From Candidatus Treponema caballi (lineage in GTDB: Bacteria; Spirochaetota; Spirochaetia; Treponematales; Treponemataceae), in assembly GCA_018066285.1 (NCBI GenBank), contig JAGHRS010000028.1, positions 1 through 44,364 of the forward strand: 44,364 nucleotides of DNA, in the 5' to 3' direction. The translations under genes and the position numbers were made by a program. Of the stretch, positions 1 to 44,364 are shown in pieces (position 1 is the first letter of the stretch; the number at the start of each line of letters is the position of its first letter). The notes beneath the pieces are model-generated. The model was given only the letters and a program-made list of their open reading frames with translations. It was not told the DNA's origin and made no database searches.

Positions 1-1
1 G

Positions 2-1060
2 CATTATGTAGATCCTGTTATTAAAGATTTAATACGTGTACCACAGCCTGAAGACAGAGGTGGGTATATTCGTCTTGATCAGAATGAGAATCCGGATGGT
101 GTTCCAAAGTGGCTTTTTAAAAAAGCAATGAAACGGGTTACGCCTTCATATCTTTCAATTTATCCTGAAGAAATTCGTTTTACAACAAAATATGCCAGAT
201 TACTTGGGCTGGAATATGATAATGTAACACTGACAGATGGTTCCGTAGTTGGTATGGGGTACGTTATTAAGGTATTCGGAGAACCTGGAAAGACTCTTCT
301 TTGTGTTACTCCCTCGTTTGGAATGTATAAAGTATATGCAGAAATGAGCCATATGAATACTGAATTCGTACATTATGAAAGTGACTATTCTTTTGATATA
401 AACAAAATTATTGAAAAAATAGATAATACTACTGGTATTATTTCTCTTGTTAATCCAGGAATGCCAATAGGAAATGTTTATGAACAGGATGAGATTATTC
501 AAGTTGTTGAAAAGGCAAAGTCTGTAAATGCCATTGTTATTATTGATGAAGCCTATCATTATTTTTATGAAAAAGGCTCTCTAGATTTAATAAAGAAATA
601 CGACAATGTTGTAATTTTGAGAACTTTTTCGAAATTCCTTTCAATGCCAGGTTTACGTATGGGTGCTGTTATTTCCACAAAACAGAATATTCAGTATGTT
701 TCTAATATAAAACCGCATTACACAGTGAATACTGTTGCGTTGGCTTTTGGAGATGCAATAGTTGATAACTTTGACAGAGTTTATAACGAACTTCAAAAGA
801 AATACAAAAACGGTAAAAAATATCTTTTGAATGCGCTTGCTTCGAATGGTTATAGTTTTCTTCCAACAGAAGGATGTTTCGTTTGTGTTACCCCCCGTGT
901 TAAGACTCCAGAAGAAATTACGGAAGAACTTAAAAAACGGAATATTCTGATTCTGTGTGGAAAAGGTGATAGTGCTGGTTTCCTTCGTGTGACAATATGG
1001 GCTGAAAAATACATGAAGATTTTTATGAAAGCACTTTTAGAAATTGATAGGGAAAACTGA
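2..1060 (+). CDS. HisC-like class I/II aminotransferase, 5' end outside window
   Basis: PLP-dependent aminotransferase of the histidinol-phosphate aminotransferase type. The reading frame is open from base 2 and the codons before the first internal ATG (128) already encode the family's N-terminal LDQNENP motif, so the true start lies upstream of the window. Visible motifs are NPGMPIG (variant of NPNNPTG), DEAYHYF (PLP-binding Asp/Tyr) and RTFSKFLSMPGLRMG with the Schiff-base lysine. It sits 11 bases before a TarI/IspD-like cytidylyltransferase, a pairing that suggests synthesis of a nucleotide-activated amino-polyol or phosphonate for a surface polymer rather than histidine; that is inference from context. 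Both genes are clearly more AT-rich than the rest of the window. Confidence 0.85.
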   Translation, partial: HYVDPVIKDLIRVPQPEDRGGYIRLDQNENPDGVPKWLFKKAMKRVTPSYLSIYPEEIRFTTKYARLLGLEYDNVTLTDGSVVGMGYVIKVFGEPGKTLLCVTPSFGMYKVYAEMSHMNTEFVHYESDYSFDINKIIEKIDNTTGIISLVNPGMPIGNVYEQDEIIQVVEKAKSVNAIVIIDEAYHYFYEKGSLDLIKKYDNVVILRTFSKFLSMPGLRMGAVISTKQNIQYVSNIKPHYTVNTVALAFGDAIVDNFDRVYNELQKKYKNGKKYLLNALASNGYSFLPTEGCFVCVTPRVKTPEEITEELKKRNILILCGKGDSAGFLRVTIWAEKYMKIFMKALLEIDREN

Positions 1061-1071
1061 TTTATACAACA

Positions 1072-1785
1072 ATGGAAAATATAGCTATCATTTTAGCAGG
1101 CGGTGTAGGATCTCGTATTGGTGGTCCTATGCCAAAACAGTTTTTGTCGTTGAATGATAAACCTGTTATCGTCCATACATTAGAAAACTTTCAGAAGAAC
1201 AAACTGATAACTGGAATTGTTATTGTTTGTGTTAAGGATTGGATTCCACATCTAAAACAAATTATTGAAGAGTATAAAATTTCAAAGGTGAATAATATTG
1301 TTGAAGGTGGAGATACTGGACATGATTCAACAAGGAATGGTTTGTTTTCACTAAAAGGTATTCTTTCTGATAATGATTTTGTCATAATTCATGATGCAGC
1401 ACGCCCAATTCTTCCTCAAGCGGCAATAGATAACATGCTTTCCGTTGCACATGAAAAAGGAAATGCTTCTCTTGCAATTCCATGTTATGAAACAATGATC
1501 TTTACTGATGATGGAAAAAGCGGAGCACAACAACTTGATAGAAATTGTGTTATGCGTATACAAACTCCGCAGGCCTATAATTTCAAGGAAATTTGTTCTC
1601 TTTATGAAAAGGCTGAGCAGGAAGGAAAGCATGATTTTGTTTATGCAGATATTGTATATATACATTATGGAAAAACCGTGTATTTTACAAAGGGGTTTAC
1701 CAATAATATCAAGATAACTCGTAAGGAAGACATTCCTTTATGTAAAGCTCTCATGAGTTTTACAGAAGAAGAACTGTATTATTAA
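1072..1785 (+). CDS. TarI/IspD-family cytidylyltransferase
   Basis: 237-residue nucleotidyltransferase that would join CTP to a sugar- or polyol-phosphate. The N-terminus carries the family's LAGGVGSRIGGPMPKQF nucleotide-binding loop; DAARPILP near residue 108 and QTPQAYNF near residue 163 are the other IspD/TarI signatures. IspD itself (MEP isoprenoid pathway) and TarI (ribitol-5-phosphate cytidylyltransferase) cannot be told apart safely by eye. The neighbouring aminotransferase and the TagF-like transferase further along favour a polymer role, giving a CDP-activated polyol. It is probably cotranscribed with the aminotransferase. Low GC matches the upstream gene and ends abruptly after this gene. 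Confidence 0.8.
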   Translation: MENIAIILAGGVGSRIGGPMPKQFLSLNDKPVIVHTLENFQKNKLITGIVIVCVKDWIPHLKQIIEEYKISKVNNIVEGGDTGHDSTRNGLFSLKGILSDNDFVIIHDAARPILPQAAIDNMLSVAHEKGNASLAIPCYETMIFTDDGKSGAQQLDRNCVMRIQTPQAYNFKEICSLYEKAEQEGKHDFVYADIVYIHYGKTVYFTKGFTNNIKITRKEDIPLCKALMSFTEEELYY

Positions 1786-1858
1786 GATTTGAGAGGGACA
1801 ACGCAATCTGGATTTCAGCCAACTATACAAAGTGCTAACCTTTCGGTAGAATAAGGAT

Positions 1859-3316
1859 ATGCTCTTAAAGTTGGCATTCCGCAATATCTTCACCCGTAAA
1901 TCCTCGTACGTGATAATTCTTTTCATCACATTTGCGGTCATGCTTTTCTGTGTGGCAAATGCCGTGTTTGACAGTACAGAGCAGGGCGTTGAGAGCTGTT
2001 TTACATCAGGTTTTACTGGTGATGTGTTTATCCGTCCGACCGGAAATAGTCAGGTAAGTCTTTTTGGCGATGATACCCCTGTTACCGGCGAGCTTTCCCG
2101 GCTTGAATGTGTTGTCCCTTATGCAGACATTGTTTCGTATCTGTCTGAGAATAATCTGGTGAAGGGCTTTACGGGGCAGGTAACCTGTACTGCTTACATG
2201 CAGAGTGATTACACGAGCGGACCTTTGTACATTTTTGGTGTGAACCTTTCAGAATATGCAGACCTTATGCCATCACTCCGCTTTGTTGAAGGGGATGCTG
2301 CTCTTCCCGGAGAGAAGGGTATGCTTATCTGTGCTGACCTTGCAGAGCAGTTTTCTGTTTCTGTAGGGGATACGCTGCAGTTTACAGTAAAAGAAGGTCC
2401 TTCTGCCAGAATCAGGGCGGCGCCTGTAACTGGCATAATTGAATACGAAACTCCAAACGACATTTTTTCTCGTTTTGTGCTTGTAGACACCGATACCGCA
2501 CATTCGCTTATCGGTATGAGTAATGCAGCCGGCACGCCTGTTGATATTGCAGAAGAAGACGAAAATCTTTTTACTGACGAACTTGATTTTGACTTTGACA
2601 GCCTGTTCGATGACGCCTTTGATACTGAAGCCGTCTGGGTTGATATAGCAGATGACGCCGATGAAACGTCTGTTGATGATGCAACTGGGTCACTGTCTGA
2701 CGGAACGCTTTCGGCAGAGCCAGTTACAGGTTCCTGGAACTTCCTTATGGTCCGCCTTAACGAAGGGTTTTCTTCTAAAAAAGCAATCCGTAAGCTTAAC
2801 AGAACATTCAGGAAAAACGGATGGCCAGTGGAGGCCGTCACCTGGCGTCATGCGGCAGGAAGCACTGCCATGTACCTGTACTGGATGCGGCTTATCTTTA
2901 ACATTGGTATCATTATCGTACTTGCCGCTGGTTTCATCATCATCAATAACACGCTTGTCATAAGTGTGCTTGACCGTACCCGCGAGTTCGGTACCATGCG
3001 TGCGGTGGGAGCCGGTAAACGGTATATCAGCCTTCAGTGCATGATAGAAACCTTCATGCTGACCATTTCAGGCGGAATTTTGGGTACTGTGCTTGGTATC
3101 TGGTTCGCTTCGTATATTACAAAACTTCATATCACATTTACGAACTCATTTCTTATCCAGCTTTTCGGTTCAGAAGCTCTTTCTGTAACGGTAACGCCGC
3201 ATAACCTTCTTACCATGGCAGGCATATCTGTACTTCTGGGCCTTGTCGGCTGGATATATCCTGTTCTTACTGCGTTACGGGTTACTCCTGTGAAGGCTAT
3301 GTCGGGGTCAAAATGA
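1859..3316 (+). CDS. FtsX/MacB-type ABC transporter permease 1
   Basis: 485-residue inner-membrane permease of the LolC/MacB/FtsX class. It has one membrane segment near residues 17-37, a large periplasmic domain, then three membrane segments at roughly 343-363, 392-414 and 450-472. The cytoplasmic loop TREFGTMRAVGAGKR is the usual FtsX-type coupling region for the ATPase. Residues about 228-275 form a very acidic stretch rich in Asp within the periplasmic domain. The start ATG follows AAGGAT. Its stop overlaps the next permease by 4 bases (ATGA), so the two are translationally coupled and probably form a heterodimer. The substrate is unknown; lipoprotein or glycolipid extraction is plausible given the LolA-like neighbour. 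Confidence 0.88.
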   Translation: MLLKLAFRNIFTRKSSYVIILFITFAVMLFCVANAVFDSTEQGVESCFTSGFTGDVFIRPTGNSQVSLFGDDTPVTGELSRLECVVPYADIVSYLSENNLVKGFTGQVTCTAYMQSDYTSGPLYIFGVNLSEYADLMPSLRFVEGDAALPGEKGMLICADLAEQFSVSVGDTLQFTVKEGPSARIRAAPVTGIIEYETPNDIFSRFVLVDTDTAHSLIGMSNAAGTPVDIAEEDENLFTDELDFDFDSLFDDAFDTEAVWVDIADDADETSVDDATGSLSDGTLSAEPVTGSWNFLMVRLNEGFSSKKAIRKLNRTFRKNGWPVEAVTWRHAAGSTAMYLYWMRLIFNIGIIIVLAAGFIIINNTLVISVLDRTREFGTMRAVGAGKRYISLQCMIETFMLTISGGILGTVLGIWFASYITKLHITFTNSFLIQLFGSEALSVTVTPHNLLTMAGISVLLGLVGWIYPVLTALRVTPVKAMSGSK

Positions 3317-4590
3317 AAGATACGCTTAAGATGGGACTCCGCTCCCTTGTTTACAGAAGAAAGCAGTATACGTCACTCATGCTTGTCTGTATGTTCGGTA
3401 TAGGCATTTCCCTGTTCTGCCTGTTCCTGGTAGATGGCATGCTTGAGTCATTACAGAACAAGGCGCGCATTTATTATGGCGGGGACTATCTGTTTCAGGG
3501 TGGTGACTGGAATTATGACCAGCTTGAACCTGAAGATAATCTGGAAGTATTAAAAAATACCTTTCCCGGAGAATCCATTTTCTCAAAACGTTTTCATTTT
3601 GATGCCGCCAATTCTGCTTTCTATTACGAAGGTGTCGGTGTACGCATGCGTGTCATTCAGGGAATTGACTTTACAGCTGAAAAAGACCTTTTTGCAACAC
3701 TGAACTACCGGGAGGGAAGTGCTGCTGATATGGCTGGCTCAGATGGCATTCTTCTTTCGGCACCTATTGCGGATATGCTTGAAGTGCATGCCGGAGATGA
3801 AATAACGTTTATGCTTTACACGAATAATTGGGCTGTAAACACAGTCTCTCTCGTCGTCAAAGGCATTTTCCAGGATTCATCTCTTTTCGGTATGTACACC
3901 GCCTACATGGATATAGATTGTCTGAAAGCGGCGTACGGTTATCCATCCAACTGGTGCAACCGCATCTGCATTACCGTTCCGTCTGATGAAGACATGGGGG
4001 CTGACTATTATCAGGCTGAGCTTGAAAAATACTTCACCATGTACCCACAGGTAGATGACAAGCAGCTGTTCTATGACCACCGCGCAGAACTTGAGTTCCC
4101 CAACTATGCGCTCATAAAGCTTTCTGCAAACCTGCAGGATGTTCAGATTCTTATAGATGCCATGAAGCTTATCTCGTCTCTTGTAATCCTCATCCTTGTG
4201 ATTATCATTGTGGCTGGCGTTTCAAGCTCGTTCCGCGTCATCGCCATGAAGCGCATAAATGAAATCGGCATTTACAAGGCAATCGGCATGAAACGGCAGG
4301 GCGTTCTTTCAATGCTGCTTACTGAATCGTCGCTGCTGGTTACATCAGGATGCATTGCGGGGTTCCTGTTCAGTCTTCTGTTAAGCGGTATCATCCGCAT
4401 TTTCAACTTCTCTTTCATTCCCGCTTTTGACATCTTCCTGAACAACGGTTCTCTTAAGCCGATTGTCAACGGATGGTATGTGCTCATTCTTTCTGCAGCT
4501 GTTATTGTAACGACGCTTGTTGCTGTGTTGTTTTCTGTGCGTAAATCTGTTACAGTAACACCTTGTGAAGCTTTATCAGTGAATGAATAA
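3313..4590 (+). CDS. FtsX/MacB-type ABC transporter permease 2
   Basis: 425-residue partner permease. Its topology is the same: an N-terminal membrane segment near residues 20-42, a periplasmic domain, and three C-terminal segments at roughly 287-310, 340-362 and 388-410. The loop MKRINEIGIYKAIGMKRQGVL after the second segment resembles the FtsX coupling helix (written here only as MKRINEIGIYKAIG). Overlap with permease 1 and a 20-base gap to the LolA-like gene indicate one operon. The matching ATPase is probably the convergent LolD-like gene ending at 6531. The module resembles LolCDE in composition, but no function beyond envelope export can be assigned. Confidence 0.87.
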   Translation: MKDTLKMGLRSLVYRRKQYTSLMLVCMFGIGISLFCLFLVDGMLESLQNKARIYYGGDYLFQGGDWNYDQLEPEDNLEVLKNTFPGESIFSKRFHFDAANSAFYYEGVGVRMRVIQGIDFTAEKDLFATLNYREGSAADMAGSDGILLSAPIADMLEVHAGDEITFMLYTNNWAVNTVSLVVKGIFQDSSLFGMYTAYMDIDCLKAAYGYPSNWCNRICITVPSDEDMGADYYQAELEKYFTMYPQVDDKQLFYDHRAELEFPNYALIKLSANLQDVQILIDAMKLISSLVILILVIIIVAGVSSSFRVIAMKRINEIGIYKAIGMKRQGVLSMLLTESSLLVTSGCIAGFLFSLLLSGIIRIFNFSFIPAFDIFLNNGSLKPIVNGWYVLILSAAVIVTTLVAVLFSVRKSVTVTPCEALSVNE

Positions 4591-4610
4591 GATTTTGGAG
4601 CTTAGAAATA

Positions 4611-5402
4611 ATGAAACGTATTGTTAGTTTCTTCTTAATTATATTTTCAGTCTGCAGCCTGTTTGCATTAAGTCAGACAGAGTATGAGGCTCTTCTTAAA
4701 AAGGCTGAAGACAATACAGCATTTTATGGCCTTGATTTCAGCGGAAATTACACCATCGTCCAGGACAGACCAGGAGAAGGTAAGACGCTGACAGAAGCAA
4801 TCCTGTACCGTCGCGACACTGAAGGTAAGTGGACTATTCTTGTAACAGGCCCCGCAAGCGAAAAAGGTAAGGGCTATCTTCTGTATGACGACAGCATCTG
4901 GTTCTATGATCCTGCTGATGACCGTTTCACGTTTACCAATGCCAAAGATAAGTTTCAGAATTCAAATGCGACAAACTCGGACTTTGCTCCTCAGAAATAC
5001 TATTCGGGCTATACCATTGAAAGTACAGAAGACGTAATGCTCAGTAAACTTGATTGTGTTCTTTATACGCTTAAGGCAAAAAGCGGTGCTGATGTTGATT
5101 ATCCGATGCTGAAACTCTGGGTTACCAAGAACGACGGCCTTGTAAGAAAGAAGGAAGACTATTCATTGAGCGGTCAGAAGCTCCGGACGACGGCAGTTCC
5201 TTCTTATCAGATGGTGAAATCGGGTAGTGCAACCTATGCGGTTCCTGTAAGCATGCTTATTCAGGATAATCTTCGCGGTAAAAAAATCAGCGGATCCGTA
5301 CAATATGAAAAGACTCAGATTACCATAAAGAATGTATCATTTACGGCAGTAAGTGATGCAGTCTACACCAAGAGTTACCTTCAGATGATGGGAAGCAGAT
5401 GA
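4611..5402 (+). CDS. LolA-like outer-membrane lipoprotein-sorting family protein
   Basis: 263-residue periplasmic protein with a signal peptide (about residues 1-20, cleavage after SLFA). The rest resembles the 'outer membrane lipoprotein-sorting protein' family (LolA-like half-barrel fold): alternating strands with patterns such as YLLYDDSIWFYDP, LKLWVTKNDGLVRK and a Lys-rich end. Proteins of this family are commonly encoded beside FtsX- or RND-type transporters and carry a hydrophobic ligand across the periplasm. GGAG lies 10 bases before the ATG. It overlaps the next gene by 4 bases. Ligand and partner are not shown by the sequence; assignment rests on fold-type resemblance and on the neighbours. 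Confidence 0.72.
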   Translation: MKRIVSFFLIIFSVCSLFALSQTEYEALLKKAEDNTAFYGLDFSGNYTIVQDRPGEGKTLTEAILYRRDTEGKWTILVTGPASEKGKGYLLYDDSIWFYDPADDRFTFTNAKDKFQNSNATNSDFAPQKYYSGYTIESTEDVMLSKLDCVLYTLKAKSGADVDYPMLKLWVTKNDGLVRKKEDYSLSGQKLRTTAVPSYQMVKSGSATYAVPVSMLIQDNLRGKKISGSVQYEKTQITIKNVSFTAVSDAVYTKSYLQMMGSR

Positions 5403-6526
5403 TGAAGAGAACTCTTGCCTGTTTTTTGATTCTTGCCCTAATCAGCTTCGTTTTTGCAGAGGAAGAAATAGATGAATTTGACCTCCTTTTTGAAGAGGCA
5501 GTAGAAGACATAGTAGTTGAGGAAGCTCCTGTTCCTGTCGTTGAAGAAACTGTATCTGCGTCTTCTGCTTCAAACTCTGTTCCTCAAATCATATCCTTTT
5601 CAGGCAGTTTTTCTGGCAATGCCGGTGGTATGGGAACGTGGGAAAAAGGGGATCTTGGCGGTGGCGGAGTCCTGACTTTTGACAACACGCTCTACATGAC
5701 GGCAAAACCTGCATCAGACTTTATTATTCATGCATCAATCAATACAACTGAAAGCAATCTCGATCTGAACCTTATATCCTTTTATTTTGATTATCTTTGG
5801 AAAAGCCTGTATGTTTCAGCAGGTAAAAAAACTCTTTCCTGGGGTAATATCCGTATGTTCAGTACAGATACATACGGAACAGTCAAGACAAATCTTCTTT
5901 CTGATTTTGGCCCCCTCGTTGGTGAACTGCAGTTCCCGTTCCTTGGCAGCTGGACGATTGCGGGAAGTGGAACAATCTATACGGATCATCTTGATTTTCA
6001 CAGCATGAAATATGCTGCTTCTTATGAAAATGTATTTCAGAATACGAATACCACCCTGTATGGAACTTATACAGAAGGAAGTGAAGCGGCGGCTCTTGAA
6101 TTGAAGCGTACTATTGGCGGTTTTGACTTTTATGGTCAGGCAATTGGACGTTTCTCTGATGTAGCGTTTGCTGAGGCAGTGGGAACCGCCGGTTTTTACC
6201 GTTTATGGGAAACAGACGGCCCTGATTATGGTATAAATGTTGAATATCAGTTTGTTTATGAAAAATTTCAGGATAATCCGGAAATTCATAAAATCGCACT
6301 TGAGACAGGCATAAAGCAGATGGGAAAGCACAGAAATCTGAAGCTTGGTACTCAGTGGGGACACAATTTCACTGATGGAACAGGATTTGCCAATATAGCT
6401 TTCCTTATTGGAGACATTTTCCCTCATGCAAACTGGACGAATGTTCTTAATGTTACTTATGACAGGGGATTTACAAATCCGGAAGTAAAACTTGGCCTTG
6501 TCGTTTCTTTGAGTATTGATTACTGA
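5399..6526 (+). CDS. predicted outer-membrane beta-barrel protein
   Basis: 375-residue exported protein. It has a signal peptide (MMKRTLACFLILALISFVFA), then an acidic, Glu/Val/Pro-rich linker (about residues 21-55), then about 300 residues of alternating polar/aromatic strands (for example LYVSAGKKTLSWGNIRMF and LKLGTQWGHNF) ending in an aromatic residue (SIDY), as in outer-membrane barrels. The SAGKKTLSWG segment resembles DUF1302-type barrels, though that link is uncertain. It is translationally coupled to the LolA-like gene, so it may be the outer-membrane acceptor or exit point of this ABC module. It converges on the ATPase gene with only 4 bases between the stops. Confidence 0.65.
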   Translation: MMKRTLACFLILALISFVFAEEEIDEFDLLFEEAVEDIVVEEAPVPVVEETVSASSASNSVPQIISFSGSFSGNAGGMGTWEKGDLGGGGVLTFDNTLYMTAKPASDFIIHASINTTESNLDLNLISFYFDYLWKSLYVSAGKKTLSWGNIRMFSTDTYGTVKTNLLSDFGPLVGELQFPFLGSWTIAGSGTIYTDHLDFHSMKYAASYENVFQNTNTTLYGTYTEGSEAAALELKRTIGGFDFYGQAIGRFSDVAFAEAVGTAGFYRLWETDGPDYGINVEYQFVYEKFQDNPEIHKIALETGIKQMGKHRNLKLGTQWGHNFTDGTGFANIAFLIGDIFPHANWTNVLNVTYDRGFTNPEVKLGLVVSLSIDY

Positions 6527-6530
6527 TCGG

Positions 6531-7256
6531 TTAATCCAGTACGCGTCCGTCAGAAATGTGAATGACGCGGCTTGCCATGTTCACAATCTTCTGGTCGTGC
6601 GTCGAGAATACAAACGTTGTCTTCAACTCTCTGTTGAGTTTCTGCATTAATTCAAGAATCTGGTCACCATTCTTACTGTCAAGGTTTGCTGTAGGCTCAT
6701 CTGCGAGAATTACCGGACACTTTGTAACGAGGGCTCGTGCAATGGCAACCCGCTGTCTCTGGCCACCAGAAAGTTCAGATGGCTTATGCTTTTTCCATTC
6801 AGTTAATCCGACTGTTTCAATAAGGAAATCAAGCCATTCGGACCGCTCTTTCCTGTTCATATTGTCTGCAGCGGGAGAGTCACCGAGGGTAAGGGGCATT
6901 TCAACATTTTCATATACATTAAGGACCGGAACGAGATTGAATGTCTGAAACACAAAGCCGATGAGATTTCGGCGTAAATCGGTCAGACGTGAATCAAGAC
7001 CCAGCGGAATGTGTTTCATTTTAGGAAGGTCTATACCCTTGTAGATATCAAGACCGTTAAGAATGACAGTACCGTCAGTCGGTACATCTATAAGGCCGAT
7101 TATGTTGAGAAGTGTAGACTTCCCTGAACCGGAAGGTCCTGAGATGGCTGCAAACTCACCCTGCTCAATAGAAAAGGAAGCCTGGTCGACAGCTTTTACC
7201 TGTACGCTGTCAAGCTGATATATCTTACTGACATTTTTAAGTTCGATTAACGGCAT
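6531..7256 (-). CDS. LolD/MacB-type ABC transporter ATP-binding protein
   Basis: 241-residue ATPase. Walker A is GPSGSGKST (residues 40-48), the signature is LSGGQRQRVA, Walker B is VILADEPTANLDS, and the switch histidine is in FSTHDQ. The length and the N-terminal IELKNVSKIYQ are typical of the LolD/MacB/FtsE group, whose partners are FtsX-type permeases. The two FtsX-type permeases upstream on the other strand lack an ATPase of their own, so this is the likely partner although transcribed convergently. No ribosome-binding site is evident before the ATG. A TATATT element lies 7 bases upstream of the ATG, next to an 11-bp palindrome, so the mRNA could be leaderless. Confidence 0.9.
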   Translation of the reverse strand: MPLIELKNVSKIYQLDSVQVKAVDQASFSIEQGEFAAISGPSGSGKSTLLNIIGLIDVPTDGTVILNGLDIYKGIDLPKMKHIPLGLDSRLTDLRRNLIGFVFQTFNLVPVLNVYENVEMPLTLGDSPAADNMNRKERSEWLDFLIETVGLTEWKKHKPSELSGGQRQRVAIARALVTKCPVILADEPTANLDSKNGDQILELMQKLNRELKTTFVFSTHDQKIVNMASRVIHISDGRVLD

Positions 7257-7265
7257 AGTTAAAAA

Positions 7266-7294
7266 TATATACTAAACGCGATTTTTAGTATATA
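7266..7294. promoter_or_regulatory. perfect 11-bp inverted repeat between divergent genes
   Basis: TATATACTAAA (7266-7276) and its reverse complement TTTAGTATATA (7284-7294) are separated by 7 bases. It lies 10 bases before the start of the LolD-like ATPase and about 40 bases before the wzz-like gene. Each arm contains -10-like hexamers (TATACT/TATATT). It may be an operator or a symmetric divergent promoter; a hairpin is also possible but no T-tract follows. Confidence 0.45.
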
Positions 7295-7333
7295 CTGATA
7301 CCATTAACACTTGATTATAAAAGGATTTGAGAT

Positions 7334-8215
7334 ATGAGTGACACACTTGAAACAAAAACTGACAGAAATCATGAGGATGACGAAATTTCTCTCCTTGATC
7401 TGTGCGCGGTTATGGTCCGATACAGAAAATTAATCGTTATTGGAACGCTTGTTGTTACTGTTCTTGCTGGACTCTGGCTTTTTGTCGTACCCAAAGTTTT
7501 TCCTGACCTGTCAAATGAAAAGGCAGAAATAACCTATACAATCAACACAGTAGCTTTTCCTCTTCGTATTTCTGAAAAACTGCCGGATAAAAAAATCACT
7601 CCGTTGTATCTTGCTTCTGACCAGATGGGTAGACTCTCATTTCTGGTAAAAGAGTTCAAGAAATATACTGTTTTTTATGATGACAGTATGTCAGAATTTG
7701 ATTTCAACAGTTCAGTTCAGCAGATTGTCTCAAGGAAAGATTTCGAAGTTAAGAAATTTGAAATTGGAACAAGTTTTGATGTCAAAATGAATATTGAGCT
7801 TGCTAAACTTGATGAAGCAACAGAAATGATACAGACAATCGTTTCTGATATTGATGCAACCATTCAGGAATATTACATGCCTGTGCTTGAAACAATGAGG
7901 AAAAATGCAGAGACATCAATAGAAAGATCACGTGGCTATGCTTCAAGTTCAGACATGTCTGCCGTTCAGGAATCACAGGACCTATATGTTGAAGTCAATA
8001 CTTTCCTTTCTGGTTTTTCGAGCTTCCTTACACTTGATGCCAATCCGTTTGTTATTCCTGCATCTAAAGGTCGTGTAAAAAAACTTGTCATAGTCTTTAT
8101 TGCAGCTCTTTTTGCATTCATATGTGCTGCATTCTGCAGGAATGCTGTTGAGAACATAAAGAAAGATCCTGAAGCAAGCAAACTGATATCTGATGCATGG
8201 AAGGCGGGAAAATAA
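7334..8215 (+). CDS. Wzz-like polysaccharide chain-length determinant protein
   Basis: 293-residue inner-membrane protein with the polysaccharide co-polymerase layout: a cytoplasmic N-terminus (DDEISLLDLCAVMVRYRK, typical Wzz entry), a first membrane segment near residues 34-54, a long periplasmic region, and a second membrane segment near 252-270 followed by a short tail. There is no fused tyrosine kinase domain. It would set the length of a Wzx/Wzy-type surface polymer. AAGGATTTGAG provides a ribosome-binding site before the ATG. It heads a plus-strand operon with the dTDP-rhamnose genes, which supports a polysaccharide role. No wzx or wzy flippase/polymerase is present in the window. Confidence 0.8.
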   Translation: MSDTLETKTDRNHEDDEISLLDLCAVMVRYRKLIVIGTLVVTVLAGLWLFVVPKVFPDLSNEKAEITYTINTVAFPLRISEKLPDKKITPLYLASDQMGRLSFLVKEFKKYTVFYDDSMSEFDFNSSVQQIVSRKDFEVKKFEIGTSFDVKMNIELAKLDEATEMIQTIVSDIDATIQEYYMPVLETMRKNAETSIERSRGYASSSDMSAVQESQDLYVEVNTFLSGFSSFLTLDANPFVIPASKGRVKKLVIVFIAALFAFICAAFCRNAVENIKKDPEASKLISDAWKAGK

Positions 8216-9100
8216 ACGAAAGGAATCATTCTCGCAGGGGGAACCTGCAGCCGTTTATTTCCTGTAACTAAGGCAATCTGCAAGCAACTGCTTCCTGTCT
8301 ATGACAAGCCGATGGTGTATTATCCGCTTAGCGTGTTGATGCTTGCAGACATTCGTGAGGTTCTTATAATCAGTACTCCTCGTGATTTGCCTGTTTTCAG
8401 GTCTTTACTCGGAGACGGCAGTGCGCTGGGGATGCATTTCGAGTTTGCTGTTCAGGAAACACCCCGCGGCCTTGCTGATGCTTTCATTGTAGGAAAAGAC
8501 TTTATCGGAACTGATGATGTCGCGCTTGTTTTAGGTGACAACGTTTTTTATGGGCAGAGTTTCACATCGTTTTTAAAAAAAGCCCGTAAAACAGTTGAAG
8601 ATAATCGTAAGAGCGTCATTTTTGGCTATAGGGTTACCGATGCATCTGCGTACGGAGTAATATCATTTGATGAAGCAGGTAATGTAGCTGGCATTGAAGA
8701 AAAACCTTCCGTTCCATCATCTGACTACGCGGTGCCAGGCCTTTATTTTTATACAAATGATGTTGTATCCATTGCTGCAGATATAAAACCAAGTGCCCGT
8801 GGGGAACTTGAAATTACTTCTGTAAACGAAGCATTTCTTGCGCAGGGCAGGCTTTCTGTCACATTACTTGGCCGTGGTATGACATGGCTTGATATGGGCA
8901 CCTATGATGGACTGCTTGAGGCCTCAAACTTTATTGCAACAATCCAGAAGAGACAGGGGCTTTTTGTGGCCTGTATTGAGGAAATTGCATACCGGAATGG
9001 CTGGATATCAAAGGATATGATTCTTGAGATTTCGAAAGAATACAATACAGAGTATGGACGCTATCTGAATATGATTGCATTGGATAGAATATCAGACTGA
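8216..9100 (+). CDS. rfbA: Glucose-1-phosphate thymidylyltransferase with apparent ACG start
   Basis: First enzyme of dTDP-L-rhamnose synthesis (glucose-1-phosphate + dTTP to dTDP-glucose). The first in-frame ATG (8312) would remove the whole nucleotide-binding loop. Reading further upstream, the frame encodes xKGIILAGGTCSRLFPVTKA and KQLLPVYDKPM, exactly where RfbA proteins start MKGIILAGG. The codon at the methionine position is ACG (8216-8218), immediately after the wzz-like stop TAA. From there the protein has 294 residues, the normal family length. The loop reads GGTCSR instead of the usual GGSGTR. GGCGGGA lies just upstream as a possible ribosome-binding site. Other motifs (LVLGDNVFYG, DYAVPGLYFYTNDV, LGRGMTWLDMGT) are intact. 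Confidence 0.85.
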   Translation, partial: TKGIILAGGTCSRLFPVTKAICKQLLPVYDKPMVYYPLSVLMLADIREVLIISTPRDLPVFRSLLGDGSALGMHFEFAVQETPRGLADAFIVGKDFIGTDDVALVLGDNVFYGQSFTSFLKKARKTVEDNRKSVIFGYRVTDASAYGVISFDEAGNVAGIEEKPSVPSSDYAVPGLYFYTNDVVSIAADIKPSARGELEITSVNEAFLAQGRLSVTLLGRGMTWLDMGTYDGLLEASNFIATIQKRQGLFVACIEEIAYRNGWISKDMILEISKEYNTEYGRYLNMIALDRISD

Positions 9101-9131
9101 AGTTGTCAGAGCATCTCAATGAGGATTAACC

Positions 9132-9713
9132 ATGTCATTTGCGTTTAAGAAATGTGATATAGAAGGACTGTACGAAGTGTATCCTGAGATACATGCTGAT
9201 TCACGGGGTTTTTTTTCGGAAATCTATAACGAACGTGTTTTTCTGAAAGCAGGTCTTTCCATGAAGTTTGTACAGGATAATGTGAGCTTTTCTTCACGTG
9301 GTGTACTACGCGGTCTTCATTATCAGACAATGCATCCGCAGGGGAAACTTGTGTATACGCTTTCAGGACGTGTGTTCGATGTTGCTGTTGATCTCAGAAA
9401 AGGAAGTTCATCATTTGGCCGCTGGCATGGCGTAATACTTGATGCTGAAAAAAAGAACATGCTCTATATACCTGAAGGTTTTGCGCACGGATTTCTTGTT
9501 TTAAGCGAAACTGCTTTGTTTGCCTACAAGTGTACTGATTTTTATGATCCGGAAGGTGAGGGGGGCATACTCTGGAATGATCCGACAATCGCGGTACATT
9601 GGCCTTTACCTTCAGAAACAGATCCGATCCTGAGTAAGAAGGATATGAAGCTCCCTCTTTTCGGTACAGAAAAAGACTATTTTCCTATTGATGGCATATG
9701 GATGGGAAAGTAA
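9132..9713 (+). CDS. rfbC: dTDP-4-dehydrorhamnose 3,5-epimerase
   Basis: 193-residue cupin-type epimerase. Signature segments are DSRGFFSEIYNE, FVQDNVSFSSRGVLRGLHYQ (contains the catalytic His), GKLVYTLSGRVFDVAVDLR and YIPEGFAHGFLVLSE. Length is normal for the family. It converts dTDP-4-keto-6-deoxyglucose to the L-lyxo form in dTDP-rhamnose synthesis. It lies 31 bases after rfbA and 3 bases before rfbD, in the same operon. Confidence 0.93.
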   Translation: MSFAFKKCDIEGLYEVYPEIHADSRGFFSEIYNERVFLKAGLSMKFVQDNVSFSSRGVLRGLHYQTMHPQGKLVYTLSGRVFDVAVDLRKGSSSFGRWHGVILDAEKKNMLYIPEGFAHGFLVLSETALFAYKCTDFYDPEGEGGILWNDPTIAVHWPLPSETDPILSKKDMKLPLFGTEKDYFPIDGIWMGK

Positions 9714-9716
9714 CAC

Positions 9717-10586
9717 ATGATCTGGCTCATCGGCTGTAATGGAAATCTGGGAAGCGAGATAGCGTGGCTATTAAAAAGGGACGGAATACCGTTTTGTGGC
9801 ACGGACAGCAGTGTAGATATTACTGAATATGAAACTTTGAAAGCGTATACCGCTGATAAGTCTTTAGAGTGGATTGTCAACTGTGCTGCATATACTGATG
9901 TAGATAAAGCTGAAGATGATCGTGAACGTGCGTTTTCTGTAAATGAAACCGGCGCCCGGAACTGTGCGCTTATTGCTCGTGAATTTGGTGCAAGACTCAT
10001 CCATATCTCAACAGATTATGTTTTTGATGGAAATACAGCAGTTCCTCTTTCAGAAGATGCACCGGTTAATCCGCTTTCTGTATATGGAAAATCAAAAGAA
10101 GCTGGCGAACAGGCTGTACGCGAAGTTCTTGACGACTATTATATAATCCGGACTTCGTGGCTTTATGGCAGAGGGGGACAGAATTTCGTCAATACAATGC
10201 TTCGTGTATTGAAAGAACGTCCTTTAGTGAAAGTTGTGTGCAATCAGAAAGGAACTCCGGCCTGGGCTCGTGATATAGCGTCTGTCATTTTTCAGATTAT
10301 TGAAAAAGATGATGTTCCGTTCGGAACATACAACTGTTCAAACAGTGGTGAAACAACCTGGTATGATTTTGCATGTACCATCAGCGAGGAAGCCGGAAAA
10401 AAAGGACTTCTTCCTCTTTCTTGTGCAGTACTTGAGGCGTGTACGTCTGAAGAATATGCCGCGAGAGCAAAGCGACCTGCTTATTCCGTACTTTCTAAAG
10501 AAAAAATCTGTCGGACACTTGAAATCAGCATGCCTGACTGGAAAGATAGTTTGATTTGTTATCTGGAGAGTTTATGCGACGACTAA
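9717..10586 (+). CDS. rfbD: dTDP-4-dehydrorhamnose reductase
   Basis: 289-residue short-chain dehydrogenase that makes dTDP-L-rhamnose in the last pathway step. It has an N-terminal Rossmann motif (IGCNGNLGSEI), NCAAYTDVDKAE, ISTDYVFDG, and the catalytic YGKSK (YxxxK) followed by EAGE. RTSWLYG is also typical. The ATG follows the rfbC stop within 3 bases. Its 3' end overlaps the start of rfbB. Confidence 0.93.
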   Translation: MIWLIGCNGNLGSEIAWLLKRDGIPFCGTDSSVDITEYETLKAYTADKSLEWIVNCAAYTDVDKAEDDRERAFSVNETGARNCALIAREFGARLIHISTDYVFDGNTAVPLSEDAPVNPLSVYGKSKEAGEQAVREVLDDYYIIRTSWLYGRGGQNFVNTMLRVLKERPLVKVVCNQKGTPAWARDIASVIFQIIEKDDVPFGTYNCSNSGETTWYDFACTISEEAGKKGLLPLSCAVLEACTSEEYAARAKRPAYSVLSKEKICRTLEISMPDWKDSLICYLESLCDD

Positions 10587-11650
10587 CAAACATTCTTGTG
10601 ACCGGAGGAGCTGGCTTTATTGGAAGCAACTTCATCCGTTATCTCTTTGAAAAAGAAGGTTTTTCTGGAACTGTAGTAAATGCAGACTGTCTGACATATG
10701 CAGGCAAGGAAGAAAACCTGGCTGATGTTGAAGCTCAATTCGGAAAAACTGTCGTCGATTCAGGAGCGACACAACGGTATTTCTTTGAAAAAGCAGATAT
10801 TTGTAACCGTGACCGTATGGAACGGATTTTCCGTCAATATGACATAGATACTGTCATTCATTTTGCCGCTGAGAGCCACGTAGACCGGTCTATATGTGGT
10901 CCGGAAGCGTTTATAAGGACAAATGTCATGGGAACACAGACATTGCTTGATACGGCCCGTTTTTACTGGTTGCGCAAGGATGGCGTATTGCGTGATGATG
11001 TGTTGTTTCATCAGATTTCAACGGATGAAGTCTATGGTTCCCTCGGTATTGATGGAAGTTTTACTGAAGAAAGCCCATATGAGCCGCGAAGTCCGTATGC
11101 AGCAAGCAAGGCTGCAGCAGACCACCTTGTAATGGCGTATCACTATACGTATGGTTTACCGGTTACTATTTCTCATTGTTCAAATAATTATGGTCCCTGT
11201 CAGTTTCCTGAAAAGTTCCTGCCGCTTGTAATCAGCAATATCCGGGATGGGAAAGAACTTCCTGTATATGGAGATGGGAGAAATATCCGTGACTGGATTT
11301 ATGTTGATGATCATATTCGTGCCGTGTGGCTTATCGTGAATAAGGGAAAAACAGGCGGCCGCTACAACATCAGCGGTGAAAACGAATGGCGGAATATTGA
11401 TCTGCTTCATAAGGTAATAGAGTTGACTGCCGCTGAATGCGGCCTTAATCCTCTCGATGTTGAAAAGACAATCCGTTTTGTGTCTGACCGTCCCGGCCAT
11501 GACAGAAGATATGCACTCGACTGCTCAAAATTGAAGGATGAACTTGGCTGGAAGCAGACGGTCAACTTTGAGGAAGGGCTGCGACGGACGGTCAGTTGGT
11601 ATGTGGGAAAAGATAAATATCAAAGCGTCTTTTCCTTTTCCATCAGGTAA
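10574..11650 (+). CDS. rfbB: dTDP-glucose 4,6-dehydratase
   Basis: 358-residue NAD-dependent dehydratase for the second step of dTDP-rhamnose synthesis. It has TGGAGFIGSNF near the N-terminus, FAAESHVDRS, STDEVYG, the catalytic YAASK, and NNYGPCQFPEK. The ATG at 10574 is chosen because GGAGAG ends 3 bases before it and the protein then begins MRRLTNILVTGG. It overlaps rfbD by 13 bases, indicating translational coupling. The last 31 bases overlap the 3' end of the convergent TagF-like gene, so the C-terminal residues SVFSFSIR are encoded opposite that gene. This completes the A-C-D-B set of rhamnose genes. Confidence 0.94.
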   Translation: MRRLTNILVTGGAGFIGSNFIRYLFEKEGFSGTVVNADCLTYAGKEENLADVEAQFGKTVVDSGATQRYFFEKADICNRDRMERIFRQYDIDTVIHFAAESHVDRSICGPEAFIRTNVMGTQTLLDTARFYWLRKDGVLRDDVLFHQISTDEVYGSLGIDGSFTEESPYEPRSPYAASKAAADHLVMAYHYTYGLPVTISHCSNNYGPCQFPEKFLPLVISNIRDGKELPVYGDGRNIRDWIYVDDHIRAVWLIVNKGKTGGRYNISGENEWRNIDLLHKVIELTAAECGLNPLDVEKTIRFVSDRPGHDRRYALDCSKLKDELGWKQTVNFEEGLRRTVSWYVGKDKYQSVFSFSIR

Positions 11651-12837
11651 TCAACAACAGCTGCGGCGCTGTTTCCCTGATTAGCCCAGCATTCATTGCG
11701 GACTTTCTGTCTGCCTTCCTGAAGATTTTTGCTTTTGAGAGCGTTTTCAATGACATCCCCAATGTGGTTGAAATCAGCTTCTTTAAGCTGAATGCCAAGT
11801 TCTGGCAGAACGCGGAATGCCCAGATTGGCTCAGAAAGCCAGTCTGCGTCATATGGGAGCGTGTCAAAATCTGTGTCTGCATAAATGAGAGGCTTGTCAA
11901 ATACGCATGAGTAATCAAAAATGATGCCTGAGAAATCGGTAATCAGCAGATCGGCTCTGTTAAGGACTGCAAAATTATCGTTATCATAGTTCCATTCAAA
12001 ATCAGGGAATTTCTGGGTAAGAGGTTCAAGAATATCCTTTTCAGAAACAATTGTCTGCGGATGGGGTCTGACAATAATCTTGTATCCTGTCTTCTGCAAG
12101 GCTGTCAGGAACTTTTCTCCGTATTTGGAAAGAATAGCACTTTTTCCCCAACTTGGGCCCAGAAGGATGACGGGTTTATCATTACAGATGCGGTCGTTCG
12201 CATCATATTTTACCTTAAGATTATCAAGAGGCAGAGAACCGACGGTTACCAGTTCTTTTGCTGTAATAGCGGGTCGTAATGATTCAATCTTCCTGATCAG
12301 GTCATTCTGGTTTGTTCCGGATGTTAGGACGGCATCATAATAATCCAGACCGAACATTCTGTATCCTGCAAGATCATCAACCGTATGCGGAATGTGTACA
12401 TACCATTTTACATTCTTGCTCCGTTTCCACTGATATACATCAAGATTTGGAGTGGTTGCCATAAGAATGTCTGCAGAAAGCATGTTCAGTTTTGCGAATG
12501 CTTTGTTTCCTTCTCCAATATACTCAGCAGTCAGATGCTTGTATTCTGCCGTCAGGGCAGGATCATCAGGGCTGCAGGTGTAATAGACAAGATCAACTGC
12601 ACGTTTTTCAAATTCATCACAGATTGGCTTGAAAACATTCCAGTATCGTTTGTGGTCGCTGAATATGACATACGGAATATTGTTAAAAGCGGCATTCTTA
12701 TCTGTTTTTCCACCGGAAAGAATGAACTGTAATTTGATGAAAAGAGCTCTGAGTCCAAAAATGGCGGCGGTGGCTATTCCAATGAAGAGTGACAGAAGCA
12801 TTGAGCCTGTGCCCGGATCTATATACAGTGGTAACAT
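11620..12837 (-). CDS. TagF/TagB-like CDP-glycerol (polyol-phosphate) transferase
   Basis: 405-residue protein of the CDP-glycerol glycerophosphotransferase family, which polymerises or primes teichoic-acid-type glycerol- or ribitol-phosphate chains. The N-terminus (YIDPGTGSMLLSLFIGIATA) is a membrane anchor. The catalytic domain shows HIPHT near residue 148, RPHPQT near residue 257 (the two conserved histidine sites) and ADLLITDFSGIIFDY near residue 295, the family's CDP-binding signature. It is 11 bases behind the YidC-sulfatase fusion gene and has AAGGAG before its ATG, so the two form an operon. Teichoic-type polymers are unusual in spirochaetes, although teichoic-like lipopolymers have been described from oral treponemes. 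The actual donor and acceptor are unknown. Confidence 0.85.
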   Translation of the reverse strand: MLPLYIDPGTGSMLLSLFIGIATAAIFGLRALFIKLQFILSGGKTDKNAAFNNIPYVIFSDHKRYWNVFKPICDEFEKRAVDLVYYTCSPDDPALTAEYKHLTAEYIGEGNKAFAKLNMLSADILMATTPNLDVYQWKRSKNVKWYVHIPHTVDDLAGYRMFGLDYYDAVLTSGTNQNDLIRKIESLRPAITAKELVTVGSLPLDNLKVKYDANDRICNDKPVILLGPSWGKSAILSKYGEKFLTALQKTGYKIIVRPHPQTIVSEKDILEPLTQKFPDFEWNYDNDNFAVLNRADLLITDFSGIIFDYSCVFDKPLIYADTDFDTLPYDADWLSEPIWAFRVLPELGIQLKEADFNHIGDVIENALKSKNLQEGRQKVRNECWANQGNSAAAVVDYLMEKEKTL

Positions 12838-12848
12838 TCTTTTTCTCC

Positions 12849-15494
12849 TTAGTTGTTCTGCTTTTTCCAGTCTGACATGCGGACCCAGTTATCCTTGTCG
12901 AATATATCGTCCGAAACATGCCATGCCCGTTCATCATCGAGTGTGAACTGGTAGTCATCCCTATAGTTCTGTACGCAGTTCCAGTCAAGACACTCGTAAA
13001 TATTCACGCCGTTAGCTTTGTTCTGAACAAGTGTTTTTCCGGTAAATGGATTTATATCTGATACATCTAATCCTTCTTTTGCAAGGAACAGCGTATCTGC
13101 ATTTGTCATGAAGGTTTCATCAGTCTGAACCGGGCCTGATGCATTAAAGTCCTTTACAAGAAGCAGTGCACCGAACCAGGCGCAGTTTAGGTCTCCGCGT
13201 GGAATGTCAATGTTTCTGCCATGATCAGATACAACTATGATTCTTGTATTGTCATAAACACCGTTTTCTTTCAGGTAATCAAACCAGAGACCGACTTGTT
13301 TCAGCGCTGCAACGTTTGCATCATAGTGTTGCTGTGTAATGTTGTCAGATTGGATTTTAGCAGGAGCGTCATATTCTTCATTAAGCAGAACATGGACGTC
13401 ATGAGGTGTCTGGTTCTCAAAGAATGTGAATGTGTTCTTATCTGATGTAAAATCTGTCATATTTCTCAGATAATACAGGTTTGCAAATGTTGAGAAGAAA
13501 GTTGTTGCAGTTGAGAAAACATCGGTTCTTTTGGCTGATTTATAGAATGTCTGGCGTAGGAATGGCGGCAGGCATTGAAGGACTGAAAAATCAATGCATC
13601 CTGTCTGACAATGTACATCCATATTCTCTTCTGCAAAACCTTTTTCAACACGGTAGTTGGTAAAATACTTATCTTCAATTTCTTTTGCTGTTATTTCCGG
13701 ATATGGTTCAAAGAAACTCAAATCACCGCGTGTTGTGTAATTTGGCCAGGGTGGGTCAAGAATGGTGGTTTCAAAACCCGCATCAGAAAAGAGTTTTGGC
13801 ATGACAAGAAGTGCTTCGTCATGCTTATCACGCAGCATTTCATCTGATCTTGAATTGATTTCTTCTTCCGTATATTCATAACCGCCATACATCGGGGGTG
13901 TTCCCATAACAGTGAAGTTTGAGTAACTGAGTGTATTCGGATAGTAAGTGAATCCATCGAACTGCTGTTCAATTTCTGGAAACTGCTTGAAAATTTCAGG
14001 CGCAAATGTATTGATTGCTCTGTCCAGGAAAAGAATTACGACATTCTGTCCTGTTTTTGAAAGTGTGAATTCCTTATCAATAGTAAGATTTGTCTGAGGC
14101 TTGCTTTCTACATTCTTATATGCTTCGAATGATGTTTTTATGGTATTTGCCTTCATTATGCCAAGACCTGTTTCGGCAATACAGATTGCCATAAGTAAGC
14201 CTGGTACATATTTCTGGATTTTCGTCTGTCTGAGGTATAAAAAAAGAAAAGCTATGGCAAGACCGATGAAACATGATATCAGGAGCATTTTCTTGCCTGT
14301 TTTAAGAACATTCGGATCATCCAGTTCAAACAGTACATTCAGATTTCCGTAATTTGACTTCAGAATGTACGTGTTGATCAGGGCAAGAATGAACAGCAGG
14401 GGAAGAATGAAACTTTCCCATTTTTTGACATTTTCACTGAACAGTTTGTATATGACAAATGGCCAGACGACGAAGAATCCAAGGAAAATGAGTGTTGCCG
14501 TGTAGATATACGTCAGTGGGGAATCGGTGTTTCCGAGGAATGAGAACTCTTCCGGACTTGTCGCAATGGCACTTGAGGGAAGCAGGAAACCGCAGAGAAG
14601 GGCAATGCCGAGTCCGCTCAGAAGAACCGTGAGGAAGTCTGTCTTTTTGTCATGCTGCAACTGAAGCAGACGTATCTTTGAAATATACTTTCCATATGCA
14701 GGATATGCAGCAATACATATGGAGAAAACAAGAAGGATAAGTTTCTTGGTTGTAATTTTATTTCTGAGAAGATACAGGCTTGCTCCTGTCAAAAGGACAC
14801 TGACAAGTACATGAAGAATTTTACCAGGATGCTTCATCTTCATGACTATGTTCTTTGCAAGGCTGAAGAGGTTGTTGAGTATCCAGTAGATGACAAGTCC
14901 GCTCGGAGAAGTATACAGAAGCACCAGGAACAGGATTGCTACGATATACAACTGCACTTTTTCGCGTAACGGAGCTTCTTTTGTATAGATTGCTCCTGAT
15001 ACGAAGTTTATCAGCGTCATGATGATCGGGAGCACATGGATGGGGAATGAACCAATGTGAAGAAGTCCGTCTGGAGAGCCAAGGTCCTTGAAAATCCAGA
15101 AAGAAGAGCCGCGAAGTGCTTCGCAGTTGCTCAGATAATGATACGCAGCAATAAAAAACGGAATTTCAATAAGGATTGAAAGGGAACTTCTGAGCACATA
15201 CAGCGGATGATAGTCATTCTGTCTGTAGTAGGTGGAAAGCATCATGAACTGTTCGTTTCCCTTGAAGGCTTTCTTGATGCGTTTTACACGCGGTTCCAAA
15301 GCTTTTGCAGCTTTTCTTTCCTTTTCCTGAAGCGCATCTGCAATATTATACAGAGGGAGCGCGAGGAAGTTTATGATGAGACTGACACCGCATACAGCGC
15401 CAATAATTCCCAGTTTTGAAAACTTGGTTGAAATAAAGCAGAACACCCAGTCAACTATTGTTTCTATAGGTGTAATCAGAAGATTATACAACAT
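12849..15494 (-). CDS. YidC/Oxa1-like domain fused to LtaS/sulfatase-like domain
   Basis: Large multi-spanning protein, 881 residues from the ATG at 15494. Residues about 1-220 resemble the YidC/Oxa1 insertase core: ITPIETIVDWVFCF, NFLALPLYNIADALQEKERK, and SPSGLVIYWILNNLFS, the family hallmark. About seven further membrane segments follow (to about residue 450). Residues about 483-810 form an alkaline-phosphatase-superfamily domain with NVVILFLDRAINTF at the usual nucleophile strand, FTYYPNTLSYSNF, GTPPMYGGYEYT, and the metal-site IIVVSDHGRN. In LtaS the first motif ends in a catalytic Thr; here it is LDRA. Longer starts (ATG 15560, TTG 15581) exist in frame; 15494 is preferred because YidC-like proteins begin near MLYNLLITPIE. 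It is followed by the TagF-like gene. Confidence 0.82.
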   Translation of the reverse strand: MLYNLLITPIETIVDWVFCFISTKFSKLGIIGAVCGVSLIINFLALPLYNIADALQEKERKAAKALEPRVKRIKKAFKGNEQFMMLSTYYRQNDYHPLYVLRSSLSILIEIPFFIAAYHYLSNCEALRGSSFWIFKDLGSPDGLLHIGSFPIHVLPIIMTLINFVSGAIYTKEAPLREKVQLYIVAILFLVLLYTSPSGLVIYWILNNLFSLAKNIVMKMKHPGKILHVLVSVLLTGASLYLLRNKITTKKLILLVFSICIAAYPAYGKYISKIRLLQLQHDKKTDFLTVLLSGLGIALLCGFLLPSSAIATSPEEFSFLGNTDSPLTYIYTATLIFLGFFVVWPFVIYKLFSENVKKWESFILPLLFILALINTYILKSNYGNLNVLFELDDPNVLKTGKKMLLISCFIGLAIAFLFLYLRQTKIQKYVPGLLMAICIAETGLGIMKANTIKTSFEAYKNVESKPQTNLTIDKEFTLSKTGQNVVILFLDRAINTFAPEIFKQFPEIEQQFDGFTYYPNTLSYSNFTVMGTPPMYGGYEYTEEEINSRSDEMLRDKHDEALLVMPKLFSDAGFETTILDPPWPNYTTRGDLSFFEPYPEITAKEIEDKYFTNYRVEKGFAEENMDVHCQTGCIDFSVLQCLPPFLRQTFYKSAKRTDVFSTATTFFSTFANLYYLRNMTDFTSDKNTFTFFENQTPHDVHVLLNEEYDAPAKIQSDNITQQHYDANVAALKQVGLWFDYLKENGVYDNTRIIVVSDHGRNIDIPRGDLNCAWFGALLLVKDFNASGPVQTDETFMTNADTLFLAKEGLDVSDINPFTGKTLVQNKANGVNIYECLDWNCVQNYRDDYQFTLDDERAWHVSDDIFDKDNWVRMSDWKKQNN

Positions 15495-15574
15495 GATGAC
15501 AGTGTACTTTTCTTCTATAGGCAAGTCAACTGCAGTATTTATAAGGAGTTGGGTGTTCATAAAAATGAAGACGG

Positions 15575-15603
15575 TTGTCAAAAAGTGAACAAGACTGTAT
15601 ACT
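15575..15603 (+). promoter_or_regulatory. sigma-70-type promoter of licCA1
   Basis: TTGTCA (15575-15580) and TATACT (15598-15603) are separated by exactly 17 bases. The predicted transcript start near 15610 leaves a short leader with AAGAAGG before the ATG at 15629. This argues against the longer TTG start at 15575, which lies inside the -35 element. Confidence 0.7.
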
Positions 15604-15628
15604 GTCTTTCATTAAGAAGGTACATCAT

Positions 15629-17413
15629 ATGCTGTCAAAAAATGTTTTTGATCTTCTCTTTTATTTTTATCAGAACAAATCTGCTGACATTACCCAGCGC
15701 AGACTGTCTGAAGTTTTTGAGTGTTCACTTGGAAAAGTAAACAAGATTGTTCAGGAAGCTGAAGAAACAAAACTTCTTTCAGTTGATTCTGAAGGAAGAT
15801 ATGCGCTGACGCAGGCTGGTCTTACTGCTCTTGAACCGTACAAGGTAAGAAACGCAGTTATTATGGCTGCCGGCATGTCAAGCCGTTTTGCTCCGCTGTC
15901 TTATGAAAAGCCGAAAGGTCTTCTCAAAGTAAAGGGTGAAATCCTTATTGAACGCGAAATCCGCCAGCTTCAGGAAGCAGGCATAACGGATATTACGCTT
16001 GTCGTAGGCTATATGAAGGAAAAGTTCTTCTACCTGCAGGATAAGTTCAATGTCAAAATCGTGGTAAACGAGGACTATTACCGTTACAACAATACATCAA
16101 CGCTTATCCGTGTACTTGATAAGCTTTCAAATACGTACATCTGTTCAAGTGACAATTACTTTGTTGATAATGTTTTTGAACCGTATGTATATCAGTCTTA
16201 TTATTCAGCAGTGTATGCAGCGGGAAAGACGGATGAATACTGCCTTTCCTGTGACACTAACGGCCGCATAAAGAATGTCACTATTGGTGGTGAAAACTCC
16301 TGGTACATGCTGGGACACGTATATTTTGACAAATCCTTCAGCGATGCATTCTGCCCGATTCTGAAAAAGGAGTATGAAAATCAGGAGACAAAGGATCATC
16401 TGTGGGAAAACCTTTACATGCGCTATATCAAGCAGCTTTCTCTGTTCATCAGGAAATATGATGCAGACAAGGTTCTTGAGTTTGACTCTCTTGATGAACT
16501 CCGCGCTTTCGATTCTGAGTACATCAATAATGCTGATTCACACATCCTCAAGAATATCTGCAAAGTCCTCAACTGCGAAATAAAGGATATCGTCAACATC
16601 AAGGCAATTAAGGCAGGCCTGACAAATACATCATTCCAGTTCAGCCTGAATGGCGTGAACTATGTTTACAGACATCCTGGCGTTGGAACTGAAAAATACA
16701 TCAACCGTGAAGGCGAGGATTTCTCAATGAAGGTAGCTTCAGAACTCGGCCTTGATAAGACATTCGTCCATATGGATGGGAAAGAAGGCTGGAAGATTTC
16801 ACGGTTTGTTGAAAACGCACGTGAGCTTGATTATCACAAGCCGAAGGAAGTGACCGAAGCCCTTAAGATGATGCGCGCGCTGCATGATTCGGGAAAGGTT
16901 TCTCCGTTTGACTTTGATGTCTGGGTGAAGACAGAGGAATTCCTGGACCGTCTTGAAGGAACTGGAAAGAAAGACACGGAAGATTTCATTCCGCTTCTTG
17001 ATACCATGAAAAAGGTGCATGAACTTGTTACGACAGATGCGTACGCAAAGAAGTGCCTGTGTCATTGTGACTGCTATTCACCGAACTTCCTGCTTGATGA
17101 TGCAGACAAAATGTATCTTATTGACTGGGAATACTCCGGTAATGATGATCCTGCCAGTGACCTCGGAACATTCATCTGCTGTTCTGATTACGGCTTTGAT
17201 GAAGCTCTTGATATCATTACGGAATACCTTGGCAGAAAGCCTGAAGGAAAGGAATTGGGCCACTATTTCGGATATGTTGCGGAAGCTTCATATTACTGGT
17301 ATGTATGGGCACTGTATCAGGAGACACGTGGCAATTTCATGGGAAACTGGCTGTACATGTGGTACAGCAACGCAAAACTGTATTCAAAGAAAACCATAGA
17401 ACAATACTCATAA
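15629..17413 (+). CDS. licCA: LicC-LicA fusion: cytidylyltransferase + choline kinase with N-terminal winged helix
   Basis: 594-residue three-part protein. Residues 1-70 look like a winged helix-turn-helix (TQRRLSEVFECSLGKVNKIV). Residues about 75-300 form a LicC-type nucleotidyltransferase (AVIMAAGMSSRF, then KPKGLLKVKGEILIE, with the metal Asp in SDNYF, D175). Residues about 310-590 form a LicA-type choline kinase (GLTNTSF, HCDCYSPN with D481 and N486, and LIDWEYSG with D499). It would phosphorylate choline and convert it to CDP-choline. A LicCA fusion is known to act in phosphatidylcholine synthesis in Treponema denticola. The start ATG follows AAGAAGG. It is the first gene of an operon with a small membrane protein and an NCS1 permease, divergent from the YidC-sulfatase gene. 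Confidence 0.9.
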   Translation: MLSKNVFDLLFYFYQNKSADITQRRLSEVFECSLGKVNKIVQEAEETKLLSVDSEGRYALTQAGLTALEPYKVRNAVIMAAGMSSRFAPLSYEKPKGLLKVKGEILIEREIRQLQEAGITDITLVVGYMKEKFFYLQDKFNVKIVVNEDYYRYNNTSTLIRVLDKLSNTYICSSDNYFVDNVFEPYVYQSYYSAVYAAGKTDEYCLSCDTNGRIKNVTIGGENSWYMLGHVYFDKSFSDAFCPILKKEYENQETKDHLWENLYMRYIKQLSLFIRKYDADKVLEFDSLDELRAFDSEYINNADSHILKNICKVLNCEIKDIVNIKAIKAGLTNTSFQFSLNGVNYVYRHPGVGTEKYINREGEDFSMKVASELGLDKTFVHMDGKEGWKISRFVENARELDYHKPKEVTEALKMMRALHDSGKVSPFDFDVWVKTEEFLDRLEGTGKKDTEDFIPLLDTMKKVHELVTTDAYAKKCLCHCDCYSPNFLLDDADKMYLIDWEYSGNDDPASDLGTFICCSDYGFDEALDIITEYLGRKPEGKELGHYFGYVAEASYYWYVWALYQETRGNFMGNWLYMWYSNAKLYSKKTIEQYS

Positions 17414-17428
17414 AGGAGAGATCGTAAA

Positions 17429-17614
17429 ATGGCTGATGAAGAATCTATTGAACAGATGATTTATGACGAAACAGAAAAACGTCTGAACATCATGGAATCA
17501 AAAGATTACGTTTTTCCGGGAAAAATCGGAAAAGGTGACATTGTGGCAATCATTGCATCTGTAGCAGTGAGCCTGGGATTAATTATCCTCTGTATGACAG
17601 GAGTGATAGCATGA
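17429..17614 (+). CDS. small single-span membrane protein beside NCS1 permease
   Basis: 61-residue protein of unknown function. An acidic, helical N-terminal half (residues 1-25) is followed by KDYVFPGKIGKGD and one hydrophobic segment (about residues 39-59). The start has AAAGGAGAG upstream, and its stop overlaps the permease start by 4 bases (ATGA). This tight coupling suggests an accessory subunit of the permease, as known for some small partners of sodium symporters. It is not recognisable as a named family. It could alternatively help assembly or membrane localisation of LicCA. Confidence 0.8.
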   Translation: MADEESIEQMIYDETEKRLNIMESKDYVFPGKIGKGDIVAIIASVAVSLGLIILCMTGVIA

Positions 17615-19047
17615 GCGCAAAAGAAGCAGATTATATCAAGCAGGAGACGGTCACTGGTGCTGTCCCTATGCTGACAAGTGACAGACAGTATTCTTTCTGG
17701 GATCTGTTCCTTTCAACAAGTGGATTCGCCATCGCAACATGGTGTTATACACAGGGTGCATACTGTGCTCAGTATCTTTCATTCAGCCAGATGCTCATAA
17801 ACATCTTCTGTTTTAACATCGTCTGGGTTTTTGTCGAATGTCTTCCTGTATTTTTCGCATCAAGATATGGTATTGACCTGTGGATATGGCTCCGTTCCGT
17901 TCTTGGCATAAAGGGTGTCGCCATTCTCGCCACTGTAATCAGTATGGCAAACTTCGGATGGTATGCAGTTGACAGCCAGCTGTTCGGTTCTTCAATGATC
18001 AACCTGTTCAGCTGTTTTGGCATAGCACTGAATCCTGTCATCTGGAAACCAATATTTGGTGTTGGTTGTGTTATCCTTGGTACGCTCATTGCTCTTGGTG
18101 GACCTGAGGTCATCAAATGGACAAGCCGCTTCCTGGTAACCGCACTGCTCGCTGTCGGTGTCATCGTTGTCGTGCTCTGTTTCACTGCAGTTCCACTCAA
18201 GGACATCATTGCAATTAAGCCGGACCTTACAGATTTCGAGAACAACAAACTGCTTGCATTCATGACAACTGCAGAAGGTAACGTTGCCTTTGCATTCTCA
18301 TGGTCAACCCAGGCTCTCGTTCTTCCTCGTCTGAGCAAGACAGAAAAGGGCGGTTACTGGGGAACTTCACTGTCTTACGGTATCGTAGCTCCATTCTTCG
18401 TTGCTGCCGGTGGTGTCATGGCTCTTGCTATGTTCGTTAAGTGCGGTTATTACGAAAGTGACCCGACAACAATGCTTGCAACACTTTGCGGACCAGGATT
18501 CGCACTCTTGAGCCTCCTCATGGTTGCATTTGCAAACATCGGTACACAGGGTTCTGGTTCATACGTCAACTGTATGATCATCAAGAGCGGTCTTCCAAAG
18601 GTAAGCTATAAACTGCTCGTCCTGCTTTCAATGGTATATGTAAGCATCCTCACTGTATGGGGATGGGTCATGGACCATTTTGCAAACTTCATCTCGATGG
18701 CTGCATATCTGCAGGGACCAATCATCGGTATGGCCGTTGTTGATTACCTCATCGTAAAGAAGAGAAAACTTTCCCTTAAATCTGCATACTACATGAAGGG
18801 TCACGATGCCTACAATTTCACAAATGGCTTCAATATTGTCGGTCTAGCTGTTCTTGTAATTTCATTTGCTCTTGGTGTAATATTTGTTTACAGCCCGCTT
18901 ACAGGTACTGTAAAGAGCAATCTGTTCCTCATTACAACAGGTTCCGGTTTCACTGCTATTGCAGGCGGACTTCTGTACTGGCTTGCAAGCCTTACACCAA
19001 TCAGAAAATACATGCTCCGTGATAGAAATGATCTTGAGATAGTCTGA
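17611..19047 (+). CDS. NCS1/cytosine-permease-like transporter
   Basis: 478-residue protein with about 12 hydrophobic segments and the overall pattern of the NCS1 (purine/cytosine permease) family: a cytoplasmic N-terminus, then DRQYSFWDLFLSTSGFAIATW, ISMANFGWYAVDSQLFGSSM, FSWSTQALVLPRLSKTEKG, and GPIIGMAVVDYLIVKKRKLS. NCS1 members usually import nucleobases, hydantoins or thiamine precursors. Here it sits in an operon with LicCA, so choline or another amino alcohol is a reasonable but unproven substrate. A strong terminator follows. Confidence 0.85.
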   Translation: MSAKEADYIKQETVTGAVPMLTSDRQYSFWDLFLSTSGFAIATWCYTQGAYCAQYLSFSQMLINIFCFNIVWVFVECLPVFFASRYGIDLWIWLRSVLGIKGVAILATVISMANFGWYAVDSQLFGSSMINLFSCFGIALNPVIWKPIFGVGCVILGTLIALGGPEVIKWTSRFLVTALLAVGVIVVVLCFTAVPLKDIIAIKPDLTDFENNKLLAFMTTAEGNVAFAFSWSTQALVLPRLSKTEKGGYWGTSLSYGIVAPFFVAAGGVMALAMFVKCGYYESDPTTMLATLCGPGFALLSLLMVAFANIGTQGSGSYVNCMIIKSGLPKVSYKLLVLLSMVYVSILTVWGWVMDHFANFISMAAYLQGPIIGMAVVDYLIVKKRKLSLKSAYYMKGHDAYNFTNGFNIVGLAVLVISFALGVIFVYSPLTGTVKSNLFLITTGSGFTAIAGGLLYWLASLTPIRKYMLRDRNDLEIV

Positions 19048-19092
19048 TTTCGAAGAGAGTCATTGTAAACACATGTTTTAAAAATGTAGAAT

Positions 19093-19132
19093 GCCCGCTT
19101 TTTGTGTCATGCAGGAAGCGGGCGTTTTTTTT
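19093..19132 (+). terminator. rho-independent terminator after NCS1 permease
   Basis: GCCCGCTT (19093-19100) pairs with AAGCGGGC (19116-19123) around a 15-base loop. A G and eight T residues follow. It ends the licCA1 operon and separates it from licCA2. Confidence 0.9.
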
Positions 19133-19150
19133 GCATAATATCCAGTTATC

Positions 19151-19179
19151 TTGTTTTTTCATGAAAATTGCGATATGAT
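19151..19179 (+). promoter_or_regulatory. promoter of licCA2
   Basis: TTGTTT (19151-19156), a 17-base spacer, and TATGAT (19174-19179). The predicted transcript start is at or next to the ATG at 19186, only 6 bases after the -10 element, with no ribosome-binding site between. Confidence 0.65.
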
Positions 19180-19185
19180 ATATTC

Positions 19186-20976
19186 ATGAATAAGAAAATA
19201 AAGAAGTTCATGAACAAGCGCGAATGCGATATCCTGAAATATCTTGATGAGAACTCTTTTGTAAATCAACGGACTGTTGCTGAGAAGACAGGCTGTGCTG
19301 TAGGCATGGTGAATCAGACTCTTAAACTTCTTGAAGACTGCGATTTGATAAATGCAGATAAGACTCTGACAGAAAAGGGAAGAGAGACTGTCAGGAGGAC
19401 TTCCCCAAAACGTGCCATCATTCTTGCTGCGGGCTTTGGTATGCGCATGGTTCCCATCAATATGTCAGTTCCAAAGGCGTTACTGGAAGTTCGCGGAGAA
19501 ACGATAATAGAGCGCATCATTAAACAGCTGCATGAAGCCGGGATTACAGAAATCTACGTTGTCGCCGGGTTCATGATGGAACGGTTTGAGTATCTGATTG
19601 ATGAATATGGTGTTGAAATAATTGTAAACAGTGAATATGCACTGAAAAACAACCTTCATTCATTATATCTGGCACGGGATTATCTTGAAAATGCGTATGT
19701 CATCCCATGTAATGTGTGGACAGATTTCAATCCGTATTCAAAAAATGAAATGTATTCCTGGTACATGATTGATGACAAACTGGGAACTCATGGATACTTC
19801 TGGGTGAACAGAAAACAGGAAGTCATGAAGCTTCCTGATATAGTTCCTGGATTTCATAAAATCGGCATAAGTTACATTGGTCCTGATGAAGCTCCTCTTG
19901 TCCGTGAAAGACTGGAAAAATATGATTCGTATCCATCATATGACACCAGGAGCTGGGATGAAATTCTTTTTGAACAGAAATCGGTTACTGTGTATGCGCG
20001 GAAGATCAGTAATGATGATTTCGCCGTAATAAATACCTATGAACAGCTTAGGGAACTTGATTCCGGGTCAAATCATCTTAAGACGGAAGCAATTACGATT
20101 GCAGCAGAAACCCTTGATGCATCTCCTTCTGAAATTACTGACATAGAAATACTGAAAAAAGGCATGACAAACCGTTCGTTTCTGTTTTCATGCAGGGATA
20201 AGCGCTACATCATGCGCATCCCGGGAGAGGGAACGGACCAGCTGGTAAACAGAAGGGAAGAAGCTGCTGTTTACCGTGTTCTGAAGGGTAAGGGTATCTG
20301 TGACAACATCATCTACATAAACCCTGATAATGGCTATAAGATAACGGAGTATATCGAGAATTCGCATGCCTCTAATCCTATGAACGTTCTTGATGTTCAT
20401 GACTGTATGAAACGGCTGCGTGAATTCCATAATCTCAGGCTGAAGGTGGATCATACTTTCGAAATATTCGGGAAGATAAACTTCTACGAATCGTTGTGGG
20501 ATGGAAAGCCTTCTGTGTACCGTGATTACAGCCAGACAAAAGAGAATGTCTTTTCTCTTAAGCCATACATTGATGAACATGCAAAAGCGTATGCATTGAC
20601 TCATGTTGATGCTGTTCCTGATAATTTTCTTTTCTCAAATGAGAACCTGAAAAAGCAGATTCACATAATCGACTGGGAGTACGCTGGTATGCAGGATCAG
20701 GATGTAGACCTTGCCATGTTCTGCATATATGCGATGTACGACCGTAAGCACGTGGATAAGCTTATAGACGCATATTATACCGAAGGATGTCTTGAGGAAA
20801 CACGCGTGAAGATTTACTGCTACATAGCCTGCTGTGGCCTTTTGTGGAGCAACTGGTGTGAATATAAGCGCAACCTTGGTGTTGATTTCGGTGAGTACGC
20901 ACTGCGTCAGTACCGTTATGCAAAGGAATATTACCGGATTGTTATGAATTATCTTGAAGAAGGAGAAATAAAATGA
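19186..20976 (+). CDS. second, diverged LicC-LicA-like fusion with N-terminal winged helix
   Basis: 596-residue paralogue of the licCA1 product with the same three-part order. A winged helix region (residues about 10-75, RTVAEKTGCAVGMVNQTLKL) is followed by a nucleotidyltransferase (AIILAAGFGMRM, VPKALLEVRGETIIE) and a LicA-type kinase (GMTNRSF, HVDAVPDN from H473, IIDWEYAGMQD). The position of the metal Asp in SDNY of licCA1 reads CNVW here (N176), so the cytidylyltransferase half may differ in activity or substrate. The start is uncertain: ATG 19186 fits a leaderless transcript, while ATG 19210 aligns with the licCA1 start. It overlaps the BCCT gene by 4 bases. An amino alcohol kinase/cytidylyltransferase is likely; choline is not proven. 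Confidence 0.82.
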   Translation: MNKKIKKFMNKRECDILKYLDENSFVNQRTVAEKTGCAVGMVNQTLKLLEDCDLINADKTLTEKGRETVRRTSPKRAIILAAGFGMRMVPINMSVPKALLEVRGETIIERIIKQLHEAGITEIYVVAGFMMERFEYLIDEYGVEIIVNSEYALKNNLHSLYLARDYLENAYVIPCNVWTDFNPYSKNEMYSWYMIDDKLGTHGYFWVNRKQEVMKLPDIVPGFHKIGISYIGPDEAPLVRERLEKYDSYPSYDTRSWDEILFEQKSVTVYARKISNDDFAVINTYEQLRELDSGSNHLKTEAITIAAETLDASPSEITDIEILKKGMTNRSFLFSCRDKRYIMRIPGEGTDQLVNRREEAAVYRVLKGKGICDNIIYINPDNGYKITEYIENSHASNPMNVLDVHDCMKRLREFHNLRLKVDHTFEIFGKINFYESLWDGKPSVYRDYSQTKENVFSLKPYIDEHAKAYALTHVDAVPDNFLFSNENLKKQIHIIDWEYAGMQDQDVDLAMFCIYAMYDRKHVDKLIDAYYTEGCLEETRVKIYCYIACCGLLWSNWCEYKRNLGVDFGEYALRQYRYAKEYYRIVMNYLEEGEIK

Positions 20977-22487
20977 GTTCTGAAAAAAGAAGAATTGACC
21001 CGGCTACTACCATAATCCCAATGGCGATTATTCTGGTGATGTGCGTGTTCTTTTTTGTCAGCCCTGAGGCTTCTGCAAATACTTTGGGCGCAATACGCGG
21101 TTTTCTTGAAGGAAAACTTGGCCTGTATTATCTTCTGGTTGGTCTGGGTGTCCTTATCACCGGCCTTATCATCGCTTTTTCAAAGCTTGGAGACATCGTC
21201 CTTGGAAAGCCGGATGAAAAGCCTCAGTACAGTTTCTTTACCTGGGGTTCCATGATGTTTACTGCGGGACTTGCTGCAGACATCCTGTTCTATTCGTTCT
21301 GCGAGTGGATTCTGTATGCCGGTGAAAGCCGCGTTTCTTCGCTCGGTTCCATTCAGGACTGGGCCTCAACATATCCGCTTTTCCACTGGGGCCCGATTCC
21401 GTGGGGCTTTTATGCAATCCTCGCTGCTGCATTCGGTTTCATGCTGCATGTTCGTGGTGTAAAGAAGCAGAAGTATTCAGAAGCCTGCCGCCCGATTCTT
21501 GGAAAGTATACGGATAAGCTTCCTGGAAAGATTGTAGACGTTCTTGCTGTCATCGCACTTATTGCAGGAACAGCAACAACGTTCAGCCTTGCAACTCCGC
21601 TTCTGTCATCTGCACTGACTGACCTGTTCGGCATTCCGTCTTCAAAAATCGTCACCATCCTCATTCTTGTCGTCATCTGCGCTGTGTACACCGTATCTGT
21701 CCTTCGCGGTATGAAAGGCGTCAAGTTCCTTGCTGAAATCTGCATGTACGTGTTCTTCGCGCTCCTTGCCTATGTCTTCATCCTGGGAAAGAATCCGATT
21801 TATATCCTTGAAACGGGATTCAGCGCGCTTGGCAACCTGTTCCAGAACTTCCTGGGACTTGCCACGTACACCGATCCGCTTCGTGAAACCGGATTTGCAC
21901 AGAACTGGACTATATTCTACTGGGCTTACTGGATGGTCTGGTGTGTTGCAGCTCCGTTCTTTATGGGAAGCATTTCACGCGGCCGCACTGTCCGTCAGGT
22001 AATCCTCGGCTGTTTCGGCTTCGGTATGGGCGCTACGTTCATCTCATTCATCATTCTTGGAAACTACAGCCTTGGCCTTCAGACAAAGGGCATTTTTGAC
22101 GTCATGGGCTTCTATGAAGCATCAGGATACGACCTTTATGCCACAATCATTGAAGTTATCCACTGCCTGCCTGTTCCTCAGATTGTGCTTGTCCTGCTCA
22201 TTGTTTCCATGGTTGCATTTTACGCTACAAGTTTTGACTCAATCACACTGGTTGCATCAGCATACAGTTACAAGGAAATAAAGGATGATGAGGAAGCGGG
22301 TAAAGGCATGAAGCTTTTCTGGGCAATTCTTCTGATTCTGCTGCCGGTTGTGTTCATTTTCAGTGAAAGCAGCATGAACAACCTGCAGACAGTTTCCATG
22401 ATTGCCGCATTCCCGATTGGTATCGTCATCATTCTGATTATTGCGTCATTCATCAAGGATATGAAGAAGTACCGGGACGGAGAGTAA
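20973..22487 (+). CDS. BCCT-family choline/betaine/carnitine-type transporter
   Basis: 504-residue protein with about 12 membrane segments and the clear BCCT signature: SFFTWGSMMFTAGLAADIL, PLFHWGPIPWGFY, WTIFYWAYWMVWCVAAPFF followed by MGSISRGRTVRQ, and FYATSFDSITLVASAYSYK. BCCT proteins import quaternary ammonium compounds, by Na+ or H+ symport or by exchange. The start ATG overlaps the stop of licCA2 and is preceded by GAAGAAGGAGAAA. It is thus directly coupled to an amino-alcohol kinase, which points to nutrient uptake for phospholipid or decoration rather than osmoprotection. The tail after the last segment is short (KDMKKYRDGE), without a long osmosensory extension. Confidence 0.92.
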   Translation: MSSEKRRIDPATTIIPMAIILVMCVFFFVSPEASANTLGAIRGFLEGKLGLYYLLVGLGVLITGLIIAFSKLGDIVLGKPDEKPQYSFFTWGSMMFTAGLAADILFYSFCEWILYAGESRVSSLGSIQDWASTYPLFHWGPIPWGFYAILAAAFGFMLHVRGVKKQKYSEACRPILGKYTDKLPGKIVDVLAVIALIAGTATTFSLATPLLSSALTDLFGIPSSKIVTILILVVICAVYTVSVLRGMKGVKFLAEICMYVFFALLAYVFILGKNPIYILETGFSALGNLFQNFLGLATYTDPLRETGFAQNWTIFYWAYWMVWCVAAPFFMGSISRGRTVRQVILGCFGFGMGATFISFIILGNYSLGLQTKGIFDVMGFYEASGYDLYATIIEVIHCLPVPQIVLVLLIVSMVAFYATSFDSITLVASAYSYKEIKDDEEAGKGMKLFWAILLILLPVVFIFSESSMNNLQTVSMIAAFPIGIVIILIIASFIKDMKKYRDGE

Positions 22488-22545
22488 ATCTTTTAGTGGT
22501 AAAAAATATCATCTTGCTGTAAACTGTAAAAAAAGGATGTACAAA

Positions 22546-23169
22546 ATGTTTAACAGTCTTACAGGAAAAATAACGGCAAAACTGCCGCAGACAGTGTATC
22601 TGCAGGTTGGTGGCATCGAATGGGATATTGCAGTTCCAGACACCGCAATTGATGAGCTCCCTCCTGTAGGAGATGAAGCGCGTATTTTTACATATCTCGT
22701 TCATCGTGAAGATGCAATGAAGCTGTTCGGATTTGCAAGCATGCAGGAACGTGCCATGTTCCTTGATTTGCTCCGTGTTGAAGGATTGGGACCAAAAGCT
22801 GCATTGAAGGTGCTTTCCAGCGTTACGTGCAAAAAGCTTTCCGCTCTTCTTGCGGCGGGTGACGCAGGTCTTCTTGAAAAGATACCGGGTGTCGGACACA
22901 AGACAGCGCAGAAGATGATGCTGACGCTTAAAGGTAAGCTTACTCTTCTTGATGAAGATGGTGCCGTCATTCAGGTTGTCCGCACTAAAGCGCAGTCTCC
23001 TTGGGCAGATGTCATCAACGGCCTTGTGGATATGGGCTACGACAGGACTAAATGCGAGCAGATTGTTGAACGCGTTGCCTCTGAAATTAAAGACCCTGAT
23101 CATAAGATGAGTCAGGCGTTGAAAGAAGATAAGATTTTCCGCACAGCACTGGTAGAGCTGGCTAGATGA
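22546..23169 (+). CDS. ruvA: Holliday junction branch-migration protein RuvA
   Basis: 207-residue RuvA, which binds four-way DNA junctions and loads RuvB. Domain I begins [14 protein letters not shown]; the helix-hairpin-helix region contains [17 protein letters not shown] and [17 protein letters not shown]; a C-terminal RuvB-binding helix follows. ATG 22546 is chosen over 22537 because AAAAGGA then lies at a good distance (8 bases) and RuvA proteins start this way. It overlaps ruvB by 4 bases. Confidence 0.95.
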
Positions 23170-24260
23170 AAGAACATACAGATTCATATAATGATGGCGG
23201 TTTCGGCGAGGGTTTTGTCCGGCCGGATATGTCCTTTGAAGGAGACTCTGATAACAGCCTTCGCCCCAAGATGCTCGGCGATTTTCTGGGTCAGTCAAAA
23301 GTAAAGGACAATCTTTCCGTTTTCATAGAAGCTGCACGTGAGCGCGGCGAAAGTATGGATCACACGTTTCTCATCGGTCCGCCGGGTCTTGGAAAGACTA
23401 CTCTTGCGCAGATTACCGCGCACGAGCTTGGGGTTGATTTCAAAGTGACGAGCGCCCCGGCTCTCGACAAACCGAAGGATCTGGCCGGTATTCTTTCCAC
23501 AATAACAGAGCGTTCTGTTTTCTTCATAGACGAAATACACCGCCTTAAGCCAGCCATTGAAGAAATGCTCTACATTGCAATGGAAGACTACGAGCTTGAC
23601 TGGATAATAGGGCAGGGCGCGTCTGCAAGAACGGTCCGCATCCCAATTCCGCACTTCACGCTCGTGGGCGCTACAACTAAAGCAGGTATGGTTTCAAGTC
23701 CGCTCATCAGCCGTTTCGGCATTGTGCAGCGTTTCAGCTTTTATACGCATGAAGAACTTGCAGCAATCATAAAGCGTTCAGCGCTCATTCTTGACGTTGC
23801 CGTTGATGATGACGCAGCGCTTCTCATGGCAAGCTGTGCCCGCGGTACTCCCCGCGTTGCAAACCGCATTCTCCGCCGCATGAGGGACTTTGCCCAGGTT
23901 GCACATTCTCCATCAATTACAAAGGAAATTGTCGTTGCAGGCCTTGAAAAGCTTGAGATTGATTCGCTTGGTCTTGAGCGTTACGACCGCGAGATTCTGC
24001 TTTCCATCATATACAACTATGGCGGCGGTCCCGTTGGTGCCGAAACGCTCGCAATCAGCATTGGTGAAAGCATGGATACGCTTGAGGACTATTATGAGCC
24101 GTACCTTATACAGTCTGGTCTCATTCAGCGTACTCCGCGCGGCCGTGTCGTCACTGAAAAAGCGTACGCGCATCTCAATATTCCACATTCATCTGGACGT
24201 AGTGGAGAAGCAGGGGACTCAGGTGCAGCTGATGGCAACGCGCAACCGGGCTTGTTCTAA
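23166..24260 (+). CDS. ruvB: Holliday junction helicase RuvB
   Basis: 364-residue AAA+ motor of branch migration. [11 protein letters not shown] opens the conserved part, Walker A is GPPGLGKTT, Walker B is FFIDEIHR, sensor 1 is LVGATTKAG, and the winged-helix domain contains RTPRGRV and ends near residue 344. A 20-residue Gly/Ala/Asp-rich tail follows. The conserved core is preceded by an acidic N-terminal stretch of about 25 residues. Translationally coupled to ruvA. Confidence 0.96.
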
Positions 24261-24345
24261 GCGCAACAGAATTTTATGGCCATGCAGCTGACAAAAGCTC
24301 TTCCGGCTTTCAACGGCTGGTGTGGCGTTAATCCCGTAAAAACGT

Positions 24346-24351
24346 TATAAT
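24346..24351 (+). promoter_or_regulatory. -10 element of queA
   Basis: A perfect TATAAT ends 8 bases before the queA ATG. No clear -35 element (TGGCGT at 17 bases is weak) and no ribosome-binding site are seen, so the transcript may start at or within 2 bases of the start codon. Confidence 0.5.
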
Positions 24352-24359
24352 CTCACAAT

Positions 24360-25496
24360 ATGAAAACATCTGATTTTTATTTTGATTTGCCTGATGAACT
24401 GATTGCGCAGCATCCGTCCGGAGTACGCGGTGAGGATAAGCTTTTTGTGCTTGATCGCGGCCTGTACCGCCCGTGGAATGCCGCTGATGCATCATCCGCT
24501 GACAAGACAGCAACTACCGATGGAGAAGCATCATTCACCCACAAGATGATGGCAGATCTTCCCGACCTTATTGAACCGGGTACACTGATGATTTTCAACA
24601 ACAGCCGCGTCCGCCGTTCCCGCTGTTATGGACGCACGACAGACACTGGCCGTGAAGCTGAGTTCCTCATGTTGCAGTGTCTTCCTTCTTTTTTGGCTGA
24701 CGCAGAACCAAACAGCGTCTGGAAGGCAATGGTCAAGAACGCAAAGAAGCAGAAGCCTGGAAAAGTGTTCGCCTTCCCGGACGGCACAAAGGGAACTATC
24801 CTTGAAAACCCCGCGGACGCAGGAACTGAGTTCCGTACGGTACATTTCAACCGTTCAATAGATGAAGCCTGGTTCGAGCGTAACGGCCATATTCCGTTGC
24901 CGCCATATATAAAACGTGAAGATACAGAAGAAGACAGCGAGCGCTATCAGAATGTGTATGCGAAAGAAGTTGGTAGTGCAGCCTGTCCTACAGCCGGCCT
25001 TCATTTCACAGAAGACATGCTCGGCCGTCTTGCAGCAAAGAACATAGACATTGCGTACGTTACGCTTCATGTAGGTCTTGGTACGTTCCTTCCGGTTCGT
25101 GCTGAAAACATTGAAGACCACAAGATGCATGAAGAATATTTCACGGTAAGTGAAGAGACGGCCGCAAAAGTAAACGCCGCAAAAAAAGAAGGACGCACTG
25201 TCCTTGCTGTTGGAACAACAAGCGTGCGCACTCTCGAATCAGCGTGGATTGGTGGATCTGTGGAAGAGGGTGGCTATCTGCCTTCTGGCGGACACAGTAC
25301 AAGCATCTTCATTTATCCGGGCTACAAGTTCAAATGCGTAGACCGCATGTTCACAAACTTCCACACGCCAGAATCAACACTGATGATGCTCGTAAGCGCC
25401 TTCGCCGGCCAGAAAAACATAATGACCGCCTACCAGACCGCCGTTTTACAGCGATATAGATTCTTCTCTTACGGCGACGCAATGCTTATAAAATAA
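24360..25496 (+). CDS. queA: tRNA preQ1(34) S-adenosylmethionine ribosyltransferase-isomerase
   Basis: 378-residue QueA, which transfers the ribosyl part of SAM to preQ1 at position 34 of tRNA to make epoxyqueuosine. Diagnostic segments are [14 protein letters not shown], the loop [62 protein letters not shown], and [19 protein letters not shown]. Residues about 37-60 form a non-conserved insertion ([15 protein letters not shown]). It follows ruvB by 99 bases with its own -10 element and no ribosome-binding site. Confidence 0.95.
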
Positions 25497-25545
25497 AAAG
25501 TAGAAATAAAAAGTCCACGAACATATAACTGATTCTAATTCTGTG

Positions 25546-25602
25546 GGGATCACACCCATGGTAGTTCCATGCATGGCATAGATATACCCTGGGTGTAATC
25601 CC
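25546..25602. repeat. 57-base inverted-repeat element at the break of a chemoreceptor remnant
   Basis: GGGATCACACCCA (25546-25558) and TGGGTGTAATCCC (25590-25602) are inverted copies matching at 12 of 13 positions, with a 31-base interior that contains the palindrome CCATGCATGG. The right arm begins 3-4 bases from where chemoreceptor homology stops. It could be the end of a small mobile element or a recombination scar. It does not resemble a simple terminator, because no T-tract follows. Confidence 0.5.
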
Positions 25603-25605
25603 AAT

Positions 25606-26535
25606 AGATGAAAGTGCAATGAAGGCTTTCCTGGATTCCTCAGATGTGTTAACAACATCTGTGATGGAGTTCATGATGTTAAGCAGCTGGTCTCCAATTG
25701 TCTTTGACTGTGCTGTTGAGGTTTCAGAAAGCTTACGGATTTCATCTGCAACAACAGAGAAGCCCTTTCCAGATTCTCCTGCATGTGCTGCTTCAATTGC
25801 AGCGTTCATAGCAAGAAGGTTAGTCTGGGATACAATGTTGGTGATTGCAGTATTTGCTTCCTGAAGCATCTTGGACTGATTCTGAATCATGCGCTCAAGA
25901 GACTGAATGTTTGCAGCAATCTGATTTAAAGCGCTTGCAGTCTCTGTTACACTGTTGTGCTGAGAGGATATCTGATCATGAATGCTGTCGATGTTTGCGA
26001 TGATCTGGGTAATTGAGCTTGATGTTTCCTGTGTACTTGAATCAAGATCAATACCAGCGGAAACCAGAACAGAGTTGGAATCCTTAATGTCACTGATAAT
26101 CATCTGCAGTTTTTCTACGAATTTGTTGAATCCTTCTGCAACTTCACCGGATTCATCCTTTGAAGTGACTGCAATACGTTGTGAAAGATCCGCATTTCCT
26201 TCTGCAATATCTGTTATGGAGTCACGAACTGCAATAAGCGGTTTTGCAATCCGGTGTGATAAAAAGATTCCGAAAATGATGGCAACCGCAATACTTGCAG
26301 CAAACATGACACCAATTGATATCATCAGTTTGGTAAGTTCCCAATAAAGCTCACTGCGGATACCAACAGTGACAAAAGCCCATCCTGTAATGGCAGGCAT
26401 AAGTTGTGCAGCAATGTATGTAGATTCGTCTGTCAGATCGATATAGCAGTTTGTTTCAGAAAGATTTCCCTTAATTTCAGTAAAACCATAATCATCAAAG
26501 AAGTTTCCTGCAAGAATTTTGCTTGAGTCTGCACC
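25606..26535 (-). pseudogene. methyl-accepting chemotaxis protein remnant, truncated at both ends
   Basis: The frame opens right after an in-frame TGA (26536-26538) with [18 protein letters not shown], the end of a periplasmic Cache-type sensor domain. It continues through a membrane segment ([20 protein letters not shown]), a HAMP region ([14 protein letters not shown]) and most of a signalling domain, including the hairpin-tip-like [21 protein letters not shown] (here given as [18 protein letters not shown]). Homology stops near FIALSS, well before a normal MCP end, and unrelated sequence follows. The N-terminal signal anchor, most of the sensor domain and the C-terminal helix are missing. 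A shortened product from the internal ATG at 26400 is possible but unlikely to be functional. Confidence 0.8.
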
Positions 26536-26606
26536 TCAAAAATAGCAGATATTACAAGTCTATATCAGATAAGAAATACGTCAATTTTAATTATATGATT
26601 TTGAGG
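26534..26606. repeat. CCTCAAAA inverted repeats flanking 57 AT-rich bases
   Basis: CCTCAAAA (26534-26541) and TTTTGAGG (26599-26606) face each other next to the 5' break of the chemoreceptor remnant and 28 bases from the end of the FAD-subunit gene. The pair may be an element end or a weak hairpin. The short arms make chance possible. Nothing else is seen between 26536 and 26633. Confidence 0.25.
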
Positions 26607-26633
26607 GAAAACTATGATTAGTAACAGAAAAGG

Positions 26634-27449
26634 TTATGTAAGCTGATTCAGAGATGTTCGCAGCAGATTAAGGAACTGGTCTTTCTGCATCGGATTAGGC
26701 TTCGCATCTGCCTGTTCTGCCATTGCTCCGTCGTAAAGTTCATTTGCTTTTTCTGCAACAAGATCAATAGCTTTTTCGGAAAGTGGAAGACGGCTTCCGA
26801 TAATTGTGTTTTCAAGTTCGCGGCTTCTCAAAACGATGGAGCTGCAGAACGTTATTCTGAGATCAGAGAGGACACCTTTCTGTGTTGTTGCCAGAAAGGT
26901 GAATGTGGCACTTTCATCTGTTAACTGATGTTCTGGTCCGAGACGCTTAAAAACGGCAACTTCCCAGTCTGTCAGCGGAACTCTGACTCTTGAGAGTATG
27001 CATTTTTCAGGTACAATGACAAACTTGCTGAAAGGAATATACTGTGCATCGGTGAGACTGATTATTTCAAGCTGAGCATCAAGTGCAAGAAGCGGTGAGA
27101 AAAGAGTATGCTTTATACCGCCCGCACATATGTTTCCGCCTATTGTAGCGATGTTTCTTACAAAAGGATTTGCAATAGTATCAATTGCTTCATACAAAAC
27201 TGATGGAATGCGTTTCTGTCCGAGTGCATGAATCTGTGAAAGTGTGACGGCTGAGCCAAACTCTGCGTAATGCTCGTGAAGGCCAATCTGCTTGAAATCA
27301 TTGATATTACGGATGACCAGACTTGAAGCAGGCCATTCATTTACGGAAGTACATCCTCCCAAAATAGCCAGATTAGGCACAGTTTTGATGTGGAACATAA
27401 CATCGGACATGGTTTTTGCAATGTAAACAGTGTTTTTATTACTTGCCAT
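26634..27449 (-). CDS. FAD-binding subunit of xanthine-dehydrogenase-like complex
   Basis: 271-residue protein of the CoxM/XdhB type (FAD-binding domain of molybdopterin dehydrogenases). Flavin-contact motifs are present as LAILGGCTSVNEW (variant of the GGT loop) and ATIGGNICAGGIKHTLFSPLLALDA (matching TIGGN). A C-terminal CO-dehydrogenase-flavoprotein-like domain follows. ATG 27449 is preferred over a longer in-frame start at 27509, because it gives the 11-base overlap with the Fe-S subunit gene expected in a coupled operon. It would pass electrons from the Fe-S subunit to FAD and then to NAD+ or another acceptor. Confidence 0.85.
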   Translation of the reverse strand: MASNKNTVYIAKTMSDVMFHIKTVPNLAILGGCTSVNEWPASSLVIRNINDFKQIGLHEHYAEFGSAVTLSQIHALGQKRIPSVLYEAIDTIANPFVRNIATIGGNICAGGIKHTLFSPLLALDAQLEIISLTDAQYIPFSKFVIVPEKCILSRVRVPLTDWEVAVFKRLGPEHQLTDESATFTFLATTQKGVLSDLRITFCSSIVLRSRELENTIIGSRLPLSEKAIDLVAEKANELYDGAMAEQADAKPNPMQKDQFLNLLRTSLNQLT

Positions 27450-27927
27450 TCTGCTTTCCTGCCGTTCGTTTTTTATGAGCCGCTGCAGCAAAGATAATGC
27501 TGTTGGCAAGTGTTTCTGTCTCGCAGCATTTGCAGGGGAACTGTTTCATGATGGCGATGACATCTTCTTTTGTCGGCCGTCGGTTAACCTTGATGATATC
27601 GTATGCTGCAAAGACTTTTCCAGCATCACAATAACCGCATAGATGAACATCTGACTGTCTGAAACCTGCATCAATGTCTTTCCAGAATGGAGTCTTTTTA
27701 AACGCATCAAGCGTAACAACCTTACAATCGCGTATTGCAGCTGCTGAAATGAGACATGAAGGAACAGGCTTATCATTGAGAAGAACTGTACACGAGCCGC
27801 AACTGCCGCTGTTGCAGCCACATTTTACAGAGAAATTGCCTGAATCACGCAGAATGTTGATGAGTTTTTCATCCGGTTCAGAGTCGATTACAATATCATC
27901 GCCATTAAGGGTAAAAGGAATTTTCAT
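27439..27927 (-). CDS. [2Fe-2S] subunit of xanthine-dehydrogenase-like complex
   Basis: 162-residue protein of the CoxS/XdhC type. The plant-ferredoxin-like first cluster is CGCNSGSCGSC (C-x4-C-x2-C) with a later Cys in KPVPSC. The second cluster has CGYCDAG and CKCCETE (C-x2-C and C-x-C). Thus all eight cluster ligands appear present, though the usual CRCTGY is altered to CKCCET. It overlaps the large-subunit gene by 4 bases and the FAD gene by 11 bases. Confidence 0.87.
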   Translation of the reverse strand: MKIPFTLNGDDIVIDSEPDEKLINILRDSGNFSVKCGCNSGSCGSCTVLLNDKPVPSCLISAAAIRDCKVVTLDAFKKTPFWKDIDAGFRQSDVHLCGYCDAGKVFAAYDIIKVNRRPTKEDVIAIMKQFPCKCCETETLANSIIFAAAAHKKRTAGKQNGK

Positions 27928-29963
27928 TCTGACTGCACCATCCTGTAAATACTGTCTGTATCAAGAGGAAGACGGGTTACATGCTTTCCGACTGATTGTG
28001 TTATAGCTGCTGCAAATGCGCCTGGAAGCAGATTCTGGACAAGATTGCCGATTTCCCGTGGATCCTCATCGCCTTCATCAAAGACAATGGTAATGTTGTC
28101 TGCGCTCAACTGTGTATCTTTAATCAGATAGGTAAGAATGCGTTCTGTGTTTTTCTTGATGGACGTTTCTGCGGCCTGCCTGTTAAGGAGTTTTCCAGAA
28201 TGGATGGCATACCAGACGTTTTTGACGTGGACTGTGTATAAAAGCGGATTCAGTTCAAGTTCAACAACAGCAGCTCCCCATGCCACACTGTAAAAGGGAG
28301 TGCCGGAAAATGACTCATTATCCCATGAAAGGCTGTGTGGTCGCGTAAGTTTCTTTTTTGCCGTAATGGGAAGAGGCTGCCTGAAACGTGCTCGCTGTAT
28401 GCTTGTGCAGCATTTTTTCAAAAGAGGCATAAGTATGCTTATGTCTCCTGTCATTGTATCTGGCAGAGACAGGTTTTCAGTTCCAAAATAGGAATCATCG
28501 ATATGAATGGTTTCTGCTGGACAGTCGAGCAGGGCTGCAGCCTGTTCTGTCCATATATTGGAGATGGAAGAGGATGGCATGTGGTGGAAAATGGTAACCT
28601 GACTGTCCTTATCCATAGTGACGGTCATAGTCTGCTGCAGCTGGTCGAGCGCAGACGCAAAAAAAACGCTGCCCTGATATCCCGTGGAAAGCCCGATTCC
28701 GCGTACAGGAAGCGACCACGAACTGGTACGCTTTTCAAGAAGGTTGAAAGCATAAGAAACACGGCGCCTCTGATAGTCGCTTATCTTCTGAACCTCATCA
28801 ATGACGGGCAGCAGAAGGGAAGTGTTAAATGAAAGCGGGTAGTTATACCGTGGATGTGTTGCACGGGGAAAATAGTTCCTGAGCTTTATTTCGGCAGGAT
28901 TCAGCTTTGTCTCGTGGGCAATTGCATCAAGCTGGCTTTCAAGAGCAAAGCAGACAAGGTTTTCGATGCCGTCAGAAAGAGACGCAGCCGGCGGTGTATT
29001 GCTTGAAATGGCAAAAGCATCAATATGAAGGTTGAGTGGTTTATAGGCTCCCATGGCCGTTATTGCCAGACGGTCAACGATTTCTTTAAGGAACGGCGCA
29101 TAACAGCCAGAGTTGAACATGACCGTTACCGAAGCAGCGGTAATTTCGCCGTCATCTTCGAATCCTGTCTTGTGAGAGACGGTTATCGCGTCTCCAGAGT
29201 CTATGTACAGCTCCTGCTCTTCGCGGGAAAGCATGAGCAAAACTGGCTTTCCGATAACTTTTGATGCAACTGCAGCCTGACAGGCGAGAACTGTGTTGTT
29301 CCAGATTGCGCCTGTGTTGCTGTTGGAAGCAATTGTTTTCTGAATGGTTATGGCATCATCAGTACAGTTGAGGACCTGTGCAATATTTTTCCTGAGGTGG
29401 CCAATCCATTTTGTCGGTGTGGAAATCCGTACATCATTCTTACGGGCACAGTCTGCATAGGCGCCATTTGGTTCGGAAAAATATTTTTCAGTATGTGTAA
29501 CATGATACGTGTTTTCAATATGATGAGGACATTTTTCATATGTTTCATCGAAATTGCCATAATTAAGGGTTCTCTTATCCAGCTGCTGTGGTTTTTCAAT
29601 CTGCTGGGACGGGAGGGCTGTTACGGTAATCTTTCTGACAAGTTTTTCCGTCATATTCCTGTCTGGTCCTACGAGAATACCAACTGGCTGGCCCCTGTAG
29701 GAAATCCTGTTGCAGGCAAGCAGAACAAAAGATGAATCAAGTGTCGTAATCTTGTTTTCACCAGGAATGTCTTTTGCAGTGATTATTGAGTACTCTTTAG
29801 GAAGTTCATCCATAAGGACAGACTGAAGGATTCCACTTTCAAAGGGACTTCTGATAAGGCACGCATACATAAGCTCGGCATCTGATGATGCTGGCCGGAT
29901 ATCGCTGTAAAAAGCAGAGTAGTGGTCAATTTTAGCGGCTGGTGCCTTTTTTCTGCCGGGCAT
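27924..29963 (-). CDS. molybdenum-hydroxylase large subunit homologue with altered active-site motifs
   Basis: 679 residues, shorter than the usual 750-800. Family resemblance is clear in ISYRGQPVGILVGPD, EPNGAYAD, GKPVLLMLSREEQ, the segment FNSGCYAPFLKEIVDR, ESQLDAIAHETKLNPAEIKLRNY, and LLPGAFAAAITQ. Yet the glycine-rich cofactor loop GGGFGGK is replaced by SNSNTGAIWNN (about 212-222). The FRG arginine motif is replaced by LSDGIEN (about 329-335). The catalytic GE near the C-terminus reads GN (639-640). It may bind a different cofactor or substrate, or be inactive. TATACT lies 6 bases before the ATG with no ribosome-binding site. Three genes overlap in one operon. Confidence 0.82.
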   Translation of the reverse strand: MPGRKKAPAAKIDHYSAFYSDIRPASSDAELMYACLIRSPFESGILQSVLMDELPKEYSIITAKDIPGENKITTLDSSFVLLACNRISYRGQPVGILVGPDRNMTEKLVRKITVTALPSQQIEKPQQLDKRTLNYGNFDETYEKCPHHIENTYHVTHTEKYFSEPNGAYADCARKNDVRISTPTKWIGHLRKNIAQVLNCTDDAITIQKTIASNSNTGAIWNNTVLACQAAVASKVIGKPVLLMLSREEQELYIDSGDAITVSHKTGFEDDGEITAASVTVMFNSGCYAPFLKEIVDRLAITAMGAYKPLNLHIDAFAISSNTPPAASLSDGIENLVCFALESQLDAIAHETKLNPAEIKLRNYFPRATHPRYNYPLSFNTSLLLPVIDEVQKISDYQRRRVSYAFNLLEKRTSSWSLPVRGIGLSTGYQGSVFFASALDQLQQTMTVTMDKDSQVTIFHHMPSSSISNIWTEQAAALLDCPAETIHIDDSYFGTENLSLPDTMTGDISILMPLLKKCCTSIQRARFRQPLPITAKKKLTRPHSLSWDNESFSGTPFYSVAWGAAVVELELNPLLYTVHVKNVWYAIHSGKLLNRQAAETSIKKNTERILTYLIKDTQLSADNITIVFDEGDEDPREIGNLVQNLLPGAFAAAITQSVGKHVTRLPLDTDSIYRMVQSE

Positions 29964-29969
29964 ATCTAA

Positions 29970-29975
29970 AGTATA
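29970..29975 (-). promoter_or_regulatory. -10 element of the xanthine-dehydrogenase-like operon
   Basis: TATACT on the minus strand ends 6 bases before the ATG at 29963. There is no ribosome-binding site between them, suggesting a leaderless transcript. No good -35 hexamer is seen. Confidence 0.5.
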
Positions 29976-30039
29976 GCATTTTTTTTCCCGATATTAAAGC
30001 AAAGAAGTAGGGATTTTATGCTCTAAGGGGGAAAAAGTG

Positions 30040-31311
30040 ATGAAGCGGTTTACAGCTGTAATCATTATTATTGGACTTCTCTTTTCAGCCTTTGCTGAAG
30101 TTTCGAGACCTTCTCTTGACGGACGCGCGAAAGTAGCTGACGTTGGAGAACTGCCTGTGGGACTGTTTGCAAAGTCTGCCAGTTTTTTACCCGGAGATAC
30201 AGTTATTGTAACGAATCCGGCAACGAAAATAAGTATTGAAGTCATGATTTTCGGTAACATTGGATCTTCAGAAGGTATTGCCATAGTGTTGTCTCCTGAA
30301 GCTGCCCGTGAGTTATATATAAACAAGGGTAGTAATGTTATTGTTCAGGTCACTAAGAAAAGTGACACATATACAGAATCCAGCGTACTTGCAAAAACAT
30401 TGCAGACATATACTCCGGAAGCAGAACCTGAACCAGCTGAGGATTCTCAGGTAGAACCGGAATTTGATACACCATCCGAAGAAACGGATGAAGATTTTTA
30501 TTTCTATGATGATCCTGATGCTGTAATCGAAATGGAAGCATCAGAAGTAGCATTTGAAGAACCTGAATGGCCTGCTGAAGTTGTTGAGACGGAACCAGAG
30601 CCTGCAGAACCGGTTGAAGAAGAAGTGGCATTTGAAGAGCCTGAATGGCCTGCCGAAGTTGTTGAGACGGAGCCGCTTCCTGCAGAGCCGGTTGAAGAAG
30701 AAGTAGCATTTGAAGAACCTGAATGGTCCGAAGAACCAGAATGCTCCGAAGAACCAGAATGCTCTGAAGAACCATATGAAAATGAGAATTTCATCGAAGA
30801 GACAGAAACAGTATTGATTCCTGCAGATCCAAATCCTCCTTCATATGAATCAATCATTCAGGAAGAACCTGAAATTGTAATCATCCCTATTTTTGAAGAA
30901 GAATCATCAGAACCAGAAGAAGAGCCTATTGAGGTTGTTCCCGTTATTATTGAAGAAGAGCCGGAAGTAACCTGGATTGATATTCCCGCAGTAGAAGAGG
31001 AACCTGTAATTGAGGCAGAACCTGTAATTGAGGCAGAACCTGTAATTGAGGCAGAACCAGTTACTGACAGTATTCCGTTCGGTGAAATGATAAGTGGAAA
31101 ATGGTATATTCAGATTGCAACATGTTCAAAAGTTTCGGCAGTTGAAGATATAATTGCCAAATATGGAAAGAAGTATCCGATTGTAGTGGTAAAGCTTGAA
31201 TCTGGTGATATGCGCGTTCTTGTTGGAAGCCTTTCAGAAGATGAGTATCCGACAATTCTGGCACGATTCAAGAGTTTTGGATATACGGATGCTTTTGCAC
31301 GTTCAAGATAA
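30040..31311 (+). CDS. exported RlpA-like (DPBB) and SPOR-domain protein with Glu/Pro repeats
   Basis: 423-residue envelope protein. It has a signal peptide (residues 1-19, ending SAFA). Residues about 40-110 resemble the double-psi beta-barrel of RlpA (GDTVIVTNPATKISIEV, then EGIAIVLSPEAARELYI), but the RlpA catalytic segment with DRGPF is absent. Residues about 130-335 are a disordered, acidic region with tandem repeats. Residues about 350-423 form a SPOR domain (WYIQIATCSKVSAVEDI, MRVLVGSLS), which in other bacteria binds denuded septal peptidoglycan. A likely role is at the division site or in cell-wall binding. ATG 30040 is preferred to GTG 30037; AAGGGGG lies 8 bases upstream. A terminator follows. 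Confidence 0.75.
   Translation: MKRFTAVIIIIGLLFSAFAEVSRPSLDGRAKVADVGELPVGLFAKSASFLPGDTVIVTNPATKISIEVMIFGNIGSSEGIAIVLSPEAARELYINKGSNVIVQVTKKSDTYTESSVLAKTLQTYTPEAEPEPAEDSQVEPEFDTPSEETDEDFYFYDDPDAVIEMEASEVAFEEPEWPAEVVETEPEPAEPVEEEVAFEEPEWPAEVVETEPLPAEPVEEEVAFEEPEWSEEPECSEEPECSEEPYENENFIEETETVLIPADPNPPSYESIIQEEPEIVIIPIFEEESSEPEEEPIEVVPVIIEEEPEVTWIDIPAVEEEPVIEAEPVIEAEPVIEAEPVTDSIPFGEMISGKWYIQIATCSKVSAVEDIIAKYGKKYPIVVVKLESGDMRVLVGSLSEDEYPTILARFKSFGYTDAFARSR
30544..30777 (+). repeat. 78-base in-frame tandem repeat, then 18-base repeats
   Basis: A 26-codon unit beginning EVAFEEPEWPAEVVETEP starts at 30544, 30622 and 30700; the third copy breaks off into three short EEPEC/W-S units. Period and frame are kept, so the repeats expand or contract without frameshift. 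Confidence 0.9.
31003..31056 (+). repeat. three exact 18-base repeats
   Basis: CCTGTAATTGAGGCAGAA occurs three times in direct tandem (31003, 31021, 31039) and encodes PVIEAE. The copies are identical at DNA level, indicating recent duplication. Confidence 0.95.
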
Positions 31312-31334
31312 ATCTTAAAAAACTGTCATTTACA

Positions 31335-31378
31335 AGCCCTGGTGATGCGCTTCCCCCTTGCTCACCGGGGCTTTTTTT
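31335..31378 (+). terminator. rho-independent terminator after the SPOR gene
   Basis: AGCCCTGGTGA (31335-31345) pairs with TCACCGGGGCT (31362-31372, one G-T pair), and a run of seven T residues follows. It sits between two convergent genes and serves the plus strand. Confidence 0.9.
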
Positions 31379-31386
31379 ATGTCTGA

Positions 31387-32661
31387 TCAGATGATTGTGC
31401 CGTCTGGAATGACTGCATTCTTTCTGATGATGATGATGCCGTCTGCAGAATAGAAGATACCGTGGTCGCCATCATCGTACTTGTTTGGTGAATAGCCGAT
31501 TGAGCAGTTCTTACCGATACGCGCGTTCTTATCGATGATTGCTTTCTGAATGCGGGTATTTTCACCTATTCCGATATTTGGTATGCCCTTTGATGCGTTG
31601 TCAGCTTTCTGAGCTTCTGTTTCGTAATAGTCAGCACCCATTGAAATAACACCGACAAGCTGCGTGTTCTTTTCAATAACACTACGGATACCGATAACGG
31701 AGTCGGTAATTGTTGATTCAGTGATGACGCAACCCTCGCACGCTACGGAACGGGTCATATTTGAACTGTTCATTTTGGAAGCGGGGAGATTACGGTTATG
31801 TGTGTAAATCGGTTTGTTCTCGTCGTAGAAGTTGAACTTAGGCTGAATTGATGTCAAATCAAGCGTTGCGTCATAGAAACTGCGGATTGTTCCGATATCT
31901 TCCCAGTAACCGTCATAGATATATGAGTTTACCTTGTACTTTGTCAGGCACTGTGGAATGATTTCTTTTCCGAAGTCTGTGTATGCATTGGAAAGTGCTT
32001 TCTCAAGGACCGGCGCATCAAAAATGTAGATACCCATTGAAGCAAGGTAATCTTTTCCCTTTGTGGCGCCCGGAGTGCGTGCGCTGTCTGGAATGATCCA
32101 GTCAGATATATCAAGATCCGCGGCTGGTTTTTCCATGAAAGCTTTTATGCGGTTATTCTTGTCTACCTTCATGATACCGAATCCGGTTGCATCCTCGCGG
32201 GTAACTGCTGTTGTTGCAATGGTTACCTGGGCGCCGGAACGGATATGCTCGTCAAGATATGCCTTTAAATCCATCTGATACAGCTGGTCACCTGAAAGAA
32301 TGATGTAATGAGTAGGATTCTGTGTCTTGAAATGCAGGAAGTTCTTACGGACGGCGTCTGCAGTTCCTTCATACCAGCCTGAATGTTCAAGAGTCTGCTC
32401 TGCGGCAAGGATTTCAACAAATCCGCGGCTGAAACGGTCGAAGTTATAGGCATTAGCGATATGCATGTGAAGTGAAGCAGAGTTGAACTGGGTCAGAATG
32501 TAAATCTTGTTAAAGCCTGAGTTAATGCAGTTTGAAAGTGGAATATCTACAATTCTGTGCTTTCCTCCGAACGGAACGGCTGGTTTTGAGCGCTCCTTTG
32601 TCAAAGGATACAGTCTTGTTCCCTTACCACCACCAAGAATGATTGACAATACTCTGGGCAT
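31387..32661 (-). CDS. glgC: Glucose-1-phosphate adenylyltransferase
   Basis: 424-residue ADP-glucose pyrophosphorylase, the committed step of bacterial glycogen synthesis. The N-terminus shows LGGGKGTRLYPLTKERSKPAVP and IVDIPLSNCINSGF; HYIILSGDQLYQMD, the substrate site GIMKVDKNNRIKAFMEKP and YWEDIGTI follow. A C-terminal left-handed beta-helix contains VIGIRSVIEKN and IIDKNARIGKN. GGAG precedes the ATG. No other glycogen genes are nearby. Confidence 0.95.
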   Translation of the reverse strand: MPRVLSIILGGGKGTRLYPLTKERSKPAVPFGGKHRIVDIPLSNCINSGFNKIYILTQFNSASLHMHIANAYNFDRFSRGFVEILAAEQTLEHSGWYEGTADAVRKNFLHFKTQNPTHYIILSGDQLYQMDLKAYLDEHIRSGAQVTIATTAVTREDATGFGIMKVDKNNRIKAFMEKPAADLDISDWIIPDSARTPGATKGKDYLASMGIYIFDAPVLEKALSNAYTDFGKEIIPQCLTKYKVNSYIYDGYWEDIGTIRSFYDATLDLTSIQPKFNFYDENKPIYTHNRNLPASKMNSSNMTRSVACEGCVITESTITDSVIGIRSVIEKNTQLVGVISMGADYYETEAQKADNASKGIPNIGIGENTRIQKAIIDKNARIGKNCSIGYSPNKYDDGDHGIFYSADGIIIIRKNAVIPDGTII

Positions 32662-32702
32662 ATATATCTCCGGAAAAATAAAAATACGTTTATGTATTGA
32701 TA

Positions 32703-32731
32703 ATTATACAGCATTTCTTAAAAGCCCGCAA
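32703..32731 (-). promoter_or_regulatory. promoter of glgC
   Basis: On the minus strand, TTGCGG (32731-32726), a 17-base spacer and TATAAT (32708-32703) lie 41 bases before the glgC ATG. A CCGGAG ribosome-binding site follows. Confidence 0.7.
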
Positions 32732-32748
32732 TCTTGGCGGAATTTGCT

Positions 32749-32775
32749 TAAGGTCATTTTTCTAAAACCGATAAT
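32749..32775 (+). promoter_or_regulatory. candidate sigma-28 (FliA) flagellar promoter
   Basis: TAAG (32749-32752), a 14-base spacer and ACCGATAAT (32767-32775) closely match the flagellar sigma-28 consensus TAAA-N14/15-GCCGATAA. It lies upstream of the flgF/flgG/rod genes, as expected for a flagellar operon. Confidence 0.55.
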
Positions 32776-32779
32776 AAAA

Positions 32780-32905
32780 ATGAGGGATTTCCATCCGTCC
32801 ATATGTGCATGTCACCGTCTTAGGCAGGTACATAAAAATGGAAGTTCATCAAATAAGCAGATGTTCTGCAGGTGCAGAAACTGCGAAAATGGGGGATTAA
32901 AATGA
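32780..32905 (+). CDS. possible 41-residue Cys-rich leader ORF before flgF
   Basis: A short open frame starts with ATG right at the start point predicted for the sigma-28-like promoter and ends in TGA overlapping the flgF ATG (ATGA). The product contains ICACH and FCRCRNCENG, five cysteines in 41 residues. It has no recognisable family. It may be a coupled leader peptide, a small metal-binding protein, or chance. Confidence 0.25.
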   Translation: MRDFHPSICACHRLRQVHKNGSSSNKQMFCRCRNCENGGLK

Positions 32906-33699
32906 TTCGTGGATGGTACACAGGTGCTTCAGGAATGGCAGCCCAGCAGGCCCGTCTTGATGTCATCTCTAACAATCTGGCTAATGTTGACACCACCGGT
33001 TACAAAAAAGATGTGGCTGTCAGCAAGTCATTTTCAGAGCTGCTTCTCCGCCGCGTAAATGATGATGGCGTTCAGACAGATTGGGCAGGTTCTTATGATG
33101 TTGCTCCGGTCATCGGTAAACTTGGACTTGGAGTTGAAACAAACGAAATCTACACAATTTTCGAACAGGGCTCTTTCCGTGAAACAGGTGCACAGACAGA
33201 TATGGCACTCGCAAATGAAGGCTTTTTTGCCGTTCAGACACCTTCCGGAGAACGCTACACCCGCAATGGAAACTTTGTAATTGGTGTAGAAGGCATTCTT
33301 GAAACAAAAGAAGGATATCCTGTTCTTGGTGAAAACGGATATATCCATATCGGTGATGAAGGATTTACTGTCGACACAGACGGAATCCTGAAAAACGCAG
33401 AAACAAACGAAGAAATCGGACGCTTCAAGCTGGTCCGCTTTGATAACGAACGCTATCTTGAGAAGATGGGTTCAAGTCTTTGGAAATCAACAGACATTTC
33501 AGGTGATGCATACATTGCAGAAGGTAATGAACGTCCGCAGATCATGCAGAATTACCTTGAAACCTCAAATGTGAATGTCGTTAACGAAATGGTTCAGATG
33601 ATTGAAGTCAACCGCGCATACGATGCGAACCAGAAGACCATTCAGGCTGAAGATTCAATGATGTCTACGCTCTGGCAGCGTGTTGCCATAAAGGCGTAA
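32902..33699 (+). CDS. flgF: flagellar basal-body rod protein FlgF/FlgG family
   Basis: 265-residue distal/proximal rod component. The N-terminal rod signature is WYTGASGMAAQQARLDVISNN followed by LANVDTTGYKK (first part given as GMAAQQARLDVISNN). The C-terminal signature ends SNVNVVNEMVQMIEVNRAYDANQ, another axial-protein hallmark (here SNVNVVNEMVQMIEVNRAYD). ATG 32902 is supported by GGGGGA six bases upstream. It is 15 bases before flgG. Treponema flagella are periplasmic, so the rod sits in the inner membrane and cell wall. Naming as flgF rather than a second flgG is by gene order. Confidence 0.88.
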   Translation: MIRGWYTGASGMAAQQARLDVISNNLANVDTTGYKKDVAVSKSFSELLLRRVNDDGVQTDWAGSYDVAPVIGKLGLGVETNEIYTIFEQGSFRETGAQTDMALANEGFFAVQTPSGERYTRNGNFVIGVEGILETKEGYPVLGENGYIHIGDEGFTVDTDGILKNAETNEEIGRFKLVRFDNERYLEKMGSSLWKSTDISGDAYIAEGNERPQIMQNYLETSNVNVVNEMVQMIEVNRAYDANQKTIQAEDSMMSTLWQRVAIKA

Positions 33700-33714
33700 G
33701 GTAAGGGGACTTAA

Positions 33715-34509
33715 ATGGTACGAAGTCTTTGGACAGCAGCTACCGGCATGAACGGTCAGCAGAACAACATCGATACAATTTCAAACAACCTTTCAAACGT
33801 AAATACATCAGGTTACAAGCAGCAGCGTGCTGAGTTTGAGGATCTGATCTATCAGAACGTAAAACTCGCAGGAACACCGGCTACAGAAGACACGGTAACA
33901 CCAGTAGGCGTTCAGATGGGATCTGGTGTAAAGCTTGCTTCAACACAGCGCATCTTTACCCAGGGAAACCTGCAGAATACAGGCGTTACAACAGATTTAG
34001 GCATCGTTGGTGAAGGTTTCTTCCGCGTACAGCAGTATGACGGCTCATATGCCTACACACGCGACGGTTCCTTTAAGGTAGACGCAAACGGACAGCTTGT
34101 TACATCAAACGGTCTTCGTGTCATGCCTGAGATCATCCTGCCTGAAAACTACGAAATTGACACATTGAACATCAGTAACGACGGTCGTGTAACGGTTAAA
34201 GTTGGCGGAAACGATACTCCGCTTGAAGTCGGTCAGATGGAAATCTACCGCTTTGGAAATCCTGCAGGTCTTGAAGCAACTGGCGACAACCTGTTCATCC
34301 AGAGCAATGCATCAGGCGTTGCAATGGCAGGACGCCCTGGACAGGACGGTTGGGGTACCACAAGACAGAAGTTCCTTGAAATGAGTAACGTTTCTGTCGT
34401 AAACGAAATGGTTCAGATGATCGTTGCACAGCGTGCATACGAGTTCAATTCAAAGGCAATCCAGACAAGCGATGCAATGCTGCAGACAGCTACTGGATTA
34501 AAGCGTTAA
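33715..34509 (+). CDS. flgG: flagellar distal rod protein FlgG
   Basis: 264-residue axial protein. It has the N-terminal SLWTAATGMNGQQNNIDTIS rod motif and SNNLSNVNTSGYKQQRAEFEDL (short form: NLSNVNTSGYKQQRAEFEDL), the central FlgE/F/G domain (GFFRVQQYDGSYAYTRDGSF), and the C-terminal MSNVSVVNEMVQMIVAQRAY. Length is normal for FlgG. It forms the distal rod on which the hook is built. GGGGAC precedes the ATG. Confidence 0.95.
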   Translation: MVRSLWTAATGMNGQQNNIDTISNNLSNVNTSGYKQQRAEFEDLIYQNVKLAGTPATEDTVTPVGVQMGSGVKLASTQRIFTQGNLQNTGVTTDLGIVGEGFFRVQQYDGSYAYTRDGSFKVDANGQLVTSNGLRVMPEIILPENYEIDTLNISNDGRVTVKVGGNDTPLEVGQMEIYRFGNPAGLEATGDNLFIQSNASGVAMAGRPGQDGWGTTRQKFLEMSNVSVVNEMVQMIVAQRAYEFNSKAIQTSDAMLQTATGLKR

Positions 34510-34569
34510 TAACTGGATGTGACGGTTCACGGATGTGAGCCGCCGCTCTCTTCTACAGGGAGGTAGAAA

Positions 34570-35103
34570 ATGTCATCAATCAATTCAATCGGTCTTGCAA
34601 CTGGAATGAGTTCATTTGCAGGCGGTACAGCTGCCCTTAATTCAGCAACAATGCAGAAGGAAAACGGTGAGTTTGACGCACTGCTTCAGTCACTGAACGC
34701 AAAGAAGGACAGCAACAACAATTCAACACTTTCAAGTTCCCAGATTCAGTCATCCAGACTGAACGGAGACTATACATCAGGTTTTGAAGGAGCATTCACA
34801 TCAGAAGCGGATAAGACGGCCGCCCTGATTGGTGCTGCGGCAAATTCCGGAGCAGGTGCCTACGGCAATGTCACAATAGACAAAACGAGCAAGCTGTACG
34901 AGCAGGCTCTGGAACTGGAATCATACTTCGTGAAGATTATGCTCAACTCTATGAAAGCTACCCTCAGCTCGAATACCATCTACGGAGAGAAGAGTTACGC
35001 TACAGGAATGTATGAAGACATGCTCTACGACGAACTGGCAACTCAGATGACGAAGAGTTCCAACTTAGGAATCGCAGACCAGATTTACCTTGAGTTGGTC
35101 TGA
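34570..35103 (+). CDS. FlgJ-type rod-binding protein without hydrolase domain
   Basis: 177-residue protein. The C-terminal half (about 100-175) is the rod-binding (FlgJ N-terminal) domain: YEQALELESYFVKIMLNSMK, YGEKSYATGMYEDMLYDEL, LGIADQIYLEL. There is no muramidase or glucosaminidase domain, so another enzyme must open the peptidoglycan. The N-terminal 80 residues are Ser/Asn-rich and probably disordered. GGGAGG precedes the ATG. It belongs to the flgF-flgG operon, which ends with the following terminator. Confidence 0.85.
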   Translation: MSSINSIGLATGMSSFAGGTAALNSATMQKENGEFDALLQSLNAKKDSNNNSTLSSSQIQSSRLNGDYTSGFEGAFTSEADKTAALIGAAANSGAGAYGNVTIDKTSKLYEQALELESYFVKIMLNSMKATLSSNTIYGEKSYATGMYEDMLYDELATQMTKSSNLGIADQIYLELV

Positions 35104-35123
35104 TTAAAAGCAGACAAATCTTT

Positions 35124-35150
35124 AAGGCCTCCGTACAGGAGGCCTTTTTT
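35124..35150 (+). terminator. terminator after the flagellar rod genes
   Basis: AAGGCCTCC (35124-35132) pairs with GGAGGCCTT (35138-35146) around a 5-base loop, with a T-run to 35150. The -10 element of the next gene begins only 5 bases further on. Confidence 0.92.
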
Positions 35151-35154
35151 ATGT

Positions 35155-35160
35155 TATACT
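35155..35160 (+). promoter_or_regulatory. -10 element of the TPR lipoprotein gene
   Basis: TATACT lies 6 bases before the ATG at 35167, with no ribosome-binding site between. The -35 region would fall in the terminator stem (CGTACA, weak). A leaderless mRNA is suggested. Confidence 0.5.
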
Positions 35161-35166
35161 GTTTTT

Positions 35167-35886
35167 ATGAAGAAGATTTCTTTTGCTTTTTTCGTGATTT
35201 TCCTCGTGCTCTTTATCGTTTCCTGTGCCTCAAATAGAAAAGGCATATCTGAAGATCCGTCTCCGGCGAATATAAAGACTGTCACTAAGACTACGGCATC
35301 AAGCGAACATGAAGATGCTGTTGCGTTTTATATACAGGGTGCAAAGCTTCTTGATGAAGGAAAATATGAAGAAGCGGAACAGTTTTTCTGGGAAGCCGTT
35401 GCAATTGATGAAGATTATATTGATGCCTTAGATTATCTTGGTATAGTTCTCCGCCGTCTTGGAAAAACAAATGAAGCAATTTCAGTCCTGAAAAAATCAA
35501 TAGAACGGGATTCAATCAATCCAGTTCCCTATAATTCACTTATTATGGCCTATCTTGATAAAGGGGATTTCAGGAACGCGCTAAAGATATGTGATGATGC
35601 AATTGAGAATATTCCGTACAGTGGAGATGGCTTTTATCATAAAGGTGCCGTCCTTATGAAACAGAAAAAATATAAGGATGCAATTACAAATCTGGAAACA
35701 GCTTTGGATATGTATAAAGGAACTGATGAATCTCAGTATGACGAAACATTGTTCAGCCTGGGTTACTGTTATTACAACATGAAAAAATGGGATGAAGCCA
35801 TCGGTTATTTTGAAAAGGCCCAGAAAGCCTTCCCTGATGATGAAACGCTCCAGATGCTTATAGATGATGCAATGAAAAGCAGATAG
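35167..35886 (+). CDS. TPR-repeat lipoprotein
   Basis: 239-residue exported lipoprotein. A hydrophobic signal ends in a spirochaete-style lipobox, IVSC (Cys20). Tetratricopeptide repeats follow from about residue 50: AVAFYIQGAKLLDEGKYEEA, YIDALDYLGIVLRRLGKTNEA, DGFYHKGAVLMKQKKYKDA and LGYCYYNMKKWDEAIGYFEKA (last shown as LGYCYYNMKKWDEAIGYF). It likely acts as a protein-interaction scaffold in the periplasm. It has its own -10 element and terminator, thus a single-gene unit. Partner unknown. Confidence 0.87.
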   Translation: MKKISFAFFVIFLVLFIVSCASNRKGISEDPSPANIKTVTKTTASSEHEDAVAFYIQGAKLLDEGKYEEAEQFFWEAVAIDEDYIDALDYLGIVLRRLGKTNEAISVLKKSIERDSINPVPYNSLIMAYLDKGDFRNALKICDDAIENIPYSGDGFYHKGAVLMKQKKYKDAITNLETALDMYKGTDESQYDETLFSLGYCYYNMKKWDEAIGYFEKAQKAFPDDETLQMLIDDAMKSR

Positions 35887-35901
35887 TAAAAAAAGCAAAA
35901 A

Positions 35902-35930
35902 GGGCCAACAAGGATGTTGGCCCATAATTT
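35902..35930 (+). terminator. terminator after the TPR lipoprotein gene
   Basis: GGGCCAACA (35902-35910) and TGTTGGCCC (35915-35923) form a perfect 9-bp stem with an AGGA loop; a short T-rich tail (ATAATTTT) follows. Confidence 0.8.
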
Positions 35931-35946
35931 TAAAAAGCTCTGTGTC

Positions 35947-36022
35947 GCGAAGTTTTGAGTTTACCGCAGGCAAATCTCAAAACTCGCAGAAATATGATTT
36001 GCCAGTAGGGCAAATCATATTT
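35947..36022 (-). terminator. two tandem hairpins with shared GGCAAATC segments at the trpS end
   Basis: AAATATGATTTGCC (35990-36003) and GGCAAATCATATTT (36009-36022) form a perfect 14-bp hairpin that overlaps the last trpS codons. GCGA-A-GTTTTGAG (35947-35959) pairs with CTCAAAACTCGC (35976-35987) with one bulge. GGCAAATC also occurs in that second loop (35969-35976), so GATTTGCC (35996-36003) could pair with either copy. On the minus strand a TTTTTAAAA run follows about 10 bases later. Likely a complex 3' end or terminator of the liv-trpS transcript. Confidence 0.55.
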
Positions 36023-37115
36023 CCATGTTCATGCAGTGACGGACTTCGTCGAGCGTGGCGATTGCGATTTCGCGCGCTTTCTTTGAGCCATCGAGCAGGA
36101 CCTGACGGATGTAGTCAGGAGAAGCTTCGAGCCGCTTCCGTTCCTCGCGGAGAGGGCGGAGTTTCTCGTTGATTGCTTCTGTAAGCGTTGCCTTCAGCAT
36201 GCCGCCGCCACCGTCACCGATGCGGGCTGCGATTGTGTCAGGTTCCTCTCCAGTACAGAGAGAAATCAGTGTCAGCAGGTTAGCGACTTCCGGTCTGTTT
36301 ACCGGGTCGTAGGTAATGAAACGCTCGCTATCTGTAGTTGCCTTCTTAACAAGCTTAGCTGTCTCGTCTTCTGTGGCAGAAAGCATGATTGCGTTTCCGC
36401 GGCTTTTGCTCATCTTCTGATGACCGTCAAGCCCGAGAATGCTTGGTGTCTTTGAAAGCAGTGCCTGTGGCTCAGGGAATACCGGGTTCTTCGGTGAGAA
36501 CTTGCGGTTGAAGCCCTTGGCGATGTTGCGTGTCATTTCAAGATGTGGCAGCTGATCCTTTCCGACAGGAACAATGTTTGCCTTGCAGAACAGGATATCG
36601 CAAGCCTGGTGGACAGGGTAGGTGTACATACCGGCATTTACGCTCTTAAGACCTGCAGACTGAATCTCTTCCTTTACAGTAGGGTTGCGGCTAAGGTCAG
36701 CGTTTGAAACGAGTGTCAGGAACGGCAGCATAAGCTGGTTTGCTTCAGGAACGTAACTGTGCGGGTAAATCAGAACCTTGTCAGACGGCTTGATACCTGC
36801 TGCAATGTAATCAATACAGAGCTGCTTTGTGTTCTGTGAAATCTGGTCAAAAGCATCGTGGTCTGTCAGAACCTGATAATCGGCAATGAGAATCATTGTA
36901 GGAACGCCCATGTTCTGGATACGTACGCGGTTCTGGAGGGAACCGAAATAGTGTCCCAGATGCAGGCGGCCAGTTGGGCGGTCTCCAGTCAGAACACGAT
37001 ATTTTTCAGGATGAACAGGCAGATCCGCCTCAATTTCCTTACTGCGTGCAACGGCAGCTTCATAAGTACGTGATGAAATTCCTGTTTCTTCCATGTTTTC
37101 GTTTTCTTCAGCCAT
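36015..37115 (-). CDS. trpS: Tryptophanyl-tRNA synthetase
   Basis: 366-residue class I synthetase. The ATP-site motif appears as GRLHLGHYFGSL (HIGH equivalent HLGH) and the second motif as KMSKSRGNAI. ATG 37115 is chosen over an in-frame TTG at 37127, because GAGG lies 6 bases before it. It begins 15 bases after the livF stop, so it is probably read from the liv transcript. Its N-terminus has a Glu-rich extension of about 25 residues. Confidence 0.94.
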   Translation of the reverse strand: MAEENENMEETGISSRTYEAAVARSKEIEADLPVHPEKYRVLTGDRPTGRLHLGHYFGSLQNRVRIQNMGVPTMILIADYQVLTDHDAFDQISQNTKQLCIDYIAAGIKPSDKVLIYPHSYVPEANQLMLPFLTLVSNADLSRNPTVKEEIQSAGLKSVNAGMYTYPVHQACDILFCKANIVPVGKDQLPHLEMTRNIAKGFNRKFSPKNPVFPEPQALLSKTPSILGLDGHQKMSKSRGNAIMLSATEDETAKLVKKATTDSERFITYDPVNRPEVANLLTLISLCTGEEPDTIAARIGDGGGGMLKATLTEAINEKLRPLREERKRLEASPDYIRQVLLDGSKKAREIAIATLDEVRHCMNMEI

Positions 37116-37130
37116 AATTGTCCTCAAAAA

Positions 37131-37841
37131 TTACTTTTTCTTACCAAGATATGCTTCTTTAACCGTATCGTTTTCAAGCAGTTCAGCACCAGTTCCTTTC
37201 AGAACAATGCTGCCTGTCTCAATAACGTAGGCTGTGTCAGCTGTCTTCAGTGCCATGTTGGCGTTCTGCTCAATCAACAGAATGGTAACGCCTTTCTCAT
37301 TGATTTCGCGGATGATGGCGAAAATCTGCTGGACGATAAGCGGAGCAAGTCCCAGAGAAGGTTCGTCCATCATGAGGATTTTCGGTCTGCTCATGAGTGC
37401 ACGTCCTACAGCGAGCATCTGCTGTTCGCCGCCTGAGAGTGTTCCGGCATACTGCCAGTGGCGCTCTTTCAACCGTGGGAAAAGTTCGTATACCCAGGCA
37501 AGATCTTCCTGAATGGCTTTTTTGTCATTTCTGAGGTATGCGCCAATCATCAGGTTTTCCTGTACGGTAAGGTCAGTGAAAACACGGCGGCCCTCAGGAA
37601 CAAGAGCAATGCCTTCCTGGCAGATTTTGTCAATCTTAAGGCCGGTAAGCTCTTTCCCATCAATCTGGATGGAACCGCTTTCTGCCTTTACCAGACCGCT
37701 TATCGTTCTGAGAAGCGTACTTTTTCCAGCGCCGTTTGCGCCAATAAGTGTTACTATTTTACCATCCGGTACGTCAATGTCAATTCCCCGGAGCGCTTTG
37801 ATTCCGCCGTATGAAACATGTAAATCTCTGATACTAAGCAT
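37131..37841 (-). CDS. livF: branched-chain amino acid ABC transporter ATPase LivF
   Basis: 236-residue ATPase with GANGAGKSTL (Walker A), LSGGEQQMLAVGRAL (signature), ILMMDEPSLGLAP (Walker B, typical LivF) and LLIEQNANMAL. ATG 37841 follows GGGGAGGA by 6 bases and overlaps livG by 8 bases; a longer TTG start is less likely. Confidence 0.94.
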   Translation of the reverse strand: MLSIRDLHVSYGGIKALRGIDIDVPDGKIVTLIGANGAGKSTLLRTISGLVKAESGSIQIDGKELTGLKIDKICQEGIALVPEGRRVFTDLTVQENLMIGAYLRNDKKAIQEDLAWVYELFPRLKERHWQYAGTLSGGEQQMLAVGRALMSRPKILMMDEPSLGLAPLIVQQIFAIIREINEKGVTILLIEQNANMALKTADTAYVIETGSIVLKGTGAELLENDTVKEAYLGKKK

Positions 37842-38676
37842 TGTCGTCCTCCCCAAGATATGCTGAAATGACTACCGGATTATTCTGAACTTCCTCCGGA
37901 GTGCCGCTTGCGATGAGAGCGCCGAAGTTAAGGACATAAATACGGTCAGATATATTCATGACGAGGTCCATGTGATGCTCAATCATAAAGACGGTCAGCT
38001 TGAACTCGTCGCGGATTTTTCCGATGAATGCAGTGAGTTCATCAGTTTCCTGCGGATTCATACCTGCTGCAGGCTCATCAAGAAGGAGCAGGCTTGGTTC
38101 AGTTGCAAGAGCGCGCGCAATTTCAAGACGACGCTGAAGACCATACGGAAGGGAAGTGCAGAGCTCATCCTTTACGTCATACAGTCCAAGAATCTTTAAG
38201 AGTTCTGCAGTTTCCTCGCGCTGCTTCTTTTCCTCAGCCCAGTTCAGGCGGAACGTTGCGCTGAAGACATTGCTCGTACGGCGGAGGTGCTTTGCAATCA
38301 AAACATTGTCAAAGACGGTCTGACTTTTCCACAAACGGATGTTCTGGAATGTGCGTGCAATTCCGAGCTTGGTAATCTTGTCAGGTGTCGGTTCAAGATG
38401 GTCTTTGTAAAGACCGTCGTTTGTGCCGCCGTACAGTTTCTTCATCTTTCCGCGCGGATGGTTTTCAACAATCTTCTTTCCGTTGAACCAGACAGCGCCG
38501 TTTGTCGGTGCGTACACACCGGTTACAACGTTGAATGCTGTTGTCTTTCCTGCACCGTTTGGTCCGATAAGAGAAACAATCTCACCTTTATGTACTTCAA
38601 GTGACAGGTCGTTTACGGCAATAACACCGCCGAACTGCATGGTTACGTTTTTCAGTTCAAGAACAGTTTCGCTCAT
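37834..38676 (-). CDS. livG: branched-chain amino acid ABC transporter ATPase LivG
   Basis: 280-residue ATPase with GPNGAGKTTAFNVVTG (Walker A of LivG type), LPYGLQRRLEIARALA (signature variant), LLLDEPAAGMNPQE (Walker B) and MIEHHMDLVM. A segment of about 15 residues (KMKKLYGGTNDGLYKDHLEP) is inserted before GIARTFQNIRL. It overlaps livM by 4 bases and livF by 8 bases. Confidence 0.94.
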   Translation of the reverse strand: MSETVLELKNVTMQFGGVIAVNDLSLEVHKGEIVSLIGPNGAGKTTAFNVVTGVYAPTNGAVWFNGKKIVENHPRGKMKKLYGGTNDGLYKDHLEPTPDKITKLGIARTFQNIRLWKSQTVFDNVLIAKHLRRTSNVFSATFRLNWAEEKKQREETAELLKILGLYDVKDELCTSLPYGLQRRLEIARALATEPSLLLLDEPAAGMNPQETDELTAFIGKIRDEFKLTVFMIEHHMDLVMNISDRIYVLNFGALIASGTPEEVQNNPVVISAYLGEDDNA

Positions 38677-39800
38677 TTTTCTGCTCCTGCTTTCTTTTTT
38701 GAGAAAAGGCCTTTGATTTTAGTTCCCAGTTTCTTGAAGAACTTGATGAGACCCGAAATGGAAATCTCTTTTTCGCCCATGATACCTTTCTGATAGAACA
38801 GAACGATACACATGATGACGATGGAGAATACGACTTTTCTGAATCCCGGACGGAGCAGCGGTACATGGAAACTTCCGATATACGTGTCCGCATTGTCAAG
38901 GAAACGGAGCCACCATTCAGAACAGGCAATGAACAGGAAGCTTGAAATGCAGCTTCCCGTTACGCTTCCAATACCGCCGATAACGACAATCAGCAGGATT
39001 TCATACGTCATTGCTGACTTGAACTGGCTTGCCTGGATTGTAGTCTGGAACATGGCGAGCAGTGCGCCTGAAATGCCTGCAAAGAATGAGCTTATGACAA
39101 ATGCAAGGCGCTTGTGATGCGCAAGGTTTATTCCCATTGCTTCAGCAGCCACTTCATCATCGCGGATTGCCTTGAAGGCGCGTCCGTACGTTGAGTTGAT
39201 GAGAAGCACGATTATCGCAATGCAGACGCCGCTTACCGCAAACGGGAAGAGCGTTGACCTGAAGACAGGATATTTTCTGAGCAGGTTCGAGCCGTTGGTG
39301 ATGACACCGAGCTTATCCCACTGGAAGATTGCACGGATGATTTCTGCAAAGCCGAGTGTGGCAATTGCAAGATAGTCTGATTTCAGGTGCAGAACAGGAA
39401 GACCGATGAGATAAGCGAAGAACGCCGCCACAATGCCTGCAAGTACCAATGCCAGAAGTACCGGAATGGTGAACTGAATGAGGCCTCCGTCAAAGTACTG
39501 GTAGACTGCGGCGCGTTGTGCGACCGGAATGGTGAAGATGCCGTATGTATAGGCACCAATCAGCATGAAGCCTGCCTGACCGAGTGAGAAAAGGCCGGTA
39601 AAGCCGTTGAGCAGGTTCATTGAAACTGCGACAAGGGCATAGATGGCACCTTTCTTAAGGACGGTGAAGAGCATTGATGTACGCGGAAGCACAGCTTCAA
39701 GAATAAGGATTACAATGAACAGAAGGGCAAGCAGTCCGAGTCCGACGAACAGGTCGCGGGTTTTGGTGGTTTTTTCAGAAACTGTTTCTAATTTTTCCAT
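38673..39800 (-). CDS. livM: branched-chain amino acid ABC transporter permease LivM
   Basis: 375-residue permease with about ten membrane segments. Signature parts are LNGFTGLFSLGQAGFMLIGA, YLAIATLGFAEIIRAIFQWD, the EAA-like loop AFKAIRDDEVAAEAMGINLA, and VIGGIGSVTGSCISSFLF. The cytoplasmic tail after the last segment is long and Lys-rich (about 45 residues). GGGGTAAG precedes the ATG. Confidence 0.92.
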   Translation of the reverse strand: MEKLETVSEKTTKTRDLFVGLGLLALLFIVILILEAVLPRTSMLFTVLKKGAIYALVAVSMNLLNGFTGLFSLGQAGFMLIGAYTYGIFTIPVAQRAAVYQYFDGGLIQFTIPVLLALVLAGIVAAFFAYLIGLPVLHLKSDYLAIATLGFAEIIRAIFQWDKLGVITNGSNLLRKYPVFRSTLFPFAVSGVCIAIIVLLINSTYGRAFKAIRDDEVAAEAMGINLAHHKRLAFVISSFFAGISGALLAMFQTTIQASQFKSAMTYEILLIVVIGGIGSVTGSCISSFLFIACSEWWLRFLDNADTYIGSFHVPLLRPGFRKVVFSIVIMCIVLFYQKGIMGEKEISISGLIKFFKKLGTKIKGLFSKKKAGAEK

Positions 39801-39811
39801 TTTCTTACCCC

Positions 39812-40696
39812 TTAAACCTTGTCCGTTGCCTTTTCACCGAAAATACCGGTTGGCATGAACATGAGGACAATGATGAGCAGGACGAACGTGAAAGCATCAC
39901 TGAATGTCGTCCAGCCAAGACCCTTTATGATGTTTTCGCAGATACCGATGATGAACGCTCCGATAACGGCGCCTGGAATGCTTCCGATGCCTCCGAATAC
40001 GGCGGCGACGAACGCTTTCAGACCCGGCATGGCACCAACTGTCGGAGTGACGCCGGTGTAGTTGCTGAAGAACAGGATCGATCCGATTGCTGCGAGAAAT
40101 GAGCCGATGATGAACGTCGTACTGATGACGGCGTCGAGCTTGACTCCCATGAGCTGGGCAGTCTCAAAGTCACGGGAGACTGCACGCATTGCCATGCCTA
40201 TCTTTGTGTGCTTGATGAGCAGAACAAGGGCTACGACAAGTGCAATGGTAAGGAGCGGTGTAATGACTGTAACACGCTTTGTCATTGCGCCCATGATGTT
40301 GATTGAATCACCAATCCATGGGATTGATGGATAATATTTGGTAAGACCGCCTGTTACATACAGTGCAAGATTCTGTATGAGATATGACATACCGATTGCT
40401 GAAATCATGATGGACATGCGCGGTGCCGTTCTGAGCGGTTTGTAAGCGACGCGCTCAACGGCAAATCCGAGCAGTACGGTTGCAATTATTGTCAGTGGAA
40501 TGGATATGTACAGCGGCATTACAGTATTTGCGTAAATCAGGATAAGGCCCGATGCCATGAAGACATCTCCGTGGGCAAAGTTAATCAGGCGGAGAATACC
40601 GTAAACCATGGTGTAGCCGATGGCGATGAGAGCATACTGTCCGCCTGTGGAAATGCCTGCCAGAATATAGGGCAGGTTAGAACGTAAGAAATCCAT
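39812..40696 (-). CDS. livH: branched-chain amino acid ABC transporter permease LivH
   Basis: 294-residue permease with about eight membrane segments. GGQYALIAIGYTMVYGILRL and INFAHGDVFM are the LivH hallmark; the loop AVSRDFETAQLMGVKLDAVI is the ATPase contact; VFGGIGSIPGAVIGAF follows. ATG 40696 has GGAG 8 bases upstream and gives the usual N-terminus; a TTG 30 bases further out is less likely. Confidence 0.93.
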   Translation of the reverse strand: MDFLRSNLPYILAGISTGGQYALIAIGYTMVYGILRLINFAHGDVFMASGLILIYANTVMPLYISIPLTIIATVLLGFAVERVAYKPLRTAPRMSIMISAIGMSYLIQNLALYVTGGLTKYYPSIPWIGDSINIMGAMTKRVTVITPLLTIALVVALVLLIKHTKIGMAMRAVSRDFETAQLMGVKLDAVISTTFIIGSFLAAIGSILFFSNYTGVTPTVGAMPGLKAFVAAVFGGIGSIPGAVIGAFIIGICENIIKGLGWTTFSDAFTFVLLIIVLMFMPTGIFGEKATDKV

Positions 40697-40731
40697 TCCG
40701 AAAACTCCAGATATTTCTAAATACAAAATGC

Positions 40732-40757
40732 GCCGCAGCGTGAAAACACACTGCGGC
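40732..40757 (-). terminator. hairpin between livK and livH
   Basis: GCCGCAG (40732-40738) pairs with CTGCGGC (40751-40757), continued by GTG/CAC after one mismatch and closed by a 4-base loop. On the minus strand GCATTTTGTATTT follows. Likely a partial terminator or mRNA-stabilising hairpin that keeps livK expression above that of livHMGF. Confidence 0.65.
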
Positions 40758-40789
40758 TGCTGAAATAAATGTATTTTTTAATAATCAGA

Positions 40790-41965
40790 TTAGTTGACCT
40801 TCTGAACGGCAATGAACTTCCATTTGCCGGTTGCAGTGTCAACCTGCTTTACGTAAGCAACGTCACGTTTTGCATCACCGATTTCATTGAACTCGATTGC
40901 GCCTGAAACACCGGTAAGCTTAACGGAAGGCAGCGCCTTGATGATGTCAGCACCCTTTGTTGAGCCTGCTGCTTTGAGTGCTTCAAGGGCTGTATAGTAT
41001 GCATCAAATCCCATGGCTGAAACAGCAGAGATTTCATCATCACCACCGTTGTTTGTCTTTGCTGTGGCATTTGTATTGATGTAGTTGCGGAATCCGTCAA
41101 CAAAGTCAGTTACCTGCTTGTCTGTTGAACCTTCAACGAAGAATGTCGTTACGTAAATGTTAACGCCTGTTCCCTTTGCTGCGCCGAGAACAACGTTTGA
41201 GTCCCATGTGTCACCTGCGAGAATCGGGATTGAAAGACCCTGAGTATTTGCCTGCTCAATAATGAGGGCTGCGGCTTCAATGGAAACCGGTGAGAAGAAT
41301 ACATCAGCATGCTGGTTCTTTGCGTTAGCTACATATGCAGCAAAGTCACTTGTTCCTTCTGGGAATGTTTCAAATACAACATTTCCACCGAGCTTTCTGA
41401 AAGCTTCAATGAAGTAGTTGCACAGACCGACAGAGTAGTCATCTCCAAGTTTTGCAAGACAGTAAGCTGTCTTTGCGTTAAAGGTGTCTTTTGCGAAGTT
41501 TGCGAGAACTGTTCCCTGAAACGGATCGAGGAAGCAGATGCGGAAGTAGTGGTTGTTGCCTTCTGTAACCTGTGGGTTTGTACAGGTAATACCGATTGCA
41601 GGGATTTCAGCTGCTGCGAATGTATCGCTTGCTGCAATTGAAACACCTGAACCATAAGAACCGACTACAACTGAAACTCCCTTGCTGACGAGCTCAGAAG
41701 CTGCAGTAACAGCCTTATCGTTTGATGATTCGTTATCAACGATGACGAGTTCAACCTTGTACTCCTCACCATTGATTTCTACTGTTGGTGTAACTGTATT
41801 AGCGTACTGGACACCAAGTGTCTCCTGCTTTCCGCCAGCGCCATTATCACCGGAAGCTGGTTCGTAAACACCAATCTTTACAACCTTTTCTTTGTTACCT
41901 GAGCAGCCTGCAAATACTGTGAGAACAGCAAGAAGGACTGCGATGAAAATTGTTGATTTCTTCAT
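40790..41965 (-). CDS. livK: branched-chain amino acid ABC transporter substrate-binding lipoprotein
   Basis: 391-residue periplasmic-binding protein of the LivJ/LivK (type I fold) family. The signal peptide ends in the lipobox VFAGC (Cys20). IGVYEPASGDNGAGGKQETL opens the mature part, and GSYGSGVSIAASDTFAAAEI is the ligand-loop region. It would be anchored to the outer face of the inner membrane and feed LivHMGF; the true ligand could be another amino acid or amide. AAGGAGTAGG precedes the ATG. It is first in the operon. Confidence 0.92.
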   Translation of the reverse strand: MKKSTIFIAVLLAVLTVFAGCSGNKEKVVKIGVYEPASGDNGAGGKQETLGVQYANTVTPTVEINGEEYKVELVIVDNESSNDKAVTAASELVSKGVSVVVGSYGSGVSIAASDTFAAAEIPAIGITCTNPQVTEGNNHYFRICFLDPFQGTVLANFAKDTFNAKTAYCLAKLGDDYSVGLCNYFIEAFRKLGGNVVFETFPEGTSDFAAYVANAKNQHADVFFSPVSIEAAALIIEQANTQGLSIPILAGDTWDSNVVLGAAKGTGVNIYVTTFFVEGSTDKQVTDFVDGFRNYINTNATAKTNNGGDDEISAVSAMGFDAYYTALEALKAAGSTKGADIIKALPSVKLTGVSGAIEFNEIGDAKRDVAYVKQVDTATGKWKFIAVQKVN

Positions 41966-42098
41966 TTTTTCCTACTCCTTTCATGGATACAAAATGATAC
42001 CAACAATCAGAATACTCTATAAATATACATTTTAGCAAGACTTTTCGCATAAACTTACGATTTATTGTTGAATTTTACTGTGAAAAGTGAACAGCCGG
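41966..42098. other. intergenic region upstream of livK
   Basis: 133 bases, AT-rich. It must hold the livK promoter on the minus strand. Several -10-like hexamers (TATTCT, TATAGA) occur between 42009 and 42021 but none has a convincing -35 partner. No hairpin or riboswitch was recognised. Confidence 0.4.
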
Positions 42099-43619
42099 TC
42101 AGCGGTTGAGCGTTTTGTAGAGATTAAGAGCAAGCGGGATGAGTGCATCGCGTGTGTTGCACGTCGGGTCTTCAACAACAGCATCGAGCAGTTCACCGAG
42201 AATGAGGCCGAGCTGTTTTCCCGGTGCAATGCCTGCTTCCATGAGGTCTTTCCCCTTAACAGCCAGATCTTTCAGTGAGAACGCTGCGGCCTCACTGCGT
42301 ATGGATTCAATGCGGCTTCTCAGTTCAAGAAGATTGTCTTTCCAGGGACCTTCTGAAAGCAGTGCCGGCGTGCCTGACATGCCGCAAACATCGCAAATCC
42401 TGACATCGAAAAGGTCATTAAGCGCTTCCTCAAATGAATGGGCACCAGACGCGCCTGAAGTTGTTTCTTCCGGCGTGGCGCGCATGATGAAACGGCGTAT
42501 TGCTGCATCTGTCCATGTGCTTTCGTAATGGAACATATGCTGTTTTACAAGGTGGCTTACATACTGGATGACGCTGTTGGGAAAGCGGAGACGCGAGAGT
42601 ACGCTTTTTGTAATGGAAGCACCCTTGTTTTCATGGCCGAAGAACGTGTAAATTTCAGCCATGATTCCCTCTGGGGCTCCGGCAAGCTGTGCATGATCCA
42701 CACGACGCGTTGACGGCTTTCCTATGTCATGGAAAAGTGCTGCCAGTCTTACTTCGAGATTTACTTTTGAAGAAAGGCCTGTGTCTGAACCTGTGTTGTC
42801 AGAAAATGCAGAACCGCGCTGTCTTTCAAGCCAGGCGGCTCCATCAAGTGCGTACAGCATGTGGTCAAGCACATCAAACTGGTGGTGACCGCGTTCATCA
42901 GCCTGAATGACGCCGCGGCAGGAAGCAATTTCAGGCAGGAACTGCTCAAGAATGCCGGTTTCCTCCATAAGGCGCAGTCCCTTTGAAGGCGCGTCAGAAG
43001 AAATGAGTTTCACAAACTCATCGCGGAAGCGTTCAATGCTTATCTTTGCAGTTACCTGACGGGCGCGTGGAATGGCTGCAAGCGTTTCACTCGTTATGTC
43101 AAACCCCGTCTGCGCAGCAAAACGGATTGCGCGTACAGGACGAAGCCCGTCTTCGCTGAAACGCTGGTCTGCATCTCCCACAGTACGGATGATGTGCGCC
43201 TTTATGTCTTCCTGTCCGCCGAACGGATCAACGAGCGAGCCGTCCTTAAGGGAAGCGGCAATGGCATTCATGGTGAAATCGCGACGTGAAAGGTCTTCCT
43301 CTATGTCTGCAGCGTAGGTGACCGAGTCCGGATGACGGCCATCTGAGTAGTCTTTTTCGAGTCTGTATGTGGTAACTTCGATTTCTTCCTTCATGAAGTG
43401 TACGGTCACCGTTCCGTGAGAAATGCCGGTTGGTATGACGCGCTTGAAAATGCGGATGACATCATCCGGTGTGGCATTTGTGGCAACATCCCAGTCAGAA
43501 GCTGGCTTACCGCGGATCAGATCGCGTACGGCGCCGCCCACAAGAAAGGCTTCAAAGCCGTTTTCTTCAAAAACTGAGTTCATTTTCTTCAATACGGATG
43601 GGATGGGAACGGTCTTCAC
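42099..43619 (-). CDS. CCA-adding enzyme / poly(A) polymerase family nucleotidyltransferase with HD domain
   Basis: 506-residue class II nucleotidyltransferase. The head domain has FLVGGAVRDLIRGKPASDWD (metal DxD-type SDWDVAT), HGTVTV, and RRDFTMNAIA. The tRNA-binding neck and body follow, then an HD-type domain with LAALFHDIGKPSTR. It most likely adds or repairs the 3' CCA of tRNA; a poly(A) polymerase role cannot be excluded. Its start overlaps the CPBP protease gene by 4 bases. Confidence 0.9.
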   Translation of the reverse strand: MKTVPIPSVLKKMNSVFEENGFEAFLVGGAVRDLIRGKPASDWDVATNATPDDVIRIFKRVIPTGISHGTVTVHFMKEEIEVTTYRLEKDYSDGRHPDSVTYAADIEEDLSRRDFTMNAIAASLKDGSLVDPFGGQEDIKAHIIRTVGDADQRFSEDGLRPVRAIRFAAQTGFDITSETLAAIPRARQVTAKISIERFRDEFVKLISSDAPSKGLRLMEETGILEQFLPEIASCRGVIQADERGHHQFDVLDHMLYALDGAAWLERQRGSAFSDNTGSDTGLSSKVNLEVRLAALFHDIGKPSTRRVDHAQLAGAPEGIMAEIYTFFGHENKGASITKSVLSRLRFPNSVIQYVSHLVKQHMFHYESTWTDAAIRRFIMRATPEETTSGASGAHSFEEALNDLFDVRICDVCGMSGTPALLSEGPWKDNLLELRSRIESIRSEAAAFSLKDLAVKGKDLMEAGIAPGKQLGLILGELLDAVVEDPTCNTRDALIPLALNLYKTLNR

Positions 43620-44323
43620 GGCTTCAGTATACCATAAAAGGCGGTGAGATTATAGAGGATATGTGCAATGAGTGCGGGATAGACAGATCCTGTGATGAAA
43701 AAACGGGACCGGAGGATAATGCCTGCAATAAACGCATTCAGAACAGCCCACCATCCCATATAACGGTGAGCGAGTGCGAAAAGACAGACGACAATGAGTT
43801 CGCAGATGATTTTTATGGTTACAGTGTATTCATCTTCAGTTCTGTCATGAAGAAAGAGGGAACGGAGTCGTACGGGAAGAAACCATCGGTATGTGAATTC
43901 CTCAAAGGCAGCAAGCAGTATGGTCCATCCGGTGAGGAATACTGTATCACCTGTGGAAGAAACAGAACCCTGAATGGAAGGAATGGCATCATCCCCGCCA
44001 AAATGGTATGCTAGTTTGGTGATGATGTAGTTTGAAACAGCAAGGTATAGAAAAGTTGTGACTATGGTTACACATTTCTGTGAAAAAAAAGAAACGGTTT
44101 TGTGGGATGTTTCTGTTTCTTTACTGGGATTATTTTTTTTTGAAATATGATATCGGAATGCCATGTAAATGACCAGACAAGCGTACAGCAGAATGCTTGT
44201 CCAGGAAATATCCTGTGAAGATGGAACAGAGACACTGCCTGTAACCGGTGAAAAAAGAGCCGGAACCACAAAGAAAAAGAGGACAAAGCAAAAGTCAGTC
44301 AAATCAAGAAGGGGATAATGCAT
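43616..44323 (-). CDS. CPBP-family (CAAX-type) intramembrane metalloprotease
   Basis: 235-residue protein with about seven hydrophobic segments. The family motifs are present: EEFTYRWFLP (EExxxR), LFALAHRYMGW (FxxxH) and LIAHILYN (HxxxN), which together form the membrane zinc site. Members cleave prenylated or other membrane substrates, often bacteriocin-related or lipoprotein-maturation related; the substrate here is unknown. A TATAAT lies 18 bases before the ATG. Overlap with the CCA gene suggests cotranscription. Confidence 0.85.
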   Translation of the reverse strand: MHYPLLDLTDFCFVLFFFVVPALFSPVTGSVSVPSSQDISWTSILLYACLVIYMAFRYHISKKNNPSKETETSHKTVSFFSQKCVTIVTTFLYLAVSNYIITKLAYHFGGDDAIPSIQGSVSSTGDTVFLTGWTILLAAFEEFTYRWFLPVRLRSLFLHDRTEDEYTVTIKIICELIVVCLFALAHRYMGWWAVLNAFIAGIILRSRFFITGSVYPALIAHILYNLTAFYGILKP

Positions 44324-44364
44324 TTCTTATCGATATGTGTTATTATAATTATGGAGTATACGTT

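Follow-up and report, generated by a model that had tools for sequence, protein, structure and literature searches.

The genome of Candidatus Treponema caballi contains a gene in which a YidC/Oxa1-type domain is joined in one reading frame to a domain of the alkaline-phosphatase superfamily, and which is followed by the gene of a TagF-like transferase. The fusion is real and beyond chance, and it is co-inherited with one TagF-like enzyme across the spirochaetes and in some gut Firmicutes. The two gene products probably load, flip, and attach groups that contain phosphate (phosphocholine or aminoethylphosphonate, for example) to sugars of the cell surface; we know of no YidC relative that does this. 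The component parts belong to known superfamilies; their combination, and the loss of a basic groove residue from the YidC-like part, were not found described in the open-access literature. Searches of that literature turned up no account of a YidC relative joined to a phosphotransferase, whether by fusion or by gene linkage, and nothing on this system in connection with YidC and teichoic acid or phosphocholine transport. The window analysed here is the whole stretch of 44,364 nucleotides from contig JAGHRS010000028.1, and its features are listed in Table 1.

Table 1. Features of the window around the fusion gene.
Feature	Position	Strand	Basis
TagF-like transferase, 405 aa, N-terminal membrane segment YIDPGTGS	11620..12837	-	PF04464; profile and model match Cps3D, TarL and TagF structures
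Fusion gene, 881 aa: YidC-like domain, extra membrane helices, alkaline-phosphatase-superfamily domain	12849..15494	-	Open frame, homologue start, 81 fusions elsewhere
YidC/Oxa1-type domain, residues 1-232	14799..15494	-	60KD_IMP 84-89 bits; profile against YidC structures, E 4e-15
About 7 further membrane helices, residues 233-478	14061..14798	-	Helices of predicted model, hydrophobic segments
Alkaline-phosphatase-superfamily domain, residues 479-881	12852..14060	-	Fold matches, Z ~20; LtaS, sulfatase, phosphonate monoester hydrolase by profile
Asn42 codon, position of the basic groove residue (R366 of E. coli YidC)	15369..15371	-	YidC profile alignment
Asp491 (LDRA), probable metal ligand	14022..14024	-	Invariant; weakly aligned to LtaS Glu
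Thr528, probable nucleophile	13911..13913	-	Invariant in 81 fusions; N-terminus of helix 528-541
Asp757-His758 (SDHGRN), metal site	13221..13226	-	Invariant; aligned to LtaS Asp-His
LicC-LicA-type fusion (nucleotidyltransferase and choline kinase), divergent from the fusion gene	15575..17413	+	Pfam, NCBIfam
Second LicC-LicA-type fusion, N-terminal winged helix	19168..20976	+	Pfam
BCCT-family (betaine/carnitine/choline) transporter	20973..22487	+	Pfam, 420.9 bits

The fusion gene and its architecture

The fusion gene is a single open frame from the ATG at position 15494, free of internal stops. A TTG start would extend the frame to 15581 (minus strand, 12849-15581); alignments with homologues begin at the ATG, so the length of 881 aa and the coordinates first given for the gene are right. 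The preliminary description, made from the sequence alone, had placed YidC and phosphatase domains in this one frame, and the claim is upheld by profiles, by the predicted fold, and by the 81 fusions of more than 820 aa that were gathered from other genomes. In full-length relatives the frame runs from one domain into the other without a stop or frameshift. The exceptions to an intact fusion are broken extra copies in some arrays and clean separate genes in two genomes.

The predicted structure of the protein has a mean pLDDT of 90 and a pTM of 0.82. Known YidCs have the C-terminus of their core in the cytoplasm, and an odd number of helices beyond such a core would place the phosphatase-like domain outside the membrane.

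The YidC-like domain and its altered groove

The Pfam family 60KD_IMP, with its cut-off of 35, matches residues ~34-219 at 84.3 bits in the protein search and at 89.2 bits when the genome is searched; TIGR03592 scores 88 bits on the fusion against a cut-off of 84.3. Profiles do find YidC within residues 1-220, and the hallmark SPSGLVIYWILNN on which the family was first recognized is confirmed in the fusion. A profile of 29 YidC-like domains also reaches the YidC structures of E. coli and B. halodurans (E 4e-15 to 1e-13). Because matches to the phosphatase domain filled a fold search made with the complete model, the assignment of the YidC part comes from sequence. An ordinary YidC is encoded separately, on another contig of the same genome (187.7 bits).

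Judged by its residues, the YidC-like part of the fusion does not look like an ordinary insertase. The position of R366 is occupied by Asn, Thr or Ser in all of the fusions that cover it (56 in one set, 80 in a larger set), and likewise in both unfused YidC-like relatives, whereas all 20 housekeeping YidCs compared from the same order are basic there (13 Lys, 7 Arg). Further positions split the fusion from housekeeping YidC, among them Y49 versus T/S, A117 versus M, M159 versus Y, and N163 versus Q. The fusion thus shares with bacterial YidC of the Oxa1/Alb3 superfamily the 60KD_IMP domain, the SPSGL..YW motif and the profile match to YidC structures, but differs in its groove, in having a phosphotransferase fused or gene-linked to it, and in being a second copy beside a normal YidC.

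The phosphatase-like domain

Residues ~480-881 of the model match alkaline-phosphatase-superfamily chains with Z ~20, including sulfatases, phosphonate monoester hydrolases and LtaP/LtaS, and by fold or profile the likeness extends to LtaS, EptA, MCR-1 and PbgA. The profile reaches LtaS at E 1.3e-6, with sulfatases and phosphonate monoester hydrolases scoring alike. Pfam Sulfatase gives 18.4 bits on the window protein (cut-off 25) and 27-44 bits in five relatives. The NCBIfam search found no match of the curated LtaS model on the window protein.

The residues D491, T528, His698, D757, H758, Lys781 and Asp800 are invariant in the 81 fusions. The reading of SDHGRN as a metal site has held: the segment DNTRIIVVSDHG aligns with DNSVIIMYGDH of LtaS, and the Asp-His alignment is sound. 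A second reading, that the catalytic Thr is absent with LDRA in its place, was mistaken. LDRA is the probable metal-ligand site, its Asp491 standing opposite the Glu of LtaS (NVIYIHLES) in a weak alignment segment, while Thr528, within SNFTVMGTPPMYGG at the start of a predicted helix, is present in 81 of 81 fusions. From its conservation and predicted helix position, Thr528 is likely to be the nucleophile. With this and the other residues invariant, the chemistry need not differ from that of other threonine-type members of the superfamily, as had been thought possible for want of the Thr.

The domain shares with the LtaS, EptA/MCR-1 and PbgA group the same fold, the Thr, His and Asp-His residues, and the arrangement of membrane helices followed by a domain that would be extracytoplasmic. 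It differs from them in having Asp rather than Glu at the first metal-ligand position, in the score of the window protein under the Sulfatase cut-off, and in the YidC-like N-terminus. Two simpler assignments were rejected. Sulfatases have a Cys or Ser at the nucleophile position, which is converted to formylglycine; the invariant Thr at that position and the sub-threshold Pfam score speak against a plain sulfatase. A strict LtaS orthologue was rejected on the Asp for Glu replacement and on the spread of the best sequence matches over sulfatases, phosphonate monoester hydrolases and LtaS.

The TagF-like partner

The TagF-like gene begins 11 bases downstream of the fusion gene, as first described, and its product matches PF04464 with 48.3 bits (cut-off 22.1). 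Characterised PF04464 enzymes work at the cytoplasmic side and use CDP-alcohols as donors. The protein has a GT-B-like model with TagF as its nearest structure, a likeness to the CDP-alcohol phosphotransferases TagF, TarL and Cps3D. Unlike these, it belongs to a subfamily of its own, with an invariant N-terminal DPGTGS segment, invariant HxxH and RPHPQ motifs and a near-invariant SDFSG, and it occurs with a YidC-like module. The curated TarF/TagF model scores 19.3 bits against 550, below membership, so the partner is neither TarF nor TagF by that model.

Co-occurrence and gene order

Across 296 genomes from the phylum, the YidC-like module is found with the TagF-like subfamily in 64 and without it in 3, the TagF-like gene is found by itself in 1, and neither is found in 228; the TagF-like gene was scored by its subfamily profile, and two split genomes were counted via their separate YidC-like gene. 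Because the genomes are related, the Fisher p of 4e-60 is not a true probability. The four discordant genomes (G245, G255, G258 and G299) have completeness of 66-91%, and one has 7% contamination. Each of the two genes is present in 20 of 138 genera. When PF04464 and the fusion were scored in 99 relatives, 38 had both, 4 and 4 had one apart from the other, and 53 had neither. The pairing seen in the window thus recurs very strongly elsewhere.

The partner is the immediate same-strand neighbour of at least 52 of 75 distinct fusions, tandem fusions being taken as one block; this is a lower bound, as open reading frame picking can pass over a TagF-like gene, as it did that of L054. A partner that is not adjacent sits elsewhere in the genome, as in Brachyspira-like genomes. 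That the latter lack the partner was considered and rejected, since all 11 that were tested carry a TagF-like gene, which in several of them lies kilobases off or at another locus. Often a single TagF-like gene accompanies several fusions, with four at L041 and three at L083. In the class of one Clostridia locus, the fusion was present in 12 of 391 sampled genomes.

The two split genomes (G265 and G182) have the YidC-like part as a standalone gene (286 and 238 aa), then the TagF-like gene, then a phosphatase-like protein of 594-607 aa with Thr, His and Asp-His at matching positions; one of these two proteins passes the Sulfatase cut-off. At locus L094 the order on one strand is PEP mutase, phosphonopyruvate decarboxylase-like, PntC-AEPT, YidC-like, TagF-like, phosphatase-like. 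This three-gene form shows what the fusion joins.

Neighbouring genes and head groups

Which head group might such a system handle? Judging by what they are predicted to encode, the neighbouring genes point to cytidylyl-activated groups: CDP-choline in the window, and CMP-aminoethylphosphonate elsewhere, including T. denticola. Choline-kinase-type genes also lie beside the pair at L017/L089 and L102. PEP mutase or PntC/AEPT genes are near it at L003, L023, L027, L077, L082, L083, L086, L093, L094 and L100, and nucleotidyltransferase-aminotransferase I/II fusions at L043, L046, L051, L052 and L081. A PEP mutase lies within 40 kb of the pair in 12 of 16 genomes with an above-cut-off PEP mutase, a sample that is not unbiased because several of the 16 were picked after the linkage had been seen. 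A genome-wide profile search found no PEP mutase in the genome of the window. A recognised head-group gene is present at 10 of the 28 loci whose flanks extend for 4 kb or more in each direction; at the other 18 none was recognised.

In T. denticola (G051), about 27 kb of one strand carries Ppm-Ppd-PntC/AEPT, an ABC-2 transporter, glycosyltransferases, the TagF-like gene and the fusion, and the PntC matches PDB 6pd1 over residues 1 to 616. T. denticola PntC makes CMP-AEP; the later phosphonate-tailoring steps were left open and called enigmatic (PMC6697681). The fusion's loci thus have the same activation genes nearby as Lic/Pnt tailoring with phosphocholine or aminoethylphosphonate, but the later transferase there is LicD-like (PMC6697681), whereas here the TagF-like gene and the fusion would carry out the later steps. 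Since the recurring neighbours make CDP-choline or CMP-aminoethylphosphonate, the teichoic-type chemistry proposed at first is not supported in its specifically glycerol-phosphate form.

Two assignments of neighbouring genes were rejected. Not all of the ~600-aa nucleotidyltransferase fusions near the pair are LicC-LicA, several being PntC-AEPT or nucleotidyltransferase-aminotransferase. Two Brachyspira-like proteins considered as PntC-like are a nucleotidyltransferase-choline kinase or resemble one.

In the window the first LicC-LicA-type gene is divergently transcribed, and is thus a neighbour rather than an operon member. Both LicC-LicA-type proteins are N-terminally extended, the second extension matching the winged-helix family HTH_24, which suggests a regulatory or self-regulating form. 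On the other side, consecutive dTDP-rhamnose-like genes (RmlA, C, D, B; 8312-11650) converge on the TagF-like gene; the last of these (10556-11650) was the one checked against Pfam.

A possible tailoring system and its alternatives

The fusion and the TagF-like gene may make up a system of three components by which surface glycans are decorated with small head groups, phosphoryl or phosphonyl, a reading that we favour tentatively and give somewhat less than an even chance. On the cytoplasmic face, the TagF-like enzyme would load a membrane lipid with a head group taken from a donor activated with CDP or CMP; this donor would be CDP-choline in the present genome and CMP-aminoethylphosphonate in other species. 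The YidC-like domain, without its basic groove residue, would move the charged lipid to the outer leaflet. There, going by its fold and invariant residues, the extracytoplasmic domain would take the head group onto Thr528 and pass it to a glycan acceptor. With the TagF-like enzyme in the cytoplasm and the phosphatase-like domain outside, the substrate would have to cross the membrane in between, and a sequence of charging, flipping and transfer is in keeping with the finding that E. coli YidC scrambles lipids in vitro (PMC10491306).

The three-component reading draws on the co-occurrence and adjacency of the two genes, on the split loci in which YidC-like, TagF-like and phosphatase-like genes stand side by side, on the head-group activation genes beside the pair, including the characterised PntC in the T. 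denticola cluster, and on the presence of one TagF-like charger with several fusions. Among such tandem copies the YidC-like domain is the best-conserved part and the phosphatase parts diverge (mean identity between copies within one locus: YidC part 63%, middle 33%, phosphatase part 45%). The TagF-like protein also covaries closest with the YidC part (r 0.89; partial 0.61 versus 0.26 for the phosphatase part), a contrast that may stem from unequal domain rates and to that extent counts against the reading. Also counting against it are the 18 well-flanked loci without a recognised head-group gene, the fusions that lie away from their partner gene, and the divergent LicC-LicA gene, which may equally serve phosphatidylcholine synthesis, a use of LicC-LicA known from T. 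denticola. The original suggestion, of a YidC-like part acting on behalf of a lipid-linked substrate or a partner, is supported as an idea; the joint role of the proteins is one that we infer.

Does the YidC-like part carry the charged lipid itself? Or, is the donor an ordinary phospholipid (phosphatidylglycerol, phosphatidylethanolamine or phosphatidylcholine) used by an LtaS- or EptA-like phosphotransferase, with the YidC-like part only equilibrating lipids, donor outward or diacylglycerol back, and the TagF-like enzyme acting separately on a cytoplasmic glycan precursor? The fold and catalytic residues shared with LtaS, EptA, MCR-1 and PbgA would fit, as would the scrambling of common phospholipids by ordinary YidC in vitro (PMC10491306). 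We consider this unlikely, as it alone leaves unexplained both the near-obligate tie to one TagF-like subfamily and the closer covariation of that protein with the YidC part. Strict co-occurrence, this covariation, and the invariant N-terminal segment of the TagF-like protein would be accommodated if the YidC-like domain were a scaffold or private insertase for it, binding the YIDPGTGS segment and linking the cytoplasmic enzyme to the outer one while itself transporting no lipid. This is improbable, because several fusions per partner and partners at other loci fit a fixed complex less well, and because the basic groove residue would be expected to stay in a domain that inserts proteins. An ordinary second YidC, fused by happenstance and inserting the membrane proteins of a surface-glycan locus, would account for the clear family match, but is very improbable given the strict tie to one enzyme subfamily and the loss, in all covering fusions and both unfused relatives, of a groove residue that housekeeping YidC keeps. 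A frameshift, assembly artefact or chance fusion, of which the broken copies in some arrays (L039/L040) might be taken as a sign, has a negligible probability, being ruled out by full-length fusions in dozens of genomes, single-contig ones included, with invariant residues in both halves.

The logic proposed for the three-component reading, with lipid charging inside, flipping, and transfer outside, resembles that of three-component extracytoplasmic glycosylation (Gtr type; pentofuranose, PMC11127046). None of the three component families is held in common (0/3): in place of a polyprenyl-phosphate-sugar synthase, a GtrA/SMR or MATE flippase and a GT-C transferase, the parts here are PF04464, YidC/Oxa1 and alkaline-phosphatase, and the cargo would be a phospho-headgroup rather than a sugar. 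It is possible, if doubtful, that a branch of YidC/Oxa1 left protein insertion to become the flippase of a new three-component class, in which lipid-bound phosphocholine, aminoethylphosphonate or a related head group would pass from a TagF-like charger to an extracytoplasmic phosphotransferase; such systems would supply missing late steps of tailoring with phosphonates and phosphocholine in spirochaetes. If true, the Oxa1 superfamily would gain a natural role in moving lipid-linked cargo, its lipid movement having so far been seen with reconstituted proteins and in simulations (PMC10491306), and candidate enzymes would be named for the phosphonate-tailoring steps that were enigmatic when PntC was described (PMC6697681).

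Variant loci

Several loci depart from the arrangement in the window. L039 (6052-19580) and L040, both of genome G057, hold a fusion array in which some members are split into YidC-like and phosphatase-like frames, together with two TagF-like genes. In Lachnospiraceae, relatives consisting of the phosphatase domain only (551-572 aa) have PEP mutase or decarboxylase genes close by (L075, 6412-12579; L076, 7316-8971), with an ABC transporter gene among these neighbours at L075. In Clostridiales (L015 and L018), the fusion adjoins two YfhO-family genes and a conserved protein of ~611 aa without a Pfam match. The fusions at L005, L007 and L044 are of the window type and have a DltA/ACP/MBOAT-like set and a PLP-dependent decarboxylase after them, hinting at further acyl or aminoacyl decoration; the short L006 has the MBOAT gene only.
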